A stretch of 64,000 bases of DNA from Halomonas sp. 7T. GTDB taxonomy: Bacteria > Pseudomonadota > Gammaproteobacteria > Pseudomonadales > Halomonadaceae. Where the stretch lies: NCBI RefSeq assembly GCF_025643255.1, contig NZ_CP087112.1:372001-436000 (forward strand), given 5' to 3'. A model generated the notes under the pieces. It made no database searches and was not told where the DNA came from. It saw nothing but the letters and a program-made list of their open reading frames with translations. The position numbers were made by a program, and so were the translations under genes. Every line of letters starts with the position of its first letter. The first letter of the stretch is position 1. Below, piece by piece: positions 1 through 64,000 of this stretch.

Positions 1-848
1 GCATGACGGAGCTTGAGTTCTCAGCCCACTGCGCCGGGAAGCTGGAAACGATGATTTTGGAAGAAGGCCCGGACACCGTTGCCGCCTTTATCGGTGAGCC
101 TGTGCTCGGCACGGGTGGCATTGTGCCGCCGCCGGAAGGCTACTGGGAAGCGATTCAGCCGGTACTGGAAAAATACGACGTGCTGTTGATTGCTGACGAA
201 GTGGTGTGTGGCTTTGGCCGCACCGGCTCTGACTTTGGCAGCCACCACTACAACATGAAGCCTGATCTGGTCACCATCGCCAAAGGCCTGACCAGCGCGT
301 ACCAGCCGCTGTCGGGTGTAATTGTTGGCGATAAAGTGTGGAAAGTGCTGGAGCAGGGCACCGGTGAGTTTGGCCCCATCGGCCACGGCTGGACCTACTC
401 AGGCCACGCCCTAGGCTGTGCGGCGGGCCTTGCCAACCTGGATATCATCGAGCGTGAAAACCTCGTGGGCAACGCGGCGGAAACCGGTGCTTACTTCCAG
501 CAGCAGCTTAAAGCCAACTTTGAAAGCCATCCGCTGCTGGGTGACGTGCGCGGCGTTGGCCTGATGGCCGCGCTGGAGTTCTCACCAGACGCCAAGCAGC
601 GCCTGCACTTCGACCCCGCTCTGAAAGTTGGCCCGCGGGTGGCGGCAGCGGCGATGGAAGAGAACCTGATTGCCCGCGCCATGCCCCAAGGCGATATTCT
701 TGGCTTTGCGCCGCCGCTCACCATCAATCGTGGAGAAGTAGATGAAATGATAGGCCGTGCCAAACGTGCCATTGATCGTGTCACCGATGAGTTGGTGCGC
801 TCTGGCGACCTGAAAACGGGTCAACAGGAAGCGGCCTTGACGATTTAA
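1..848 (+). CDS. Class III (omega) aminotransferase, PLP-dependent; 5' end outside the window
   Basis: C-terminal 281 or more residues of a fold-type I, class III aminotransferase; the reading frame is already open at base 1, so the real start lies upstream. Counting from the first Met in the window, the Asp that binds the PLP pyridine nitrogen is in IADEVVCGFGRTG (Asp65) and the Schiff-base Lys is in TIAKGLTSAYQPLSG (Lys94). GHGWTYSGHALGCAAGLA is the usual substrate/phosphate loop. The family transfers amino groups from amines or omega-amino acids to pyruvate or 2-oxoglutarate in the cytosol. The sequence style suggests a putrescine/diamine- or beta-alanine-pyruvate type, but substrate cannot be fixed from this part. 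A strong terminator follows. Confidence 0.9.
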   Translation, partial: MTELEFSAHCAGKLETMILEEGPDTVAAFIGEPVLGTGGIVPPPEGYWEAIQPVLEKYDVLLIADEVVCGFGRTGSDFGSHHYNMKPDLVTIAKGLTSAYQPLSGVIVGDKVWKVLEQGTGEFGPIGHGWTYSGHALGCAAGLANLDIIERENLVGNAAETGAYFQQQLKANFESHPLLGDVRGVGLMAALEFSPDAKQRLHFDPALKVGPRVAAAAMEENLIARAMPQGDILGFAPPLTINRGEVDEMIGRAKRAIDRVTDELVRSGDLKTGQQEAALTI

Positions 849-867
849 TAGCGCTTAATGCTCTCTA

Positions 868-905
868 CGCCGCTGCCAATATCGCAGCGGCGTTTTTGTT
901 TTTGA
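868..905 (+). terminator. Rho-independent terminator after the aminotransferase
   Basis: A perfect 9-bp GC-rich stem (cgccgctgc at 868-876 with gcagcggcg at 884-892) and a 7-nt loop are followed by a T-rich run (cgtttttgttttt). It lies about 20 bases after the aminotransferase stop. Confidence 0.9.
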
Positions 906-979
906 TGGGGGCAGCTATGCTAAATGCATGAGATTGCCTATCTCCAACGATTTTTCAGCCCACTAGACCAGGAGTGATC

Positions 980-1657
980 ATGCAACCGGTACTTGCCTTT
1001 GATGTATATGGCACGCTGATTGATACCCATGGCGTTACCATTGAGCTGGAGCGTAGGTTGCGCGACGCTCAGCAGGCGGGTGAGTTCGCTAAACGCTGGC
1101 GGGAGAAGCAGCTTGAATACAGCTTTCGCCATGGGTTGATGGGTGCCTACGTACCGTTTTCGGAGTGTACCCGAGAAGCGCTTGTATTTACCGACCGCGC
1201 GATGCAAACCGGTCTTTCTGATCATGATCAAGACCACTTAATGGCCGTGTATGCCGAATTACCCGCATTTCCTGATGTGGTGCCTGCCCTTGATCAACTT
1301 CGCGATGCCGGTATTCGCTGTGTGGCATTTTCCAATGGCACCCAAGAGGCCGTCACTAAACTGCTTGCTCGGGCAGGCGTGGAGAGCCACATGGACGCTG
1401 TCGTCAGCGTCGATGACGTAAAACGCTTCAAGCCTGATCCTGCAGTTTACGCCTATTTACGCAGCCGGCTAGAGGTCCGGCCAGAGCATACCTGGCTGAT
1501 TTCCAGCAACCCCTTTGACGTGATTGGGGCCATTCATGGAGGGCTGCGCAGTGCCTGGATAAGGCGTCAAGCTGACGCGCCATTTGATCCATGGGGTGGG
1601 GAGCCCGATATGACCGTCGCTGATCTTGAAATTTTCGCCGACCGTTTACTCAAATAA
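980..1657 (+). CDS. Haloacid dehalogenase, type II (HAD superfamily)
   Basis: 225-residue cytosolic HAD-superfamily hydrolase of the L-2-haloacid dehalogenase type. Motif I FDVYGTLID supplies the nucleophile Asp8. Motif II is SNGT. A Lys follows in VDDVKRFKPDP. The late motif SSNPFDVIGA matches the SSNxxD signature that separates 2-haloacid dehalogenases from HAD phosphatases. The family hydrolyses (S)-2-haloacids to (R)-2-hydroxyacids through an aspartyl ester. I chose ATG 980, which has AGGAG five bases upstream; a GTG at 974 is in frame but lies inside that ribosome-binding site. It stands alone between a terminator and the DUF302 gene. The physiological substrate is not known. Confidence 0.88.
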   Translation: MQPVLAFDVYGTLIDTHGVTIELERRLRDAQQAGEFAKRWREKQLEYSFRHGLMGAYVPFSECTREALVFTDRAMQTGLSDHDQDHLMAVYAELPAFPDVVPALDQLRDAGIRCVAFSNGTQEAVTKLLARAGVESHMDAVVSVDDVKRFKPDPAVYAYLRSRLEVRPEHTWLISSNPFDVIGAIHGGLRSAWIRRQADAPFDPWGGEPDMTVADLEIFADRLLK

Positions 1658-1682
1658 CCTACCCTAGCGCGAAGGAGATAGT

Positions 1683-2138
1683 ATGCGTTTTACTTACTAC
1701 GCTTTAGCCGCCGCTGCATTAACTCTTGCCCAACCTGCTCTGGCCTCTTCTTCCATGGGGATTGAGCATGTCAACAGTGAGCACTCATTCGAGCAAGTGA
1801 CCGATCAACTAAGCTCGACACTTGCAGAAAAAGGGCTGACGCTGGTCGCCAGCATCGACCATGCTCAAAATGCCGCTAATAACGAGCTATCGTTGCCTGC
1901 CACCACGACGTTTATTTTCGGCAACCCTAATGTTGGCACCCCGATGATGCAGTGCCAGGGCAGCGTTGCGTTAGATTTGCCGCAAAAAATGGTTGTGCGC
2001 GAAACAGGGGAGGGCGTACGCATCGAATGGAATGCCCCGCAATATCTTGCCGAACGTCATCAGTTGGAGACGTGCGATCTACCACTTGATGACGTGGCTA
2101 ATGTATTACGTGACGTGGCTGAAAGTGCCGCCCAGTAG
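1683..2138 (+). CDS. DUF302-family periplasmic protein
   Basis: 151 residues. The N-terminal stretch to about residue 22 is a Sec signal peptide ending in AQPALA-SS, so export to the periplasm is expected. The remainder fits the DUF302 fold: HSFEQVTDQLSSTLAEKGLTL near the start, then a hydrophobic TTFIFGNPNVGTPMMQ strand and a C-terminal LDDVANVLRDVAESA helix. Family function is unknown. It follows the dehalogenase by 25 bases with an excellent ribosome-binding site (GAAGGAG), so co-transcription is likely. No metal or catalytic motif stands out; two Cys are present. Confidence 0.82.
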   Translation: MRFTYYALAAAALTLAQPALASSSMGIEHVNSEHSFEQVTDQLSSTLAEKGLTLVASIDHAQNAANNELSLPATTTFIFGNPNVGTPMMQCQGSVALDLPQKMVVRETGEGVRIEWNAPQYLAERHQLETCDLPLDDVANVLRDVAESAAQ

Positions 2139-2223
2139 TCGCTTGAACGCAGCAGCTTAAAGGCTGTCAATATGCCCAGTGGCCGCGCATAATAATGGCC
2201 GTTTAATCAGTTAGGATGTCAGC

Positions 2224-2571
2224 ATGTCGGAAAAAATCTACTGTATCGCCAGTTTTAAGCCTAAAGCCGGTAAGGAAGAGGCGGTATTTAAAGCGTTACA
2301 GAGCCTGGAACCGAATACGCATCGCGAAGATGCTTGTATTCATTACACTGTGACTCGGCAGATTGATAACCCGTTTGCTCAAGGCACTAGCTACCCGATC
2401 GTATTTCACGAGATTTGGGCTAGCCGTGAAGAGTTTGAAGCCCATTGCCAGCGCAAAGAGATTCAAGATTTTTTCGCTAAGCACGTCGAGTCACCCGATG
2501 GCGATATTGAAGATGCCAACGTGTGTGTTTATACCGATGAGCCATGGAATTTTGACGCTCCCAAGGTGTGA
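2224..2571 (+). CDS. ABM-domain protein, putative quinol monooxygenase
   Basis: 115-residue single-domain protein of the antibiotic-biosynthesis-monooxygenase (dimeric alpha/beta barrel) fold: IYCIASFKPKAGKEEAVFKALQ is the first strand plus helix, FHEIWASREEFEAH is the classic fourth strand/helix, and it ends with a short C-terminal strand. Homologues such as YgiN-type proteins are cofactor-free quinol monooxygenases or heme/quinone-related proteins; the exact substrate cannot be read here. No signal peptide, so cytosolic. It lies 53 bases upstream of luxS on the same strand and may share its transcript. Confidence 0.82.
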   Translation: MSEKIYCIASFKPKAGKEEAVFKALQSLEPNTHREDACIHYTVTRQIDNPFAQGTSYPIVFHEIWASREEFEAHCQRKEIQDFFAKHVESPDGDIEDANVCVYTDEPWNFDAPKV

Positions 2572-2624
2572 AACCGGCAAGCGCTTAGAATACATTTGCG
2601 AAACATCAAGATAGCGGAGCCAAT

Positions 2625-3092
2625 ATGACCGAAAAGAAAATGAACGTTGAAAGCTTTAATCTGGACCATACCAAGGTAAAAGCACCTTACGTGCGTTTGG
2701 CTGATATTAAAGAAGGCCAAAATGGCGATCGTATCCATAAGTACGATCTGCGTATCTGCCAGCCCAATAAAGAGCACATGGAGATGCCTGCGTTGCACTC
2801 TTTGGAGCACTTGATGGCTGAAATGTCACGCAACCATACGGATAAAGTGGTCGATATAAGCCCGATGGGCTGCCAAACCGGCTTCTATATCGCGCTGATC
2901 AACCATGATGATTACGACAATGTGATTAATATCATCGAGCAAACGCTCAATGACATACTCACTGCGACGGAAGTACCTGCCTGCAATGAGTTGCAGTGCG
3001 GCTGGGCCGCAAGCCATAGCCTGGAAGGTGCTCAAGAGCTTGCCAAGGCCCTGCTGGCCAAGCGTAGTGAATGGACCAGCGTGTTCGCGTAA
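2625..3092 (+). CDS. luxS: S-ribosylhomocysteine lyase LuxS
   Basis: 155 residues. Converts S-ribosylhomocysteine to homocysteine and DPD, the autoinducer-2 precursor, in the activated methyl cycle. [21 protein letters not shown] is the highly conserved N-terminus. Metal ligands are His58 and His62 in LHSLEH and Cys125 in LQCGW; Glu61 is the general base and Cys83 in [10 protein letters not shown] is the catalytic Cys. All are present, so the enzyme should be active. ATG 2625 has AGCGGAG at a fair distance; ATG 2640 would give the canonical shorter N-terminus. A strong terminator follows. No pfs/mtn gene is adjacent. Confidence 0.97.
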
Positions 3093-3117
3093 GCAAAGCG
3101 AATACGACAATAACCTC

Positions 3118-3160
3118 AACGCCTCCGTGCTGTTAGTAGCGGCACGGAGGTGTTTTGTTA
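3118..3160 (+). terminator. Rho-independent terminator after luxS
   Basis: Stem cctccgtgc (3122-3130) pairs perfectly with gcacggagg (3142-3150), with an 11-nt loop and a following tgttttgtt tract, about 30 bases after the luxS stop. Confidence 0.9.
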
Positions 3161-3301
3161 AATGATGATATTTAGATTTTTTGGGAGTCGTGTATTTGTT
3201 GATAAAATAAGTCTTTATAGCTATTTTTAATAATGTGTAACCCTTAGTTTTAGAGGTTCATTGCCCCACCAATATAAGTACAACGTATATGGGGATTAAC
3301 T

Positions 3302-5053
3302 ATGCACACCCTCTACAAAAGCAAGAATCCGTCCGCTAAAGTTCTACAAACGTTTATCAATCACGAGTATGAGCTTTGCATCTATGCCAAAAATGTACCT
3401 AATACATTAGCGGCTGAAGTGGTGGGGCTTAGCCTGGATAGTGGGCAACTACTGCTAAAGGTAGAGACCCAGGGGGAGGAAATAGAGCATTATTTCGAGG
3501 AAGAGTGCATTAATTTTGATATTGAGGCACTTCATCCCTATGAGTTAAATGATATCAAAGGTGCGGTTAGACGCGACGCCTATAGTATTAGCAATGTCCC
3601 CGCTGTGGCAAAAAAGCTCAATGCGGGTGCTTGTCAGTTATCTTGCCAGCTACCCCCCTCCGTCTTTTTAGTAGAGCACCGAGGCACTGCCAGAATTCCC
3701 TTCATTTTAGGAATGAGCGCGCGGGTAAATATTGAAGTTTATAGCAACGGGTTAGTCGTTAACGGCTCTCTGCGTAATATCTCAGTAGGTGGCTGCTTAG
3801 TCGATATTAGTGTTGAGGATAGTAATGCGTTAACCGTTGATCTTTTGCTGCCTGGAGTGACCATTGAGTTTCCAAACGGTACATATTTTCATTCAAAAGC
3901 GTTACTGCGCCACATGCGTCCCTTTGGTCACCACGGCTATGCCGCGCTTGGGCTTCAGTTTGAGGAGCTAGACCCACAACAAACAGAGGAGATTTTTCAC
4001 TTGGTCTCCGAAGTGGAGCGCGAAGCTGCCTATCGCTCAGGTATTAACGATAAAATAGTGAGCCATTCGTATCTTTTTCTACCTGGTACAAAAGAGAAAA
4101 CGATGCTTCGCCGTGAAGAGCAGGGTTTGGAAAAGCGCAAACGTCAATCATCTATACAGCGGGGGATTTTGGACTTAGCGCATCAGCTTCAATATGCGCT
4201 TATGTATATTAAAAGCCGTAGTCACTTTCCTGAAAAAACACTCTATGACTGTGCTGAAACGGTACTTTATTTGGTTAGGCAGGATAGGAAGTCCGCGCTT
4301 TACGCGCTTACTTTTTTGCACAATGAGCCTGACTGGGCAAGGCACGCAATACGCGTCGCCATGCAAACTGCTGACATGATGCTGTTAAGAGATGCCCACT
4401 CAAAGAGCGTTAGGGAAGTGGTCATGGGCGCGCTCATGCATACCATGGGTAAACCTTTGATGGTCAGCGAAGAGATACCTTCTTTAAAAGAGAGCATGAA
4501 CACGCGTCAGAAGCAGCTGTTAAAACAGCATGTCAATGTGCTGCTAGAAAAGCTGACTGCACTGAGTTGGGTGCCAAGCGAGATATGCGAAGATGTGATG
4601 ATACATGCGAACGAGCGTTTGGATGGCGCTGGGTATCCCAGAGGTTTGAAAGGTGAGCAGTTATCAGATGTCGTTAAGCTCATATCTATCATTAAAGCGG
4701 TGGATAAGTTAACCCATACGCGCAACGGCACCCCGCCCCGCGCCCCTTTAGATGCGTATCGAATTATCAATGAGCAGCACGGCAGTTATGATAAAACAGT
4801 GTTAGTAGAGTATATCCAGTGTTACGGCCTTTATCCTATAGGCAGCTTGGCTAAGTTTTCAGGTGGGTTTTTAGCGTGGATAATGGATGTTGATAATAAG
4901 GGAATGCCAGTAAAAGTCGAAGTAGTTAAAAATTTAACGTTTAAAGATACTAATATTGATACGGTTTTAAACGAGAGTGACTTTGATCAAATTGGCAGGC
5001 TAGAAGGAGTGGTCAACCCTGATGACTATGGCATTACGTTTGCAAAAATGTGA
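3302..5053 (+). CDS. PilZ-domain protein with a degenerate HD-GYP domain
   Basis: 583 residues. Residues about 20-80 form a YcgR-N-like strand region. Residues about 125-235 are a PilZ c-di-GMP receptor domain with R127xxxR131 and the N159-x-S-x-x-G164 signature. Residues about 340-510 resemble an HD-GYP phosphodiesterase: ALMHTMGK stands where LLHDIGK is expected and HANERLDGAGYP where HHExxDGxGYP is expected. Both the HD pair (His380-Thr381) and the HH pair (Ala-Asn) are therefore broken, although DGAGYP is intact. I infer a c-di-GMP-binding effector with a non-catalytic HD-GYP scaffold. No signal peptide or membrane segment was seen. The start lies downstream of a 209-base AT-rich gap that should hold its promoter. 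Confidence 0.85.
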   Translation: MHTLYKSKNPSAKVLQTFINHEYELCIYAKNVPNTLAAEVVGLSLDSGQLLLKVETQGEEIEHYFEEECINFDIEALHPYELNDIKGAVRRDAYSISNVPAVAKKLNAGACQLSCQLPPSVFLVEHRGTARIPFILGMSARVNIEVYSNGLVVNGSLRNISVGGCLVDISVEDSNALTVDLLLPGVTIEFPNGTYFHSKALLRHMRPFGHHGYAALGLQFEELDPQQTEEIFHLVSEVEREAAYRSGINDKIVSHSYLFLPGTKEKTMLRREEQGLEKRKRQSSIQRGILDLAHQLQYALMYIKSRSHFPEKTLYDCAETVLYLVRQDRKSALYALTFLHNEPDWARHAIRVAMQTADMMLLRDAHSKSVREVVMGALMHTMGKPLMVSEEIPSLKESMNTRQKQLLKQHVNVLLEKLTALSWVPSEICEDVMIHANERLDGAGYPRGLKGEQLSDVVKLISIIKAVDKLTHTRNGTPPRAPLDAYRIINEQHGSYDKTVLVEYIQCYGLYPIGSLAKFSGGFLAWIMDVDNKGMPVKVEVVKNLTFKDTNIDTVLNESDFDQIGRLEGVVNPDDYGITFAKM

Positions 5054-5068
5054 TTTCAGCGATTGATG

Positions 5069-5103
5069 CACACGCCCCTGCTTAAGCACGTTAGGGGCAT
5101 GTG
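5069..5103. terminator. Possible bidirectional hairpin between convergent genes
   Basis: Imperfect stem cacacgcccct (5069-5079) with aggggcatgtg (5093-5103), one mismatch/wobble and a 13-nt loop, in the 63-base gap between convergent genes. No T-tract follows on either strand, so its role as a terminator is only inferred from position. Confidence 0.4.
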
Positions 5104-5116
5104 GAAAGGCGGTACA

Positions 5117-7945
5117 TCAGCGTGGTGCTAGCCATTTTTTCATAAACTCATCACCGGGCAGAGGTTTGTCGTACCAATAGCCTTGTCCCTCTTGGCAGCC
5201 CATTTCAAGCAGGGCGGTGGCTAGCTCGCAAGACTCGACACCTTCGGCAACCGTGACCATACCAAGACTATGTGCCATCGCAATAATGGTTGCCACGATA
5301 GTACGATCGTGATGGTTGTTTAGCATGTCGAGAATAAACGACATATCAATTTTAAGTTTGTCGGCTGAAAAGCGTTTTAAATACGCCAGCGATGAGTAGC
5401 CTGTACCAAAATCATCAATGGCGAGCCCATAGCCAGCCTCTTTAAGAGTTTGTGTTATCGCCACGGCTTCTTCTGGAGCTTCCATAAAGCCACTTTCAGT
5501 TAGCTCAAGACAAATCTGTGAGGGTGTAACGCCATGGGCAGTACATTTGTGTTGCAGGTTGTCGATAAGTCGAGGGTCTTCGAAGTGGCGAGAGGCAATA
5601 TTAATCGCTATTTGTCCGGGCATGGTGTGCCCTTCCAACTGCCAAACGGCTAACTGGCGAAAAACCTCATTAATCACCCAGTTGCCCAGTGGGATGATAA
5701 GGCCGCGCTCTTCTGCTAAGGGGATAAACTCATTCGGCCCAACGGCGCCTAGCACGGGGTCGTACCAGCGACAAAGCGCCTCTGCACCGGTTAGCTGGCC
5801 AGTTTTAAAATCAATTTGTGGTTGATAATGAAGGCTTAACGACCCATTGACGAGCGCTTCAGAGAGCCGCTTGGCCATATCCAGCCGTGAAGCAAGTGCG
5901 ACCCCCATTTGGGCTTCAAAAAACAGGTAAGGTAATTTTTGTTGCTTGGCTTGGTACATAGCAATGTCAGCGTGTTTGAGGAGTTCGCGGGCGCTGCCAG
6001 CGTCATCCGGATATAACGCAACGCCAATGCTGACTTCTAATTCAAAGCTTTGACCATCGATGACCAGAGGGTCAGCCAGAGAGTGCAGCAAGCACTCTGC
6101 CGTATGGGTAAGCAAACCCTGAGAGTTTGGTTCAAGCAGCACCACAAACTCATCGCCCCCCAAACGCGCCAGGTACTCATTATCCTTAAGCGATCGCTGG
6201 AAAGCCGCTGCTACCGCTTTTAATACTTTATCGCCAACATCGTGACCTTGGGTATCGTTGATCTCTTTAAAGTGGTTCAAATCGAGCAGCATTAGGCCTA
6301 ATTGGTGGCCATGTTCTACCGCATGGTTAAAGCTGTTTTCCAAGCGCCGCATAAACGCAGTACGATTTGGCAGCCCGGTGCCTATATCGTAGAAAGCTAG
6401 TTGACGAATATGCGCTTCATCTTTTTGACGCGCCAGCTCAGCGGTGACTCCAGAGGCGAAGATTTGCAGAACGCTGGACACTAATTCAGTGTCGTGTAGT
6501 GGTTCCCGATACATCACGCCTAACAGCCCAACGGCTTTGCCCTCATTGTTGTCTAACCGACGACCTGCATAGGCACGCACCCAATGAAGCGCCTCACGAC
6601 CTTCCACTGGTAGGGATTGCCCCGCGCCATCAGCGACAATACATTCGCTATTAGCCAATACCTTTTCACAGGGGGAGCCTGGTAGCGTGTAGGTAAAATT
6701 GGCCTGAGGCTCGCCGTCAATCACTACTGCCAGAGTATCTGCACGACTGGGGGCATCAGCATTGAGCTGTGCAATAAACGCCAAGTCGGCGCCTAATGCA
6801 TCCGCCATGTGATGCGTTAGCTGATCAAGAAACTCGCCACCTGTGCGCGCAGAAACAGCCAGCGTGATTTTGAGAACGGCACGCTGGATGCGTTGCTGTG
6901 CCGCTTTACTACGCAGCGTATCAATCCCAAAGGCGATATTACCCGCTAGCGCGTTAAGCAGTTGTAATTCATCATCATCAAATGGTTGAATCTCCGACTT
7001 GTAGAGCGTTAACAGACCATAACATTGGTCGTGACACTCAAGCGGTAGGCATACCACGCTGCGTAAATGGCAGGCTAACGCGATATCTTTTAGCGTGCTG
7101 AAGGCTGGATGATGCGCCATATCCGCGAGCTGGATAGGCGTGCAGCTGCCTGCTTCGGTATGCTCAATGTGGGGAGATGTTGCATAGAACTTCCCAAACG
7201 CCTCCACAATAGGAGATAAATAATGGCTTGCTTTACCAGCAGCGGCTTGGGGAGTGATGACATCTCTATTGCCTGGCTGAGAATAGCCGATCCAAGCCAT
7301 TGAGAACCCGCCAATCGCAATCGCTTGCTGACAAATAGTGTCAAATAGCGCCTGTTCGCTGCTGGCATGTGTGATGACCTGATGGCTTTGGCTTAATAGC
7401 TGTAGCGCTTGCCGTTTGTACAGCGTGCGCTGTTGCTGCCGCCGCTTTTTTTCTAGCCGGGTAATCTCTACCGCTATATTCACCGAGGCAAGGCGTAGGA
7501 CTTCCACTGGATATTGGGAGTTTTTAACCGGGCTTGCGTTAGCAGCGGCGACAAACCCTGTGCTGCCTCTTTGAGAGTTCACAGACGAGGGCAGAGAGAA
7601 AGAAACACTCAAATAGGCATGAGCATCTAGCGAGGTGAGGAGCTGGTTCTTCGGAAAGCGCTGTGCCGCGCTTTCAGGAATATGAATAAAGTCTGAAGTG
7701 TCCGAAGCGCTAATCGGCAAATCATCTAATTTAAAAGTGATGTTATGTTGTAGCTTGCCTTTCGACCACAGGGCCAATGTAGTGGCTTGTTGGCTCTCAT
7801 CAATACGCCCGATGATCAGGTGATCAACTGCCAGCGACGCGCCTAATGCGGCGGCAACTTGCTCAAAATAGCCCTCACCTTGGGCCTGAGAGAGCGCATT
7901 GGCGAGGTGATGAAAAATATTAGCGTCTGAAAACTGGCGGTTCAT
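5117..7945 (-). CDS. GAF-GAF-GGDEF-EAL cyclic-di-GMP signalling protein
   Basis: 942-residue soluble bifunctional-type protein. The N-terminal about 510 residues are GAF-like sensory modules; a second and third GAF are the clearest. The GGDEF domain (about 515-680) has an intact GGDEF in LARLGGDEFVVLLE near residue 598. The usual RxxD inhibitory site upstream reads KDNE, so product inhibition may be absent. The EAL domain (about 690-942) keeps GAEALCRW, NIASRHF, ELTESGF, DDFGTGYSSLAYLKRF and VAEGVES, all expected of an active phosphodiesterase. It may make c-di-GMP, degrade it, or switch between the two according to GAF ligands. It is convergent with the PilZ gene and shares the local c-di-GMP block. 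Confidence 0.92.
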   Translation of the reverse strand: MNRQFSDANIFHHLANALSQAQGEGYFEQVAAALGASLAVDHLIIGRIDESQQATTLALWSKGKLQHNITFKLDDLPISASDTSDFIHIPESAAQRFPKNQLLTSLDAHAYLSVSFSLPSSVNSQRGSTGFVAAANASPVKNSQYPVEVLRLASVNIAVEITRLEKKRRQQQRTLYKRQALQLLSQSHQVITHASSEQALFDTICQQAIAIGGFSMAWIGYSQPGNRDVITPQAAAGKASHYLSPIVEAFGKFYATSPHIEHTEAGSCTPIQLADMAHHPAFSTLKDIALACHLRSVVCLPLECHDQCYGLLTLYKSEIQPFDDDELQLLNALAGNIAFGIDTLRSKAAQQRIQRAVLKITLAVSARTGGEFLDQLTHHMADALGADLAFIAQLNADAPSRADTLAVVIDGEPQANFTYTLPGSPCEKVLANSECIVADGAGQSLPVEGREALHWVRAYAGRRLDNNEGKAVGLLGVMYREPLHDTELVSSVLQIFASGVTAELARQKDEAHIRQLAFYDIGTGLPNRTAFMRRLENSFNHAVEHGHQLGLMLLDLNHFKEINDTQGHDVGDKVLKAVAAAFQRSLKDNEYLARLGGDEFVVLLEPNSQGLLTHTAECLLHSLADPLVIDGQSFELEVSIGVALYPDDAGSARELLKHADIAMYQAKQQKLPYLFFEAQMGVALASRLDMAKRLSEALVNGSLSLHYQPQIDFKTGQLTGAEALCRWYDPVLGAVGPNEFIPLAEERGLIIPLGNWVINEVFRQLAVWQLEGHTMPGQIAINIASRHFEDPRLIDNLQHKCTAHGVTPSQICLELTESGFMEAPEEAVAITQTLKEAGYGLAIDDFGTGYSSLAYLKRFSADKLKIDMSFILDMLNNHHDRTIVATIIAMAHSLGMVTVAEGVESCELATALLEMGCQEGQGYWYDKPLPGDEFMKKWLAPR

Positions 7946-8285
7946 TCATTATCCTAAGAATTTTTATGTAAACGCCAATGTGCGTATTAATAATCTCATT
8001 GCTTAAATGGGTAGAGGCTGCTTCTGCTAGTTAAGATGCAGCTAACTTTTAGGCGCTGTTTATTAAGTTTTTTATCAGCTGCCTATGGCGAGCGGAAATT
8101 ATAAAATTAACGCTAAATGCCTAGATAAACGAAAGATGTAGAAAGTAGCGTCAGCAGGGCGAATGCGGTGACTTTTTAGACCGTTGCTATTATGGCGATG
8201 ATATCACGTTAGGCAAAAAGGCTTAAAAAAATTTCACCGGTAGTGCCAGGCAGCTGCCTTATGGCAATTTAAAACGCTTGTTAGA
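7946..8285. other. 340-base intergenic region
   Basis: AT-rich gap between two minus-strand c-di-GMP genes, expected to contain the promoter of the GAF-GGDEF-EAL gene at its left side. A 12-bp palindrome aggcagctgcct (8248-8259) lies just after the end of the upstream gene, with an A-rich run (T-rich on the minus strand) about 15 bases further on. It could be a weak terminator for the upstream gene. I see no ORF or RNA gene here. Confidence 0.5.
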
Positions 8286-10268
8286 TTAAACGTCTTGCCA
8301 GTGGGACTGGTTGCGCCCTGCTTTTTTTGCGATGTAAAGCCCTTGATCGGCGCGCTTGATCGCGGGTTTTAGCAACGTTTCATTGATGCTAACAAGGGTA
8401 ACGCCTAACGAAGCGGTATAAGAAACAACGCTCTTGGTGATGTTACTTATCTCATCAGATGTTAACTCAACGGGTGTGCGCTCTACCGCGTGGCGTAGGC
8501 GCTCCGCCACCTGCATGGCTTGCCCAGCGGTAGCGTTGGGTAGCAATATAGCAAATTCCTCTCCTCCCATGCGGCATAGCACATCGCCGTCACGCAGCTG
8601 GGCGCGTGCCGTTGCGGCGAAGGCTTGTAGTACCTTATCGCCGCCATCGTGGCCATAGGTGTCGTTAATATGTTTGAAATGGTCTAGGTCAATTGCGATC
8701 AAGCTAAGTGGTTCACCACTACGTTGCGCGCGGGCAATCTCCATAGCAGCCTGATCCTCTAAAAAACGCCGGTTGCCAAGACCTGTCAGTGCATCTGTCA
8801 TTGCCTGCTGCTCTAGGCGGGACTCTAGCTGCTTGCGTTCGCTCAAATCGAAGACGGTGGTGCGGGTATACTGAAAACCCTCTTCGGTCACATGTGCAGT
8901 GGCTAAGATAGCCACTGGCAACATGGTATCATCGCGTTTTAGCAGCGCGCACTCAGCCGAGGCCGCTTGTTCCATGTTAATCATTTGCTGAAACGCTGCA
9001 TCGAAGGCCGGTCGGGTATCGGGGGTAATAAAATCCCGATACAACCGTTTACCGATGAGCTCCTCGGCGCAATAGCCTAGCCAGTTAAGCTCCGTACGGT
9101 TGATTTTGACGATATAGCCTTGGCTATCTAAAGAGTGGTAGCCACAAGGGGCATTTTCGTAAAGATCCTTCACTTCGCTAGCGTAATGCCGCGCTTCACG
9201 CCTTAACCGCCGCAGGCGATGGGTGCTAAGTGCCCAAAAAAGACTAAAAGCGATAGCCAGTAGGTAAACCAGTATCGTCGCAAGGAGTTGCGTTGGGCTT
9301 TCCAATATTAGCCCTTTCAAGCTGGGCTTGGTCATCACAATGCCTAGCCGCCAGGGCTGAGAGTCAGGGTGGCTGGTTACCATCCCCGCTTGGCTGCGGT
9401 AGTGATGCGTCCGAATATCATGGCTTAAAAACCATAAAAGCTGATTGTCAATGGTGATGTCGCCACGATTGCGCCGTGCCATTTTCTGCCACGCGTCAGG
9501 CCACAGTTCTGTTAGGGTATCGTTAAAAGGTATTAGCCCTTCGCTACTGTCGGGCAATAGGCCAGTGCCCCGCGCATCGACCAACAGCACCTGGGGGATG
9601 TTGGCTGTGACAGTCGACCAGTCGAGTGTCAATAGCAGCACGCCGAGGCGGTTCCCCATGTTATCGAACACGGGGGTAGCGATATCGATGACCGGCGTGG
9701 TTGTGAGGGTGGTGCTGGTGCCGTATGTCGCGCTGTGTGATTGGGCGCCTAAATAAGGGGGCGATACGTACAAGTCACGTTGCTGCAGTGCCATTGCTTC
9801 GTTAAAGGCGGCGTTAGCGGTGTAAGTTGTCAGTGGAGCATCCGGCAATAGCGTGGACGTGTTGACGGAAAGCAACCCTTTGCCCTCTGTATCAATAAGT
9901 ACTACACGCGTATAGCGTCCAAAATGCACTAACAGCGTGTTAAAGAGGTCGTTTAGCTGCTCTGCGAAGCGTGAAAGTTTTTGGTTTTGAACATCATTCG
10001 GAAAAGCAGAAAGGGACGCCCGTTGGTGGGCCACTAACATTAGACGCAGTAACGGAACTTCTGCGGTGGCAAGAACCTGGTTAAAACTGTCGTTCATATC
10101 TTGCAACAGGGTAGCGTACTTGGCCTCCAGCAAGGCATCGGCGGTCACACGTGTTCTTTCCAGCTGGGTGTCTAGCTGTGCGTTAAACATAGGGTAGAGT
10201 GTTGCCGTCACTAACATAATGGGTGTGAAAATAGCGACGGCTAATCGGGCCCACAGCGTTTTGAGCAT
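8286..10268 (-). CDS. Membrane sensor diguanylate cyclase (periplasmic sensor-PAS-GGEEF)
   Basis: 660 residues. A membrane segment at about 8-28 and a second at about 330-350 (LLATILVYLLAIAFSLFWAL) bracket a roughly 300-residue extracytoplasmic region of dCache/CHASE style. This is followed by a PAS domain (about 370-485, with NAPCGYHSLDSQGYIVKIN) and a GGDEF domain (about 495-655). The active site is GGEEF (RMGGEEFAILLP, near residue 569) and the inhibitory site RDGD precedes it at the right distance, so an active, product-inhibited diguanylate cyclase is predicted. The periplasmic ligand is unknown. Its ATG overlaps the stop of a short upstream ORF (TGATG). Confidence 0.93.
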   Translation of the reverse strand: MLKTLWARLAVAIFTPIMLVTATLYPMFNAQLDTQLERTRVTADALLEAKYATLLQDMNDSFNQVLATAEVPLLRLMLVAHQRASLSAFPNDVQNQKLSRFAEQLNDLFNTLLVHFGRYTRVVLIDTEGKGLLSVNTSTLLPDAPLTTYTANAAFNEAMALQQRDLYVSPPYLGAQSHSATYGTSTTLTTTPVIDIATPVFDNMGNRLGVLLLTLDWSTVTANIPQVLLVDARGTGLLPDSSEGLIPFNDTLTELWPDAWQKMARRNRGDITIDNQLLWFLSHDIRTHHYRSQAGMVTSHPDSQPWRLGIVMTKPSLKGLILESPTQLLATILVYLLAIAFSLFWALSTHRLRRLRREARHYASEVKDLYENAPCGYHSLDSQGYIVKINRTELNWLGYCAEELIGKRLYRDFITPDTRPAFDAAFQQMINMEQAASAECALLKRDDTMLPVAILATAHVTEEGFQYTRTTVFDLSERKQLESRLEQQAMTDALTGLGNRRFLEDQAAMEIARAQRSGEPLSLIAIDLDHFKHINDTYGHDGGDKVLQAFAATARAQLRDGDVLCRMGGEEFAILLPNATAGQAMQVAERLRHAVERTPVELTSDEISNITKSVVSYTASLGVTLVSINETLLKPAIKRADQGLYIAKKAGRNQSHWQDV

Positions 10269-10495
10269 CAGCGGTGAAACCTCGTATAGCGTAACAACCA
10301 GCGCACCTCACGCTGCATAATGCGGCTGGGATGACGTGTGTCGAAAAGGGGGTGTGTTGATGGTGGCGCAGTATCGTCCATCATGCGTCGAACGTCATCA
10401 AGAAAATGATAAACAGAACAACAACTTTCACTACAGCTGCTGTTAGCTGTAGTGGCGATGCGTGTCGGTAGGTTAAGCGAACAAACATTAGTCAA
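10268..10495 (-). CDS. Short uncharacterised ORF upstream of the membrane cyclase
   Basis: 75-codon ORF from a TTG codon, ending in a TGATG overlap with the diguanylate cyclase start, which would allow translational coupling. An internal Met-Met (about codon 38) would give a 38-residue product. I do not recognise it; it is rich in Arg, Ser and Thr, has four Cys, and has no good ribosome-binding site at the TTG. It may be only leader sequence of the cyclase gene. Confidence 0.25.
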   Translation of the reverse strand: MTNVCSLNLPTRIATTANSSCSESCCSVYHFLDDVRRMMDDTAPPSTHPLFDTRHPSRIMQREVRWLLRYTRFHR

Positions 10496-10694
10496 AAACT
10501 AATATTCTCTTAGTGACTATTTTAATAACAAATACGCTTATGATAGCCATGCTTTTGTTGTGTAAATTCATGGTATCAAGCATTGTAAAGGCGTGATGCA
10601 TGTTAGTGTTCTTAGTGCTTGGTTTACCAGCGAGAAGTAAGCCGCGCTAGCTATTAATGGTCAGCATAACAATAAACGGAGTGTTAGCGCCTTC
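10496..10694. other. Divergent promoter region between two c-di-GMP genes
   Basis: 199 bases separating the minus-strand cyclase unit from the plus-strand MHYT gene. The left part is AT-rich and suitable for promoters in both directions. If the short ORF at 10268-10495 is not a gene, the non-coding gap is 426 bases. No clear operator or RNA was recognised. Confidence 0.4.
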
Positions 10695-13235
10695 ATGCTA
10701 CTCAATGTGTTGTCGGACCCCCAGGCGCTTGATGCGATTCAGGGAAAACACGATATACCGCTTGTCTTTATTTCATGGCTCGTGGCGTTGGCAGCCTCTT
10801 ACGCGGGCTTGGATATCATCAAACTCGTACGCTGGGTGTCTAGTCCGGTTGGGCGTAGCCTATGGTTTCTTGCGGGTGCGAGCGCAATGGGGCTGGGGGT
10901 TTGGAGCATGCACTTTATTGGCATGCACGCCTATCAGTTGGACTTTCCCGTTACCCATGCGCCGTTGCCTACGCTGCTTTCGATACTGCCAGCGGTTTTA
11001 GGTAGCCTGAGTGCAATGGTGGTGCTTTCGCGTCAAGCTCCTTCACATCAAGCGTTATGGCTGGCGGGGCTTGGGCTTGGGCTGGGTATTGGCGCAATGC
11101 ACTACAGTGGCATGGCGGCGATGCGTATGCCTGCCGAGCTTTATTATTCGCTCAACTTTTTTCTAATCTCACTGCTCGTGGCGGTCGGCTTGGGCATCGC
11201 GAGTGTCTATGTTTACCGCTTCTGCCAGCACGAGTGGGGCATACAGCACTCCAGGCGCTGCGCGTTTATCGCCGCGCTGTGTGTTTCTACTGCCGTGAGT
11301 GGCATGCACTATGTGGCGATGCAAGCGGCGTGGTTTGTTCCTATCGCCAGCCCTACGTTTTCCGTGCTTCCTTCCGCTATTTCTGAGTCGGCTAACGCGG
11401 GATCTGTCGCTTCATCACACGCCAGTTGGCTGATTTATTTGATTGGCGTAGGCGCTGTACTCACCGCCTTGCTTACGTTGATTGCCACGCAGGTGCAGCG
11501 TCGGCTACACACAAGCCAGCGCCATGAATATATGACGCAAACGCGCTTGTTAGAGGTGATTTCCTCCCTGCAAGATAGCGTGGTGTTGCTGGATTATCGT
11601 TCACGTATTCGCTTATGCAATGCCGCGTTTGCGCGCTGGGTAGGGGTGCCAGGCGACCACCTAGTGGGTAAATCTGCCTCGCAGCTTGCTTACGCGCAAG
11701 ATCACCAAGCACTGAACATAGTGATTCGCCAAGCGCTTGCACAACGTGGCGAATGGAGCGGCATGATACAAGCGTTACGTGCCAATGGCGCTGTGTTTCC
11801 AGCGTGGTTAAGCGTCACCCGTGTGAAGTACACCGACAGCGATGATAGCGATTACGTCGCGCTACTTAGCGACCGCTCAGCAGAGCAGCAAGCCCAACAG
11901 CGTATTCACTATCTGGCCTACCATGACGTGCTAACAGAACTTCCCAATCGACGAGCATTACAAGCGCGGTTAAGCGAGGTTGGCAACACGCACCCAAGTG
12001 GCCATCGCTATGCCTTTATGGCCCTTTTGGATATCGACCGTTTCAAACTTCTTAACGACAGCTTAGGCCAAGAGATCGGCGATGAGTTGCTGCGTCAATT
12101 AAGCAGGCGGCTTCAGTATTGGGCAGAGTCGGGCTTGTATGCAGCGCGGTTAGATGGCAATGAGTTCGCCTTATTGGGCGCGTTTTCAGCCGCAGATGAT
12201 GCCAGCGCAGAGCGTGGCGTTGATATGCTTATGTCGAAAGTGTTGGCCTCCCTAAGCGCGAACTATGAACTAAAAGGGCACGCCTATCCGTGTAAGCTGA
12301 ATGTAGGCGTGCTGCTATTTAACCCGTTTACGCGAGAAGGCATTGCCCCTTTATTTAAACGCGCCGATCTTGCGCTACTGGCGGCAAAGCGCCTTCGTGA
12401 TGGTAAGCCCCAGTTCTTCCAAGTGGAGCAAGAGCGCGAGCTTGAAGCGCGTTTGGTAATGGAGCGCGAGCTACGCAGCGCCATTGAACAGGATGAGCTG
12501 TGCCTGCATTTACAGCCCCAGGTGGATGTACAGCGCCAGGTGATAGGGGCAGAAGCCCTGGTGCGCTGGCAACACCCGACGCGGGGCATGGTATCGCCCG
12601 GTGCTTTTATACCGCTAGCCGAAGAGACCGGGCTGATTTTGCCGCTGGGTGGATGGGTGCTTAAGGAGGGGTGCCGCCTGTTAGGCGAGTGGCGCCACGA
12701 CGAGCGGCTTAAGCATGTAAAGCTATCGCTGAATGTGAGCGTGCGCCAATTTCAGCAGCCCGACTTTACTGAACAAGTGTTGTCGGCCATGCAGCAATAT
12801 GGCGCCCCGCCTGAACGCTTAACGCTGGAACTCACGGAATCGCTTCTGCTCAGCGATGCAGAGGGCACCATTAACAAAATGCAGCAACTAAAGAGCTTAG
12901 GCGTTAGCTTTGCATTGGATGACTTTGGCACGGGTTATTCATCGCTTGCCTATTTAAAGCGCCTGCCGCTGGATACGCTGAAAATTGATATCGCCTTTGT
13001 GCGCGATTTAGCCCTCGATATGCAGGCAAAGCCTATCGCCGAGACGATCATTACCCTGGCGGAGAGCTTAGGTCTTGGCGTAGTCGCTGAAGGCGTAGAA
13101 ACGGAAGATCAGTGTAAGGTGCTGACCCATCTGGGATGCGGTGTTTATCAAGGTTTTTTGTTTGGCCGTCCCGCGCCGGTTGAGATTTTTACTGAAGCGT
13201 TAAAGCGTCCGTTAGTCAGTGCCCCGTTTGAGTAG
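10695..13235 (+). CDS. MHYT-PAS-GGDEF(degenerate)-EAL membrane phosphodiesterase
   Basis: 846 residues. Seven predicted membrane helices (about 20-265) carry three MHYT-type motifs (MHFIGMHA, MHYSGMAA, MHYVAMQA), a putative metal/gas-sensing membrane domain. A PAS-like region (about 285-395) follows. The GGDEF domain (about 405-560) reads DGNEF instead of GGDEF in AARLDGNEFALLG, so it should not make c-di-GMP. The EAL domain (about 585-835) has GAEALVRW, NVSVRQF, ELTESLL, DDFGTGYSSLAYLKRL and VVAEGVET intact. I infer a membrane-sensed c-di-GMP phosphodiesterase whose GGDEF remnant may bind GTP. GGAG lies 13 bases before the chosen ATG; no better in-frame start exists. Confidence 0.93.
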   Translation: MLLNVLSDPQALDAIQGKHDIPLVFISWLVALAASYAGLDIIKLVRWVSSPVGRSLWFLAGASAMGLGVWSMHFIGMHAYQLDFPVTHAPLPTLLSILPAVLGSLSAMVVLSRQAPSHQALWLAGLGLGLGIGAMHYSGMAAMRMPAELYYSLNFFLISLLVAVGLGIASVYVYRFCQHEWGIQHSRRCAFIAALCVSTAVSGMHYVAMQAAWFVPIASPTFSVLPSAISESANAGSVASSHASWLIYLIGVGAVLTALLTLIATQVQRRLHTSQRHEYMTQTRLLEVISSLQDSVVLLDYRSRIRLCNAAFARWVGVPGDHLVGKSASQLAYAQDHQALNIVIRQALAQRGEWSGMIQALRANGAVFPAWLSVTRVKYTDSDDSDYVALLSDRSAEQQAQQRIHYLAYHDVLTELPNRRALQARLSEVGNTHPSGHRYAFMALLDIDRFKLLNDSLGQEIGDELLRQLSRRLQYWAESGLYAARLDGNEFALLGAFSAADDASAERGVDMLMSKVLASLSANYELKGHAYPCKLNVGVLLFNPFTREGIAPLFKRADLALLAAKRLRDGKPQFFQVEQERELEARLVMERELRSAIEQDELCLHLQPQVDVQRQVIGAEALVRWQHPTRGMVSPGAFIPLAEETGLILPLGGWVLKEGCRLLGEWRHDERLKHVKLSLNVSVRQFQQPDFTEQVLSAMQQYGAPPERLTLELTESLLLSDAEGTINKMQQLKSLGVSFALDDFGTGYSSLAYLKRLPLDTLKIDIAFVRDLALDMQAKPIAETIITLAESLGLGVVAEGVETEDQCKVLTHLGCGVYQGFLFGRPAPVEIFTEALKRPLVSAPFE

Positions 13236-13303
13236 CTTCATGTGTTATCACGAATGAATCACGAAAAAGGCGATCCAGTGATGAGTTTTTCTAGAGAGAT
13301 TCA

Positions 13304-14395
13304 ATGCAATGGCGAGTGCCCATGAACGGTGAGCAGACAGCGCAAGATTACGAAGCTGCACGCCTAGCGGCCTTGGTGGAGTATCACATACTGGATACCC
13401 CTCAAGACCCCTTGTTCGATGAAATTGTTGAGCTAGCCGCTATCATTTGCCAGGCGCCTATCGCCGTCATCAATTTTATTGACCGTAATCGGCAGTGGTT
13501 TAAGGCGGTGAAGGGGCTTTCCGTGCGTGAAACGCCGCTGGATATCTCTATTTGCTCCCACGCTATTCTTCAGCCAGGCCTTTTTGTGGTGTCCGACACC
13601 ACCCAAGACGAGCGCTTTACGTGTAACCCGCTGGTAACCGGAGAACCCTTTGTACGCTTCTACGCGGGGGCACTGCTTAAAAGCCATGACGGCCACCCAT
13701 TAGGCACGCTCTGCGTGCTGGATGAGAAGCCGCGCGAACTTAATGATCAACAGCGCTTTGCTCTACAAGCGCTGGCTAACCAGGTAATGGCGCATATGGA
13801 ACTCATGCGCTCGCATCGGGAACAAAAACGTCTTATCGCAGAGCTAGAAAACGCACGTCGCGAAATGGCTAGCTTAGCCGCCACGGATGTACTTACCGGG
13901 CTATTAAACCGCCGGGCGTTAGAGCGAAGGCTGCGTAATACGTTGGCCTCTATCAAACGCGGTGCTTCCCCTGCGGCGATCGTGATGATCGATATTGATA
14001 ACTTTAAACATATTAACGACAACTATGGCCATCCAGTGGGAGATAGGGTCATTAAACGCTTCGCGCAGCGCTGCCGCTCCATTATACGGCAGGCGGATGT
14101 ACTAGCCCGTTGGGGCGGTGAAGAGTTTATGTTGCTCATGCCCCACACATCCGTAGACGAAGCGTACCAAGCCGCTAACCGGTTGCGTGACAAGCTGGCC
14201 CGCCAACCATTGGTCGCCGATATCGCTGAGCCGCTCTATGTAACGGCAAGCATGGGAATTTGCAGTCTGAAAGAAGCCAACAGCCTGCAAGAACGGCTAC
14301 ACGTGGTTGACCAACTGCTATATCAAGCCAAAGACCAGGGGCGAGACTGTATTGTGTTAGAAAAATCACTGCCACACATTGAGCGAAGTGCTTAA
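13304..14395 (+). CDS. GAF-GGEEF diguanylate cyclase
   Basis: 363 residues, soluble. Residues about 20-175 are a GAF domain of the ILDTPQDPLFDEIVELAA...RQWFKAVKGL type, closely resembling the first GAF of the hybrid kinase at 50219-52831. A short coiled linker (EQKRLIAELENARREMASLA) leads to a GGDEF domain with DVLTGLLNRRALE, an intact GGEEF in ARWGGEEFMLLMP (near residue 270) and an intact inhibitory RQAD site. An active, feedback-inhibited diguanylate cyclase is predicted. A second in-frame ATG six codons downstream (13322) is an equally possible start. It ends 12 bases from the convergent DUF3037 gene. Confidence 0.93.
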   Translation: MQWRVPMNGEQTAQDYEAARLAALVEYHILDTPQDPLFDEIVELAAIICQAPIAVINFIDRNRQWFKAVKGLSVRETPLDISICSHAILQPGLFVVSDTTQDERFTCNPLVTGEPFVRFYAGALLKSHDGHPLGTLCVLDEKPRELNDQQRFALQALANQVMAHMELMRSHREQKRLIAELENARREMASLAATDVLTGLLNRRALERRLRNTLASIKRGASPAAIVMIDIDNFKHINDNYGHPVGDRVIKRFAQRCRSIIRQADVLARWGGEEFMLLMPHTSVDEAYQAANRLRDKLARQPLVADIAEPLYVTASMGICSLKEANSLQERLHVVDQLLYQAKDQGRDCIVLEKSLPHIERSA

Positions 14396-14407
14396 GCCTG
14401 ATATGGC

Positions 14408-14824
14408 CTACTTGCCTTCTGGTGATGCTACGTGCTTGAAATCATGATGAATATAGCGGTTGAATAGCTCATCTAGCGCTGCTTGTGGGTCTTTAGCGAC
14501 GAGCGTGCCTGCTTGGCTGTAAGTAAAAACGCCTTCACCAGGTTCAATAAGGTTCTTAAACAACTGCTGTTGTGCGTCAATCTTACAGTTACTGGCGAGT
14601 GTTTCGATACGCGATAGCTCTCGTTTCAGCGGCTTAAGGTGTTGAGCAAACAAGCCTTTTAGCAGTGCCGGAAATACGTCATAAACGCGAGAATAGCCTG
14701 CATCAACGACCCGCGTAGAAAAGCTACCGTCATTGCCATGGATGACGATGCCGATATTAATAAATTCGCCTATGTCTCTGTAAGGCAAAAAGCGGATGAT
14801 TGAGTAATTAAAGTAAATATCCAC
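14408..14824 (-). CDS. DUF3037-family protein
   Basis: 138 residues. The start DIYFNYSIIRFLPYRDIGEFINIGIVIH matches the DUF3037 pattern of an N-terminal Tyr-rich strand followed by an E-x-x-N-x-G motif. Function is unknown and there is no signal peptide. It is the last gene of a minus-strand operon: five bases separate it from the upstream membrane-protein gene, which itself starts three bases after the restriction-modification gene. The tight packing suggests functional association with that enzyme, but members of the family also occur elsewhere, for example near HipA-like kinases. Confidence 0.8.
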   Translation of the reverse strand: MDIYFNYSIIRFLPYRDIGEFINIGIVIHGNDGSFSTRVVDAGYSRVYDVFPALLKGLFAQHLKPLKRELSRIETLASNCKIDAQQQLFKNLIEPGEGVFTYSQAGTLVAKDPQAALDELFNRYIHHDFKHVASPEGK

Positions 14825-14829
14825 CTCAT

Positions 14830-15336
14830 TTAGCGCCGTGGCAGAAATTTAAGAAACGTCCAGCGTAAATCTTTCCGGGCAACAGGGGTTAGCTGGTCAA
14901 TTGTTTCAATGACAATACTTTCGTGCTGACTGAAGCCATCGCTAATGTAGGTGTCATCATAGCCGCCCATTTGGGCATGCTCTACCCAGTCAAATTCTTG
15001 TTGCTTAGCTTTTTTCACATACTCATCGATAACACGGGTTGCCTCTGCAGAAATAAACAGCGAGGCAATGGAACGATGATGGGCGAGCCAGTTGACATTG
15101 TTTGCAATTAAATAGCGAATCTCTGCTGTGGATTTATCTGTTAGAGCTGAGCCCACAGGTAAACTAGTAATGGCGGCATCCGCTGAGTAGCTACGTATCT
15201 CATCTAGCTTCACCAAGATGCTTTGGTAGTGGTCGTTTTTAAACGACCATGCCCGCTCATATCTAAGCCGAGCGACACCGGCTAAGAAGCCAATGATGCC
15301 GCCTAACAATAGTGTCGCCAAAGCCTCAAACGTCAT
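14830..15336 (-). CDS. Small membrane-anchored protein of unknown function in the R-M operon
   Basis: 168 residues. One N-terminal membrane helix (about 5-23, ALATLLLGGIIGFLAGVA) is followed by a basic segment, so the rest is probably cytoplasmic. The remaining about 140 residues look mostly helical and hydrophilic, with no recognised motif. The ATG lies three bases after the stop of the large restriction-modification gene and the stop is five bases before DUF3037, so the three are almost certainly one transcription unit. I do not recognise a family. Confidence 0.7.
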   Translation of the reverse strand: MTFEALATLLLGGIIGFLAGVARLRYERAWSFKNDHYQSILVKLDEIRSYSADAAITSLPVGSALTDKSTAEIRYLIANNVNWLAHHRSIASLFISAEATRVIDEYVKKAKQQEFDWVEHAQMGGYDDTYISDGFSQHESIVIETIDQLTPVARKDLRWTFLKFLPRR

Positions 15337-15339
15337 AAA

Positions 15340-18300
15340 TCACCTCACCAGCCGCCAGTGTTCGCCTTCTTGGTGGGCTTGGCCGAGGGCGGCTAGCGCC
15401 GAGAGCACCTCGTTGACGCCTTTTAACGGTTTGCGTTTGAACTGGGCGGCTAGGCTTTCCGCACTGTGGGGGCTGGCGGCGAGCATGTCGCGCAGTAGCG
15501 TGACCTGGGTGGCGAGGTCTTTGGGCCAGGTGGCTTTGGTTTTGTCGGCGGCTGGGGCGCTGGCCTCAGCCGTAGCGCTTTGTAGCTCGGTTTGGGTAGG
15601 CGCGGCTTCTTCCGGCGCTTGGTAATCCGGGCGCAGCCAGCGCACCTTGCCTTGGGCTTCCTCTGCGGCGCGTTGTTGGTTGAGCGCCACTAGGCGCATC
15701 AGCAGCTCTTCCTCGGCTTCGGCTTGAGCGGCGGGTTTATCCGGCAGCGGCGTGGTGGCACCGGGTAGTCCGACCAACTGTTTGGCTAAATCATCCCAGC
15801 CGTAGGCGTTAAATACCGCGCGGTCTAAGGCGTCGTGGTCGGCGAGCAGGGTGCTGACCAAGCCTTGCTGGTTGATGGTTTGCTCTTTGGCGTTGAGCTC
15901 TTCACCTGCTCGCAGCTTCTCCATCACGTTATACATGCCGGTGAGCGTGAGCGTTGGGTGCTCTGCCTGCTGGCGCTTGCGATGGGCGTCGATCTGCTCG
16001 GCCAGCTGGCCGATACGGGTTTCTTGCTCGGCTGTGAGAGCAGGAAAGGGAAAGGTCTCAAAGCACAGCGTATTATTATAAGTCGGTCGATCTTCTAGTG
16101 TGCCGCCGGATTTAAGCGACCATATGTTATGTACTCTAGAGCTTAATATCCCTAGTGAATGAGGCTTACCTAAGGCAATGCAGGCAAGGTTATAATCAGC
16201 TGCTGTCGATACCCTAATTGTGGTAAACACGCGATGCTTCGCTACTCGAGTGGTTACAATAAAGTGTGTCAACTTTTCTGTCATTTCACGCAAGTCGCTA
16301 CGCGAACGCCTATGGAGCCACCAGTTTTTTCTTAACTTGGGATCCCTGTTTTGCTCTCTTTCAGGTTTTACTCGGTTCAAGGCCCACTGATAAAGCTCAG
16401 GGTAAATATTACGAGCTTCGCTTTCATTTAAACCATTAAAATCAATTAGATATACATTTCTTGGGGTCTGGATTATATCTTTTCCGTTGACATAGTAGCG
16501 TAGAGCAGGCGCTTCTTTATATTTTTCAATTAGTTGAAGTTGCTCATGATCGTTAACTGAAAGAACGAATCCTGTACTACCTGGTTCAAAACCACGTTGA
16601 CTGATTCCAGAGTTGCTTTTAAGCGATTTAGCCCCTGCTACATCCGCCCCAATACTCAAGTCGGCAAATACCTTACCCTCGCGGCGGCTTAATGCCACGC
16701 TGCGGGCTTCGCGGTTGTCGTCGCTGCTTTCGCTGGTAACTTGCTGTAGCAGCCCAGGCGCTTCGCCTGCGCGGCCGACGGTCATGGCGATGCGCACGGC
16801 GGCGCCGTCGTTGCCGTCTACCCAGGGGTGGTCGGGAATCGCAAAGGTCAGCGAAAGCGGCTTTTTGGCGTCGTTTAGGTGCGGTTCCAGCACGCGGCGG
16901 TTGAAGGTTTGGCGCAGGCTGTTGGTGGTAATAAAGCCAAACTGCTCGGCGTGGCCGTTGCGCACCGCTTCGGCAGCGATATGCCACCAGTACATCACAA
17001 AATCAGCTGATTCCGGCACGCTGCCTTTAAATACCTGCCGCACGGCATCCACATAGCCATCGCCGAGGGCACGGCGCATGGTGGAAGCGCCAATAAACGG
17101 TGGGTTGCCAACAATGTAATCCGCCTGGGGCCACTCGGCGCGCTTGGGGTTGTGGTAGCGGTACACGGGCGTGCGGGCGCTTTCATCGGGGATCAGCTCG
17201 CCGGTGGCGGGGCTTTTCTTCATGCTGATGCCGTCCCAGATGGTGACTTCTTTGCCTGCGTCATCCAGCAGCGGTTCGCGGTGTTCAAACTCGATCAGCG
17301 CATCGCGGTTTTCGATGTTGTGGAAATCTTTGAGAATTGGCTCGGGTAAATCGAGGCTGCCGTTAATGCGGTAGTGCCACTGCAGGTAACCAATCCACAG
17401 CACAATTTCCGCAATCGCGGCGGCGCGGGGGTTAATTTCCATACCAAGGAACTGCTGGGGCGAGACGGTAAAGCCTTCGGCTTCTAACGAGTCTTGCCCG
17501 CCGCTTAAATCGGCAATCACGTTCAGCACTTCACCTTCCAGGCGCTTCATGTGTTCCAGCGCCACATACAAAAAGTTGGCGCTGCCGCAGGCGGGGTCAA
17601 GCACGCGCACTTGGCACAGCTTGTGGTGAAAGGCGCGCAGGGTTTCCAGCGCTTTATCGGTTTTGCCTTTCTGGTTGTGGGCTTCTGCGACTACCTGGGC
17701 GGTGGCCCATTCGCGGCGCAGCGGGTCAATCAGCGTGGGCATTACTAGCCGTTCGACGTAGGCGCGGGGCGTGTAGTGGGCACCCAGTTTGTGGCGTTCG
17801 CGGGGGTCTAGGGCACGTTCTAACAGCGTGCCGAAAATGGCCGGTTCGACAAAGCGCCAGTCGGCTTTGGCGGCGTCAATCAGCAGCTGAATTTGTGCGG
17901 GGGTGAGCGGGATTGGGTCGATGCCTTTAAACAGGCCGCCGTTAAAGCGCAGCACCTTAGCGGTGAGCACGCCGCTGAAACCGCCGCTGTTCATGCTTTC
18001 CCATAGCGAGCCAATGGCGTCAGTAAAGTGTTCGGGGGTTTCTTTCATGCGCTCTAAAAACGCGGTGAAGCTGCCTTTGGGCAGTAGCTCTACGTCTTCA
18101 CTGAACATGGTGAACAGGCAGCGCTTCAAAAAGTGCGCCACGCGGTCTACTTCATAACCGTCGGCTTCCAGCGCTTTGGCAAGCAGGGCTAGCGTTGCGC
18201 TCACCTCACGGGTGACGCGGGCGGCGTATTGGCTGGGGTCTAGGGTGTTCGGTGCTTCCCACAGCGCTTTTAGGCGCTGTTGCACTTCCGGCTGGCGCAG

Positions 18301-18807
18301 GTCTTCCAGCTTAATGCGGTAGTTGCGCGGGTCGGGGAAGGGCACATAGGTGCCGCCAGAACACGAAAATTCTGAATACAGCGCCAGGGTGCGGCCTACA
18401 TCCGTTACCACAATAAACGGCGGGCGGCCTTCGTGGGCGGGCAGGGCGCGCACGTACTGGTCGGCTTGGTTATAGGCCGCCTGCATGGCTTTGTCCCAGC
18501 CTTTGGTTTCCAGCCCTTTGCCGGTTTGCTTGGCTTCCAGCACGAACGCGCCGCGCTTGTAGAGGTCGATAAAGCCGCGATTTTCACTGCCATCGGGGTT
18601 CTGAATATCTACCCGCCGCTCGAAGGTGTAGGCGTTTTCGCGGTTGTCTTTGCTGGCAGGGTCTGGCGTGGGTAGCGTCAGCAGCGCACACAGTTCTGAA
18701 AGGAATAGCTGGTAGTTGGCCTTTTCGGTGCCGGTGGTGCCCTTCCAGCGGGCAATAAAGGTCTCAACGGCGTCAGGCGTGGCAACAGCAGCGGGCGTAT
18801 CAAACAT
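15340..18807 (-). CDS. MmeI-like type IIL restriction-modification enzyme (nuclease plus N6-adenine methyltransferase)
   Basis: 1155 residues from ATG 18807, which has AAAGGA at useful spacing; an in-frame upstream ATG at 18888 would add 27 residues. The N-terminal nuclease keeps the PD-(D/E)xK set D81 ... E91-A-K93 in FIDLYKRGAFVLEAK. A helical spacer leads to a gamma-type methyltransferase with SAM motif DPACGSANFL (about residue 404) and catalytic NPPF (GNPPFIG, about 567). A target-recognition region (about 720-920) and a helical C-terminus follow. Single-chain enzymes of this type methylate one strand of their site and cut at a distance, defending against foreign DNA. All catalytic motifs look intact. 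The recognition part is visibly more AT-rich than its flanks. Confidence 0.9.
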   Translation of the reverse strand: MFDTPAAVATPDAVETFIARWKGTTGTEKANYQLFLSELCALLTLPTPDPASKDNRENAYTFERRVDIQNPDGSENRGFIDLYKRGAFVLEAKQTGKGLETKGWDKAMQAAYNQADQYVRALPAHEGRPPFIVVTDVGRTLALYSEFSCSGGTYVPFPDPRNYRIKLEDLRQPEVQQRLKALWEAPNTLDPSQYAARVTREVSATLALLAKALEADGYEVDRVAHFLKRCLFTMFSEDVELLPKGSFTAFLERMKETPEHFTDAIGSLWESMNSGGFSGVLTAKVLRFNGGLFKGIDPIPLTPAQIQLLIDAAKADWRFVEPAIFGTLLERALDPRERHKLGAHYTPRAYVERLVMPTLIDPLRREWATAQVVAEAHNQKGKTDKALETLRAFHHKLCQVRVLDPACGSANFLYVALEHMKRLEGEVLNVIADLSGGQDSLEAEGFTVSPQQFLGMEINPRAAAIAEIVLWIGYLQWHYRINGSLDLPEPILKDFHNIENRDALIEFEHREPLLDDAGKEVTIWDGISMKKSPATGELIPDESARTPVYRYHNPKRAEWPQADYIVGNPPFIGASTMRRALGDGYVDAVRQVFKGSVPESADFVMYWWHIAAEAVRNGHAEQFGFITTNSLRQTFNRRVLEPHLNDAKKPLSLTFAIPDHPWVDGNDGAAVRIAMTVGRAGEAPGLLQQVTSESSDDNREARSVALSRREGKVFADLSIGADVAGAKSLKSNSGISQRGFEPGSTGFVLSVNDHEQLQLIEKYKEAPALRYYVNGKDIIQTPRNVYLIDFNGLNESEARNIYPELYQWALNRVKPEREQNRDPKLRKNWWLHRRSRSDLREMTEKLTHFIVTTRVAKHRVFTTIRVSTAADYNLACIALGKPHSLGILSSRVHNIWSLKSGGTLEDRPTYNNTLCFETFPFPALTAEQETRIGQLAEQIDAHRKRQQAEHPTLTLTGMYNVMEKLRAGEELNAKEQTINQQGLVSTLLADHDALDRAVFNAYGWDDLAKQLVGLPGATTPLPDKPAAQAEAEEELLMRLVALNQQRAAEEAQGKVRWLRPDYQAPEEAAPTQTELQSATAEASAPAADKTKATWPKDLATQVTLLRDMLAASPHSAESLAAQFKRKPLKGVNEVLSALAALGQAHQEGEHWRLVR

Positions 18808-18919
18808 CAGCAAGCATCCTTTCAGGCCTGGGTCTTTGGCACAGTATTCAAGAGAGTTAAGCAGGGTTAGATAGTAGCATGATTGCATGTGCTTTCGAGA
18901 CGGTGCGTGTTATCCGCCG

Positions 18920-19402
18920 TCAGTGACTGCTTGGTTTACCTACCAGCCAATGCGTGACGCCGAGTGCCAGTACAATCGCTGCAATGCCGACCATTTCAGC
19001 GGCAGTAATCAGGCTAATATCAAGAATGATGACTTTACGGGCGATGGCCATCAGCGCGGTGGCGACGACCAGCCGAATGGGCAAGATGTTGGTGCCGAGA
19101 TAGAGTCGGATATTGATAAAGATTTCGACGGCGATGAGTACCACCATAAAAGCACCGAAGATGACAAAGATGTCTTTTACTTCGAATAAAAACAGCGGCG
19201 GTGCGATAAACCGGGTGTAAAGCACATAGATAACATCGAACACCCCCCAGATAATGACCAGTACCATGAGCACGGCCAGCACCTTGACGGCAAAACGGAT
19301 AACGAGATGAAGGCGTCGGATGAGCGGATCTTCATGCTCGGCAGGCAGTTCATCATGAAGCAACTGAGGGAGGCGTTTCGTCTCTTGGGTGTGTTTTTCC
19401 AT
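18920..19402 (-). CDS. PsiE-family (phosphate-starvation-inducible E) membrane protein
   Basis: 160 residues. A charged N-terminal tail of about 30 residues is followed by four predicted membrane helices (about 34-60, 72-97, 103-122 and 130-152). The segment FFEVKDIFVIFGAFMVVLIAVEIF-like and the RLVVATALMAIARKVIILD stretch are typical of PsiE-like proteins. Function is not established beyond stress association. The gene sits alone between the restriction-modification operon and the DUF1826 gene, all on the minus strand. Confidence 0.8.
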   Translation of the reverse strand: MEKHTQETKRLPQLLHDELPAEHEDPLIRRLHLVIRFAVKVLAVLMVLVIIWGVFDVIYVLYTRFIAPPLFLFEVKDIFVIFGAFMVVLIAVEIFINIRLYLGTNILPIRLVVATALMAIARKVIILDISLITAAEMVGIAAIVLALGVTHWLVGKPSSH

Positions 19403-19476
19403 GCGGGCGTCCTTTTAAACTACTAGCGCTAAGGGTGGTGGCCTGTGCTGCTTAGCAGGCTGGCAGTGATGCTGCC

Positions 19477-19495
19477 GGCACCGTTTTCCGGTGCC
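19477..19495. promoter_or_regulatory. Hairpin between DUF1826 and psiE-like genes
   Basis: Stem ggcaccg (19477-19483) with cggtgcc (19489-19495) and a 5-nt loop, placed after the DUF1826 stop on the minus strand. There is no T-tract in the minus direction, so it may be a processing/attenuation hairpin rather than a full terminator. Confidence 0.35.
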
Positions 19496-19564
19496 AGTCA
19501 GTTTCAATAGGATAGGCATGCTAAGCAGAGCGTTAGTTCCCGCCAGAGACTGTGTGTCGGGTGA

Positions 19565-20224
19565 CTAAGCCGGGTCAATGGTCAGTAGTAGCCGCTTTTG
19601 CCCTGCTTCTAAAGAGGGACTGCGGTGGACTAAGCCATGCTCTTCACAGCCCACCCATCCGCTGCCTTTTATCAACGCAATGTCGCCCGCTGCCATGCGC
19701 TGAATGGCTTGGCTGTCCCGCAAGATCTCTGGGCGGTTGGGTGTAGGCGCGCCTAGTCCTTCACGGTTAACGGCGTATTCGGGTAGCCATTCGCTTCCAG
19801 GGCCTGCGTAGGTTGTTACTAAGCGGACGGGTAGGTTATCGCAGTGAAAGCGTGGGCACATCGCGGCGGTTAATAGGCGTAAACGAATGCCAACGGAGTC
19901 AGTATCAAAGAGGTAGGCAATCGCTTCGGCAATGGTCGCAACATCCTCAACCAGTGCCTCACCTGCTGAGGGTTCTGGCAGGTTACGGTAGAGGTCTTCT
20001 CTTAACGCGTCAGTTGGGTTGCCTAGCCATCCATATTGCCAATCGCGGTTGGTTTGGCACTGGGCATTTGCACTGATGGCTAGTTCAGCCGGTAGCGTGC
20101 GTTGAAAAATGGCAATGTTGATAGGCGCTTCAAAAATACGCGGCAGTACGCTGATGTCACTACCCATTGCGGCATATGGATAGAGGTTGTGAGTCGTCAC
20201 GTTTGCTGAAGAAGGCATGGGCAT
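19565..20224 (-). CDS. DUF1826-family protein of the zinc-starvation locus
   Basis: 219 residues, no signal peptide. The core CPRFHCDNLPVRLVTTYAGPGSEWLPE, with an H-x-D pair and an R-L motif, and the later LIKGSGWVG...LVHRSP resemble the DUF1826 pattern, a double-stranded beta-helix-like fold suggesting metal binding. Function is unknown. In other Proteobacteria DUF1826 genes occur in Zur regulons, and here the gene is divergent from dksA2-COG0523-folE2 around a shared Zur-box-like palindrome, so zinc-limited expression is inferred. ATG 20224 starts MPMPSS; GGAG lies a few bases upstream. Confidence 0.85.
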   Translation of the reverse strand: MPMPSSANVTTHNLYPYAAMGSDISVLPRIFEAPINIAIFQRTLPAELAISANAQCQTNRDWQYGWLGNPTDALREDLYRNLPEPSAGEALVEDVATIAEAIAYLFDTDSVGIRLRLLTAAMCPRFHCDNLPVRLVTTYAGPGSEWLPEYAVNREGLGAPTPNRPEILRDSQAIQRMAAGDIALIKGSGWVGCEEHGLVHRSPSLEAGQKRLLLTIDPA

Positions 20225-20262
20225 ATGAAGGCTCCTGAAAGAAAGACAAGTCGCAGTGATCT

Positions 20263-20284
20263 ATTTGTTATGTTATAACGTTTT
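20263..20284. promoter_or_regulatory. Zur-box-like operator in the divergent promoter
   Basis: The core gttatgttataac (20267-20279) has 5-bp arms GTTAT/ATAAC around a 3-base centre and resembles the gammaproteobacterial Zur consensus GTTATAnTATAAC. It lies between the starts of DUF1826 (minus) and dksA2 (plus), 21-45 bases from either start codon, where binding would block both promoters. The match is by eye. Confidence 0.7.
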
Positions 20285-20304
20285 TATCAAAAGGAGGCTA
20301 CCCA

Positions 20305-20787
20305 TTGCAACGCGATACGCATCCATCCCCCCAGGAAATAGAAGTCATAGCGGCGGCCAACTCTCTGCAAAAAGTGCAGGAGAGGACGCTATTGGCGCAG
20401 CCGGAAAGCGACTATATGAATGACAGCCAGTTGGCATTTTTCCGGCAGCGTTTATTAGACGAGCGTGAGGAGCTAACGGCGCATTTAAGAGAAGTAAAAG
20501 CTTCTATTGCCTCTCATGAGCGAGATAGCGACGAAGCGGATCAAGCATCGTTTGAAGAAGAGTTACGCTTAGCGCTGCGCCAAGCCGACCGAGAAAGCAG
20601 GCTCATCACTAACATTGATGCGGCGCTAAAACGTATTGAAAGCGGCGATTATGGCTACTGTGAAGAGACTGGCGAGCCGATTGGCATTCCAAGGCTGCTG
20701 TTTCGGCCTACAGCCAAGCTCTGCATAGAAGCGAAAGAGCGCCAAGAGCAAAAAGAGCACCATTATCGCAAGGCGCGGGGGGAGTAA
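20305..20787 (+). CDS. dksA2: DksA2-type transcription factor lacking a complete zinc site
   Basis: 160 residues. DksA binds the RNA polymerase secondary channel and works with ppGpp. The coiled-coil tip D76xxD79xA81 is kept. The zinc finger is broken: Cys119 and Cys140 remain, but the partner positions are Thr122 (CEET) and Ala143 (CIEA), as in zinc-independent DksA2 paralogues that replace DksA under zinc limitation. I chose TTG 20305 because a perfect AAGGAGG sits seven bases upstream, and the extra N-terminal 37 residues match DksA length; ATG 20416 is the alternative. Its stop overlaps the next start (TAATG). Confidence 0.9.
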   Translation: MQRDTHPSPQEIEVIAAANSLQKVQERTLLAQPESDYMNDSQLAFFRQRLLDEREELTAHLREVKASIASHERDSDEADQASFEEELRLALRQADRESRLITNIDAALKRIESGDYGYCEETGEPIGIPRLLFRPTAKLCIEAKERQEQKEHHYRKARGE

Positions 20788-21929
20788 TGCAGCTCACAAA
20801 GCTAACGCCCGTTAACGTACTCACCGGTTTTTTAGGAAGCGGTAAAACCACGCTGTTGAACCGCTGGGTGCGCCAAGCCTCTATGCAAAACACGCTTGTC
20901 GTGATTAATGAGTTTGGCGCTATTGGTTTAGATCATCAGCTGATTACCCAAAGTGATGAGCAAGCGGTCGTGGAGATGAGTAGCGGCTGTTTGTGCTGCA
21001 CACTGCGGGGTGATTTAAGCCGTACGCTGCAACAAGCGATTGATGAGCTGCAGGCAAAGGGTAAGCCTGCGCCTTCCCGTGTGGTGATTGAGACCACGGG
21101 GCTTGCCGACCCCGCGCCTATTTTACAGATGTTAATGACCGACCATTGGCTGGCTCACCGCTTTCAACTGGATAGCGTGGTGTGCTGTGTTGACGCTGCC
21201 AATGGGGAAGCCACACTGCAAGCGCATCGTGAGTCTCAGCGACAGGTAGCAATCGCTGACCGCTTGCTTCTTACCAAAATCGATCTAGTTGATGAAGGCC
21301 GTTTGGCACCGCTAGCCAACCAGCTAGCGTCGATAAACCCGGCCGCTGAACAGTGGCAGGTGTTGCATGGCAATTTATCCCCTGATCTGTTGGTAGGCGC
21401 AGGGATTTTTCGCGCAGACGCCAAACTGTATCAAGTGCAGCAATGGCTTAAAGCAGCCAGCTATCGCACCCATCAAGCAGATGCCAGTGGGGTGATAGAT
21501 GGGGAAGATATATCGGACGCAGCGCTGAGTATTAACAGCACAAGCCAGCCCACGCTTACCCGCCATGGTGAGCATATCAATGCGTTCTGTTTTTGTGTTG
21601 AGCCGTTGATTACGCCAGATGCGCTAGAAAACTGGTTGGATTTATTGATGTCGTTGATGGGCGAAAAAATGCTCCGTATTAAAGCCATCATCCATCTTAC
21701 TGATCGAGAGGAGCCGCTTGCGCTGCATGGTGTTCAGCACATTTTTCACCCGCCCGCGCCCTTACCCATGAACTGTGTTGATGACCGTATTTCTCGGTTT
21801 GTTTTTATTACGCAAAATGTCGCGCCTGACACGGTGGCGCAGCTCTATCGTTTTTTTGCGCCCTCCGGCGTATCAACTGAGTTACCTACCCGTTCACCTA
21901 CCACTTCATCTACCCACGAGGCAATGTAA
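20787..21929 (+). CDS. COG0523 GTPase, putative zinc metallochaperone (ZigA/YeiR-like)
   Basis: 380 residues, G3E-family GTPase. The P-loop is TGFLGSGKTT (13-22); the metal-binding CxCC is SGCLCCTLRGDL (Cys68, Cys70, Cys71). The Walker B/switch region includes IETTGLADPAPI and the guanine-specificity-type motif is LLTKIDLVD. A C-terminal CobW-C domain (about 265-375) follows. Zur-controlled members hydrolyse GTP to deliver zinc to client enzymes during starvation. It is translationally coupled to dksA2 upstream and folE2 downstream (both TAATG overlaps). Confidence 0.92.
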   Translation: MQLTKLTPVNVLTGFLGSGKTTLLNRWVRQASMQNTLVVINEFGAIGLDHQLITQSDEQAVVEMSSGCLCCTLRGDLSRTLQQAIDELQAKGKPAPSRVVIETTGLADPAPILQMLMTDHWLAHRFQLDSVVCCVDAANGEATLQAHRESQRQVAIADRLLLTKIDLVDEGRLAPLANQLASINPAAEQWQVLHGNLSPDLLVGAGIFRADAKLYQVQQWLKAASYRTHQADASGVIDGEDISDAALSINSTSQPTLTRHGEHINAFCFCVEPLITPDALENWLDLLMSLMGEKMLRIKAIIHLTDREEPLALHGVQHIFHPPAPLPMNCVDDRISRFVFITQNVAPDTVAQLYRFFAPSGVSTELPTRSPTTSSTHEAM

Positions 21930-22813
21930 TGACGGCTTTCACCTTACCCGATATCGCCCAGCAGTCTGCGGGTTTGGCGGGTACGCTTTCCTGGGTGGGC
22001 ATGGAAGGTATTGCGTTACCCATTCAGCTGGAGGGAAGTCACGTTAATGCTAGAGTGTCCGCTGGCGTTAGTCTGGAAGCAGCCGATGCGCGTGGAATTC
22101 ACATGTCACGGCTGTATATTGCATTAGACGAATTAGCGCACCAGCCGCTAACGCCCATCCTGATTCATCGCGTCCTTACTGTTTTCTTGGAAAGCCATCA
22201 AACGTTATCCGAAAATGCGTATTTAACGTTCAGCGGAGACGTGTTGCTAAAGCGTGATGCGCTGATCAGCCCTTTGTCAGGGTGGAAAAGCTATCCGTTT
22301 ACGCTGCGTGGGCAGTTAAACTCGCGAGGCTTTCGGCTTGAGCTAGATGTCTCCGTTGGATACTCCTCAACATGCCCCTGTTCAGCTGCATTAGCTCGGC
22401 AGTTAATTCAGCAGGCGTTTGTAGAAGATTTCGATGATATACCGCTTAGCAAGCAGGCGGTATTGACGTGGTTGGGAAGCGAAGAGGGTATTCTTGCTAC
22501 GCCCCATAGCCAGCGTAGTACGGCTAATTGCTCCATACGGCTTGCGGGCAATGACCATATACCGCTTGCTGCTCTGATTGAGCGTATCGAGCGCGCGCTG
22601 GGTACTGCGCTGCAAACGGCGGTAAAACGGATTGATGAACAGGCATTTGCCCTCGCCAACGGCCAAAACCTAATGTTTTGTGAAGACGCAGCCAAGCGCC
22701 TAGATGCAGCAATTCGAAAGATGCCTGATATTTCAGCCTTTCAGCTCAAGGTCGTTCACGCAGAAAGTTTGCACGCCCATGATGCCGTGGCCAGAAGCGA
22801 GTGGCAGTGGTGA
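21929..22813 (+). CDS. folE2: GTP cyclohydrolase I, type IB (FolE2)
   Basis: 294 residues. Converts GTP to 7,8-dihydroneopterin triphosphate, the first step of folate and queuosine synthesis, without the strict zinc need of FolE. STCPCSAALARQL carries the active-site Cys pair (Cys149/Cys151), and HSQRS (about 196) and the N-terminal GMEGIALPI are family hallmarks. It is the third gene of the coupled dksA2-COG0523-folE2 operon, consistent with substitution of zinc-dependent FolE during zinc starvation. Confidence 0.95.
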   Translation: MTAFTLPDIAQQSAGLAGTLSWVGMEGIALPIQLEGSHVNARVSAGVSLEAADARGIHMSRLYIALDELAHQPLTPILIHRVLTVFLESHQTLSENAYLTFSGDVLLKRDALISPLSGWKSYPFTLRGQLNSRGFRLELDVSVGYSSTCPCSAALARQLIQQAFVEDFDDIPLSKQAVLTWLGSEEGILATPHSQRSTANCSIRLAGNDHIPLAALIERIERALGTALQTAVKRIDEQAFALANGQNLMFCEDAAKRLDAAIRKMPDISAFQLKVVHAESLHAHDAVARSEWQW

Positions 22814-22927
22814 TTAATGCCCATTAACGGGCAGTAGCAACAGAAAATATTAAAAGATGAATTTATGGATTGACACCACGTGGGTGTGGCCCTATATACG
22901 GTACATCACTCACCACCATGGGCTCTC

Positions 22928-23965
22928 ATGTTCCTCCTCATCACGATTGCTACTCTTTCAATCGCGCTCTCTTTTCTGTGTTCTATCCTTGAAGCAGCGC
23001 TGCTGTCTATTACCCCAAGCTACATTGCCAAACAAAAAGAAGATAATCCCAAACTTCATGCAGCGCTGTTCAAATTAAAAACCAATATTGATCGTCCGCT
23101 GGCCGCGATCTTAACGCTTAACACCATTGCTCATACCGTTGGTGCAACGGCAGTGGGCGCGCAGGCCGCCATTGTGTTTGGTGAAGCGTCCATTGCTATT
23201 GTGTCAGCTGTTATGACCATGCTGATTTTAATTCTTTCTGAGATCATTCCCAAAACGATTGGCGCTACCTATTGGAGAGGTCTATCTCCCATGTTGCCCC
23301 GGTTACTGAACCCAATGATCGTTGGGTTGCTGCCGTTTATTTGGATGTCTGAACAGATTACGCGTCGTCTGGGTAAATCAGAACACGATGTTGATCTACG
23401 TGATGAAATTAAAGTGCTGGCGCGGGTAGGTTTGGAAGAGAAAGTGTTGGATGCGGACGAATCTCGCACCATTATTAACATGCTGAACTTGCATGAAATT
23501 GCGGTTAATAACGCGATGACGCCCCGTACTGTCTGTGAAACGGTGCCACCTAACATGTCGGTTAAAGAGTTTGACGAGCAGTATGGCAAAACGCCGTTCA
23601 CGCGATTTCCCGTGATGGATAACGGCGAGCAGGCATTTGGTTATGTACACAAGGCCGATATGTATCACGCCGATGACGACAAAACCATGCGTGAGCTAAT
23701 GCATCCAATTGGCAGCGTAGACGTATTGAACAATGTCGAGCAAGTATTTACATCGATGTTGAAAGACCATTTGCACATGCGGGTGGTCTACGACGAGCAT
23801 GGCACGTTTGTGGGCCTTATAACCCTAGAAGATATTATTGAGACGATATTAGGCCAAGATATTGTCGATGAAACTGACAGTGTGGCGAACTTACGCCATT
23901 ACGCGAAACAGCGCTGGGTAAAGCGTATCAAGCGGGATGAGAAAGACCCCAAGCCGCTTGATTGA
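22928..23965 (+). CDS. CNNM/CorC-family protein (DUF21 plus CBS pair), hemolysin-like
   Basis: 345 residues from ATG 22928. A DUF21/CNNM membrane domain (about 1-155, four helices, with ILEAALLS and SEIIPKTIG signatures) is followed by two CBS domains (about 190-310: MTPRTVCETV, FTRFPVMD, GLITLEDIIETILG). The family is linked to divalent-cation (magnesium/cobalt) efflux or regulation at the inner membrane; older databases call it hemolysin-like. A GTG at 22880 would add 16 residues that do not fit the family start. No good ribosome-binding site precedes the ATG. It lies 114 bases after folE2. Confidence 0.87.
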   Translation: MFLLITIATLSIALSFLCSILEAALLSITPSYIAKQKEDNPKLHAALFKLKTNIDRPLAAILTLNTIAHTVGATAVGAQAAIVFGEASIAIVSAVMTMLILILSEIIPKTIGATYWRGLSPMLPRLLNPMIVGLLPFIWMSEQITRRLGKSEHDVDLRDEIKVLARVGLEEKVLDADESRTIINMLNLHEIAVNNAMTPRTVCETVPPNMSVKEFDEQYGKTPFTRFPVMDNGEQAFGYVHKADMYHADDDKTMRELMHPIGSVDVLNNVEQVFTSMLKDHLHMRVVYDEHGTFVGLITLEDIIETILGQDIVDETDSVANLRHYAKQRWVKRIKRDEKDPKPLD

Positions 23966-24066
23966 TCACCGCGTGGTTTAATTGCTATAGCGCGAAACGT
24001 TCTATAGTGAAGGGGTTGAAAGTCATATAAGGTATGAAGGTCACTTGACCCTAATGAGGAGGAACG

Positions 24067-24717
24067 ATGTCATTACGTATTAATGCAGTAGTGCCTGATT
24101 TCGAAGCAGAGACCAGCCAAGGCCCCATTCGTTTTCATGACTGGATCGGCGACAGTTGGGCGATCCTCTTTTCTCATCCTAAAGACTTCACGCCGGTCTG
24201 CACGACAGAGTTTGGCGCCGTGGCAACGCTAAGCGCCGAATGGGAGAAGCGGGGCACTAAGGTCATTGGCGTTTCCATTGATGGCGTTGAAGATCACAAG
24301 CGTTGGGCAAACGATATTGAGACAGTGTGCGGTAATTCTGTCGGCTTCCCGATTATTGCCGATGAAGGCCTGAACGTTTCTAAACTGTTCGACATGCTGC
24401 CGGAAGATGCGTACCTGCCCGATGGCCGCACCCCGGCTGATAGCGCAACGGTCCGCTCGGTGTTCATCATTGGCCCGGATAAACAGCTAAAGCTCTCCAT
24501 GACCTATCCGATGACAGTCGGTCGTAATTTCGCAGAAATTTTGCGTGCGCTGGATGCCCTTCAAGCCACGTCTAAACATGGCATTGCAACGCCCGCTGAT
24601 TGGACCGTTGGGCAAGACGTTATCATTCCGCCGAGTGTGTCGGATGAAGATGCCAAGCAGAAGTTTGGTGAGTTTGAAGCGGTTCTGCCTTACCTGCGTA
24701 AAACAAAATTACGCTGA
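24067..24717 (+). CDS. 1-Cys peroxiredoxin (Prx6/AhpC-TSA family)
   Basis: 216 residues, cytosolic. Reduces peroxides with the peroxidatic Cys45 in SHPKDFTPVCTTEFG. The domain arrangement is AhpC/TSA (about 5-150) followed by a 1-cysPrx C-terminal domain (about 155-210), and there is no resolving Cys in the C-terminal part, which points to the Prx6 class. GAGGAGGA provides a strong ribosome-binding site. A small palindrome ggtcacttgacc (24039-24050) lies just upstream. A strong terminator follows. Confidence 0.95.
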   Translation: MSLRINAVVPDFEAETSQGPIRFHDWIGDSWAILFSHPKDFTPVCTTEFGAVATLSAEWEKRGTKVIGVSIDGVEDHKRWANDIETVCGNSVGFPIIADEGLNVSKLFDMLPEDAYLPDGRTPADSATVRSVFIIGPDKQLKLSMTYPMTVGRNFAEILRALDALQATSKHGIATPADWTVGQDVIIPPSVSDEDAKQKFGEFEAVLPYLRKTKLR

Positions 24718-24738
24718 TAGGAAACGGTTAACAGCAGT

Positions 24739-24770
24739 AAGCCAGCACGTTGGTGCTGGCTTTTTTTATT
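24739..24770 (+). terminator. Rho-independent terminator after the peroxiredoxin
   Basis: Perfect 8-bp stem gccagcac (24741-24748) with gtgctggc (24753-24760), GTTG tetraloop, and a run of seven T. It ends close to the stop of the convergent chemoreceptor gene. Confidence 0.95.
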
Positions 24771-24772
24771 TA

Positions 24773-25651
24773 TTAACTAGGCGACTCTAACGCTAACTGA
24801 TCGATAGAGCTTGAAACGCTGCGTGCTCCCGTGAGTATCTCGTTGACGATCGTCTCAATTTCCCCAACGCTCGTTTGGCTAGACTTGCCCTGTTCGACAA
24901 CCTGCTGCATGGCTTGGGTGGTGCGTTTTACAAGATCGCTGTTTTCTTTAAGCAATCGGGTAATATCGTCAACGGCTTCACTCGACCCTTTCGCTAAACG
25001 GCGAACTTCGTTGGCGACTACCGCAAATCCACGGCCTTGCTCTCCTGCCCGTGCGGCTTCAACGGCGGCGTTAAGCGATAAAAGGTTAGTTTGATTAGCT
25101 ATTTTGGCAATCGACTCGGTAATGCTATTGATGCTTTGTGCCTGCTGCGTCAGCGCTGCTATTAGCTGCTGCGCTTCTGCTAACGTCAGTTCTGCTCTCT
25201 TTGAATCGTCCATCACCTTTTGTAAGTGATTAAGCCCGTTTTGGGCAATCTGCTCTGTTTGAGAAGAGGTGCTTTGTGCGGCAGTGACGGCGTTTGTTGC
25301 GGAATCAGCCGCTTCAACGGAGCGAGTGATATCGGTGGCAAATTTAACCACCTTCACTACGTTACCTTTACTATCTTGGATGGGGTTGTAGGTGGCTTCT
25401 AGCCAAATGCTAGCTCCACGTGAGTCTAGGCGTTCAAACTTCCCTTGCATATACTCGCCCTGTGCAAGCTGCTCCCAAAAGTGGGGGTGGGTGTTATAAA
25501 ACTCAGAAGGACAAAATATATGGTGATGTGCGCCAATAATGTCTTCTTTGCTATAGCCCATAACGCACTCGAAATTTGCGTTGGCATTGAGGATTTCACC
25601 GCTAGGGGTGAACTCAATCACCGCCATAGAGCTATTTAACGCGTTAAGCAC
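24773..25651 (-). CDS. 3' part of a split BdlA-like chemoreceptor (PAS-MCP signalling domain)
   Basis: 292 codons from a GTG. A PAS domain (about 1-115: [31 protein letters not shown]) is followed by a methyl-accepting signalling domain whose hairpin tip contains [22 protein letters not shown] and [15 protein letters not shown] (about 185-235). There are no membrane segments, so a soluble chemoreceptor is indicated. The reading frame is open a few codons further upstream (SERKNAV...) until a TAG at 25672-25670. The 5' part lies in another frame and overlaps by 16 bases. Together they would give about 420 residues, the PAS-PAS-MCP size of BdlA-type biofilm-dispersal proteins. One base seems to be missing around 25655-25676. 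No ribosome-binding site is visible at the GTG. Confidence 0.8.
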
Positions 25652-26028
25652 GGCATTTTTACGCTCAGACTAATGTCACTCGCAATTTTCAAGACCGACA
25701 CAACCTTTCCCCGGCGATTGCTAATCGGTAGGTATGTCGCTTCCAGCCAAACGTCATCGCCTTGGGCATTCAAACGCTTAAAGGTACCTTGGCGACTCTT
25801 GCCGTCGGCAAGTGATTGCCAAAAATCTCGATAAGCGTGCGTGTTGATTTCGGCAGCATCGCAGAAGATGCGGTGATGCTCGCCTTTAATTTGTTCAAAG
25901 GTATAGCCCATCGTGGCCAAAAAAAGCGGGCTGGCCTTTGTTATAGCGCCGTCAGGTGTAAACGCAATGCAAGCGGTATGCTGCATCAAGGCGTTATCGA
26001 GAGGATTGGCAAGCATAATACCTAGCAT
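25636..26028 (-). CDS. 5' part of a split BdlA-like chemoreceptor (first PAS domain)
   Basis: 130 codons. Residues about 12-120 form a PAS domain ([37 protein letters not shown]...[26 protein letters not shown]) very similar to the PAS of the downstream fragment, showing an internal domain duplication. After ASDIS the frame reads through about eight unrelated codons and stops. A one-base shift restores [11 protein letters not shown] and the second PAS. Alone it would be an isolated PAS protein, so it is best treated as the N-terminus of a frameshifted gene, unless the shift is a sequencing error. Confidence 0.75.
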
Positions 26029-26263
26029 ATTGGCGTGACCTATTTTGGAAATTATTTTTAAAGGTGATGTTAACTATAATTTATCAGTCATCTGGCGCAT
26101 TGACATAGCTCAATATATGTAAATGATTCTTCGGGATTACACGTATGGAGGCTGATACACGTAAGTCACTGTAATAACAATATTATGCGCTAATTTAGCA
26201 TCCACCATGTGAGCAAACGGCGGGATAGTTTAGTTGGTAAGGCAAGGTGTTGGAGCTTGAGTT

Positions 26264-26288
26264 TGGAAAACTCCGCGCAGCGGAGTTC
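26264..26288 (-). terminator. Rho-independent terminator after the VIT-family gene
   Basis: On the minus strand an 8-bp stem (aactccgc/gcggagtt, 26287-26280 with 26276-26269) with a 3-nt loop is followed by TTTTCC, about 12 bases after the stop of the VIT-family gene. Confidence 0.75.
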
Positions 26289-26299
26289 TTGCCGGGTCA

Positions 26300-27049
26300 C
26301 TAGCCACCGATAGCCCCCTGGGCAATATAGCCAGCACCATAAGCCAGTCCTGCGGCGACCGTTCCCATCAATAATGTGCGTATGCCCGAGCGCCATATGG
26401 GTTGTTGGTAAAAGGCGCTTTTGACCATGCCAATCGCTAGAAAAACACCGCTGGCTAACCCCAGGCTAATAAAAAATTGGATGTTATTGGGCACCGGAAG
26501 GGTGTAAGCCAGTAGCGGAATAACACCAACCACTAAAAAGGCTATAAACGTCACCAGTGCTGAGCGCAGTGGGCTAATACCCTCCACGGTTAGGCGGTGC
26601 TCCTCGCGTAACATCGTGGTTATCCACACCTCTGGGTCGCGGCAGATGACATCGACGGCATCTTCAAGTAACTGGCCCTCAAACCCTTTCGCACGGAACA
26701 GCTGACGCACCTCTTCACGCTCTCCTTCGGGTATAAGCGCAATATGCTGTCGCTCGGTGCGTTCAGCGCTTGCGACTTGGGCCAGCTGTGCACAGCCTGC
26801 TTCATAATTACTGACGGCCATACTAAAGCCGTCAGCGAGTAAATTGGCGAAACCAAGTACCAGGGCGACCTGTGGAGAAAAGCCTGCACCGAAGGCGCCT
26901 GACACAACGGCAAAGGTAGTGACGCAGCCATCAATACCGCCAAGCACGGCATCGGGAAGGGTAGAAGCCTTGGCGGGTTTGGCTAATCGTGCGCGTATAG
27001 CGGCGGGGTGGTGGTCGTGTATAAGCTGCTCATGTTCTGGGGTGGGCAT
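26300..27049 (-). CDS. VIT1/CCC1-family membrane transporter (iron/manganese)
   Basis: 249 residues. The start of the transport domain, TLPDAVLGGIDGCVTTFAVVSGAFGAGF, and GFANLLADGFSMAVSNYEA are VIT1/CCC1 signatures of the first two helices. A cytoplasmic, acidic metal-binding loop (about 95-165, AERTERQHIALIPEGEREEVRQLF) follows, and then three helices to the C-terminus. The family moves Fe2+ or Mn2+ out of the cytosol, usually against protons. The upstream 155-base gap should hold its promoter. Confidence 0.88.
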   Translation of the reverse strand: MPTPEHEQLIHDHHPAAIRARLAKPAKASTLPDAVLGGIDGCVTTFAVVSGAFGAGFSPQVALVLGFANLLADGFSMAVSNYEAGCAQLAQVASAERTERQHIALIPEGEREEVRQLFRAKGFEGQLLEDAVDVICRDPEVWITTMLREEHRLTVEGISPLRSALVTFIAFLVVGVIPLLAYTLPVPNNIQFFISLGLASGVFLAIGMVKSAFYQQPIWRSGIRTLLMGTVAAGLAYGAGYIAQGAIGG

Positions 27050-27204
27050 GAGGAGACCTCTGGAAAACTACTAAGATAAGTGCAAGCGGCAGTATTGTTG
27101 TACGTTATAAGATAGCTGAGAAAACGAGAGCTAAGATATCGCGGAATAATGAGTGATGCGTGGTGGCCGTGATAACTAATCACGCATTGTGAATGGTGAC
27201 TCAA

Positions 27205-27891
27205 TTATGGACAGCTAGGTGGTGTGGTGGTGCTAGAAAAACCGAGTTGACTAAACCAAGCGGTGGCATTGCCGCCTGCATTATCGCCATCGCTCATTAA
27301 CGCGATGCCGTTGATCTGGCTGGGGCTGCTGCCGAAAAGTGCCTGATAATCAGTGCGAACGTCACGCACCTCTGCTACCCAGTCACCCACGTCATCGTTG
27401 CCACTTCGCAGCGCCATTAATTGAGCGCGGCTGGTAAACGCATTTGACCAGGTCGCCCCCTGGGGTTGCGTTGACGCCCATACGTAGTTGACTGACTCCA
27501 CCTGCCACGGCAGCAAGCCTGTTTTGTGCGCCACGTATACGCGGGCTGGGTAGTCATCGCCTGCCTTGGTGGTTTCATCGATGCCTGGGTACGTAGCGCT
27601 TACCTGCCAGCACCAGTGAAGGTAGGGCGTTTCATTAAGGTCAATATCACGCTCTAAGTAGCGTGCTGATGCTTGGCCCTGTGCGCTGGCTTGCAGGACG
27701 CGCTGACCCGACTTTTCAACAATGTCGTAATAGGTTTCACCTGAAAAGCTACGCGTCGGCCAGGTCATGATCTGGTTAGGCGAGAAGTGAATAGCTTGGG
27801 CATGGGCTGCTGAAAACGGTATGACGAATAGGCACGTTATGGCAGCGGTTAGAGCCGTTAGGGTATTAGCGCGGCTCATGGGGGGCACCAT
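27205..27891 (-). CDS. DUF3047-family periplasmic protein
   Basis: 228 residues, or 224 from the second ATG at 27879. Residues to about 31 form a Sec signal peptide (ITCLFVIPFSAAHAQA). The mature part matches DUF3047: TWPTRSFSGETYYDIVE, then LHWCWQVSATYPG, then KAGDDYPARVYVAH, a beta-sandwich-like pattern with the conserved G-D-D-x-x-A-R. Function is unknown. It overlaps the end of the zinc-finger gene by 26 bases (or 14 from the second ATG), so the two are co-transcribed. Neither ATG has a good ribosome-binding site, suggesting coupling. Confidence 0.85.
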   Translation of the reverse strand: MVPPMSRANTLTALTAAITCLFVIPFSAAHAQAIHFSPNQIMTWPTRSFSGETYYDIVEKSGQRVLQASAQGQASARYLERDIDLNETPYLHWCWQVSATYPGIDETTKAGDDYPARVYVAHKTGLLPWQVESVNYVWASTQPQGATWSNAFTSRAQLMALRSGNDDVGDWVAEVRDVRTDYQALFGSSPSQINGIALMSDGDNAGGNATAWFSQLGFSSTTTPPSCP

Positions 27892-28081
27892 TGCTGTTTG
27901 GCTTGTCTAGCAATGCGGGGTGGTGGCGACCTATTTTATGTAACAGATCGAACTGACGAGCACAGGCTCGGCAGGCGCCACACATCGAGAGATGAAAGCC
28001 CAGTGACGCCTTCTCACGGAAAGTAAGCGTTCTATCCTGTTTGAGCGACATTAAGCGCGTCGCCTCACGGCACATGATCAT
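27866..28081 (-). CDS. Zinc-finger (zf-HC2) anti-sigma-like protein
   Basis: 71 residues. The pattern C4-x-E-A-T-R-L-M-S...L-x-F-H-L-S-M-C-G-A-C (HLSMCGAC near residue 30-37) is the zf-HC2 zinc-finger of ZAS-type anti-sigma factors. There is no membrane helix, so it is a soluble, short form. An ECF sigma factor lies two genes upstream on the same strand and is the natural candidate partner, although a thioredoxin-like gene and a 187-base gap separate them. AAGGAGAG precedes the start. Confidence 0.8.
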   Translation of the reverse strand: MIMCREATRLMSLKQDRTLTFREKASLGFHLSMCGACRACARQFDLLHKIGRHHPALLDKPNSNGAPHEPR

Positions 28082-28268
28082 AACGTGGCTCTCCTTTCAC
28101 CAGGCGAAAATCCTGCGCTGGCAGTGGATACTAACCGTCAGCGCTAAAGCATTTTGGTTTCAGTGTTTGCTAAGCGCTTTTCCTTACATCGACCCGCTAT
28201 TATAAAGGACAAAAGGCCTGAAAAAGGGCGGGTACCCCTAGAGGCTGAGGTTTAAAAACGTTACGACG

Positions 28269-28727
28269 CTAGCGACGTGAGGCCGTTAACTGTTCAAAAG
28301 ACGAGCGTAACGAAGGCGTGCTGGTGACCCCTTGAATCGTATCCTGGCGATTTCCTTGCCCATCAAAGAGCAGAATCGTTACGTGACCAACGCCATATTG
28401 GTTGGCAAAGTCAGCGCCTTTTGTGGTGTTAATGTCCACAATGCGCCAAGCGGGCGGAGCATCCATTTGAGCTAATGCGTCTTCAGCATTGGCTTTTAAG
28501 CGCTGGCAAAGCGGGCAGCTATGATCATGAACTTGTACGGCTACCGGCGTTCCACTGCCAAGAACGCTTAGGTCTGATTCGGCGCTGGCAGTGCGTTCGT
28601 TTACGATCAGCCAAGCGATAGGCACCGCTAGAAATGCAAGCGCTATCAGAAATTTGCGAGCTGCTGCTATTAATCGACGCTTAACTGGCTTGCGGCGAGG
28701 CGGTGCTTTTGGCGTTTTCTTTTTCAT
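28269..28727 (-). CDS. Membrane-anchored thioredoxin-fold protein with a CPLC motif
   Basis: 152 residues. A very basic N-terminus (KKKTPKAPPRRKPVKRR) and one membrane helix (about 25-43) place the rest in the periplasm. The domain (about 60-145) has a redox motif Cys71-Pro-Leu-Cys74 in HDHSCPLCQRL and the strand GVGHVTILLFDGQG, where thioredoxins have a cis-Pro before Thr; here it is Val. It could act in thiol-disulfide exchange or sensing. The ATG is one base after the sigma-factor stop, so it is in the same operon and may relay redox state to that sigma system. Confidence 0.75.
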   Translation of the reverse strand: MKKKTPKAPPRRKPVKRRLIAAARKFLIALAFLAVPIAWLIVNERTASAESDLSVLGSGTPVAVQVHDHSCPLCQRLKANAEDALAQMDAPPAWRIVDINTTKGADFANQYGVGHVTILLFDGQGNRQDTIQGVTSTPSLRSSFEQLTASRR

Positions 28728-28728
28728 T

Positions 28729-29295
28729 CTATGTTAACCACCCTTTTTCGATACAGGCGCGTAGCTTCAACCTAGCGCGGTGTAGCATCACCCAGCAGTT
28801 AGCATCGCTTAGCGAAAGTGCGTCGCAAATTTCCTGGGTGGTGAGCCCCATAAGTTCACGCATCGTAAATACGCGGGCTGTGCTGTCGGGTAGTACCAGT
28901 AAACAGGTGTCTAGTAGTTTCCAAAAGGAGGCGTTTTCAAGTACTTGGTCTGGATCACCCCAGGATTGAGGCTTGTGAGCCGGTTGCCAACGCCCATTAT
29001 CTTGAAACAGATTCTCGAAAGCGTCCTCATCGCTTTTTTCATCGTCTTGCCAAGAACAGTAACGTCGTTCGTAGCGTATACGCTCAAGAATTTTGTTTTT
29101 TAAAATGCCAAATACCCAGGTTTCAAACGCCGAACGCCCAGCGAAAGCGTCGTGCTTCTCCAGTGCGACGATGAGGGTGTCTTGAACCGTGTCTTCAGCG
29201 GCAGCACTATCTCGCAACTGCAACCGTGCAAACGCAATCAGTTTCGGCCTTAGGGCGGCGATATGGCGTTCAATGGAAAGAGTGTCAGTGTTCAC
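28729..29295 (-). CDS. ECF-type RNA polymerase sigma factor
   Basis: 188 residues. Sigma region 2 spans about 15-85: LRDSAAAEDTVQDTLIVALEKHDAFAGRSAFETWVFGILKNKILERIR is the classical core-binding and -10 recognition part. A linker with acidic residues is followed by region 4 (about 125-180: LLVLPDSTARVFTMRELMGLTTQEICDALSLSDANCWVMLHRARLKLR). Its regulon is unknown. Immediately downstream is a CPLC thioredoxin-like gene, then a zf-HC2 anti-sigma-like gene. No autoregulated promoter motif could be assigned by eye. Confidence 0.92.
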   Translation of the reverse strand: MNTDTLSIERHIAALRPKLIAFARLQLRDSAAAEDTVQDTLIVALEKHDAFAGRSAFETWVFGILKNKILERIRYERRYCSWQDDEKSDEDAFENLFQDNGRWQPAHKPQSWGDPDQVLENASFWKLLDTCLLVLPDSTARVFTMRELMGLTTQEICDALSLSDANCWVMLHRARLKLRACIEKGWLT

Positions 29296-29378
29296 ATGCG
29301 TCCCCAGAAGAGCACTCAGTCGAGTGTTTTAAATACAACAGATGGCCGCCTTAACGACCATTGGACGCTACGCTTACG

Positions 29379-29936
29379 TTATGACGTTGGGACTTCCCAG
29401 GCGAGTGGCTTAAGCTCTTCGTTGAGCGGGGTGCCAGCAACATGGTTAGTGTAGTTTGAAAGCGTTTTCAACGCACAAGCGATAACCAGCTCGAGTACTT
29501 GTTGTTGCGTGAAGCCAGCTTCCAAAAACGCATCTAACTCGGCTTGTTCGGCCCAGCCCCGTTGGGCGTTTAAATGGCGAGCAAAACGAGTCACTGCCGC
29601 CAGCTTGGTGTCATTAGGCGTAGCGCGAGCACGTAAATCTTTAATCGTTGCGTCATCAGCACCGGCTTTTTTGATCCCGCCGGTGTGGGCGGCAACGCAA
29701 AAAGCACAGTGGTTGTCGGCGCTGATAGCCAATAAAGCAGCTTGTTGCTCTACCGGGCTGAGGCTGGTTTTAGCGTAAATCCCATCGAGTGCCAAGTAGG
29801 CTTCTAGCAGCGTTGGTGCTTCCGCCATTTTGGCGAATATATTGGGCAGAAAGCCCATTTTCTTCTCTGCCGCCTGCAAGTTCGCTTTAGCTTCTTCTGG
29901 CGCGGTATCGATTGTGTGCAGTGTAAAATCAGTCAT
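29379..29936 (-). CDS. Carboxymuconolactone decarboxylase/AhpD-family protein
   Basis: 185 residues, cytosolic. The AhpD/CMD core has the redox triad Cys77-x-x-Cys80-x-x-x-His84 in NHCAFCVAAHTGG and the helix PVEQQAALLAISAD. Family members with this motif act as thiol peroxidases or alkylhydroperoxidase partners. The C-terminal LVIACALKTLSNYTNHVAGTPLNEEL matches the uncharacterised peroxidase-related subgroup. A monocistronic gene; its promoter must lie in the 282-base gap shared with the cytochrome gene. Confidence 0.9.
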   Translation of the reverse strand: MTDFTLHTIDTAPEEAKANLQAAEKKMGFLPNIFAKMAEAPTLLEAYLALDGIYAKTSLSPVEQQAALLAISADNHCAFCVAAHTGGIKKAGADDATIKDLRARATPNDTKLAAVTRFARHLNAQRGWAEQAELDAFLEAGFTQQQVLELVIACALKTLSNYTNHVAGTPLNEELKPLAWEVPTS

Positions 29937-30218
29937 TTATTCAATCTCCTTCTGAATGTTGGGTTATGCCCCTGCGTGTTCAGCCGTTTGGCTTGGTTTG
30001 ATTATGGAACGTTAAGTGCAAAAATAGCAATGGTCAATTTTTTCGTTTTATTTATATTGGGCAGTTTTTAAGCCATGGGGGTGTAAGGGTTTTGCCTTGG
30101 CAGTCACCAATAGGTGTTACTCAACAACAACACGCAACAATGATAAGCAACAAAATAAATAGAGCGGCGGCGGTGTGGATTAGCGCTCAAATAAAAACAG
30201 CGATAAGAGGTGGGTACC

Positions 30219-30923
30219 ATGTCTAAAGAACAGCAAAAACGCCGTAAGTTACTCAGTAAACTGCGTCTGAAAATGAGTTATACCGCGCCTGTTTTAGCAC
30301 TGGTGGCGGGGGGTGTGACGTTACAAGCCGTTGCCAACAGCCAGGCGGTGAATGCCTATGGCGAAGCCCCTACAACGCTGCTGTTGGCTAGCCATCACGC
30401 TGAGGCCCAAGGCGAGGCGGAAGCAGAGGGAGAGGCTGAAGGTGACGCCCAGGGTGAAGGTGAAGCGCAAGCTGAAGGTGAGGCAGAAGGTGAAGCCCAG
30501 GCCGAGGCTGGCGCGCCAGCCAATGCGCGTACACAAGCCGTGTCGCGGCCGGGTGGCTACGTGCCCGGTTACGACGAAAGCGGTAATAACCCCGTCTCGT
30601 TGGTCGAGCGGGGGAGAGCGCTCTTTAACGATTCTTCCTTGAGCAGTAATGGTCTTTCCTGTGCCAGCTGCCACGGTGCCGATGGTCAGTCGGGCTATCA
30701 GGACACCTTTAATCAGCCTTATCCTCATGCCGTTGCGATGGGCACCAATATGTTTGGTATGGAAACAGTGCATGCCGATGAGATGGTGCAGCTGTGTATG
30801 GTAGCGCCCATGGAAGCAGAGCCACTCGATTGGGAGTCGGACGAGTTAGCGGCCCTGGCAGCCTACGTGGTGAGCATCCAGCAAAAATTTGCGGGGGAAG
30901 CGGACGGCCACTGCGATAACTAG
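30219..30923 (+). CDS. Exported c-type cytochrome with a Glu-Gly-Ala repeat tail segment
   Basis: 234 residues from ATG 30219 (AGAGG upstream; GTG 30210 is inside that site). Residues 1-about 40 are a signal region (KRRKLLSKLRLKMSYTAPVLALVAGG). Residues 61-98 are a low-complexity run of Ala, Glu, Gly and Gln in which EGEA/AEGE-type units repeat. Residues about 125-225 form a monoheme class I cytochrome c with CASCH (148-152) and probable distal Met in the VAPMEAEPLDW region. The first 60 residues and the tail closely match the 86-residue peptide encoded at 33063-33323. It is presumably a periplasmic electron carrier whose tail is handled by the neighbouring ligase system. Confidence 0.88.
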   Translation: MSKEQQKRRKLLSKLRLKMSYTAPVLALVAGGVTLQAVANSQAVNAYGEAPTTLLLASHHAEAQGEAEAEGEAEGDAQGEGEAQAEGEAEGEAQAEAGAPANARTQAVSRPGGYVPGYDESGNNPVSLVERGRALFNDSSLSSNGLSCASCHGADGQSGYQDTFNQPYPHAVAMGTNMFGMETVHADEMVQLCMVAPMEAEPLDWESDELAALAAYVVSIQQKFAGEADGHCDN

Positions 30924-30985
30924 CAGGAAACAGCCATGCGTGGTAGGCGGCTTGTTGGGCTAAAGGGGCAACTCGGCAAGCCGCA

Positions 30986-31216
30986 GTGTGTGGTAAGGAT
31001 AATTGTGTCGAGCAGATATCGGGTGTTTTCTTACTTGCCTACGGCATTTTTAGGTTTGCCGTGGAGTTTGTTCGCCTCACCGGTGCGCATTTGGGTTTTA
31101 TCGCCTTTGAGTGGGTCACGATGGGCCATTTACTGACACTACCTATGTTACTGGGTGGGGCGGCACTGATCGTATGGTCGCGTTCCCAGCCTGTTGCTAG
31201 CGTTAAAGGAGCTTAA
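30986..31216 (+). pseudogene. C-terminal fragment of prolipoprotein diacylglyceryl transferase (Lgt)
   Basis: Up to 76 codons from a GTG; the frame is open from about 30947. Residues 10-70 read ISGVFLLAYGIFRFAVEFVR...FEWVTMGHLLTLPMLLGGAALIVW, which is the last part of Lgt (the YGxxRFxxEFxR motif and the final helix). The N-terminal two thirds of Lgt, including its catalytic His/Arg region, are absent, so it cannot transfer diacylglycerol. It is likely a gene remnant captured between the cytochrome and the L,D-transpeptidase. It could alternatively be a small two-helix membrane protein that is still translated. Confidence 0.65.
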
Positions 31217-31218
31217 GC

Positions 31219-32283
31219 ATGATGAGCTTAATGAACACCAGTACGCGCCGTGTTTTTTTAAAAAAGAGCGTGATCGCTGTATGCGGTTTAGCCACCGTGA
31301 GTGTGTCGACATGGCCCTTATTAGCACAAGGCAGTGAGGAGGATATGCCTGACAACCATTACCCTCTTCCCGAAAAGGGCGATATTATCGGCCAAGATTA
31401 TCAGGTAGTAGCCAATCAAGACGATACGCTCGTTGATATTGCCCGTGCACATAACGTGGGCTATGAGGAGATTCTTTCTGCGAACCCAGAAGTAAGTGTG
31501 TGGATGCCGGGAGAGGGGACCGCTGTGACCATCCCTCGGCGCCATATCTTACCTAACGAGGCGCGTACGGGGATTGTGATTAACGTCGCAGAGCTCAGGC
31601 TATATTACTATCCTGAGGTCAAACCAGGAGAAACGCCCTGGGTTGAAACCTACCCTATTGGGATTGGTCGTGAAGGCTACAACACGCCACTTGGCATTAC
31701 CAAAACAACCATTCGCTTAGAGAATCCGGCGTGGTATCCGCCCCGCTCTATGCGTGAGGAAGCCGCTGAGCGGGGAGACCCTGCTCCGGCGGTGGTGCCA
31801 CCTGGCCCTGACAATCCGTTAGGTGAGCATGCGATTTTATTGGATATTCCTGGCTACTTGATTCATGGCACTAATCAGCCTGATGGTATTGGCATGCGCG
31901 CTAGCCGAGGCTGCATACGCATGTACCCAGAGGATATCAGCTCAATATTTGATAACGTGCCCAGCGGCACCCAGGTCAACATTATTGACCAGCCCGTCAA
32001 AGTGGGGGCCAGTGAAGAGGGCGAAGCCTATGTGCAGGTCTTTAAAACGGTTGATAGCGATAAGGTCGGTGTTGATGCATTGAAAGCGATGCTTCGCTTG
32101 CGGCTGTTGGCGTCTGAGGACAGCCTCGCTGAGCTGGATGATCGTCAGTTACAGGCGCTATTTGATAATCCGGATGATCAAATAGCAGCGTTATCGTCAT
32201 TTCATCAAGCGCCGGATGAACGCGAAGAAGAAGCGGCGAGTATGGATATTTATCAAAGAGTAAGCCAGGCAACAGTTAGATAA
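31219..32283 (+). CDS. L,D-transpeptidase (YkuD) with LysM, Tat-type signal
   Basis: 354 residues. The N-terminus TRRVFLKKSVIAVCGLA is a twin-arginine-type signal. A LysM-like domain (about 58-107) binds peptidoglycan. The YkuD domain (about 117-257) has His216 in IHGTN and catalytic Cys232 in SRGCIRM. It resembles ErfK/YbiS-type enzymes that make 3-3 crosslinks or attach proteins to peptidoglycan. AAAGGAG sits seven bases before ATG 31219. It follows the Lgt fragment by two bases and may be on the cytochrome transcript. A Tat signal is unusual for this family. Confidence 0.92.
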   Translation: MMSLMNTSTRRVFLKKSVIAVCGLATVSVSTWPLLAQGSEEDMPDNHYPLPEKGDIIGQDYQVVANQDDTLVDIARAHNVGYEEILSANPEVSVWMPGEGTAVTIPRRHILPNEARTGIVINVAELRLYYYPEVKPGETPWVETYPIGIGREGYNTPLGITKTTIRLENPAWYPPRSMREEAAERGDPAPAVVPPGPDNPLGEHAILLDIPGYLIHGTNQPDGIGMRASRGCIRMYPEDISSIFDNVPSGTQVNIIDQPVKVGASEEGEAYVQVFKTVDSDKVGVDALKAMLRLRLLASEDSLAELDDRQLQALFDNPDDQIAALSSFHQAPDEREEEAASMDIYQRVSQATVR

Positions 32284-32296
32284 TGAGAGCACTGTA

Positions 32297-32328
32297 GGCA
32301 CCTTCATGCGTTTGGAGGTGCTTTCGTT
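32297..32328 (+). terminator. Rho-independent terminator after the L,D-transpeptidase
   Basis: Eight-bp stem gcaccttc (32298-32305) with ggaggtgc (32314-32321), one G-U pair and an 8-nt loop, followed by tttcgtta. Confidence 0.75.
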
Positions 32329-32379
32329 ATTCAACACAACGTAGCGCTGTGTCTCTATTTGACGGTGGTGCCTTCATCG

Positions 32380-32988
32380 CTAAAGCGCTGTGCGCTGCTG
32401 TTCCCAAAAGCGCAACGTAGAAGGATGTACGCCGAAGTCGCTGGGGAGCACAATATCCAGTTGGTCACAGAGCAGGCTCAGCAGTGCCATGTGGTGAATG
32501 CTATGGCTGGTTAAAAACGCAAGCTCGCGACCTAGACTAGAGGGCAGCGGCAGCGCGTTTACAGGCGGCGTATGCCCTGGTTCTTCGACGGGGTAGCAAA
32601 GTATCAGCAGTGTATCGTGGGGCGTTGTTGACAGAGCTTTTAAACCTGCCTGCAGCTCATGTAGACGCTGTCGTGCCTGAACAGGGTTGTTTTCCAGAGC
32701 CGCTTCCCGCTGGCGATGTTCATAATCCAACGATGCCGTGGATTGAGAGGTTTCTAGGGAGGGGGCTGGAGAAAGTTCTGGCGCATCTATCAGCGTCTGA
32801 TAGTGCTCCAATATATGGCGGACATGCTTACCCAGCGATTGCGTTTGCCTGCTGCCCACTAGGCGTTGGTAGGTTGGCGCAGGGGTGCGTTCCAGTAACC
32901 TGGCGAGCTGTTCCAGCGCTTGCAGGTTTTCATCGACCAGCAGCGCCGTGGCGCTTGAACCTGACTTTAACGGTGTCGGCGAGGGCAT
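32380..32988 (-). CDS. DinB-fold protein in the TTL/peptide operon
   Basis: 202 residues, no signal peptide. Two His-bearing helices suggest the DinB/YfiT four-helix metal-binding fold: SLGKHVRHILEHYQTLI (about 51-67) and ELAFLTSHSIHHMALLSLL (about 155-173). Members of the fold use three His to bind zinc or nickel and act as thiol transferases or hydrolases, but many are uncharacterised. It is the third gene on the minus strand after the TTL-like ligase and the Glu-Gly peptide (74-base gap, own AGGAG), so a role in the same pathway is inferred. Confidence 0.7.
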   Translation of the reverse strand: MPSPTPLKSGSSATALLVDENLQALEQLARLLERTPAPTYQRLVGSRQTQSLGKHVRHILEHYQTLIDAPELSPAPSLETSQSTASLDYEHRQREAALENNPVQARQRLHELQAGLKALSTTPHDTLLILCYPVEEPGHTPPVNALPLPSSLGRELAFLTSHSIHHMALLSLLCDQLDIVLPSDFGVHPSTLRFWEQQRTAL

Positions 32989-33062
32989 AACGGGCTCCTG
33001 TTAAGCTGTGCCGGCGATTAAACCGGCACAGGGCACTTGGCCGTGTAAGGAAAAGGGGATAT

Positions 33063-33323
33063 TTAACCGGCTTCAGCGCCGCCTTCACCCTCGGCCTCTC
33101 CTTCAGCCTCACCTTCTCCCTCTCCCTCGGCTTCACCTTCTGCATGGTGGGCTTCAGCCAGCATCAACGGCGCTTCTTGCATATTGGTAAATGCGTCTGT
33201 GGGCTCGTCAGCGTGTGCCTGAAAGGCAAGGCCGCTAGCCACTAGCGCAAGCGCCGGTGCGGTGTAACCAAATTGGCGGCTTAAACGGCTAAGTAGACGA
33301 CGTTTGGCTTCTTGTTGAGACAT
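33063..33323 (-). CDS. Small exported Ala-Glu-Gly-repeat peptide, candidate ligase substrate
   Basis: 86 residues, with AGGAG eight bases before ATG. Residues 1-about 38 form a signal region (AKRRLLSRLSRQFGYTAPALALVASG, probable cleavage after AHA). Residues 39-60 are a linker ending in EAHH. Residues 61-86 are almost only Ala, Glu and Gly in AEGE/GEGE units. The N-terminal module and the HH-AE junction closely match residues 1-61 of the cytochrome at 30219-30923. The acidic Glu-Gly tail resembles the C-terminal tails of tubulin, the substrate of the TTL family, and the gene lies 54 bases after a TTL-like enzyme. I infer a precursor whose tail is modified. Confidence 0.8.
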   Translation of the reverse strand: MSQQEAKRRLLSRLSRQFGYTAPALALVASGLAFQAHADEPTDAFTNMQEAPLMLAEAHHAEGEAEGEGEGEAEGEAEGEGGAEAG

Positions 33324-33377
33324 GATGTTTCTCCTGAATCATGGCGTTTGATGGCGCCGAATGGCGCAACTTCTCCG

Positions 33378-35714
33378 CTATACGGCGGCGCGAGAAGGGG
33401 TTGAATGAGGTGATGGATTAAGCCAGGGCGTTAATGTTTGGCGAATGGTGAGCGTTGAGTTACCCAAGTGTGCGCGCTGCGGCTGTTGGCAAAGCTGTCG
33501 CAGTGCTTCTAAGGCGGCAGGGCTTAAACGCTGTTGCTGCTCTTGTGCAAAGGGCAGTAGCGCGCCTAATAGGTCAAGGAAGCTGGGCACGTTTGAGCCG
33601 GGTGCTGCTGCGTCGCTTAGCCATAGAATGCCCGCAAAGCGCTGGGTGCGTGAGGGCGTTAAAGGGGTATCGGCGAGCGGCAGATTAAGCGGCTCGATAA
33701 CGCCGGGCGTGTTAAGCGCTAAACGCGCGCCACGCGAAAGCGTCAGCCCTTGCTGCTCAGCGGCTTCACCCAGGGCGTTAATGGCCGTGAGGTAGGCATC
33801 ACCCTCGGGTAGCAGGCAGACGATATGCTGCTGGTCGTCACTTAATAGGGCAACATCCAGCACAAGATGCTCTTGGCGTGCGGCGCTACGTAAGCAGAAA
33901 CGGGTGATGGCCGGCAGAATGTCATCGATAGATAAACGTGCGCTAACCACATGGCTGTCGGTGGTTAAACAGTAGCCGTTAGCGCTCTCTAAAAGGTGCA
34001 ACGACTCACCTAGTGGGGTGGCATCGGTCGTGGTTAGTGGTGGAGAAAGTGGTGGAGAAAGCAGCGGAGAAAGCGCCGATGTGATGCGCTCGGCAACAGG
34101 GCCTGCCGGTGCGGTAATCGGCCAACGGCGTTGGTCGAAGGTCAGCTGGCCGTGCCAGGTGACTGGCATTTCACGCGCTTGCTGCTTTTGGGCGGCTGTT
34201 TCAGTACTGTGACTAGGCGCCAGCAGACCGTGTTTCCACCACGGTGTTAACGTTGCCCAGAGATCGCTTTCCAATTGGGCCGTTGTAGCTTGGCCGCCAC
34301 TGGCGGCATGCAAGTGGCTAACAATACTGTCAATCGGCTCGCCTTCACTCACTAACAGCCAGATAAGCGCTGCGCTGTCGTTAAGCTGGTAATAAAGCCC
34401 GCTAACATGGTGGTAGAGCGCCAAGCGGTCATCGTCGATGAGTTCACTGACGTCGTTGGCGCGGAACGACATCGCTTGGCGCGCTGCTGCGTGGGCTAAG
34501 CGATAATCTAACAGGCTAGGTAGCCCGATAACCGCCAGATACGCTTGGGTAAGCAGCGGGTTATGTGCTGGGTAGAGCGGTACGAAGCCACCGGCTCGCT
34601 GGTGCTCTGCAGCCAGTGCTGCTGCATCAAATTCAGCCTCATGTGCTGGTTGCGTCAAGCCAACGAGCTCGATCATATCGCGCACCAAGCCGCCTTTGAC
34701 GCTCTTTTCAATGTCGCCACCGTGCTCTGGTTTGGCGCATATCCCCAGTGAAGGGCTTAGATTGCACTCCAAAATCCAGGGCTTTAACTGATCATCTACC
34801 AGGCAGTCCAAGCCAATCAGCTCATAGCAGCCGCGCGGGTCTGCACCTGCTGCTTGAGAACGCGTACGCATGGCGTCTACCCCAGACAGGGCGGTGAGCG
34901 TGGCTAAGTCATACAGCTGGTCAAACAGCGCGTTGTCATCATGGCCTTGCTCACGTAGCCAGTGGCGGTAGCGTTCCAGATCAATAAACTCCACGGGGAT
35001 CTCGGCATTCAGGTTGAGCGCGTTGATATCCGGGTTGGTTAACTGGCTAAACGGGTTGTCGACGTCGTCAGGGTCCCATGGTTCAGAGGCCAGCTTGGCA
35101 AAGCCCTGGTCATACAGGTAGACACGCAGCGGATCGATACTGGCAACCAGCATATAAAGTCGTAATACGTATTTATGCCCGCGAATGGTATGTGGGTTAG
35201 CCACGTACTCCTGCACTAGCCAGTTGGCTAAAAGAGGCGCCTTGGCGGGGTCTTTAAGTACTTGAACACCTTGGCCTTTTGAGGCGTTGGTGGGTTTTAA
35301 AATCCAGCGCTTATCAGGGTTAGCCGCTGCGTCTTCTATTAAAGCGGGGTAATCGTGGGGCATTTCATAGGCCCGAGGGAAAAAAGCCAGCCGTTGGGTG
35401 AAGGGGTGATCATTGCCAAAGTGACACCGCGTCCGTTCGCGTAGCGCGTTGAGGCTGGAGTGAAGCCGACTTTTAACGGTTAACGATGCGTTGCCAGGAA
35501 TGTGGTTCATCTTGGCGCTAGGAGAGGCAGCTTTAAACGCTGTGTTGGTCGGCATGCCCGTTACCCAGGCGGCTTGCCAATGCTTTTCGTCACCTTCTGC
35601 CCAGCCATGTGCTTCCAGCGTTTGGCGAAAAAAGTGATCCTGCTCGGCATGGCGTTTGCCGCTTAGCCAAAATGCAGGCGCTGAGGCCGGTGGGCTAGAA
35701 GCTGAGGTGGGCAT
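33378..35714 (-). CDS. Tubulin-tyrosine-ligase-like ATP-grasp enzyme fused to a PqqD-like domain
   Basis: 778 residues. Residues about 20-355 match the TTL family: KMNHIPGNASLT (68-79), WILKPTNASKGQGV with Lys140 and Lys146, VQEYV hinge (167-171), GHKYVLRLYMLVASIDPLRVYLY (179-201), LTNPDIN, and the metal site Glu316-x-Asn318 in ILECNLSPSLG. Such enzymes use ATP to add an amino acid to a carboxyl group of a protein. Residues about 415-500 look like PqqD, a precursor-peptide-binding module (GLYYQLNDSAALIWLLVSEGEPIDSI). The last 270 residues are unrecognised and contain no P-loop. A good AAGGAG precedes ATG. It heads an operon with the Glu-Gly peptide and a DinB-fold protein. Confidence 0.85.
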   Translation of the reverse strand: MPTSASSPPASAPAFWLSGKRHAEQDHFFRQTLEAHGWAEGDEKHWQAAWVTGMPTNTAFKAASPSAKMNHIPGNASLTVKSRLHSSLNALRERTRCHFGNDHPFTQRLAFFPRAYEMPHDYPALIEDAAANPDKRWILKPTNASKGQGVQVLKDPAKAPLLANWLVQEYVANPHTIRGHKYVLRLYMLVASIDPLRVYLYDQGFAKLASEPWDPDDVDNPFSQLTNPDINALNLNAEIPVEFIDLERYRHWLREQGHDDNALFDQLYDLATLTALSGVDAMRTRSQAAGADPRGCYELIGLDCLVDDQLKPWILECNLSPSLGICAKPEHGGDIEKSVKGGLVRDMIELVGLTQPAHEAEFDAAALAAEHQRAGGFVPLYPAHNPLLTQAYLAVIGLPSLLDYRLAHAAARQAMSFRANDVSELIDDDRLALYHHVSGLYYQLNDSAALIWLLVSEGEPIDSIVSHLHAASGGQATTAQLESDLWATLTPWWKHGLLAPSHSTETAAQKQQAREMPVTWHGQLTFDQRRWPITAPAGPVAERITSALSPLLSPPLSPPLTTTDATPLGESLHLLESANGYCLTTDSHVVSARLSIDDILPAITRFCLRSAARQEHLVLDVALLSDDQQHIVCLLPEGDAYLTAINALGEAAEQQGLTLSRGARLALNTPGVIEPLNLPLADTPLTPSRTQRFAGILWLSDAAAPGSNVPSFLDLLGALLPFAQEQQQRLSPAALEALRQLCQQPQRAHLGNSTLTIRQTLTPWLNPSPHSTPSRAAV

Positions 35715-35939
35715 CGTTAGTCTCCTTGGGCGTTGTTATAACCTTCAGTGGTGCGGGTGGAGAATTACTTACAGCTTTTTGCGTTGTGTTTTAAAAAAAG
35801 CCTACAAACAGGTGCTTGGCAAGTAATGATCGCTATATGAATAAGCCTAATCTGTATTGTCAGTCACTCACTATATAGCGCATCATGATAATAATGTACC
35901 AGTCGTTCTTTGGTTTTTTTAAATGCAGGCCAACCGTCA

Positions 35940-35958
35940 TGATGGCGTGACGCCATCA
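35940..35958. promoter_or_regulatory. 8+3+8 palindrome upstream of the rhodanese gene
   Basis: tgatggcgtgacgccatca: perfect 8-bp arms around a 3-base centre, ending 19 bases before the start codon and just before the GGGAG ribosome-binding site. It could be a repressor operator, possibly for the TetR protein encoded downstream, or an mRNA hairpin controlling translation. Confidence 0.5.
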
Positions 35959-35977
35959 CTTTCTGGGAGTAACAATC

Positions 35978-36961
35978 ATGATGCCATTATTATTGAAGTT
36001 GCCGCTGAAATGGGCAGTGGGCTGGCTGGGCGTACTCAGCTTAGCGGCCCATGCCCACGCACTTGAGTTGACGCCATTAGTGGATGCCCAGTGGTTGAAT
36101 GAGCACCTTGATAGCGAGGCGTTGGTAGTTATTGATGTTCGATCATCGATCGATAATGGTGGCGATGAAGATAGCTTTATCGAGGCGCGCATACCGGGTA
36201 GCCGCTACACCAGCTATACCGATGACGGCTGGCGTGAAACCCGCGATAGTGTCGCGGGTTTAATGCCAGAGGTGGGCGAGCTTGAACGATTGATTGGCAG
36301 CCTGGGGGTGGCGAACGATAGTGCCGTCGTGATCGTGCCCGCCGGTACAGGGGCGACTGACTTTGGCAGCGCGGCGCGGGTTTACTGGACGCTTAAAGTG
36401 CTTGGTCATGACGAGGTGGCTATCTTAAACGGCGGTTTTACAGGCTGGCAGCAGCAAGGGTTTGAAGTCGCTAGCGGTGAACCTGAAGGGTTTGAGACAG
36501 CCGAGTTTACAGCGGCTGCGCTGCGTGAAGAACTGATTGCTACTACCGAAGACGTTGAAGCCGCTCGTACCACACAGGCACAGCTAGTTGATGCGCGGCC
36601 AACGGACTATTTTATGGGCGATGCTAAGTCCCCTGCTGCTAGGGTGGCGGGCACGATACCGGGCGCACGCAGCCTTCCTCATCAAACGCATCTCAATAAT
36701 CAAAATGGTGCTTACTACTTAGACACGGACGGCTTGCAGTCACGTATTAATGCAGCCGACTTAGATAACCAGGAGCGTACGATCGCGTTCTGTAATACGG
36801 GGCACTGGGCCGCTACCGACTGGTTTGTACTCAGCGAAGTGGCCGGTTTTAGCAACATTGCGATGTACGATGGCTCAATGGCCGCGTGGACCATTAGCGA
36901 TTCGCGGCCGGTGCAGTTTGCCCGAGATGGGATAAGGCAAGTGCGGGAGCTGCTGAATTAA
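35978..36961 (+). CDS. Periplasmic two-domain rhodanese (sulfurtransferase)
   Basis: 327 residues. A signal peptide runs to about residue 28 (LLSLAAHAHA-LE). Two rhodanese domains follow: 35-155 (VVIDVRSSID...RIPGSRY), inactive-type without a Cys loop, and 175-305, with the active loop Cys271 in AFCNTGHWAATDWFVL. It should transfer sulfane sulfur, for example from thiosulfate to cyanide or thiols, in the periplasm. The active loop CNTGHWA is longer and less basic than in classical TST. A 19-base palindrome lies in its leader and a TetR gene follows. Confidence 0.9.
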   Translation: MMPLLLKLPLKWAVGWLGVLSLAAHAHALELTPLVDAQWLNEHLDSEALVVIDVRSSIDNGGDEDSFIEARIPGSRYTSYTDDGWRETRDSVAGLMPEVGELERLIGSLGVANDSAVVIVPAGTGATDFGSAARVYWTLKVLGHDEVAILNGGFTGWQQQGFEVASGEPEGFETAEFTAAALREELIATTEDVEAARTTQAQLVDARPTDYFMGDAKSPAARVAGTIPGARSLPHQTHLNNQNGAYYLDTDGLQSRINAADLDNQERTIAFCNTGHWAATDWFVLSEVAGFSNIAMYDGSMAAWTISDSRPVQFARDGIRQVRELLN

Positions 36962-37079
36962 TACGCCATAGCGGTCATACGTCGCGCTCACTGTGGTGGG
37001 CGCGGCATCATTGAGGCGGCACAAGGAGGATATGATACATTACCCCGCTAACTTAAATGCCGGTGTTGAGGGTGTGAAC

Positions 37080-37670
37080 ATGCGTCTTGGTCGACCACTG
37101 CAACATGAACCCGAAGTAGCGCTGTCTGCCGCGATGCATGCGTTTTGGCGTTCAGGATATCACCATACGTCTATGCGCGATTTGCTGGACGCGATGCATA
37201 TTTCCCGAAGTAGTCTTTACCAAGCTTATGGGAATAAAGAGGCGCTATTTTTGCGTGTGCTTGCGCGTTATCGCGAAGCACTGCTTGATCGGCTGGCTGA
37301 ATCGCTAAGGCAAGAAGAGAGTGCTTGGGCATTTATTCAAAGCATGCTGAAGCGTACGGCACAGCAAGCAGAAAGCGAACAGGCGGCGCTGGGCTGTTTG
37401 ATTTTTAACTCAGCCACCGAGCTTGGTAATACAGGAACGGCGGTGTCGGATGCCGCTGTAGAGAGCGTGCAGGCGATTACTCAGTTTTTTGTCTACGTAG
37501 TGGAGCAAGCGCAACAAGAGGGAGCCATTCCTGCAGCGCGCGATGCGCAAAGTTTGGCCTATTTTTTAACGCTTTCCATGTCAGGGCTAAGGCTGTTGCT
37601 GAAAAGTGGCGCTAGCCAGCCACAGGCCGAACAGCAGGTGGCACACATTTTACGTGGGCTTAGCTCGTAG
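37080..37670 (+). CDS. TetR-family transcriptional regulator
   Basis: 196 residues from ATG 37080 (GAGGG about 8 bases upstream). The HTH spans about 10-55: EVALSAAMHAFWRSGYHHTSMRDLLDAMHISRSSLYQAYGNKEALFLRVL. The C-terminal ligand domain is of the TetR_C_7/YxaF-like type (AALGCLIFNSATELG). An alternative ATG at 37032 has AAGGAGG, but only two bases away, and would add 16 residues not typical of the family. It may control the rhodanese gene upstream, whose leader has a 19-base palindrome. Confidence 0.88.
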   Translation: MRLGRPLQHEPEVALSAAMHAFWRSGYHHTSMRDLLDAMHISRSSLYQAYGNKEALFLRVLARYREALLDRLAESLRQEESAWAFIQSMLKRTAQQAESEQAALGCLIFNSATELGNTGTAVSDAAVESVQAITQFFVYVVEQAQQEGAIPAARDAQSLAYFLTLSMSGLRLLLKSGASQPQAEQQVAHILRGLSS

Positions 37671-37726
37671 ACAGGAGTGCGTAGGCAGGACGACCTGTTA
37701 AGCATTGGCGTTAGCTTGACGGCTAA

Positions 37727-37759
37727 CACCGCTATCAGCGTATTGCGCTGATAGCGGTG
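37727..37759. terminator. Strong hairpin between convergent genes
   Basis: A 14-bp perfect stem (caccgctatcagcg, 37727-37740, with cgctgatagcggtg, 37746-37759) and a 5-nt loop, between the TetR gene (plus) and the isocitrate dehydrogenase gene (minus). No T-tract on either side, but the position between convergent stops suggests a two-way transcription barrier. Confidence 0.65.
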
Positions 37760-37774
37760 CTTCAGGCGTTTCGC

Positions 37775-38788
37775 TTACGCGTTGATGTGTTCTACCAATG
37801 CTTGAGCGAAGGTATCGGTGGTGCCGGTGCCGCCCATGTCTGGGGTAACCATATCACGGCGGGTTTCCAGTACGGCACGAATACCCTGGCGGATAGCGTC
37901 GCCTTTTGCGTTCATCCCCAAGTGGTCAAGCATCTGTGCTGCAGCCAAGAGCAGGGCGCAAGGGTTGGCAATTTTTTGGCCTGCAATATCCGGTGCTGAG
38001 CCGTGTACGGCTTCAAAAATCGCGGCCTTTTCGCCGATGTTAGCGCCGGGCGCTAAGCCTAAACCGCCCACTAACCCAGCGCACAGGTCAGAAAGAATAT
38101 CGCCAAACAAGTTAGTGGTGACCACTACATCAAACTGATGGGGGTTCATCACCAGCTGCATGCAGGCGTTATCCACGATCATTTCCTGGAATTCGATCTC
38201 TGGATACTCTTTGGCAATTTCCCGCGCCACCTCTAAAAACAGCCCCGAGCTGGTTTTAATAATGTTGGCTTTATGAACGGCGGTGACTTTTTTACGGCCA
38301 TTGGTTTTGGCTAGCTCGAAGGCATAACGCACGATGCGTTCAGAGCCTTGGCGAGTGACCTTAATGACTGAAATGCCGGTGTTGCCATCATCAATCATCT
38401 CTTGGCCATCAGAGAGGTAGGCACCTTCGGTATTTTCCCGCACGGTAATCATGTCGATATCGTCGTAACGCGACTTTGTGCCGGGGAAACTAATGGCGGG
38501 GCGCACGTTGGCGTAAAGGTCAAAATGGCGGCGCAGCTGCACGTTGATTGAGGAGAAGCCTTTGCCAATGGGCGTGGTTAGCGGGCCTTTAAGGGCGAGG
38601 CCATATTTTTCAATGGCGTCCAGCGACTCTTGAGGAATCAGCGTGCCGTGCTTTTCAAGAGCGGCCAAGCCAGCATCAATAAATTTGTACTCTAGGCCGC
38701 ACTCTAGGGCGTCCAGCACTTGCAGGGTCGCGTCCATAATTTCGGGACCAATGCCATCACCCTTAATCACTGCAATTGACTGGCTCAT
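37775..38788 (-). CDS. NAD-type isocitrate dehydrogenase (beta-decarboxylating dehydrogenase family)
   Basis: 337 residues from ATG 38788 (GAGGAG upstream); an in-frame upstream ATG would add 28 poorly conserved residues. The start [27 protein letters not shown], the substrate site [19 protein letters not shown], the Lys-Asp motif region [12 protein letters not shown], and DACMQLV...[25 protein letters not shown] are all present. The length (about 335) and S-x-N-x-x-L-R pattern favour isocitrate over isopropylmalate as substrate. It oxidises isocitrate to 2-oxoglutarate in the TCA cycle. The gene stands alone. Confidence 0.9.
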
Positions 38789-39049
38789 ATACTGCTCCTC
38801 TAACGTAAAATCATTCGCCCAAATGCTGAGCATTGCTCTATCTATAAGGTGGCTTATGGTAAGCCATGCCAAGGTGATAGGTCATCCTGTGGCCGTCGTC
38901 TAAACGTCTAGGGTGACGGGTGCGGCGAGGATGCTTTACTGGTAGAATGCCGTGCTCAGGTGATGAGAAAGCACTAAACGTAACCGGTGCTCACCCGCCT
39001 GAATAATGATGATAGTCAGTCATAATGACAGAAAGAAGGTGTAACGTTT
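38789..39049. other. Divergent intergenic region between isocitrate dehydrogenase and the sulP leader
   Basis: About 260 bases with promoter space for both sides and no ORF that I would defend. It leads into the leader ORF at 39050. Confidence 0.4.
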
Positions 39050-39109
39050 ATGACCACTGCTATGGCAGCGATGGCTCTGCCAATACTAGGGCTGATGACT
39101 CCACCCTAG
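39050..39109 (+). CDS. Candidate 19-residue leader peptide upstream of the SulP transporter
   Basis: ATG with GAAGAAGGTG-like ribosome-binding sequence about 11 bases upstream; it encodes MTTAMAAMALPILGLMTPP and then stops. It is hydrophobic with a Pro-Pro end directly before the stop, a context known to slow ribosomes. A nested hairpin lies 17-50 bases downstream and the transporter gene, which lacks an obvious Shine-Dalgarno sequence, begins about 200 bases later. This layout suggests a regulatory upstream ORF, but no homologue could be checked. Confidence 0.5.
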   Translation: MTTAMAAMALPILGLMTPP

Positions 39110-39125
39110 GTTTTCCCTCCTTATC

Positions 39126-39159
39126 AGCGCTGTAACGCTTTTCGCGTTATACCGGCGCT
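39126..39159 (+). promoter_or_regulatory. Nested hairpin between the leader ORF and sulP
   Basis: Outer arms agcgc (39126-39130) and gcgct (39155-39159) enclose an inner taacgc (39133-39138)/gcgtta (39144-39149) stem with a TTTTC loop. It could be part of an attenuator or ribosome-pausing switch for the transporter. Confidence 0.4.
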
Positions 39160-39311
39160 ACGATATCCCGTTGCCGTTATTTGGCGACTGGCGCTTTTGC
39201 GTCTTCGATAGATAGCACTTTTCCCAAGTTCGATTCAAAGCGCGTTCTTCGCTGCCATTGGTGCGGCTGTGGCGTGCAATGTCTTTAAACCTTTAACCAT
39301 GGACTCCCTGA

Positions 39312-40802
<1,491 letters not shown>

Positions 40803-40821
40803 CCACCGCAAGGAGAGCGAA

Positions 40822-41679
40822 ATGAGTGAACACGTATTTGCCGCAATTGATGGCTCCCAGTTTTCAGAAGGCGTATGTGATTACGCCGCTTGGGCAAGTT
40901 TGGCACTAAGCGCTCCATTAAGCTTCGTGCACGTGGTGGATAACCACTCCCAAGTGCCCGACGAGCAAAACCTATCGGGTAACCTGCGCTTTGGTGCCCG
41001 TGAGCGCTTGATGAAAGAGCTTTCCGAGCTTGACGAGCAGCGCGCTAAGATAAACCGCGAGCAGGGAAAGTTCATGCTGGAAGCTGTCAAAGCGCGGGCC
41101 GTGGAAGATGGGGTGAATGCCCCTATTACCCGCCAGCTTAATGGCACGCTGGTTGAAACTTTGGTAGCGCTAGAAAAAGATATGCGCCTGCTGGTCGTAG
41201 GCAAGCGTGGCGAAACCGCTCACCAAGCCAGTGGCCATCTAGGTTCTAACCTTGAGCGTGTGGTGCGTGAAATGCATCGCCCAATACTGATGGTACCCAA
41301 AACCTTCAAGCGGCCTGAAAAAGTATTGATGGCGTTCGACGGCAGTAAAACTGCCCGTAAAGGGGTGGAAATGCTGGCGCGTTCACCATTATTTGCGGGT
41401 ACAGAATGCCATGTTCTGATCGTCGGTGCTGACACTGCAGAGCACCGCAGCGAACTTGAGTGGGCGCTGACGACGCTTCGTGACGCAGGCCACCAAGCCG
41501 AAGGTGCTATTCGTGCTGGCGATGTAGACGAGACGCTGCAAGCCTACGAAAAAGAGCATGCTATTGACCTGCTGGTGATGGGCGCCTACGGCCATTCACG
41601 CATTCGCCATTTGCTGGTGGGCAGCACTACCACCACCATGCTGCGCAATAGCCGGATCCCGGTGCTGATTTTGCGTTAA
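40822..41679 (+). CDS. Tandem-domain universal stress protein (UspA family), copy 1
   Basis: 285 residues with two Usp domains (about 1-155 and 160-285). The first starts HVFAAIDGSQFSEGVCDYAAWAS and ends LLVVGKRG...GSNLERVVREMHRPILMVP. The second starts KVLMAFDGSKTARKG and ends LLVMGAYGHSRIRHLLVGSTTTTMLRNSRIPVLIL, with the G-x2-G-x9-G-S/T ATP-binding signature. It follows sulP by 19 bases with AAGGAGAG and is likely co-transcribed; it may modulate the transporter under stress. It is closely related to the gene at 43711-44565. Confidence 0.93.
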   Translation: MSEHVFAAIDGSQFSEGVCDYAAWASLALSAPLSFVHVVDNHSQVPDEQNLSGNLRFGARERLMKELSELDEQRAKINREQGKFMLEAVKARAVEDGVNAPITRQLNGTLVETLVALEKDMRLLVVGKRGETAHQASGHLGSNLERVVREMHRPILMVPKTFKRPEKVLMAFDGSKTARKGVEMLARSPLFAGTECHVLIVGADTAEHRSELEWALTTLRDAGHQAEGAIRAGDVDETLQAYEKEHAIDLLVMGAYGHSRIRHLLVGSTTTTMLRNSRIPVLILR

Positions 41680-41749
41680 TCCCGACACCCGCTGACGACT
41701 AAGAGTCAGCGCTTAACCATTAGCGCGCTTTTGCAATTGTTTACCCCGC

Positions 41750-41787
41750 AGCCGGCCCTCAACCATTTGAGTGAGCCGGCTTTTTAG
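41750..41787 (+). terminator. Rho-independent terminator after sulP-uspA
   Basis: Stem agccggc (41750-41756) with gccggct (41775-41781), extended by ctcaa/ttgag inside, followed by TTTTT. It abuts the stop of the convergent ACR3-like gene. Confidence 0.88.
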
Positions 41788-42743
41788 TGGCTATCATCAG
41801 GCAGCAGCTTAGGCACCCAGCGTAAATACGCTACCATGCCAAATAGCTCTACTAAGGATTGAAAGACAATTACCACTACCGCAGCCTGCCATCCGCTTGG
41901 CAGGGCAAGCGCAATAGGTAGCATCACGAAAGAGTTACGCGTTCCAAAGCTAAAGATGAGGGTGCGAGCGCTTGTGGTAGGCAGTTTAAATAGCCTGCCC
42001 AGCAGTTTGCCTAGCATTGCCGCAACCACCAAATAGCCCGCAAAAATAAACACGACCTGCACCAGCACATGGGAAAGTGACAGCACGCTATTAACTTGTG
42101 TGGCAGCAATCACTAATACGACGAATGCCAGCAGCGGCACCGGCAGGTAGCCAAGCTGATGAATGGTGCGTTCAATGGCGCGGTAACGCCGGGCGCCAAG
42201 CTCGGTTAGCCATGCCAACATCAAGGGCAGCAAAATAAGCCCTGCAAACGCGCTGAGCAGGTTCGTGGAAAACGTTAGCTGAAACCACTCGCCGCCCAAA
42301 AACAGCCAGAGGTAAACGGGTAATGCAGCCATCTGTGCCAATAGCAATAGCGGCGTTGCCGCAATAGCGCGGGCGGCATCGCCTTTGCCTAGATGCGTAA
42401 AGGTAATAAACCAATCGGTGCAAGGCACTAGTAGCACTAGTAGTATGCCGGCGAGCACCGGCGGGGAAAGCGGTAACCACAGCACCAAAAGCCATAATAA
42501 AGCGGGGATGACAATAAAGTTGCCTAAGAGCAGTGCCGTCATAAAGCGCACATCAGCAACGCTTTGTTTAATATGCAGCAGCGGTATTTGGGTAAAGGTA
42601 GCGTAGAGCAACACACCAAGTAGCGGCCATAGCAACGGCTCAAGGGCGGTTACCCGTACGGGAGCTAAAACACCCAGCGCAAGCCCTAAACTAATAAACC
42701 CCAGGTAGAGCCAAGATTGATGCCTTTCGAGCTGCTCGCGCAT
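41784..42743 (-). CDS. ACR3/BASS-superfamily membrane transporter
   Basis: 319 residues with about ten membrane helices. The segment GILLVLLVPCTDWFITFTHLGKGDAARAIAATPLLLLAQMAALPVYLWLFLG resembles the core of arsenite exporters (ACR3) and bile-acid/sodium symporters. FSFGTRNSFVMLPIALALP matches the second discontinuous helix. The single Cys in VPCTDW is placed as the conserved arsenite-pathway Cys would be, but substrate is not certain. The ATG overlaps the stop of the upstream crcB gene (TAATG), so it is translationally coupled to the fluoride-channel pair. No arsR or arsC gene is nearby. Confidence 0.82.
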   Translation of the reverse strand: MREQLERHQSWLYLGFISLGLALGVLAPVRVTALEPLLWPLLGVLLYATFTQIPLLHIKQSVADVRFMTALLLGNFIVIPALLWLLVLWLPLSPPVLAGILLVLLVPCTDWFITFTHLGKGDAARAIAATPLLLLAQMAALPVYLWLFLGGEWFQLTFSTNLLSAFAGLILLPLMLAWLTELGARRYRAIERTIHQLGYLPVPLLAFVVLVIAATQVNSVLSLSHVLVQVVFIFAGYLVVAAMLGKLLGRLFKLPTTSARTLIFSFGTRNSFVMLPIALALPSGWQAAVVVIVFQSLVELFGMVAYLRWVPKLLPDDSH

Positions 42744-43147
42744 TAGGCGCCCGAATGCTTAGACGGGCGAGGAAACGCTAGGCGGCTACCTAAGTAAGCA
42801 GCCAGTAGCCAAAGTGGCAGGCTCATGGCCATATAAACCAGAGCGAGCCCCGCTTGGCCTTGGTTAACGAAGTGTAGGGTTTCGACGCTAAACAGTGAAA
42901 ACGTGGTGAACCCACCGCAGAAACCCGCAACCAGCAGAGGCTGTAAGCGCGCTATTCTGCCAGCTGGGTGGTTGACCACGGTGGCAGCCAGCCAGCCAAT
43001 CAACCATGACCCTAATACGTTAACTAGCAGCGTACCCCAGGGGAAATAACTGCCCAATGCCGCCATAGAGGCTAGCGAAACGCTATAGCGCAGCACGCTG
43101 CCAATGCCACTCCCAACCCCTACCGCAAGATATGCTTGCCAACTCAT
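42743..43147 (-). CDS. crcB: CrcB/Fluc fluoride channel subunit 2
   Basis: 134 residues, four membrane helices. Family motifs GSGIGSVLRYSVS, FPWGTLLVNVLGSWLIGWL and CGGFTTFSLFSVET are intact. The channel exports fluoride as a dual-topology or paired dimer. I chose ATG 43147, which overlaps the stop of the first crcB by four bases (ATGA); the longer frame lacks a conserved N-terminus. It is immediately followed, with overlap, by the ACR3-like transporter gene. Confidence 0.9.
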   Translation of the reverse strand: MSWQAYLAVGVGSGIGSVLRYSVSLASMAALGSYFPWGTLLVNVLGSWLIGWLAATVVNHPAGRIARLQPLLVAGFCGGFTTFSLFSVETLHFVNQGQAGLALVYMAMSLPLWLLAAYLGSRLAFPRPSKHSGA

Positions 43148-43533
43148 AGCACGCCTCCGGCGAGCGAGAAGCCCATTGCTGCCATAGCCATGCCGAGCGC
43201 GAGGGTAGCGGTTATGTTCAGGCCAGCACGCAGCCACTGGCCGCGTTGCCACAGCGCAAGGGTTTGTAAACTGAACGAGGAAACCGTGGTATAGCCGCCC
43301 AATAAGCCAATGACGGCCAATACCCAGAGCGCAGAAGGCGACGTATCAGATTGTCCGAGCTGGCCATAAAACCAGCCGACAATGAGCGCGCCGCTGGCAT
43401 TGACCGCCAACGTGCCCCAGGGGAAATGGCTACCGTAACGGCTGGTTATCCAATTGGAAACAGCGAAACGCCCCATTCCACCCAGTGCGCCACCTATCGC
43501 TACTAATAACACGCCGGTAAAGCCGTGCCCCAT
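43144..43533 (-). CDS. crcB: CrcB/Fluc fluoride channel subunit 1
   Basis: 129 residues, four membrane helices. Motifs are GGALGGMGRFAVSNW, FPWGTLAVNASGALIVGW and GGYTTVSSFSLQTLAL; the phenylalanine-box TTFS of the partner is TTVS here. This difference and the gene pairing suggest an antiparallel heterodimer. ATG 43533 has GAGG upstream; the longer frame is not conserved. No fluoride riboswitch could be recognised in the region before it. Confidence 0.88.
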   Translation of the reverse strand: MGHGFTGVLLVAIGGALGGMGRFAVSNWITSRYGSHFPWGTLAVNASGALIVGWFYGQLGQSDTSPSALWVLAVIGLLGGYTTVSSFSLQTLALWQRGQWLRAGLNITATLALGMAMAAMGFSLAGGVL

Positions 43534-43710
43534 ATTCGCCTCGTTAACTGGCTTGCTGAGAGGGGGCAAGTGTATCACGCTGTTTGCAGCGTTTTGGGTA
43601 GTGCGCCTGGCATTGGCGAGAACGTGGACCGGTGTCACTGGTCGATAAGTTCGTGTAAAAGGATTGAGAATAACAATAACGTTGATGCACCCGCTCTAGG
43701 AGAAGCTTGT

Positions 43711-44565
43711 ATGTCTGATTGTGTTCTTGCGGCCATTGATGGCTCGCAGTTTTCAGAAGGCGTCTGTGATTATGCGGCGTGGGCCGCGAAGGCCCTGGAT
43801 GCACCGCTGCGCTTTATTCACACTGTGGACAACCACGCTCGCATTGCGGAGCCTGACCTGACCGGAAACGTAGGTTTAGGCACCCGGGAGCACCTGCTTG
43901 AAACATTGTCAGAGATCGAGGAGCAGCACGCTAAAGTGTCCCGCAAGCAGGGACGCTTGATGTTAGATGCTGCTAAGGCACGGGTTGCTGCGTTAGGCAT
44001 TGAGGAGCCTGCATGCTTACAGCGCAACGGTACGCTGGTAGAAACACTGGTAGAGAACGAAAAAGAAGTGCGTTTGCTAGTAGTCGGCAAGCGTGGCGAA
44101 ACCGCTCATCAGGCAAGCGGCCATTTAGGTTCTAATCTGGAGCGCGTGGTGCGTGAAATGCACCGCCCAATCTTGATGGTGCCTAAAACGTTTACGCAGC
44201 CACAAAACGTGATGATGGCCTTTGATGGTAGTAAAACTGCCCGCAAAGGTGTGGAGATGCTGGCAAAAAGCCCGCTGTTTGAAGGAGCCACCTGCCATGT
44301 GGTGATTGTTGGCGCTGAAACCGCCGAAAATCGCTCGCAGCTTGCGTGGGCCACCGAAACCCTTGAAGTAGCGGGCCATACGGCTAAAGGAGCCATCCGT
44401 GCCGGCGAGGTAGAAGAGACGCTACGCGCCTATAAGAAAGAGGAGAGTATTGATTTGCTGGTGATGGGCGCCTACGGTCACTCGCGTATTCGCCACCTGC
44501 TGGTAGGCAGCACCACCACCCAAATGCTGCGTAATGCCCAGGTGCCGGTGCTGATTCTGCGCTGA
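43711..44565 (+). CDS. Tandem-domain universal stress protein (UspA family), copy 2
   Basis: 284 residues from ATG 43711 (AGGAG upstream; the longer open frame adds 62 unlikely residues). Two Usp domains. It shares a 40-residue identical stretch beginning LLVVGKRGETAHQASG with the copy at 40822-41679, and the C-terminal GAYGHSRIRHLLVGSTTTQMLRNAQVPVLIL is near identical. The DNA differs at many synonymous positions, so the duplication is old and under purifying selection. It is divergent from the crcB pair. Confidence 0.93.
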   Translation: MSDCVLAAIDGSQFSEGVCDYAAWAAKALDAPLRFIHTVDNHARIAEPDLTGNVGLGTREHLLETLSEIEEQHAKVSRKQGRLMLDAAKARVAALGIEEPACLQRNGTLVETLVENEKEVRLLVVGKRGETAHQASGHLGSNLERVVREMHRPILMVPKTFTQPQNVMMAFDGSKTARKGVEMLAKSPLFEGATCHVVIVGAETAENRSQLAWATETLEVAGHTAKGAIRAGEVEETLRAYKKEESIDLLVMGAYGHSRIRHLLVGSTTTQMLRNAQVPVLILR

Positions 44566-44749
44566 CGCCAAGAGGAGGCTTAGATGAATCACCCTGAGGT
44601 GGACATTTCCGCAATCCGGCATTGATCAGGAGAGCTTTGGCGAGTGCGTTACGTGGGGCGAATGGAGTGGTGCCAAACGCCTCACGTCAAACCCAGTGGT
44701 GCTGAAGTGTACGAATGCGCGGAGTAACGCGCACGTTTGCAAACGTTAT

Positions 44750-46438
44750 TTAAGCTTCCTGCGTGGCACTTTCACGCTGGGACTGAGTAGCCGATGGGTA
44801 AACCGAATTAATACCTGATAACAGCGCCTTTAGCGAAGCGCTTACGGTATCGCTATCCTCTGCTACAGCGCATACCCGCTGGCCGTCGATGTTGAGCTGC
44901 ACAAAGGCAATGGCGTTGGCTTCGCTGCTGCCACCCAAGGAGTGCTCGCTGTAGTCAATAATCGCCACGTGGCTTCCTGAGTGTTTTTTCCATGCATCGG
45001 TGAACGATGACATAGCGCCATTGCCCGTGCCGGAAAGCCGCAGCGTTTCGGTTCCCTGCCAAAGCGTAATGTCGATGCCCTCGTGCTGCCCTTTGGAAAG
45101 CTGATAGTCAGCCAGTGCAAGCGGGGTCTCAACAGCAAAGTGATCAAACATTACCTGGCGGATAATAGCGCTGGAAAGCTCGCTATTGCGCCGTTCGCTC
45201 TCTTGCTGCACGTAGGGTGCTAGCGCGAGCATCATCCAGCGGGGCAGGTTAATGCCGTAATCCCGCTCCAGCAGAAACGCCATGCCGCCTTTGCCCGACT
45301 GGCTGTTCACCCGAATAACGGCTTGGTAGTCGCGGCCAATATCGTGAGGGTCAATGGGCAGGTAGGCCACTTGCCACGGCTCGTCGGGCTTTTGGTGTTT
45401 GAGCGACTTGCGGATCGCGTCCTGGTGGCTGCCAGAAAAGGCGGTGTAGACCATTTCGCCAACCCAAGGGTGGCGGGGGTGTACGGTAATGCCGGTGCAC
45501 TCATGCACGACCTGGACAATTTCATCGGGGTTCGAGAGATCAAGCTCGGGGTCGATGCCTTGGCTATAGAGATTCATCGCCAGCGTGACGATATCCATAT
45601 TGCCAGTGCGTTCGCCGTTACCCAGCAGCGTGCCTTCAACCCGATCCGCACCGGCTAACAACGCAAGCTCCGCAGAAGCCACCGCACCGCCCCGGTCGTT
45701 GTGGGTGTGTACGGAAACAATCACGCTGTCGCGGCGGCTAATATGCTGGCAGAAGTACTCAATCTGATCCGCATGATGGTGCGGCCCTGCTACTTCTACC
45801 GTGGTGGGCAGATTCAGAATGCACTTGTTGTCAGGCGTTGGCTGCCAGACATCCATCACGGCTTCGCAGATAGCGAGCGAGAAGTCGATTTCAGTGCTGG
45901 AAAAGCTCTCCGGCGAGTATTGGAAGCGCCAGTTAACATCTGGATACTGCTCGGCATAGGTTTTTACCCAGGTAGCGCCCTGCACGGCGATATCGGTAAT
46001 GCCGGCGCGGTCCATCTCGAACACCCGCTCGCGCTGGATGGTAGAGGTGGAGTTGTATAGGTGAATGATGGCGCGCTTGACGCCCACCAGCGACGCAAAG
46101 GTTTTCTCGATCAGGTGTTCACGGCACTGCACCAGCACGGCAATGGTAACGTCGTCTGGAATTTGATCCTCTTCGATCAGCCAGCGTACAAAGTCATAGT
46201 CGGGCTGACTCGCCGAGGGAAAGCCAACCATCACCTCTTTAATGCCTACCTTGATGATCTGGTGCCAAAAACGCTGCTTTTGCTCAACGGTCATCGGCTC
46301 AAGTAGCGCCTGGTTGCCGTCGCGAAGGTCTTCGCTAACCCAAATCGGCGCCTGGGTAAGGTCGCGGTCGGGCCATTGGCGATTAAACGCGGGAACACGA
46401 GGGGCGGGGCGATACTTGCGATGATCAAAAGCGGGCAT
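44750..46438 (-). CDS. leuA: 2-isopropylmalate synthase (LeuA)
   Basis: 562 residues from ATG 46438 (AGGAAG upstream); the longer frame adds 27 unconserved residues. It condenses acetyl-CoA with 2-ketoisovalerate in leucine synthesis. The catalytic barrel begins PIWVSEDLRDGNQALLEPM, metal ligands include HTHNDRGGA, and GNGERTGNMDIVTLAMNLY is the second signature. A LeuA dimer/regulatory domain (about 430-550) that senses leucine completes it. The length and AFDHRKYRPAPRV start fit the fungal/actinobacterial-like type also found in gammaproteobacteria. It is divergent from an Lrp-family gene. Confidence 0.95.
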   Translation of the reverse strand: MPAFDHRKYRPAPRVPAFNRQWPDRDLTQAPIWVSEDLRDGNQALLEPMTVEQKQRFWHQIIKVGIKEVMVGFPSASQPDYDFVRWLIEEDQIPDDVTIAVLVQCREHLIEKTFASLVGVKRAIIHLYNSTSTIQRERVFEMDRAGITDIAVQGATWVKTYAEQYPDVNWRFQYSPESFSSTEIDFSLAICEAVMDVWQPTPDNKCILNLPTTVEVAGPHHHADQIEYFCQHISRRDSVIVSVHTHNDRGGAVASAELALLAGADRVEGTLLGNGERTGNMDIVTLAMNLYSQGIDPELDLSNPDEIVQVVHECTGITVHPRHPWVGEMVYTAFSGSHQDAIRKSLKHQKPDEPWQVAYLPIDPHDIGRDYQAVIRVNSQSGKGGMAFLLERDYGINLPRWMMLALAPYVQQESERRNSELSSAIIRQVMFDHFAVETPLALADYQLSKGQHEGIDITLWQGTETLRLSGTGNGAMSSFTDAWKKHSGSHVAIIDYSEHSLGGSSEANAIAFVQLNIDGQRVCAVAEDSDTVSASLKALLSGINSVYPSATQSQRESATQEA

Positions 46439-46655
46439 GGTGAACTTCCTGTTAGTCAGCGTTGTTAAGAGCGGCCGCTTGTGGCATTGGCCGCATGTTG
46501 TGGTGCCTAGATAAAGCACCGCTTGGCGCTGCTTTTGGCAGTAAAACCAGTTTATGCGAATCTCGGCGAAAGGTTATTGCTAATATAGGGTTTTTTGGTC
46601 AGTATTGAGCAATTAATGTCGTTAATAGTGTTTATGTTGGCAGGAGTTGCTTTTT

Positions 46656-47144
46656 ATGCCGGTGATGCCGCTGGAACTTGATCGTTTTGATCGCCGCATT
46701 CTGAATGTGCTTCAGCAAGAGGGCCGCATCAGTAATCAGGAGCTTGCAGAGCGCATTGGCCTCTCACCATCGCCCTGCTTGCGCCGCGTGCGTGCGTTGG
46801 AAGAGCATGGGTTAATTACCCAGTATCGTGCCGATGTGGATGCGCGTCAGTTGGGGTATCAGCTCATGGTGCTGCTGCACATCTCCATGGATAAACATAC
46901 CCCCGAGCGCTTTGATAACTTCGAGCGCCATATTCGCCAAATCCCCAATGTGATCGAATGCTTGATCATTACCGGCCAGGCCGCTGATTTTCAGCTCAAG
47001 ATACTAGTGCGGGATATGGATGATTATCAGCACCTCTTGCTTCACGTGATTAACCGTATTGAAGGGGTGACCGGCGCCCACACAAGCTTTGTGTTGCGGC
47101 GCGTATTTGAACATCGCCCGGTGCCCACGGAACACTCGCGATAA
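46656..47144 (+). CDS. Lrp/AsnC-family transcriptional regulator
   Basis: 162 residues from ATG 46656 (CAGGAG nine bases upstream; TTG 46647 also in frame). The winged HTH (about 6-65) reads LDRFDRRILNVLQQEGRISNQELAERIGLSPSPCLRRVRALEEHGLI; the ligand-binding RAM domain spans about 70-150. These proteins bind amino acids and control amino-acid metabolism. It shares a 217-base divergent region with leuA and may regulate it. Confidence 0.93.
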   Translation: MPVMPLELDRFDRRILNVLQQEGRISNQELAERIGLSPSPCLRRVRALEEHGLITQYRADVDARQLGYQLMVLLHISMDKHTPERFDNFERHIRQIPNVIECLIITGQAADFQLKILVRDMDDYQHLLLHVINRIEGVTGAHTSFVLRRVFEHRPVPTEHSR

Positions 47145-47213
47145 TGAAGGCGTAGGCAATCGCGTAATAGCGGTTTACACTGCCTTTTTTTGGAATGCTT
47201 AGGAGATTATCCC

Positions 47214-47573
47214 ATGACAATTCAGCGCCATGATACAAAAGCACGTATGAGCCGCGCCGTGATCCATCAGGGAGTGGCCTATTTATGTGGCCAAGTCACA
47301 GGCCCTGAAGCGCGTAATGAAGGCATTACAGCGCAAACCGAAAGCATGTTGGCCCGGGTAGATGCGCTGCTTAAAGAGATTGGTTCCAGCCGAGAGCAAC
47401 TGTTAAGCGCGACGATTTATCTTAAAGATGGCAGCGATTTTGCTGCGATGAACGACGTGTGGGATGCCTGGGTGCCGGAAGGCTATGCACCGGCACGCAC
47501 CTGCGTATGCGCGCCGCTACCCGCTGATGAGCTAAAAGTAGAAATTACGGTTACTGCAGCTGTTAGCCACTAA
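47214..47573 (+). CDS. RidA/YjgF-family protein
   Basis: 119 residues from ATG 47214 (AGGAG upstream). Family deaminases hydrolyse reactive enamine/imine intermediates, such as 2-aminoacrylate, formed by PLP enzymes. YLCGQVTG, the Arg in the [20 protein letters not shown] segment, and the C-terminal Glu of VEITVTA are conserved; the APART pattern keeps the substrate-binding Arg. It sits 69 bases after the Lrp-family gene on the same strand. Confidence 0.9.
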
Positions 47574-47599
47574 CACAGCTTTTTATGGTGGCCTGCCGA

Positions 47600-48463
47600 T
47601 TATTTGCTGGCTTTCTCAATAGGAAAGCGAGTGTCGCGTAGGCTGTCTTTAATCTTCTTTAAGTGGGGTAGAAAGTCTTCTCCACGCCTCAGAGTAACGC
47701 CGGTTGCCAGCGCATCAATGAGGGTCAGCTGAATCATCCGTGAGGTCATCGGCATGTAGTGATCGGTGTCCTCTGGTGTGGCCACTTCCAGAGTGGCGGT
47801 GCACTCTTGTGAAAGCGGTGAATTAGGAGCGGTAATGCCCAGCACTACGGCGCCTGCTTCGCGAGCTACCCTAGCAATATCGACCAGCTCCCGCGTACGG
47901 CCGGTGTAGGAAATAACCACCACTACATCGCCGGTATGGCAGGCGGCGGCTACCATACGCTGCATTAATACATCCACATAGGCCATGACCGGCAGGTTGA
48001 AGCGGAAAAATTTGTGCTGGGCGTCTTGCGCGACGGCACCAGAGGCGCCAAGGCCAAAAAAATGTATCTGCTTCGCCTGGGTGAGGTAGTCAACCATGCG
48101 CTCAATGGCCGCCATATCCACTTCCCGCTGAGCTTCATCTAAAGCGGCGATAGTGGCGCCAAAAATCTTATGCGTGTATTGGGTTGCGGAGTCACCAGGC
48201 TCCACTGCCCGGGTAACATAGGGCGTTCCGCCTGCTAGGCTTTGGGCAAGCTTGATTTTAAAATCTGGGAAACCTTTCGCACCAAAGTTGCGACAAAACC
48301 GGTTGACCGTAGGCTCGCTGACGCTGGCCGCTTGGGCGAGGCTGGCTATGCTCAGGCTGGTCGCGGCCGCGGGGTCTTCAAGAATCACGTTGGCGACTTT
48401 GCGTTCCGAGCGGTTCAACTCTTCCAGACGCTGGCGTATTCGGTCAATCAGGTCATGTGCCAT
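47600..48463 (-). CDS. RpiR-family regulator, HexR-like
   Basis: 287 residues from ATG 48463. An HTH_6 domain (about 1-77, [49 protein letters not shown]) and a SIS sugar-phosphate-binding domain (about 125-260, [23 protein letters not shown]...[21 protein letters not shown]) are present. Close relatives (HexR) bind KDPG and control Entner-Doudoroff/central carbon genes. The start overlaps by 11 bases the end of the c-di-GMP response regulator, implying co-translation; a longer ORF (from 48583) exists but begins inside that gene. No zwf or edd is in view. Confidence 0.87.
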
Positions 48464-50222
48464 TGATGGACTCCATGTCGGTGGCCGGGTGCCGGCGAGG
48501 TGACCACGCCTTGCACCAGGTAACAAATTCGTTAGCGGCGAGTGGGCGGGCATAGTAATACCCTTGTGCTGCTTCGCAGCCAATTGAGCGCAGGTAGTCT
48601 GCCTGCACGGCGGTTTCTATGCCTTCTGCAACGACATCGCAGCCGACAGCATGGGCTAGCTGGGTGATAGTGAGCGCTAACTGGCGGTCGACAGCGTCCC
48701 CTTCCAGGTCCATGACGAAGGCGCGATCAATTTTTAACGTTTTAAACGGCAGCGTTTTTACATAGGCCAGCGATGAGTGGCCTGTGCCGAAATCGTCAAT
48801 GGCGACGTCGATATTGGCCTCTGCCAGCTGCATAAGCTGCGCACGGGCATTGTGCATGTCGCTCATTATGCCCGACTCCGTCACTTCTAGGGCGAAAAAA
48901 CGCTGCGGAATGGCTTGCTCGGCGAGCCGAGCGAGCAGCTGTTCAGCAAAATCTTTTCGCGCAAGTTGGCGGGCAGCGACGTTGACGGCGATGTGAAAAT
49001 CGTCGTTAAGAAGGCCTTGCTCACGCCATGCCACGATATGTCTCATGGCTTCATTGAGCACCCATTCGCCAATGGCGAGGATATCACCGCTGGCTTCGGC
49101 CAGCGGGATAAAGTCGGCAGGCGATACCTGACCCAGCTCAGGATGGTGCCAGCGGAGCAGCGCTTCGGCGCCTATGATGCGCTGTGTGGTTAACGAGAGT
49201 TTAGGCTGAAACGCGAGGGACATCTCGCCGCGCTCGGTGGCACCGCGTATTGCTTGCTGCAAGTGCAGCCGGTGTCTCTGCTTGGTTTCTAACGTTTCGT
49301 TATAGCATTGAATCTGCAGGGTGCCGCTTTGCGGAAGCGCAAGGGCGGCCATGTGTACAAGGCGTGCCATTTCAAAGTGTGATTCGGCACGGCTGATGCC
49401 AATACGGGCGCTAAGGGGCAGCAGTAAATCTCCCAGCGCTTGATCCTGATCGAAACAGCCCAGTAGCGTTGCCGCTAGTTTACGCAGCTCATCGAGCTCG
49501 GCACTATCGGCAATCACTAAAAGCTCGCTGCCCCCCCATAGTCCTAGGGCGCAGTGCGCCGTTAACCGAGTCGACAGCTGACGAGCAATATGCCCCATGA
49601 GCTGGTCGGCAACGTCGTAGCCGTGTAGCCGTATCACGTCGTCTAAGTGATCCAGGGCAATAAACAGTAGCCCGGTGCCGTTGCCCGCCATTGCCGCTTT
49701 GCGCAGCATTTCGCTTAAAGCTCGCCGATTGGGAAGCTGAGTTATCGGGTCCGTGCGGGACTGGCGCTCAAGTTCCTGGGTGCGTTTAGCCACCATGCGC
49801 TCTAAGTTTTCGGCCTGCTGATCACGCACTTGGTAACGGTGTTCGACGCTCAAGGCATTACGAATACGCTGTAAAACTTCATCGTGCTTAAACGGCTTGG
49901 TCACAAAATCGCGTATGCCAAGATTAAGAGCCCGTTGGCGCGTCTCGTCATCGATCTGTGCCGTCAGCACGATAACCGGTGGGGCATTGTGAGCAAAATG
50001 GTTCTGTAGCTGGTGGATGACCGCATAGCCGTCTAAATACGGCATGCGAATATCCAGCAGGATTAAGTCGGGCAGCTGTTGCTGACAGTAGGCAAGTACC
50101 TGGCGAGGATCGCTGATGCCGTGTGTGTTGGCGAAACCGTGATCATCTAGCAGGTCGAGGAGAAGCTCGACGTTGATACTGTTGTCATCGACCACCAGTA
50201 GATGTTTTTGCAGGAAGTTCAT
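48453..50222 (-). CDS. Response regulator REC-GGDEF(degenerate)-EAL
   Basis: 589 residues. The receiver domain (1-125) has phospho-acceptor Asp57 in [10 protein letters not shown], with acidic pair Asp12-Asp13 and Lys109. The GGDEF region (about 158-300) reads GGSEL at 230-234, so no cyclase activity is expected. The EAL domain (about 320-570) keeps E353-A-L in [41 protein letters not shown] and VVAEGIET, so it should degrade c-di-GMP when phosphorylated. It overlaps the upstream hybrid kinase by four bases and the HexR-like gene by 11, giving a three-gene signalling operon. Confidence 0.93.
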
Positions 50223-52831
50223 GGCTCCTCCTTGAGCGTCACCGCAAGAAACCGTTTAAGCGTTGCGGTTAATTTTTCAATCTCAATGGGCTTCGTGAGG
50301 TAGTCGGCGAAACCGGCGGCTAAGCCATATTTTAGATCGCGGGCCATGGCGTTGGCGGATAGCGCCACCACGTTGATGTGCTGCAGCTGAGGATCTTGTT
50401 GCATGGCGCTGAGCGCCTGGTAGCCATTCATGCCTGGTAAATGAATATCCATGAGCACTAAATCCGGCGGGGAATGGCGCATAATTTCCAGCCCCAGCTC
50501 TGCGCTGGTAACGGTTTGCAGCTGGATTTGTTTAAAGTCCTCGATGATATCTTCCATCAGCCGCTGGTTGGTGGGGTTGTCCTCGATATAGAGCAGCGTG
50601 TAAGTGGATGCACTGCTGTCGATTGTTCCATTATCGTTGGTCGCCGTAACGTGAGCAGGCTGCGCTGCCTGATCGGTAATGGGCAACGTGAACCAAAAGC
50701 AAGACCCCTTTCCTGGCTGGCTCTTAAAGCCAATTTGTCCGTCCATGCGCTCCACAAGCTGTTTTGTGATGGCCAGCCCAATGCCGGTGCCTTGAATGGT
50801 GCTGTACTCGGCATCGAGCCGGTTGAACGGCTCAAAAAGTTCGTGCTGGCGCGCTACTGCAATACCGCAGCCGGTATCAGTAATGCTAATACGCAGCACA
50901 TTGCCATCCTGTTCAGCCTCAATCGTAATTGCGCCATCAGCACAGTTGTATTTGATGGCGTTAGAGAGCAGATTAAGCAGAATTTGCTTGGTGCGAGTGT
51001 AGTCGGCAATTACCTGCCAGGAGCAGGAAAAGGGGGCTCGGGTTAAGGTAATGCCAGCGGCATCAATGTTCGCTTCTAACGTGCTGCAGGCATCATCCAG
51101 CACGTTAGCAATAAGGAGTGGTTCGAGGGAGAGCGGCGTCAGGCCTGCTTCTATTTTGGCTAGGTCGAGCACATCATTAATTAAGCTTAATAGGTGTTGG
51201 CCGCTTTTCTCAATTTGGCTGACCTGGCGCTGTTGTTTATCGCTCAGCGGCTCGCGGCGCCCTTTAGCTAATAGCTGTGCAAAACCAATAATGGCGTTGA
51301 GCGGGGTACGCAGCTCATGGCTCATTGAGGAGAGAAACTCACTCTTGGCTTTATTGGCTTGCTCTGCCTGATCCCGGGCGGTCGCTAAATCCCGGGTGAC
51401 CTGTTCGCGCTCGGCCATTTGCCGATACAGATTAATCAGCAGGGCGCAGGTGTCCGTAAACGGCTGGAGCCACTCCAACAGCGCCTGATTTAGGGGCTGC
51501 TTGCTGTTGGCAATGGCAAACATGCCAATTAAGCGCTCGCCGCTGAAAATCGGTGCGCCCAGGTAGTTGGTCAAGCGAGGGTGGCCGGGGGGAAACCCGC
51601 CGCGCTTTACATGGCCATACACGTCGTCCGTTATGATGACTTCTCCGTGTGCAAACACACGGCCCAGCAGCGAGCTGGGGTTGGTCAACATCATATCTCC
51701 GCTGCGTAACTGCCCCATTAAATGGCGCGACTCCGGGTTCCAGGAAAGGTCGGTAATCGCATGAATTTTAAGCGCGTTGGTGGTGTCGGTGGGCAGCACT
51801 TCGCCAATCAACGCGTAGTCGCTGTCGGTAAGTTCGCGCAGCGCTTCCATTAAGAATGTCCACAGCCGTTCGCCAGACATTAATGCTTGGTAATCCGTAA
51901 TACCCTGGTGGAGCACTTTTAATAGGCTTTGCTCTTTTTGTATGCGCTGCGTGGCGTCATGGACGCTGCTTAAATCGGTCAAGATACCTAGAAATTCAGC
52001 AACGTCGCCGTGCTCGTTATGGATAGCATTGACGGCTAAATGCACCGGAATGGCATGGCCCTGTTTATGCTGCGCCTCCACTTCGCGTCCTCGGCCAATC
52101 ACCTTGGGTGCGCCACCGGCTAAGAAATTGCTAATAAAGCCGTCGTGCCGTGCGCTAATAGCGGCAGGGGTTAGCATGGCAACATTGTGGCCAATGACTT
52201 CGTGGTGGTCATATCCCAGCATGGTGAGCGCAAAGGGGTTAATGCTTAATATCTTGCCGACTCGGTCGATACGAATAATGCCGGTGGCGCTCTCATTAAA
52301 CAGCGCTTCATAGCGTCGGGTGGTTTGCGCCAGGGAGCGGCGCATTTGATGGTGGCGCAGCAGCTCTTCAACTTGGCCCGCGAGGCTTTTTAACAGGTGG
52401 CGGTCTCGCTGACTAAAAGCGCGTGGCTTTCTATCAATTAAGCACAGCGTGCCAATGGGTAAACCCTCACTAGGGCACAAAGGGTGCCCCGCATAAAAGC
52501 GTATTTGAGTGGCGTCTTCTACCAGTGGGTTATCGGCAAAGCGCGCATCATTCAGTGCGTTTTCAATCACTAACGGTGCGTTTTGAGCGACAGCATGGGC
52601 GCAAAATGAAATCTCACGGCGAGTTTCACAAGCGTCTAGCCCGCTATGGGATTTAAACCACTGGCGCTCTTTATCTACCAGGGAAACCAGTGCAATAGGC
52701 ACGTCAAAAAGATCGCGGGCAAGCTGCGTAATGCGCTCAAACGCTTCATCTATGGGAGTATCAAGCACATGGAGCGCATGCAAAGCCGTCAGGCGCTGCG
52801 TTTCGTTATCAGGTAGATCGGCGGCTTGCAT
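50219..52831 (-). CDS. Hybrid sensor histidine kinase GAF-PAS-GAF-HisKA-HATPase-REC
   Basis: 870 residues, soluble. The first GAF (about 10-165) is closely like that of the GAF-GGEEF gene at 13304. A PAS (about 172-290) and a second GAF (about 315-480) follow. The HisKA helix begins [23 protein letters not shown], with the phospho-accepting His in SHELRTP. The ATPase domain has [16 protein letters not shown] and [10 protein letters not shown]-terminal receiver (about 745-865) has [13 protein letters not shown]. It is a phosphorelay kinase, presumably for the overlapping REC-EAL regulator (ATGA overlap). Confidence 0.94.
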
Positions 52832-52911
52832 AGTGATTCCAAAAATATAATGAAGATACGGTTCCGCCTTAGCATTATCGGGGATTTATCCGTTAGCTTT
52901 AACAATTATCG

Positions 52912-54267
52912 TTAACCAAGCCTGAGTAACTTCATCAACCAGCGACGATAGGGTGGCCTAATAAGCCGGCTAGAGGGTCGTTTGGCTTGATAAAAAAGGC
53001 CACGCAGGTGACTAAAGCGTTCAAAACCATGACGCCCGTGGTAAGCCCCCATGCCGCTTTCGCCTACGCCGCCAAAAGGTAACGAAGAAACCGAGTGATG
53101 AAGCAGCGTTTCATTAAATACTAGCGCCCCAGAGCGGGTGTGGTGGCGCAACCTTAGCTGGAGTGCTTTATCGTCTGTAAATGCGTAAAGCGCCAGTGGG
53201 TGAGGGCGAGCATTCACATAGGCGATGGCATCATCGATGGTTTTAACGCCAATGACGGGCAGGCAGCGGCCAAAGATCTCCTCGCGCATCATCGCTAAGT
53301 CTTTGGTGGGGTCAATAATCAGCACGGGCGCATGGGGGCCTGCATCAATAATGCGACAGCCGTGGTCGCGGGCTTCTTCCAGCAGGTCATCAAGGCGCTG
53401 ATGATGACGCTCGTTAATGGCAGAAGTGGCTTCTTTATCGTTGGGTCGCTGCTGGGCGATGGCTTGGCTTAGCGCTTTAATCAAAGCGTCCAGACTGCGG
53501 CTTTCTACCAAAACATAGTCGGGTGCGATGCAGGTTTGCCCGGCATTCATGCCTTTGCCAAACACAATGGCGGCGGCGGCGCGCTCGAGATCAGCGTCCG
53601 CGGCAACAATGGCGGGCGATTTACCGCCAAGTTCAAGAGTCACCGGCGTTAAGTTGGCAGCGGCTGAAAGGGCGACGCTTCTGCCTACCTGGGTGGAGCC
53701 CGTAAAGAGGAGGTGGTCGAACGGCAGGGCGCTGAACGCTTCTGCTACCTCTACACCGCCTTCAATGACGCTCAACTCCTCTTCAGTAAAGTATTGAGGT
53801 ATCAACTGGGCCAGCAGTGCACTGGTATGCGGTGTATGTTCGCTGGGCTTAAGCATGACCACGTTGCCTGCGGCAAAGGCATCGATAACCGGCATGATGG
53901 CCAAGCTCCACGGGTAGTTCCACGGCGCCATCACCCCGACGATACCCAGTGGCTGAGGCACAATGCGTGCTTTAGCGGGCAGTAGCCGCCAAGGCATGCT
54001 TGCCCGCTTAGGTCGCATCCAGTGCCAAAGCCGCAGACGGGTGTAGCTAATGGCGTGTAGGACGCTACTGATTTCAGCGAGGCGAATTTCGGCGTCGCTG
54101 CGTTTGCCAAAATCGGCCTGAATGGCGCGCACAATGTCGTGCTGGTGGCGCTTAGTCATACGGGCTAAACGCGCCAACCGTTCACGGCGAACGCTAAGGG
54201 TAGGGAAGGGGTCCTGTTCAACGGCATGCTGCTGAGCGTGGAATACACCGGTTAGATCGCGTTTCAT
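52912..54267 (-). CDS. Aldehyde dehydrogenase, coniferyl-aldehyde-type
   Basis: 451 residues from ATG 54267 (AAGGAG upstream). NAD(P)-dependent: APWNYPWSLAIMPVIDAFAAGNVVMLKPSEHTP is the cofactor groove, FTGSTQVGRSV the Rossmann turn, catalytic Glu in LELGGKSP and catalytic Cys in NAGQTCIAPDYVLVE. The C-terminal hydrophobic/basic tail (RRWLMKLLRLG) resembles class-3 ALDHs that sit at membranes, such as coniferyl aldehyde or fatty aldehyde dehydrogenases. Substrate is not certain. It stands alone between the kinase operon and the divergent acyltransferase. Confidence 0.9.
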   Translation of the reverse strand: MKRDLTGVFHAQQHAVEQDPFPTLSVRRERLARLARMTKRHQHDIVRAIQADFGKRSDAEIRLAEISSVLHAISYTRLRLWHWMRPKRASMPWRLLPAKARIVPQPLGIVGVMAPWNYPWSLAIMPVIDAFAAGNVVMLKPSEHTPHTSALLAQLIPQYFTEEELSVIEGGVEVAEAFSALPFDHLLFTGSTQVGRSVALSAAANLTPVTLELGGKSPAIVAADADLERAAAAIVFGKGMNAGQTCIAPDYVLVESRSLDALIKALSQAIAQQRPNDKEATSAINERHHQRLDDLLEEARDHGCRIIDAGPHAPVLIIDPTKDLAMMREEIFGRCLPVIGVKTIDDAIAYVNARPHPLALYAFTDDKALQLRLRHHTRSGALVFNETLLHHSVSSLPFGGVGESGMGAYHGRHGFERFSHLRGLFYQAKRPSSRLIRPPYRRWLMKLLRLG

Positions 54268-54439
54268 GGCCTCTCCTTGATAAACGCACGATGAGATACG
54301 CCATAGCAAAAATAAATAAGAGATCGCGTAGTCATCGTCGTTGAGCGCTATGGGTAATGGTAGAGTGTTGGCGTAAACACTGTCGGTTGTTTTGCGTTTT
54401 GACTGCCGGCTGTTTTAGCCGACGCCCTTGAGGGACGCC

Positions 54440-55588
54440 ATGCCAGCACGCTCGTTATCATTCGCTATTCTACCCGCCATTGAGGCTGTCGCGGCAAGTC
54501 AATGGGACGCGCTGGTGGGTAACGAACAGCCATTTCTTCGCCACGCTTTTTTGCAAGCCCTAGAGGGCAGCGGCTCGGTGAGCAGCGTAACCGGGTGGGA
54601 GCCGTGTCATTTAAGTGTTTGGCAGGCTGACCGGCTCGTGGGGGCGCTGCCCATGTACCGCAAACATCACTCTTATGGTGAATATGTCTTTGACTGGGGA
54701 TGGGCTGAAGCGTTAGAGCGTGCCGGAGGGCACTACTACCCTAAAGCGCTAAGCGCTATCCCTTTTACGCCGGTGCCGGGGCCGCGCAGCTTGGTTGCCG
54801 GAGATGTGAATGCCGATGCAGTACGCGAGCAGTTGGCGTCGGCCTGGCAAGCCCAATGTGAAGAGTATGGGCTTTCAAGCTGGCACCTGCTGTTTGCTGA
54901 AGAGCAGGAAGTGGCTGCTTGGCAGCGTCAGTTTCCGGGGTTGATGGCTAGAGAAGGGGTTCAGTTTCAATGGCGTGACCGGGGATTTAATGACTTTGAC
55001 GGTTTCCTGGCGAGCCTTACCTCTAAGCGCCGCAAAATGATCAAACGAGAACGCCGTTTGGTGGCAGAGCAAGGGTTTACCATGCGGCGCTTAGAAGGGC
55101 GCGCTATTACCCAAGACGCCATGACGCATTTTTATCGCTGCTACACCATTACCTATCACGAGCGCGGCAGGCCTCCTTATTTAAACCAAGACTTTTTTGA
55201 GCGCTTACGCCATACCATGCCTGAAGCGCTGGTGCTGGTGCAGGCACTATTGGATGGACAGCCGGTAGCCGCGGCGCTCTGCTTTCGAAGTGAAACAGCG
55301 CTTTATGGCCGCTACTGGGGGAGCGAAGTAGTGGCTGACTGCCTGCACTTTGAAGCCTGTTACTACCAGGGCATTGAGTACTGCTTGGCGAATGGCTTAA
55401 CGCTGTTTGACCCAGGAACCCAGGGCGAGCATAAGCTGGTGCGTGGTTTTGCCCCTCAGCGCGTGCGTTCGCTGCACTACATAGCGCACCCGGGGCTAGC
55501 AGCCGGCGTGGCTCAGTTTTGTCAGCAGGAAGCCGCGCATATCAAGGCCTACCGTCAGGCCGCAGCGCAGGCGCTGCCGTTTAAGTAA
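54440..55588 (+). CDS. FemAB-like/DUF482 GNAT-fold acyltransferase
   Basis: 382 residues from ATG 54440 (GAGGG upstream). The start LSFAILPAIEAVAASQWDALVGNEQPFLRHAFLQALEGSGSV is typical of the DUF482 (PF04339) group. YRKHHSYGEYVFDWGWA, TPVPGPRSL and KRRKMIKRERRLVAEQGFTMRRLEG are other signatures. The C-terminal GNAT-like half ends FDPGTQGEHKLVRGFAP. The group is annotated as a putative peptidoglycan-related aminoacyl transferase, without biochemical proof. It is followed by 109 bases before ftsB. Confidence 0.87.
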   Translation: MPARSLSFAILPAIEAVAASQWDALVGNEQPFLRHAFLQALEGSGSVSSVTGWEPCHLSVWQADRLVGALPMYRKHHSYGEYVFDWGWAEALERAGGHYYPKALSAIPFTPVPGPRSLVAGDVNADAVREQLASAWQAQCEEYGLSSWHLLFAEEQEVAAWQRQFPGLMAREGVQFQWRDRGFNDFDGFLASLTSKRRKMIKRERRLVAEQGFTMRRLEGRAITQDAMTHFYRCYTITYHERGRPPYLNQDFFERLRHTMPEALVLVQALLDGQPVAAALCFRSETALYGRYWGSEVVADCLHFEACYYQGIEYCLANGLTLFDPGTQGEHKLVRGFAPQRVRSLHYIAHPGLAAGVAQFCQQEAAHIKAYRQAAAQALPFK

Positions 55589-55700
55589 CGGTTGGGACAA
55601 CCCTGTCTTAATCTGCTATTTAGCGCTTGGCATGCTCGCTGGGCAGTCCACCTTAATGGCATAATGCGCGGCGTTTAGGCCGTCAAAAAGGAACTCGGTG

Positions 55701-56054
55701 ATGCATAAATGGCTCGTGGTTGCGCTACTTGCCGTGCTGGGGCTGCTCCAATACCAGCTGTGGCTAGGTAACGGCGGCTGGCAGGATCTTCAGCAGGTAG
55801 AAGAGCGCGTTGCCGTGCAAGAAGCGGCCAATGTTCCCCTGCGCGATCGCAATGCTCGGCTAGCGGCTGAAGTCACCGACCTGAAAACGGGCCTGGATGC
55901 TATTGAGGAGCGTGCGCGCAGCGACATGGGCATGGTACGCAGCGACGAGCAGTTTTTCTGGGTGCCCGGTGTGGCCATTGAAGCTGAGTTGATCGGTCTT
56001 AATGCCGGCTTAGTGGCGCAGCCATCCCTGGTGGATGAAGAGGGAGGCCAATGA
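55701..56054 (+). CDS. ftsB: Cell division protein FtsB
   Basis: 117 residues. One N-terminal membrane helix (about 3-21) and a periplasmic coiled coil (about 28-70, DLQQVEERVAVQEAANVPLRDRNARLAAEVTDLKTG), then the conserved EERARSDMGMVRSDEQFFWVPG. It links FtsQ and FtsL in the divisome. ATG 55701 is chosen over GTG 55698 on spacing to AAGGA. The next gene (ispD) starts four bases before its stop, the common gammaproteobacterial arrangement. Confidence 0.95.
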   Translation: MHKWLVVALLAVLGLLQYQLWLGNGGWQDLQQVEERVAVQEAANVPLRDRNARLAAEVTDLKTGLDAIEERARSDMGMVRSDEQFFWVPGVAIEAELIGLNAGLVAQPSLVDEEGGQ

Positions 56055-56761
56055 ATCGCTCACTCTGGCTAATTGTGCCGGCCGCGGGGCAGGGTAAGCG
56101 TATGGGCGCCGATAAGCCTAAGCAGTACCTAACCATTGCCGAAAAAACCATACTGGCACATACCCTTCATCGTCTGCACGCCGCCTTTCCTGAAGCACAG
56201 CTAGTGCTCTGCTTAAACAGCAATGACCCATGGTTTGACCCAGCGTGTGTGCCGTTCAAGCAGTGGCAGCGGGTTAGCGGTGGTGCCGAGCGTATGAACA
56301 GTGTATTGAATGCATTGCGGGCGATACCGGCCAACCCCAGCGACCTCGTCATGGTGCATGATGTAGCGCGACCCTGTATCACCAGCGCTGATTTGCATGC
56401 ACTTTATCAGGCCGCTAGTGAGCATCCTGACGGCGCGCTACTGGCGATGCCGGTGGCCGACACCATGAAGCGTGCCAATGCAGCGCAGCGCAGCATGACC
56501 ACCGAGCCACGCGACGGGCTATGGCACGCGTTAACGCCACAAAGCTTTCGCTATGAGCTGCTACGCACCGCCCTTGAGCATGCCATTGAAACGCGCTGTG
56601 TGGTCACCGATGAAGCCTCCGCCGTCGAGGCGTTGGGTAAAACGCCACAATTAGTCAGCGGGCGGCGCGATAATCTAAAAGTTACCCATCCCGATGATCT
56701 TCACCTTGCTAACGCGATCATGGCGTCGCAAGCGGCCTGTGTGACTGAAAGGAGCGTTTAA
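56051..56761 (+). CDS. ispD: 2-C-methyl-D-erythritol 4-phosphate cytidylyltransferase (IspD)
   Basis: 236 residues. Catalyses CTP-dependent activation of MEP in the isoprenoid MEP pathway. The nucleotide loop is [19 protein letters not shown] (with the G-x-G-x-R-M and KPKQY signatures), [13 protein letters not shown] the substrate loop, [10 protein letters not shown] the Asp motif, and [10 protein letters not shown] the C-terminal motif. It overlaps ftsB by four bases and shares one base with ispF (TAATG). Confidence 0.97.
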
Positions 56762-57249
56762 TGCGAATTGGTCATGGATTCGATGTACACCGTTTTGGGC
56801 CTGGCGACCACCTAATGATTGGGGGCGTAAAGCTACCCTTTGAACAGGGGTTTGTTGCCCATTCCGATGGTGATGTGTTGTTGCATACGGTCAGCGACGC
56901 GTTGCTGGGGGCCTGCGCATTAGGCGATATTGGCCGCCATTTCCCCGATACCGACCCCACCTGGGAGGGTGCCGATAGTCGTGACTTACTGCGCCGCGTG
57001 GTGCATCTTGTGCGTGAGCAGGGCTTTGGTGTGGTTAACTTGGATGCCACGCTGATGGCACAGGCACCTAAAATGGCGCCGCATATCGATGCCATGCGGA
57101 GGGTGATTGCTGAAGATCTAGGCGTGGACGTAGGGCAAGTAAATGTAAAAGCCACCACCACCGAACGGCTAGGCTTTACCGGACGCGGTGAGGGAATTGC
57201 CGCTGAAGCCGTGGTGTTAGTCGAGCGGTTAGAGGCGTTGAATGCTTAA
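56761..57249 (+). CDS. ispF: 2-C-methyl-D-erythritol 2,4-cyclodiphosphate synthase (IspF)
   Basis: 162 residues. [13 protein letters not shown] carries the zinc ligands Asp8 and His10; [25 protein letters not shown] (with His42 of the zinc site) and [11 protein letters not shown] are family signatures; [12 protein letters not shown] ends it. It makes MEcPP in the MEP pathway. Translationally coupled to ispD; its stop overlaps truD by eight bases. Confidence 0.98.
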
Positions 57250-58282
57250 TTTATCGCCCTGGCAGCGCTTGCAGGATAGCTATTTGGGGGCGCCTAAGCC
57301 GGGTCAGTACCGCGCCCAGCCAGAAGATTTTATTGTCGACGAGCAGCTCGACTTTACCCCTGAAGGCCATGGGGAGCACCTGTGGTTGCGGCTTGAAAAG
57401 CGGCATCAAACCACGTTAGATGTGGTCAAAAGCGTTAGTCGGCTATGCAGTGTCACGCCTAGAGACATCGGCTACTCCGGTATGAAAGACCGTATTGCGG
57501 TCACTCGGCAATGGATAAGCGTTCACTTACCTGGGCGAGAGGCGCCGGCGGAACTCTCGACAGCGCTGGATGCCTTGGGTATTAAGGTGTTGGAGCAGGT
57601 GCGCCACCCCAGAAAGCTTAAACGCGGTGTTCATCGCACCAACCACTTTACGCTGATGTTGAGCGGTGAAGCGGTGCAGGCCGATGATTTTGAGCAGCGG
57701 TGGCAAGCGCTGTGTACCGACGGCGTAGCCAACTACTTTGGCCCCCAGCGTTTTGGCCCCGGTGGGCGTAACCTGCAGCGTGCACAAGCACTGCTCGCCA
57801 AGGGCTGGCGCAAGCGTGATGACCGCCAAGGGATGATGCTTTCAACCGCGCGCAGTTTCTTGTTTAACGAGTTATTAAGTGCCCGAGTAATTGATGGCAC
57901 GTGGTGCCAGCCCTTATCTGGCGATACGCTAATGCTTGACGGCACCCAGAGCGTGTTTAGTGTGGATGAGGTTGATGATAGCTTAGTCGCACGCGCGAGA
58001 GCGCTGGATATTCACCCAACCGGCGTACTGTGGGGTGTCGGCGAAAGCGCACAGCAGCAGAGAGCCGCGTATGAGTCACGGCTCTTGGCGCAACACCCCA
58101 AGCTATGTGAAGGCTTGGAAAAAAGCGGCGTTAAGCGTTCCCAGCGAGCGTTGCGGGTTAGGCTGCTGGCGCCTCAGCTGCGTAGAGAGCAAGACGCGGC
58201 AGTGCTCTCCTTCGCACTGCCACGGGGTAGCTTTGCGACGGCAGTGGTCAGCGAGTTGATTGAACATCCTGATTTTGCGTAA
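57242..58282 (+). CDS. truD: tRNA pseudouridine(13) synthase TruD
   Basis: 346 residues. It modifies U13 of tRNA-Glu. The fold has [30 protein letters not shown] at the N-terminus, and the catalytic Asp in [16 protein letters not shown] (the GxKDRxAxTxQ motif), then NYFGPQRFG and the TRUD insertion domain. ATG 57242 overlaps ispF by eight bases, and the order ispD-ispF-truD-surE-pcm is the one common in gammaproteobacteria. Confidence 0.96.
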
Positions 58283-58331
58283 CGCATCATCCAGGGCAAA
58301 ACTGAACACGGTTTATCTTAAGGAGACGCTG

Positions 58332-59078
58332 ATGCGGCGACTGCTGCTTTCCAATGATGATGGTGTCCATGCGCCGGGGTTACGAGCACTGCATGATGCA
58401 TTAGCGGCCCATGCCAACCTGCGCGTGGTGGCCCCCGACCGCGACCGCAGCGGCGCCAGTAACTCGCTTACGCTGTCACGGCCGCTCTCATTAACCGCCT
58501 TAGATAACGGCTTTTACAGTGTCGATGGCACGCCAGCGGACTGCGTCTACCTGGGTGTTAACGGCGTTTGGAATGAGAAGCCTGACCTAGTGGTATCGGG
58601 GATTAACCACGGAAGTAATCTGGGTGATGACGTGCTCTATTCCGGCACCGTAGCCGCAGCAATGGAGGGGCGTAATTTAGGCATGACGGCTATCGCCATG
58701 TCGCTGTGTGGTGAGCGTCATTTTGCGACAGCAGCCAAAGTGGCGGCCAGTTTAATTGGGGCTGCCGAGCAGCTCTCGCTGCCGCCGCGCACGCTGCTAA
58801 ATGTGAATGTTCCGGATGTGCCGTGGGAAGAGATCAAAGGCGTTAAAGTGACGCGTTTGGGCTATCGCGGGCCGGCAGAAAAGCCTGTGCCGCTCAAAGA
58901 CCCCAGAGGGCGTACACGCTACTGGATCGCGCCGGTGGCGGCGAACGCTGACGACGGAGAAGACACCGACTTTGCAGCGATTGAAGCGGGGTACGTTTCG
59001 ATTACCCCTCTCCAAACTGATCTAACGCGCCACCCCGCGCGCAGTGATGTGCAGGATTGGTTGGATGCCTTTGCCTGA
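58332..59078 (+). CDS. surE: 5'/3'-nucleotidase SurE
   Basis: 248 residues from ATG 58332, which has AAGGAGA at good spacing; the longer frame overlaps truD. The start [15 protein letters not shown] has the metal-binding Asp-Asp pair. [15 protein letters not shown] has the Ser, [26 protein letters not shown] has the Asn metal ligand and active site, and LNVNVP follows. It hydrolyses nucleoside monophosphates and short polyphosphates. It overlaps pcm by 14 bases. Confidence 0.96.
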
Positions 59079-59742
59079 ATTATCACTTGGCGAGCTGCGC
59101 GGGCGGGGGATGACCTCTCAGAGAACCCGCGACCGCATGGTTGAGCGCCTTGTTCAACAGGGGATCCGTGATACGCGTGTCTTGGATGTTATGGCCAGCG
59201 AGCCTAGGCACCTGTTTGTCGATGAGGCCCTTGCTCACCGCGCTTATGAAGATACCGCGCTGCCCATTGGATTTGGTCAGACGCTCTCGCAGCCGCTGAC
59301 CGTTGCACGAATGACAGAACTTGTGCTGCGCGCGCAGCCGCGCCGTGTGCTAGAGGTGGGCACCGGTTCTGGTTACCAAGCGCTTATTTTGTCGCGGTTA
59401 GTGGATTCGCTTTACTCCCTAGAACGTATTTACGCCCTGCACGAGCGTGCTGCAGAGCGGCTATGGCGGTTAGATGCAGAAGCGGCGCTTGCGGTATCCG
59501 ATGGTGGCGATGGCTGGCCGACGGCAGCACCGTTTGACGTTATTTTATTAACCGCCTGCGCCCAGTCGCTGCCAGAAGCGCTGCTTGAACAGCTTAGCCG
59601 CGATGGAATGTTAATTGCTCCGTTAGAAGAACCTGATGGCAGCCAGTGGCTTACCCAAGTGAAGCGCATTGGTGGCGCCTTTGAAAAGCGGCGGCTTGAA
59701 CCCGTTCGCTTTGTACCCCTTTTGCAAGGAGTGGTGGATTGA
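59065..59742 (+). CDS. pcm: Protein-L-isoaspartate O-methyltransferase
   Basis: 225 residues from ATG 59065, within the surE end. Residues about 15-25 are [17 protein letters not shown]. Catalysis uses [20 protein letters not shown] (Ser motif, about 68-87). SAM binding is by [19 protein letters not shown], and the C-terminal block is [21 protein letters not shown]. The enzyme repairs isoaspartyl residues in damaged proteins. A GTG at 59044 is a weaker alternative start. Its stop overlaps the TTG start of the next gene. Confidence 0.95.
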
Positions 59743-60734
59743 AGCGGCGATTTTTAGGTCTATTTTTTAAAGGCGCTGGAATGGGCGCTGCTGACGCGGT
59801 GCCCGGTGTTTCGGGCGGCACCATTGCGTTTATTACCGGTATTTATGAAGAGCTGATCAATACGATTAAGCAGTTTGGGCCCAGTGCGCTGTTTGCGTGG
59901 CGTCGCCAAGGTTGGGCGGGCTTAAGCCAGCACTTGAACTTAACCTTTTTGGTTCCGCTGCTCTTAGGCATCGCGGTCAGTCTGTTCAGCGTGGCTCATT
60001 TAGCGCTCTGGCTCATGGAGGCTTACCCACTGTTGCTGGATGGCTTCTTTTTTGGCTTAGTAGCGGCCTCTGCACTGGTGGTTGGCAAAGCGGGGCAGGG
60101 CTGGAAAATCTGGTATTTGTTGCCGTTAGCGGTTGGCTTACTCTTAGCGCAAGCCTTGCCCGCGATGATGCCATTGGTTCTGTTGGTCGGCAATGAAGCG
60201 CTGGTGGTCATGCTGGCCGGTGCCATTGCTATCAGTGCCATGCTGCTGCCCGGCGTTTCTGGTAGCTTTTTATTGCTCACGATGGGACTCTACGGCACCA
60301 TCATGGGCGCTATCCGCAGTTTCGATATAGTCATCATCGCCCTGTTTGGCGCGGGCTGCATCGTGGGGCTGGCGCTATTTTCCCGGCTGCTTTCGTGGCT
60401 GCTGAGCCGCCACCACGGCTCCACGTTGCAGCTGTTGCTAGGCTTTATTATCGGTTCATTACCAGTGCTTTGGCCTTGGAGAGAACTGGTACGCTACCAA
60501 ATTGGCCCTGAAGGACAAATGATTCCGCTCGCTCACCGCTATTTATTGCCGGATGACTACGCAGTGCTGACCGGGGCTTCAGCACAACTTGTCGGCGTGG
60601 TGGCGCTGATGGCCGTTGGTGCGCTCTTGGTAGTATTACTTAATCGCCGCGCAGCGGTTCACGGCGTAACATCTGAAAAGAGCGCTGCCGAGCACCATTT
60701 AACAGATAACGCACGCGGCGTTGAAAAGGAGTAG
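59739..60734 (+). CDS. DUF368-family membrane protein, undecaprenyl-phosphate translocase type
   Basis: 331 residues with about eight membrane helices. GAGMGAADAVPGVSGGTIAFITGIYEELI (about 11-40) and the second repeat SAMLLPGVSGSFLLLTMGLY (about 165-190) are the family's paired P-G-V-S-G loops. DUF368 proteins (PopT type) have been shown to recycle undecaprenyl phosphate across the inner membrane. The start is TTG 59739, with AAGGAG seven bases upstream; it overlaps the pcm stop. It lies between pcm and nlpD, where many gammaproteobacteria have no such gene. Confidence 0.9.
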   Translation: MKRRFLGLFFKGAGMGAADAVPGVSGGTIAFITGIYEELINTIKQFGPSALFAWRRQGWAGLSQHLNLTFLVPLLLGIAVSLFSVAHLALWLMEAYPLLLDGFFFGLVAASALVVGKAGQGWKIWYLLPLAVGLLLAQALPAMMPLVLLVGNEALVVMLAGAIAISAMLLPGVSGSFLLLTMGLYGTIMGAIRSFDIVIIALFGAGCIVGLALFSRLLSWLLSRHHGSTLQLLLGFIIGSLPVLWPWRELVRYQIGPEGQMIPLAHRYLLPDDYAVLTGASAQLVGVVALMAVGALLVVLLNRRAAVHGVTSEKSAAEHHLTDNARGVEKE

Positions 60735-60741
60735 GGTTTGC

Positions 60742-61800
60742 ATGCGTAAGGTTTTCATGATGTCTGTGTTGGCGCTGGCTATTAGTGGCTGTGCAAACCA
60801 ACACCAAAATACCCCTCAAGTACGTGATTTAAGCGACGCACGCCGCGCAGTCGATAGCTCGCCGCAATACACCGTGAAGGCGGGAGATACGCTGTATGGT
60901 ATCGCGTGGGAGCATAATCTTGATTATCGGCAGCTGGCTGCGCTTAACAACATCCCGGCGCCTTATCAAATCCATCCAGGGCAAACTATTGCGCTGCGTG
61001 AAGGGGCAGACGTTGCCGCTAATCAATCAGGGGCTGCCGCTAGCCGACCAGCCTCCGGCGCAGTAGCAACGGGGTTGAGGCCGCAAGCGACGGCTGTTGC
61101 TACCAACGATCAAAACATGGACTGGTTATTACCTGATGAAAGCGCGATTGAACGCAATCAACGTATAACTGCAGAGCGCTCAGCGGTAGAGGCCGCCGAG
61201 CAAGTCGCTCAGGGTGAAGCCCCTAGCCGCTCCGCTGTAGAAGAAGCATCAAGCGTTGAAGCCTCCCAGCCCGCCGCGCAAGAGCAAGCTTCAGCTCAGG
61301 AACCTGTACCAGAGCCTACGCCCGCTGAGCCTGAGCCTCCGCGTGCACCTGAACCCGAGCCTGTGGTCGAACAGCCGACTCAGACGGCGCAAACTGACCG
61401 CTCCTCGCGCACCTTCACACCCGTTGAGAATATTAACTGGCGTTGGCCTACCGATGGCGAGGTAACCGGTGAGTTTGGCCAGGGGGGAGCCATTACTGCC
61501 GGGATTGATATCGCTGGGCAAAAGGGGCAACCTGTTAGAGCGGCCGGTCCGGGGATTATTGTTTATGCAGGTAGTGGTGTGCGTGGTTATGGCAATTTGA
61601 TTTTGCTGAAGCACAACGACCAATACCTTAGCGCCTATGCCCACAATGACAGCATAAACGTCAAAGAGAATGATGTGGTTGAGGCGGGCGAGGTGATCGC
61701 TACGATGGGGGATAGCGATGCCGATAGCGTTAAACTTCACTTCGAAGTGCGTCGCGATGGGCAGCCTCAAGATCCGCTGAACTATTTACCGTCTCGCTAA
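60742..61800 (+). CDS. nlpD: NlpD-type lipoprotein (LysM plus M23 peptidase-like domain)
   Basis: 352 residues from ATG 60742. A lipoprotein signal with lipobox LAISGC (Cys17) anchors it to the outer membrane. LysM (about 42-87: YTVKAGDTLYGIAWEHNLDYRQLAALNNI) is followed by a long Ala/Glu/Pro-rich linker (about 95-225) and an M23 (LytM) domain (about 235-350). The M23 zinc ligands are not all present (GQGGAITAGIDIAG in place of HxxxD), so it should be catalytically inactive and act as an amidase activator (AmiC). It precedes rpoS as in most relatives. Confidence 0.95.
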   Translation: MRKVFMMSVLALAISGCANQHQNTPQVRDLSDARRAVDSSPQYTVKAGDTLYGIAWEHNLDYRQLAALNNIPAPYQIHPGQTIALREGADVAANQSGAAASRPASGAVATGLRPQATAVATNDQNMDWLLPDESAIERNQRITAERSAVEAAEQVAQGEAPSRSAVEEASSVEASQPAAQEQASAQEPVPEPTPAEPEPPRAPEPEPVVEQPTQTAQTDRSSRTFTPVENINWRWPTDGEVTGEFGQGGAITAGIDIAGQKGQPVRAAGPGIIVYAGSGVRGYGNLILLKHNDQYLSAYAHNDSINVKENDVVEAGEVIATMGDSDADSVKLHFEVRRDGQPQDPLNYLPSR

Positions 61801-61813
61801 CCACGGATTTGGT

Positions 61814-61843
61814 TCGTTAACGACGAATCAGTTCCGTTAACGG
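61814..61843. promoter_or_regulatory. Two spaced 10-bp palindromes in the nlpD-rpoS intergenic region
   Basis: tcgttaacga (61814-61823) and ccgttaacgg (61834-61843) share the CGTTAACG core and are 20 bases apart centre to centre, close to two helical turns. This could be a paired operator for rpoS, or part of the mRNA leader structure. A further inverted repeat cctgatt/aatcagg lies at about 61912-61930. Confidence 0.4.
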
Positions 61844-62020
61844 TCAAGCCGCGGTATAAAAAGAGATGCAGTAAACATAGCAAATGCTAGGCAATTGGCC
61901 AGCGGGTAATACCTGATTAGTCAAATCAGGCGTCATATAACAACAACGGTGAACGCGTACAGGGAGTACAACCACTTTCACTTTAAATGGCGGGAAGGTG
62001 TAACAACGGGGGTTAAGACT

Positions 62021-62995
62021 ATGAGTATGCTGGAGAAGGATCTGCAGGAGATTGACCTAAACGCGGTAGAAGAGGCGGTGGACGAACCTGATGATGATAT
62101 TACCGCAGAGGAGGAAGCCTTCGAGAAAGCCTTAGGCCGTGAAGACCGTCAATCGACTCAAAGCTTGGATGCAACGCAAATTTACCTCAATGAAATCGGC
62201 TTCTCGCCGTTGTTGACGCCTGAGGAAGAGGTCTATTACGGTCGTTTAGCACGCAAAGGCGATGCCCTTGGCCGTTCTCGGATGATTGAGTCAAACCTGC
62301 GGCTGGTGGTTAAGATTGCTAGACGTTACCTTAATCGCGGTTTGACGCTTCTAGATCTGATTGAAGAGGGTAATCTAGGGCTTATTCGTGCGGTTGAAAA
62401 ATTTGATCCTGAGCGGGGTTTTCGTTTTTCAACCTACGCGACCTGGTGGATTCGCCAAACCATAGAGCGCGCCTTAATGAACCAAACGCGCACCATTCGT
62501 TTGCCAATTCACGTCGTCAAAGAGTTAAACATCTACCTGCGTGCAGCGCGGGAGTTGACCCAGAAGCTGGATCACGAAGCCACTGCAGAAGAGATTGCTG
62601 ACCATCTTGATAAGCCCGTGGAAACCGTCAAGAAAATGCTGGGCCTCAATGAGCGTGTCTCCTCGGTAGACTACCCCATGGGTGGAGAGAGCGATAAGCC
62701 CTTAATTGATACGCTGGCCGACGATGACGTGCAGGGACCAGAGGGGCGATTAGTTGATGGTGATGTGCGTGAACACGTTGACCATTGGCTTGATGAGTTA
62801 AGTGAAAAGCAGCGTGAAGTTGTCGTGCGTCGTTTTGGCCTACGAGGCCATGAGGCCGCAACGTTAGAAGAGGTAGGCGCGGAAATAGGCCTAACCCGAG
62901 AGCGAGTGCGTCAAATTCAGGTAGAGGCCCTGAAGAAGCTTCGTCGTTCGCTTGAAAAGCAGGGGTTATCTCTCGCGTCTATCTTCGAGAGCTAA
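62021..62995 (+). CDS. rpoS: RNA polymerase sigma factor RpoS (sigma-38)
   Basis: 324 residues from ATG 62021 (the longer frame from 61949 adds 24 residues; ATG 62027 is also possible). Region 1.2 is [27 protein letters not shown]; region 2 is [42 protein letters not shown]; region 3 [13 protein letters not shown]; region 4 [41 protein letters not shown]. The master regulator of stationary phase and stress. The 220-base leader after nlpD is long enough for post-transcriptional control. Confidence 0.97.
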
Positions 62996-63043
62996 CCGCT
63001 AGAGTTTAAGGCCTGATAAGGCCATGTTGATGAAAACAGCACC

Positions 63044-63083
63044 AAATAGCGCACCGAGTCGATCACTCGGTGCGCTATTTTTA
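63044..63083 (+). terminator. Rho-independent terminator after rpoS
   Basis: A 14-bp stem (aatagcgcaccgag 63045-63058 with ctcggtgcgctatt 63066-63079), a 7-nt loop and a following TTTA tract, about 50 bases after the rpoS stop. Confidence 0.92.
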
Positions 63084-63134
63084 GGCTCAGCCTGTTTATG
63101 AATACACATTGAATAACGGTAAGTGAGAAACGTA

Positions 63135-64000
63135 ATGCGCCCGCTAGTGGCCCATATTGATTTAGACGCTCTGCGTCATAATTACCGGCTGGCGTGCCAC
63201 TGCGCACCCCAAAGCCGTTCGGTAGCGGTGATTAAAGCTGACGCCTATGGCCATGGTGCACTTATGTGTGCCCGTGCTCTGGAAGCCGATGTGCCTGCTT
63301 TTGCTGTGGCCAGCATCGAAGAGGCGCTTAGCCTGCGCTCAGGTGGTATTACAAAGCCGATTATTCTCTTAGAGGGGATTTTTAGTGCCGATGAGCTGGC
63401 ACTGGTTGACCAGCATGGGTTTTGGGTTAGCGTGCACAGTGAGTGGCAGGTCGCCGCATTGCTGGCCTTTTCACCTCGCCAGCCCATCCCGGTGTGGCTT
63501 AAAGTCGACTCAGGAATGCACCGGTTAGGCTTCTCTCCAGAAGAGGCTCCAGCGGTGTGGCAGCGGTTGGTTAACGCACCACAGGTAACTGCCCTGCATT
63601 TAATGAGCCACTTTGCGACGGCAGATGCCCGTGAAGGTAGTTACTTCAACCAGCAGATGGCGATCTTAAAAAAGCTGGCCGAGCTGTTGAACGCTCCTCT
63701 TTGTTTAGCTAATTCGCCGGCCACCCTCGCTTGGCCCACCGCCCACGGTGACTGGAACCGCCCAGGCATAATGCTCTACGGCAGCGACCCGCTGGAAGAC
63801 GCAAATGCAATTACCCAGCAGCTACGCCCAGTTATGTCGTTGCGCTCGGAAATTATTGCCCTGCGTGAATTGGCAGTAGGTGAGCAGGTGGGCTATGGCG
63901 GCCGATGGCGTGCCGAGCGGCCGTCGACAATCGCGGTGGTGGCCGCAGGCTACGGCGACGGCTACGACCGACACGCGGTAGATGGCACTCCGGTGTTGGT
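63135..64000 (+). CDS. alr: Alanine racemase, 3' end outside the window
   Basis: 288 codons visible, running off the right edge. PLP-dependent interconversion of L- and D-alanine for peptidoglycan. The start RPLVAHIDLDALRHNYRLA is typical; the PLP Lys34 lies in VIKADAYGHGA; VDSGMHRLGF, HLMSHFATAD, NSPATLAWP, NRPGIMLYGSDP and the later VAAGYGDGYDR are all family signatures. The catalytic Tyr and C-terminal strand region are beyond the window. GTGAGAAACGTA precedes the ATG, without a strong ribosome-binding site. Confidence 0.95.
   Translation, partial: MRPLVAHIDLDALRHNYRLACHCAPQSRSVAVIKADAYGHGALMCARALEADVPAFAVASIEEALSLRSGGITKPIILLEGIFSADELALVDQHGFWVSVHSEWQVAALLAFSPRQPIPVWLKVDSGMHRLGFSPEEAPAVWQRLVNAPQVTALHLMSHFATADAREGSYFNQQMAILKKLAELLNAPLCLANSPATLAWPTAHGDWNRPGIMLYGSDPLEDANAITQQLRPVMSLRSEIIALRELAVGEQVGYGGRWRAERPSTIAVVAAGYGDGYDRHAVDGTPVL

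Follow-up and report, generated by a model that had tools for sequence, protein, structure and literature searches.

In eukaryotes, polyglutamylation by TTLL enzymes belongs to the tubulin code. TTLL10 is an example of a polyglycylase, and all TTLL chemistries have the ATP-grasp fold in common. In bacteria, proteins are glutamylated by RimK (excerpts of PMC4431377) and SidJ (excerpts of PMC6858067 and PMC8548325); these are not TTL-family enzymes with a leader-binding domain, and their substrates are unrelated to those proposed here. In graspetides, an ATP-grasp ligase lies beside a ribosomal precursor composed of a leader and a core (excerpts of PMC8939145).

We analysed a locus within a 64,000-nucleotide stretch of the Halomonas sp. 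7T genome (contig NZ_CP087112.1, positions 372,001 to 436,000), hereafter the window. Its central enzyme is similar to TTLL6, TTLL7 and TTLL11 in its ATP-grasp fold (~360 residues), catalytic residues and Glu/Gly-rich acceptor, but the fusion is bacterial and carries PqqD and HprK-like domains, and its proposed acceptors are exported proteins rather than tubulin. Like the lasso and LPP leader-binding domains (RREs) TbiB1, TfuB1, PbaB1 and LppB, it combines a PqqD-family domain, with Asn at the site of LppB N33, with a YxxPxL-type leader on the proposed substrate; here, however, that domain is joined to a TTLL-type ligase, the leader is also an export signal and the proposed substrates include a cytochrome. 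Graspetides share an ATP-grasp ligase adjoining a leader/core precursor, but theirs is another ATP-grasp family. The locus is best explained as a leader-guided protein-glutamylation system, a reading to which we assign a probability of about 0.62.

Organization of the locus

The features are as follows (window coordinates).

33378..35714, minus strand: TTL-PqqD-(HprK-like) fusion enzyme, 778 aa, with relatives in 80 loci
34527..35687, minus strand: TTLL6-like ATP-grasp ligase domain, residues ~10-396 of the fusion
34215..34472, minus strand: PqqD-like domain, predicted leader binder (RRE), residues ~415-500 of the fusion
33390..34172, minus strand: C-terminal HprK/PEPCK-fold domain without P-loop, residues ~515-775 of the fusion
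33063..33323, minus strand: 86-aa exported Glu-Gly-repeat peptide, proposed substrate, 27 homologues
33210..33323, minus strand: peptide residues 1-38, leader/signal segment with YTAPAL motif
33066..33146, minus strand: Glu-Gly tail of the peptide, with Glu at 11 of its 27 residues
32380..32988, minus strand: operon partner, a DinB-like four-helix protein in which His residues are conserved
30219..30923, plus strand: c-type cytochrome with common leader and internal Glu-repeat linker, second proposed substrate
30396..30512, plus strand: Ala-Glu-Gly-Gln linker within the cytochrome (residues 60-98), containing 13 Glu
30660..30674, plus strand: heme-binding CASCH motif of the cytochrome

A sequence-only reading had placed the fusion in an operon with the 86-aa peptide and a DinB-like gene, and this arrangement stands: both ORFs lie downstream of the TTL-PqqD ORF on the same strand. 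DinB families are matched by 11 of 12 aligned relatives (best match 4.4e-8), although the window protein itself matches weakly (PF05163, 0.0068). The DinB-like cluster is present at 74/80 loci, and six histidines (H55, H58, H62, H162, H165 and H166) are invariant in 12/12 proteins; a search by sequence for solved relatives gave nothing significant, the best match (E 0.16) being a designed protein. Of the two proposed substrates, it is the small peptide that the DinB-like protein accompanies.

The ligase domain resembles polyglutamylases

PF03133 matches the fusion at 6.6e-50 (170.4 bits against a cut-off of 20.1). The TTL-family motifs previously read from the translation, namely KMNHIPGN (68-75), KPTNASKGQG (140-149) and E316-x-N318, are present. 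The fusion has the ATP-grasp fold and the Mg/ATP residues of the TTL/TTLL family, and in an alignment of the window enzyme with those of 76 loci K140, E316 and N318 are invariant (76-77/77). This invariance argues against a degenerate or moonlighting enzyme whose neighbouring repeat proteins act unmodified and share only joint regulation with it. Such an explanation could draw on the lack of a P-loop in the C-terminal domain and on the putative status of the activity, but leader and enzyme co-occur across genomes and the leader fits the motif expected for a PqqD domain; we regard it as quite improbable.

By sequence as well as by structure, the closest relatives of the ligase are the polyglutamylases TTLL6, TTLL7 and TTLL11, which outrank 5vlq and TTL itself. 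The Gln typical of TTLL6-type elongases (TTLL6 position 180) is absent, replaced by Lys in 56/77 sequences and Arg in 20/77, with one gap. The same leader-guided enzyme might instead join another amino acid (glycine, tyrosine, alanine or other) to the same substrates, as glycylases and TTL do. The ATP-grasp fold (Pfam TTL) serves all of these chemistries, 47 of 75 non-cytochrome repeat ORFs have a final Gly, and no TTLL10-type polyglycylase was among the solved structures that came up for comparison; the ranking of polyglutamylases nevertheless makes this alternative unlikely.

Pfam TTL matches at E<=0.001 occurred in 107/369 genomes drawn from the class, of which the window's own genome and ten others were accepted as having genuine TTLs and the rest were discarded, from the table only, as short ATP-grasp segments. 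At one locus (L086) the match to the enzyme profile ends at position 474, inside the PqqD domain.

The PqqD-like domain and its predicted leader

The fused PqqD-like domain, also proposed earlier, scores above the PF05402 cut-off (6.1e-6; 26.9 bits against 23.4). Its only PDB matches at E<=1 are the lasso RREs TbiB1 (8.3e-7), TfuB1 (9.6e-6) and, not significantly, PbaB1 (0.31). In the Asn/Asp pair that fixes YxxP leaders, Asn445, which occupies the LppB-N33 site, is present in 77/77 sequences, whereas position 484 is Asp in 61% only and otherwise E, Q, H, T, K or L. On residue comparison, the domain has marks of a candidate YxxPxL leader binder. Of 101 Glu-repeat ORFs, 100 have the leader Pro in register, 76 have Tyr at -3 and 99 have L/M/F at +2. 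The Tyr is replaced in 24/100, by Val in 12 of these, and Val-leader cytochromes adjoin Tyr-leader peptides at 12 loci. Leader identity tracks PqqD-domain identity (67 sequences). Part of the leader conservation may serve export, because the leader resembles a signal peptide as well. Neither a lasso cyclase nor a B2 protease was found among the window proteins scanned.

A change of the leader Tyr to His coincides with Asp-to-Gln/Thr at position 484 at all six His loci, a weak covariation that may reflect one clade.

Linkage of enzyme and leader across genomes

A lack of recurrent linkage had been set beforehand as the refuting outcome; linkage did recur. An adjacent precursor with a conserved leader and a variable core, as in RiPP-type systems, was found at 79/80 fusion loci, a count that is partly in-sample since 37 leaders from these very loci went into the leader profile, and one that could miss divergent leaders. 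At 76 of the 80, the leader ORF lies on the same strand <=1.3 kb downstream; for TTLs without PqqD, the leader linkage is 0/7. A strict Glu-repeat filter retained 74/80 loci (75/83 including the window pieces L001, L082 and L083). L085 seems to be an identical record to L080 and is not an independent case.

Among 151 genomes, enzyme and leader are both present in 24 and discordant in two, as judged with a profile of 23 leaders (from the window and these loci) that could miss divergent ones and with leader matches at E ~0.007-0.01 (G374, G459 and a third match in G415) left out. In one discordant genome (G485) a leader cytochrome occurs but the enzyme does not; the other (G387) has a truncated enzyme and lacks the leader. 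Viral carriage found no sign in a scan of viral contigs, which gave two pattern matches, neither a relative. A role in defence was rejected: the four core proteins had no PADLOC match at E<=0.01.

Repeat tracts and the cytochrome

Sought as a DNA pattern in the 3.63-Mb genome, (E-[A/G])3-E gives 10 matches, all within the peptide and cytochrome genes, and its backwards control gives none. In 101 tracts (4,086 residues; the missing hydrophobic residues result from the way the tracts were cut), nucleophilic side chains are scarce (K 3.1%, S 1.5%, T 0.3%), and the tail of the window peptide has no Lys, Ser or Thr. This weighs against graspetide-like chemistry, in which the ATP-grasp domain would crosslink the core internally through lactam or ester bonds. 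The locus does have the general layout of graspetides (excerpts of PMC8939145), an ATP-grasp enzyme adjoining a precursor whose leader is conserved and whose acidic core varies, and some Marinobacter tracts contain Lys; the ATP-grasp domain here is nevertheless TTLL-type, and we consider such crosslinking very improbable.

The leader common to peptide and cytochrome was recovered with peptide residues 1-69 as query (E 3.3e-11, 52% identity); with matches up to E 10 considered, the same genome gave no third copy. The cytochrome likewise has the Ala-Glu-Gly-Gln tract, but this was described as a tail and is not one: residues 60-98 precede the CxxCH motif (148-152), so the tract is an internal linker followed by the heme domain. 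PF21342 matches above its cut-off (1.7e-8), which likens this domain to SoxA/TsdA-type cytochromes c, although here a single CxxCH is preceded by a leader and a Glu-repeat linker. C148, A149, C151 and H152 are invariant in 12/12 aligned cytochromes. Leader-bearing CxxCH ORFs occur at 31/80 loci; the CxxCH of L027 was rejected as a false cytochrome call. A related heme domain is also found with Cys-rich NPC repeats or without a repeat; glutamylation is therefore not needed for that fold.

The position of this linker bears on TTL-like ligation, in which an amino acid would be joined to the peptide end only. Small peptides do finish in a Glu-Gly tract (...EAEG in 23/75 non-cytochrome repeat ORFs), but the cytochrome tract is internal, and at two loci (L031 and L079) enzyme and cytochrome are present but the flanks that were fetched contain no small peptide; we find this explanation highly unlikely.

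Discussion

The sequence-only reading, that the enzyme adds amino acids to acidic tails, is supported in part by the linkage, the kinship with TTLL6/7/11 and the leader-binder marks of the PqqD domain, but not as C-terminal addition. In the glutamylation system that we favour, the PqqD-like domain would bind the YxxPxL leader within the signal sequence of peptide and cytochrome, as paired motifs and co-occurrence suggest, and so place the acidic tract in the TTLL6-like ATP-grasp active site. This domain would activate the gamma-carboxyl of Glu and attach an amino acid, most likely glutamate, given the family, the catalytic residues and the tubulin-tail-like substrate. At the positions that distinguish initiating TTLLs from elongating ones, the enzyme is of non-elongase type, so it probably initiates branches on glutamates of the main chain. 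Because the cytochrome tract is internal, a reaction common to both substrates should target the side chains of Glu residues within the chain.

Background on c-type cytochromes places heme acquisition after Sec export. Modification is much more likely to precede export than to follow it, because it needs ATP and the leader sits inside the signal sequence. The modified chains would then leave via Sec, where the cytochrome would receive heme, yielding a highly anionic periplasmic peptide and a periplasmic cytochrome on an anionic tether. As a guess, these could serve in electrostatic tethering or docking, or in binding cations or metals.

The analysis suggests a bacterial counterpart of tubulin glutamylation in some salt-loving bacteria, one that also marks a cytochrome. 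The chances are about even that this is a RiPP-like class in which a TTLL6-like enzyme, steered by a lasso-type leader domain, builds polyglutamate branches on exported repeats that resemble tubulin tails, a cytochrome c tether among them; the product would be a branched polyanion, and a functioning electron carrier could serve as substrate. If true, a bacterial TTLL-clade enzyme with a defined, co-inherited acceptor would offer a simple genetic system for polyglutamylation chemistry, bear on the origin of TTLL enzymes and extend leader-guided peptide modification by a new class of enzyme. It would also prompt the question why a cytochrome that carries electrons requires a polyanionic linker that is modified.

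Organisation of the gene group

In this Halomonas/Vreelandella-like genome (3.63 Mb), the genes lie as follows.

Genes of the proposed system
33378-35714, minus strand: TTL-PqqD fusion enzyme, 778 aa, first of three minus-strand genes in order
33063-33323, minus strand: exported peptide, 86 aa, second
32380-32988, minus strand: DinB-like protein, third
30219-30923, plus strand: c-type cytochrome, 2 kb further on

A sequence-only reading had described a TTL-PqqD fusion accompanied by an exported peptide and a DinB-like protein. Both enzyme domains indeed score above the Pfam cut-offs, and the two partners are same-strand neighbours of the fusion gene. The N-terminal segment that this reading saw in both peptide and cytochrome is a common leader; the "tail" that it ascribed to the cytochrome is instead a Glu-rich linker ahead of the heme domain. 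Searched across the whole genome, the DNA pattern for (E-[A/G])3-E is confined to the peptide and cytochrome genes.

Behind the cytochrome lies a 76-aa ORF (30986-31216, plus strand) whose match to prolipoprotein diacylglyceryl transferase is limited to the C-terminal portion (profile positions 190-240 of 240); it is possibly a gene remnant. An ECF sigma factor (TIGR02943), a thioredoxin-like protein and an exported protein that we take to be DUF3047-like are encoded beside the system at 27205-29295 on the minus strand, and a rhodanese-type sulfurtransferase (35978-36961, plus strand) lies upstream of the fusion enzyme.

Recurrence of the enzyme next to leader proteins

A 16-sequence enzyme profile, run over a single genome for each species, yielded 94 loci. 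The 80 best were retained; they come from Halomonadaceae, Marinobacter, Aquisalimonas and further gammaproteobacteria. A leader profile, made from 37 leaders drawn from these same 80 loci, detected a leader ORF in 79 of them, which is the recurrent linkage with Glu-rich signal-peptide proteins anticipated from the single genome; none of 11,284 reversed ORFs from the same loci matched. The sole locus without such an ORF, L075, stops at its contig end. The leader ORF lies on the same strand, at most 1.3 kb downstream of the enzyme, in 76/80 loci. All 115 leader ORFs contain at least two E-x-E motifs, and 31, spread over 31 loci, carry CxxCH after the leader. The ECF sigma-factor cluster is close to the fusion gene in 54 loci and the sulfurtransferase cluster is present in 40.

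The DinB-like cluster is present in 74 of the 80 loci. Of the six without it, four are short or break off near the enzyme (L050, L056, L068 and L075). The other two, L031 and L079, have neither a DinB-like protein nor a small peptide in the fetched flanks and retain a Glu-repeat cytochrome, so the DinB-like protein accompanies the small peptide, and the cytochrome alone can partner the enzyme.

A second kind of small Glu-repeat peptide, whose leader has YAVP or YSVP and whose start is GYYM/GYHM-like, is also encoded at some loci.

Second-type Glu-repeat peptides (locus and coordinates)
L004, 17360-17662
L006, 15609-15827
L033, 15566-15943
L051, 10888-11163
L052, 10859-11110

Co-occurrence across genomes

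Among 151 family genomes, the identical set for both profiles, enzyme and leader (E below 1e-10) each match 25, with both in 24 and neither in 125 (Fisher p 1.3e-25, relatedness ignored). Of the enzyme matches, 24 run along most of the profile. The discordant genomes are G485, which has a leader cytochrome only, and G387, which has only a truncated enzyme (first 204 profile positions). The enzyme is patchy in the window's own genus (6/25 members listed), and leader proteins track it. In G387 (locus L095) leader proteins are absent, and in G405 a stop codon falls within the matched frame; decay in some lineages is possible.

Genuine TTL domains are few in the class draw of 369 genomes, where ten TTL loci were examined besides the window's own. 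All three that reach into the PqqD domain adjoin a Glu-repeat leader peptide (one of them, L085, seems to be the same record as L080). The seven gammaproteobacterial TTLs without PqqD (L087-L093, 317-373 aa) show no leader and no Glu-Gly ORF in the fetched flanks, that of L087 ending about 1 kb behind the TTL gene; L087 is nearest the fusion profile (3e-50). In a phylum draw, 3 of 398 genomes yielded the fusion.

Leader motif and its probable recognition

In 101 Glu-repeat ORFs, the leader register has Pro in 100, Tyr at Pro-3 in 76 and L/M/F at Pro+2 in 99. Run against PDB sequences, a PqqD-domain-only profile gave three matches with E no higher than 1, and each is a lasso leader-binding protein: TbiB1 (8.3e-7), TfuB1 (9.6e-6) and PbaB1 (0.31, not significant). 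Asn445 of the enzyme (77/77) aligns with PbaB1 Gly42; residue 484, Asp in 61%, aligns with Gln79 by a hand count of chain positions (offset 18). According to a study of the leader-binding protein LppB (PMC13381572), the equivalent residues there are Asn33 and Asp70, N33A nearly abolishes leader binding, D70A weakens it, and many PQQ and lasso RREs conserve both residues. Across 67 sequences the leader has changed at roughly the low rate of the PqqD domain, below that of the C-terminal domain. Motif and homology lend good support to the prediction that the leader is read by the PqqD domain.

Proposed acceptor tracts and reaction

Delimited as low-complexity runs with E+G above half, 101 tracts comprise 41% Glu, 25% each of Ala and Gly, and 3% Lys; Glu falls on alternate positions (0.82 at +2, 0.02 at +1). 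Such tracts resemble the acidic tails of tubulin. Synonymous codons are mixed in the window peptide's tail, which is therefore not a fresh product of DNA slippage. The peptide carries its tract at the end and the cytochrome carries its own internally, so any reaction common to the two must hit side chains. Ligation needs ATP, and a c-type cytochrome acquires its heme once Sec has exported it to the periplasm; modification would therefore precede export. It is strongly supported that the fusion enzyme and the Glu-repeat proteins form one system; its putative reaction is best read as glutamylation.

A comparative-genomics study of ATP-grasp amidoligases from 2009 may mention bacterial TTLs. The enzyme-peptide-cytochrome combination is not described among the matches listed in open-access literature; it may have been described in subscription papers. 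The word "tubulin" is absent from the main texts of two RRE papers (PMC7470986, PMC12710340).

Two repeat chemistries in one cytochrome family

Of 71 heme-domain homologues, 30 carry a tract with 10 or more Glu/Gly ahead of the heme motif. Among the 41 without it, P0161, P0162, P0168 and P0177 retain the leader and a short Glu tract; further ones bear Cys-rich NPC repeats, lack a repeat or start late. NPC(A/G)-type Cys-Pro repeats replace the Glu repeats in cytochrome relatives at L106/L116, L107/L117, L108/L118, L110/L119, L111/L120 and L112/L121. Proteins alike by eye lie near NPC-type cytochromes (L119 5078-5815, L121 7737-8477).

In other gammaproteobacteria (L117, L118, L121), NPC-type cytochromes adjoin small exported NPC-repeat peptides, a pairing parallel to the Glu-repeat pair, any modification there being hypothetical. 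Since the heme domain also occurs with NPC repeats, glutamylation is not intrinsic to it. That one heme-domain family comes with two repeat chemistries, and that each of these goes together with a small peptide of like repeats, speaks for the repeat as the working part.
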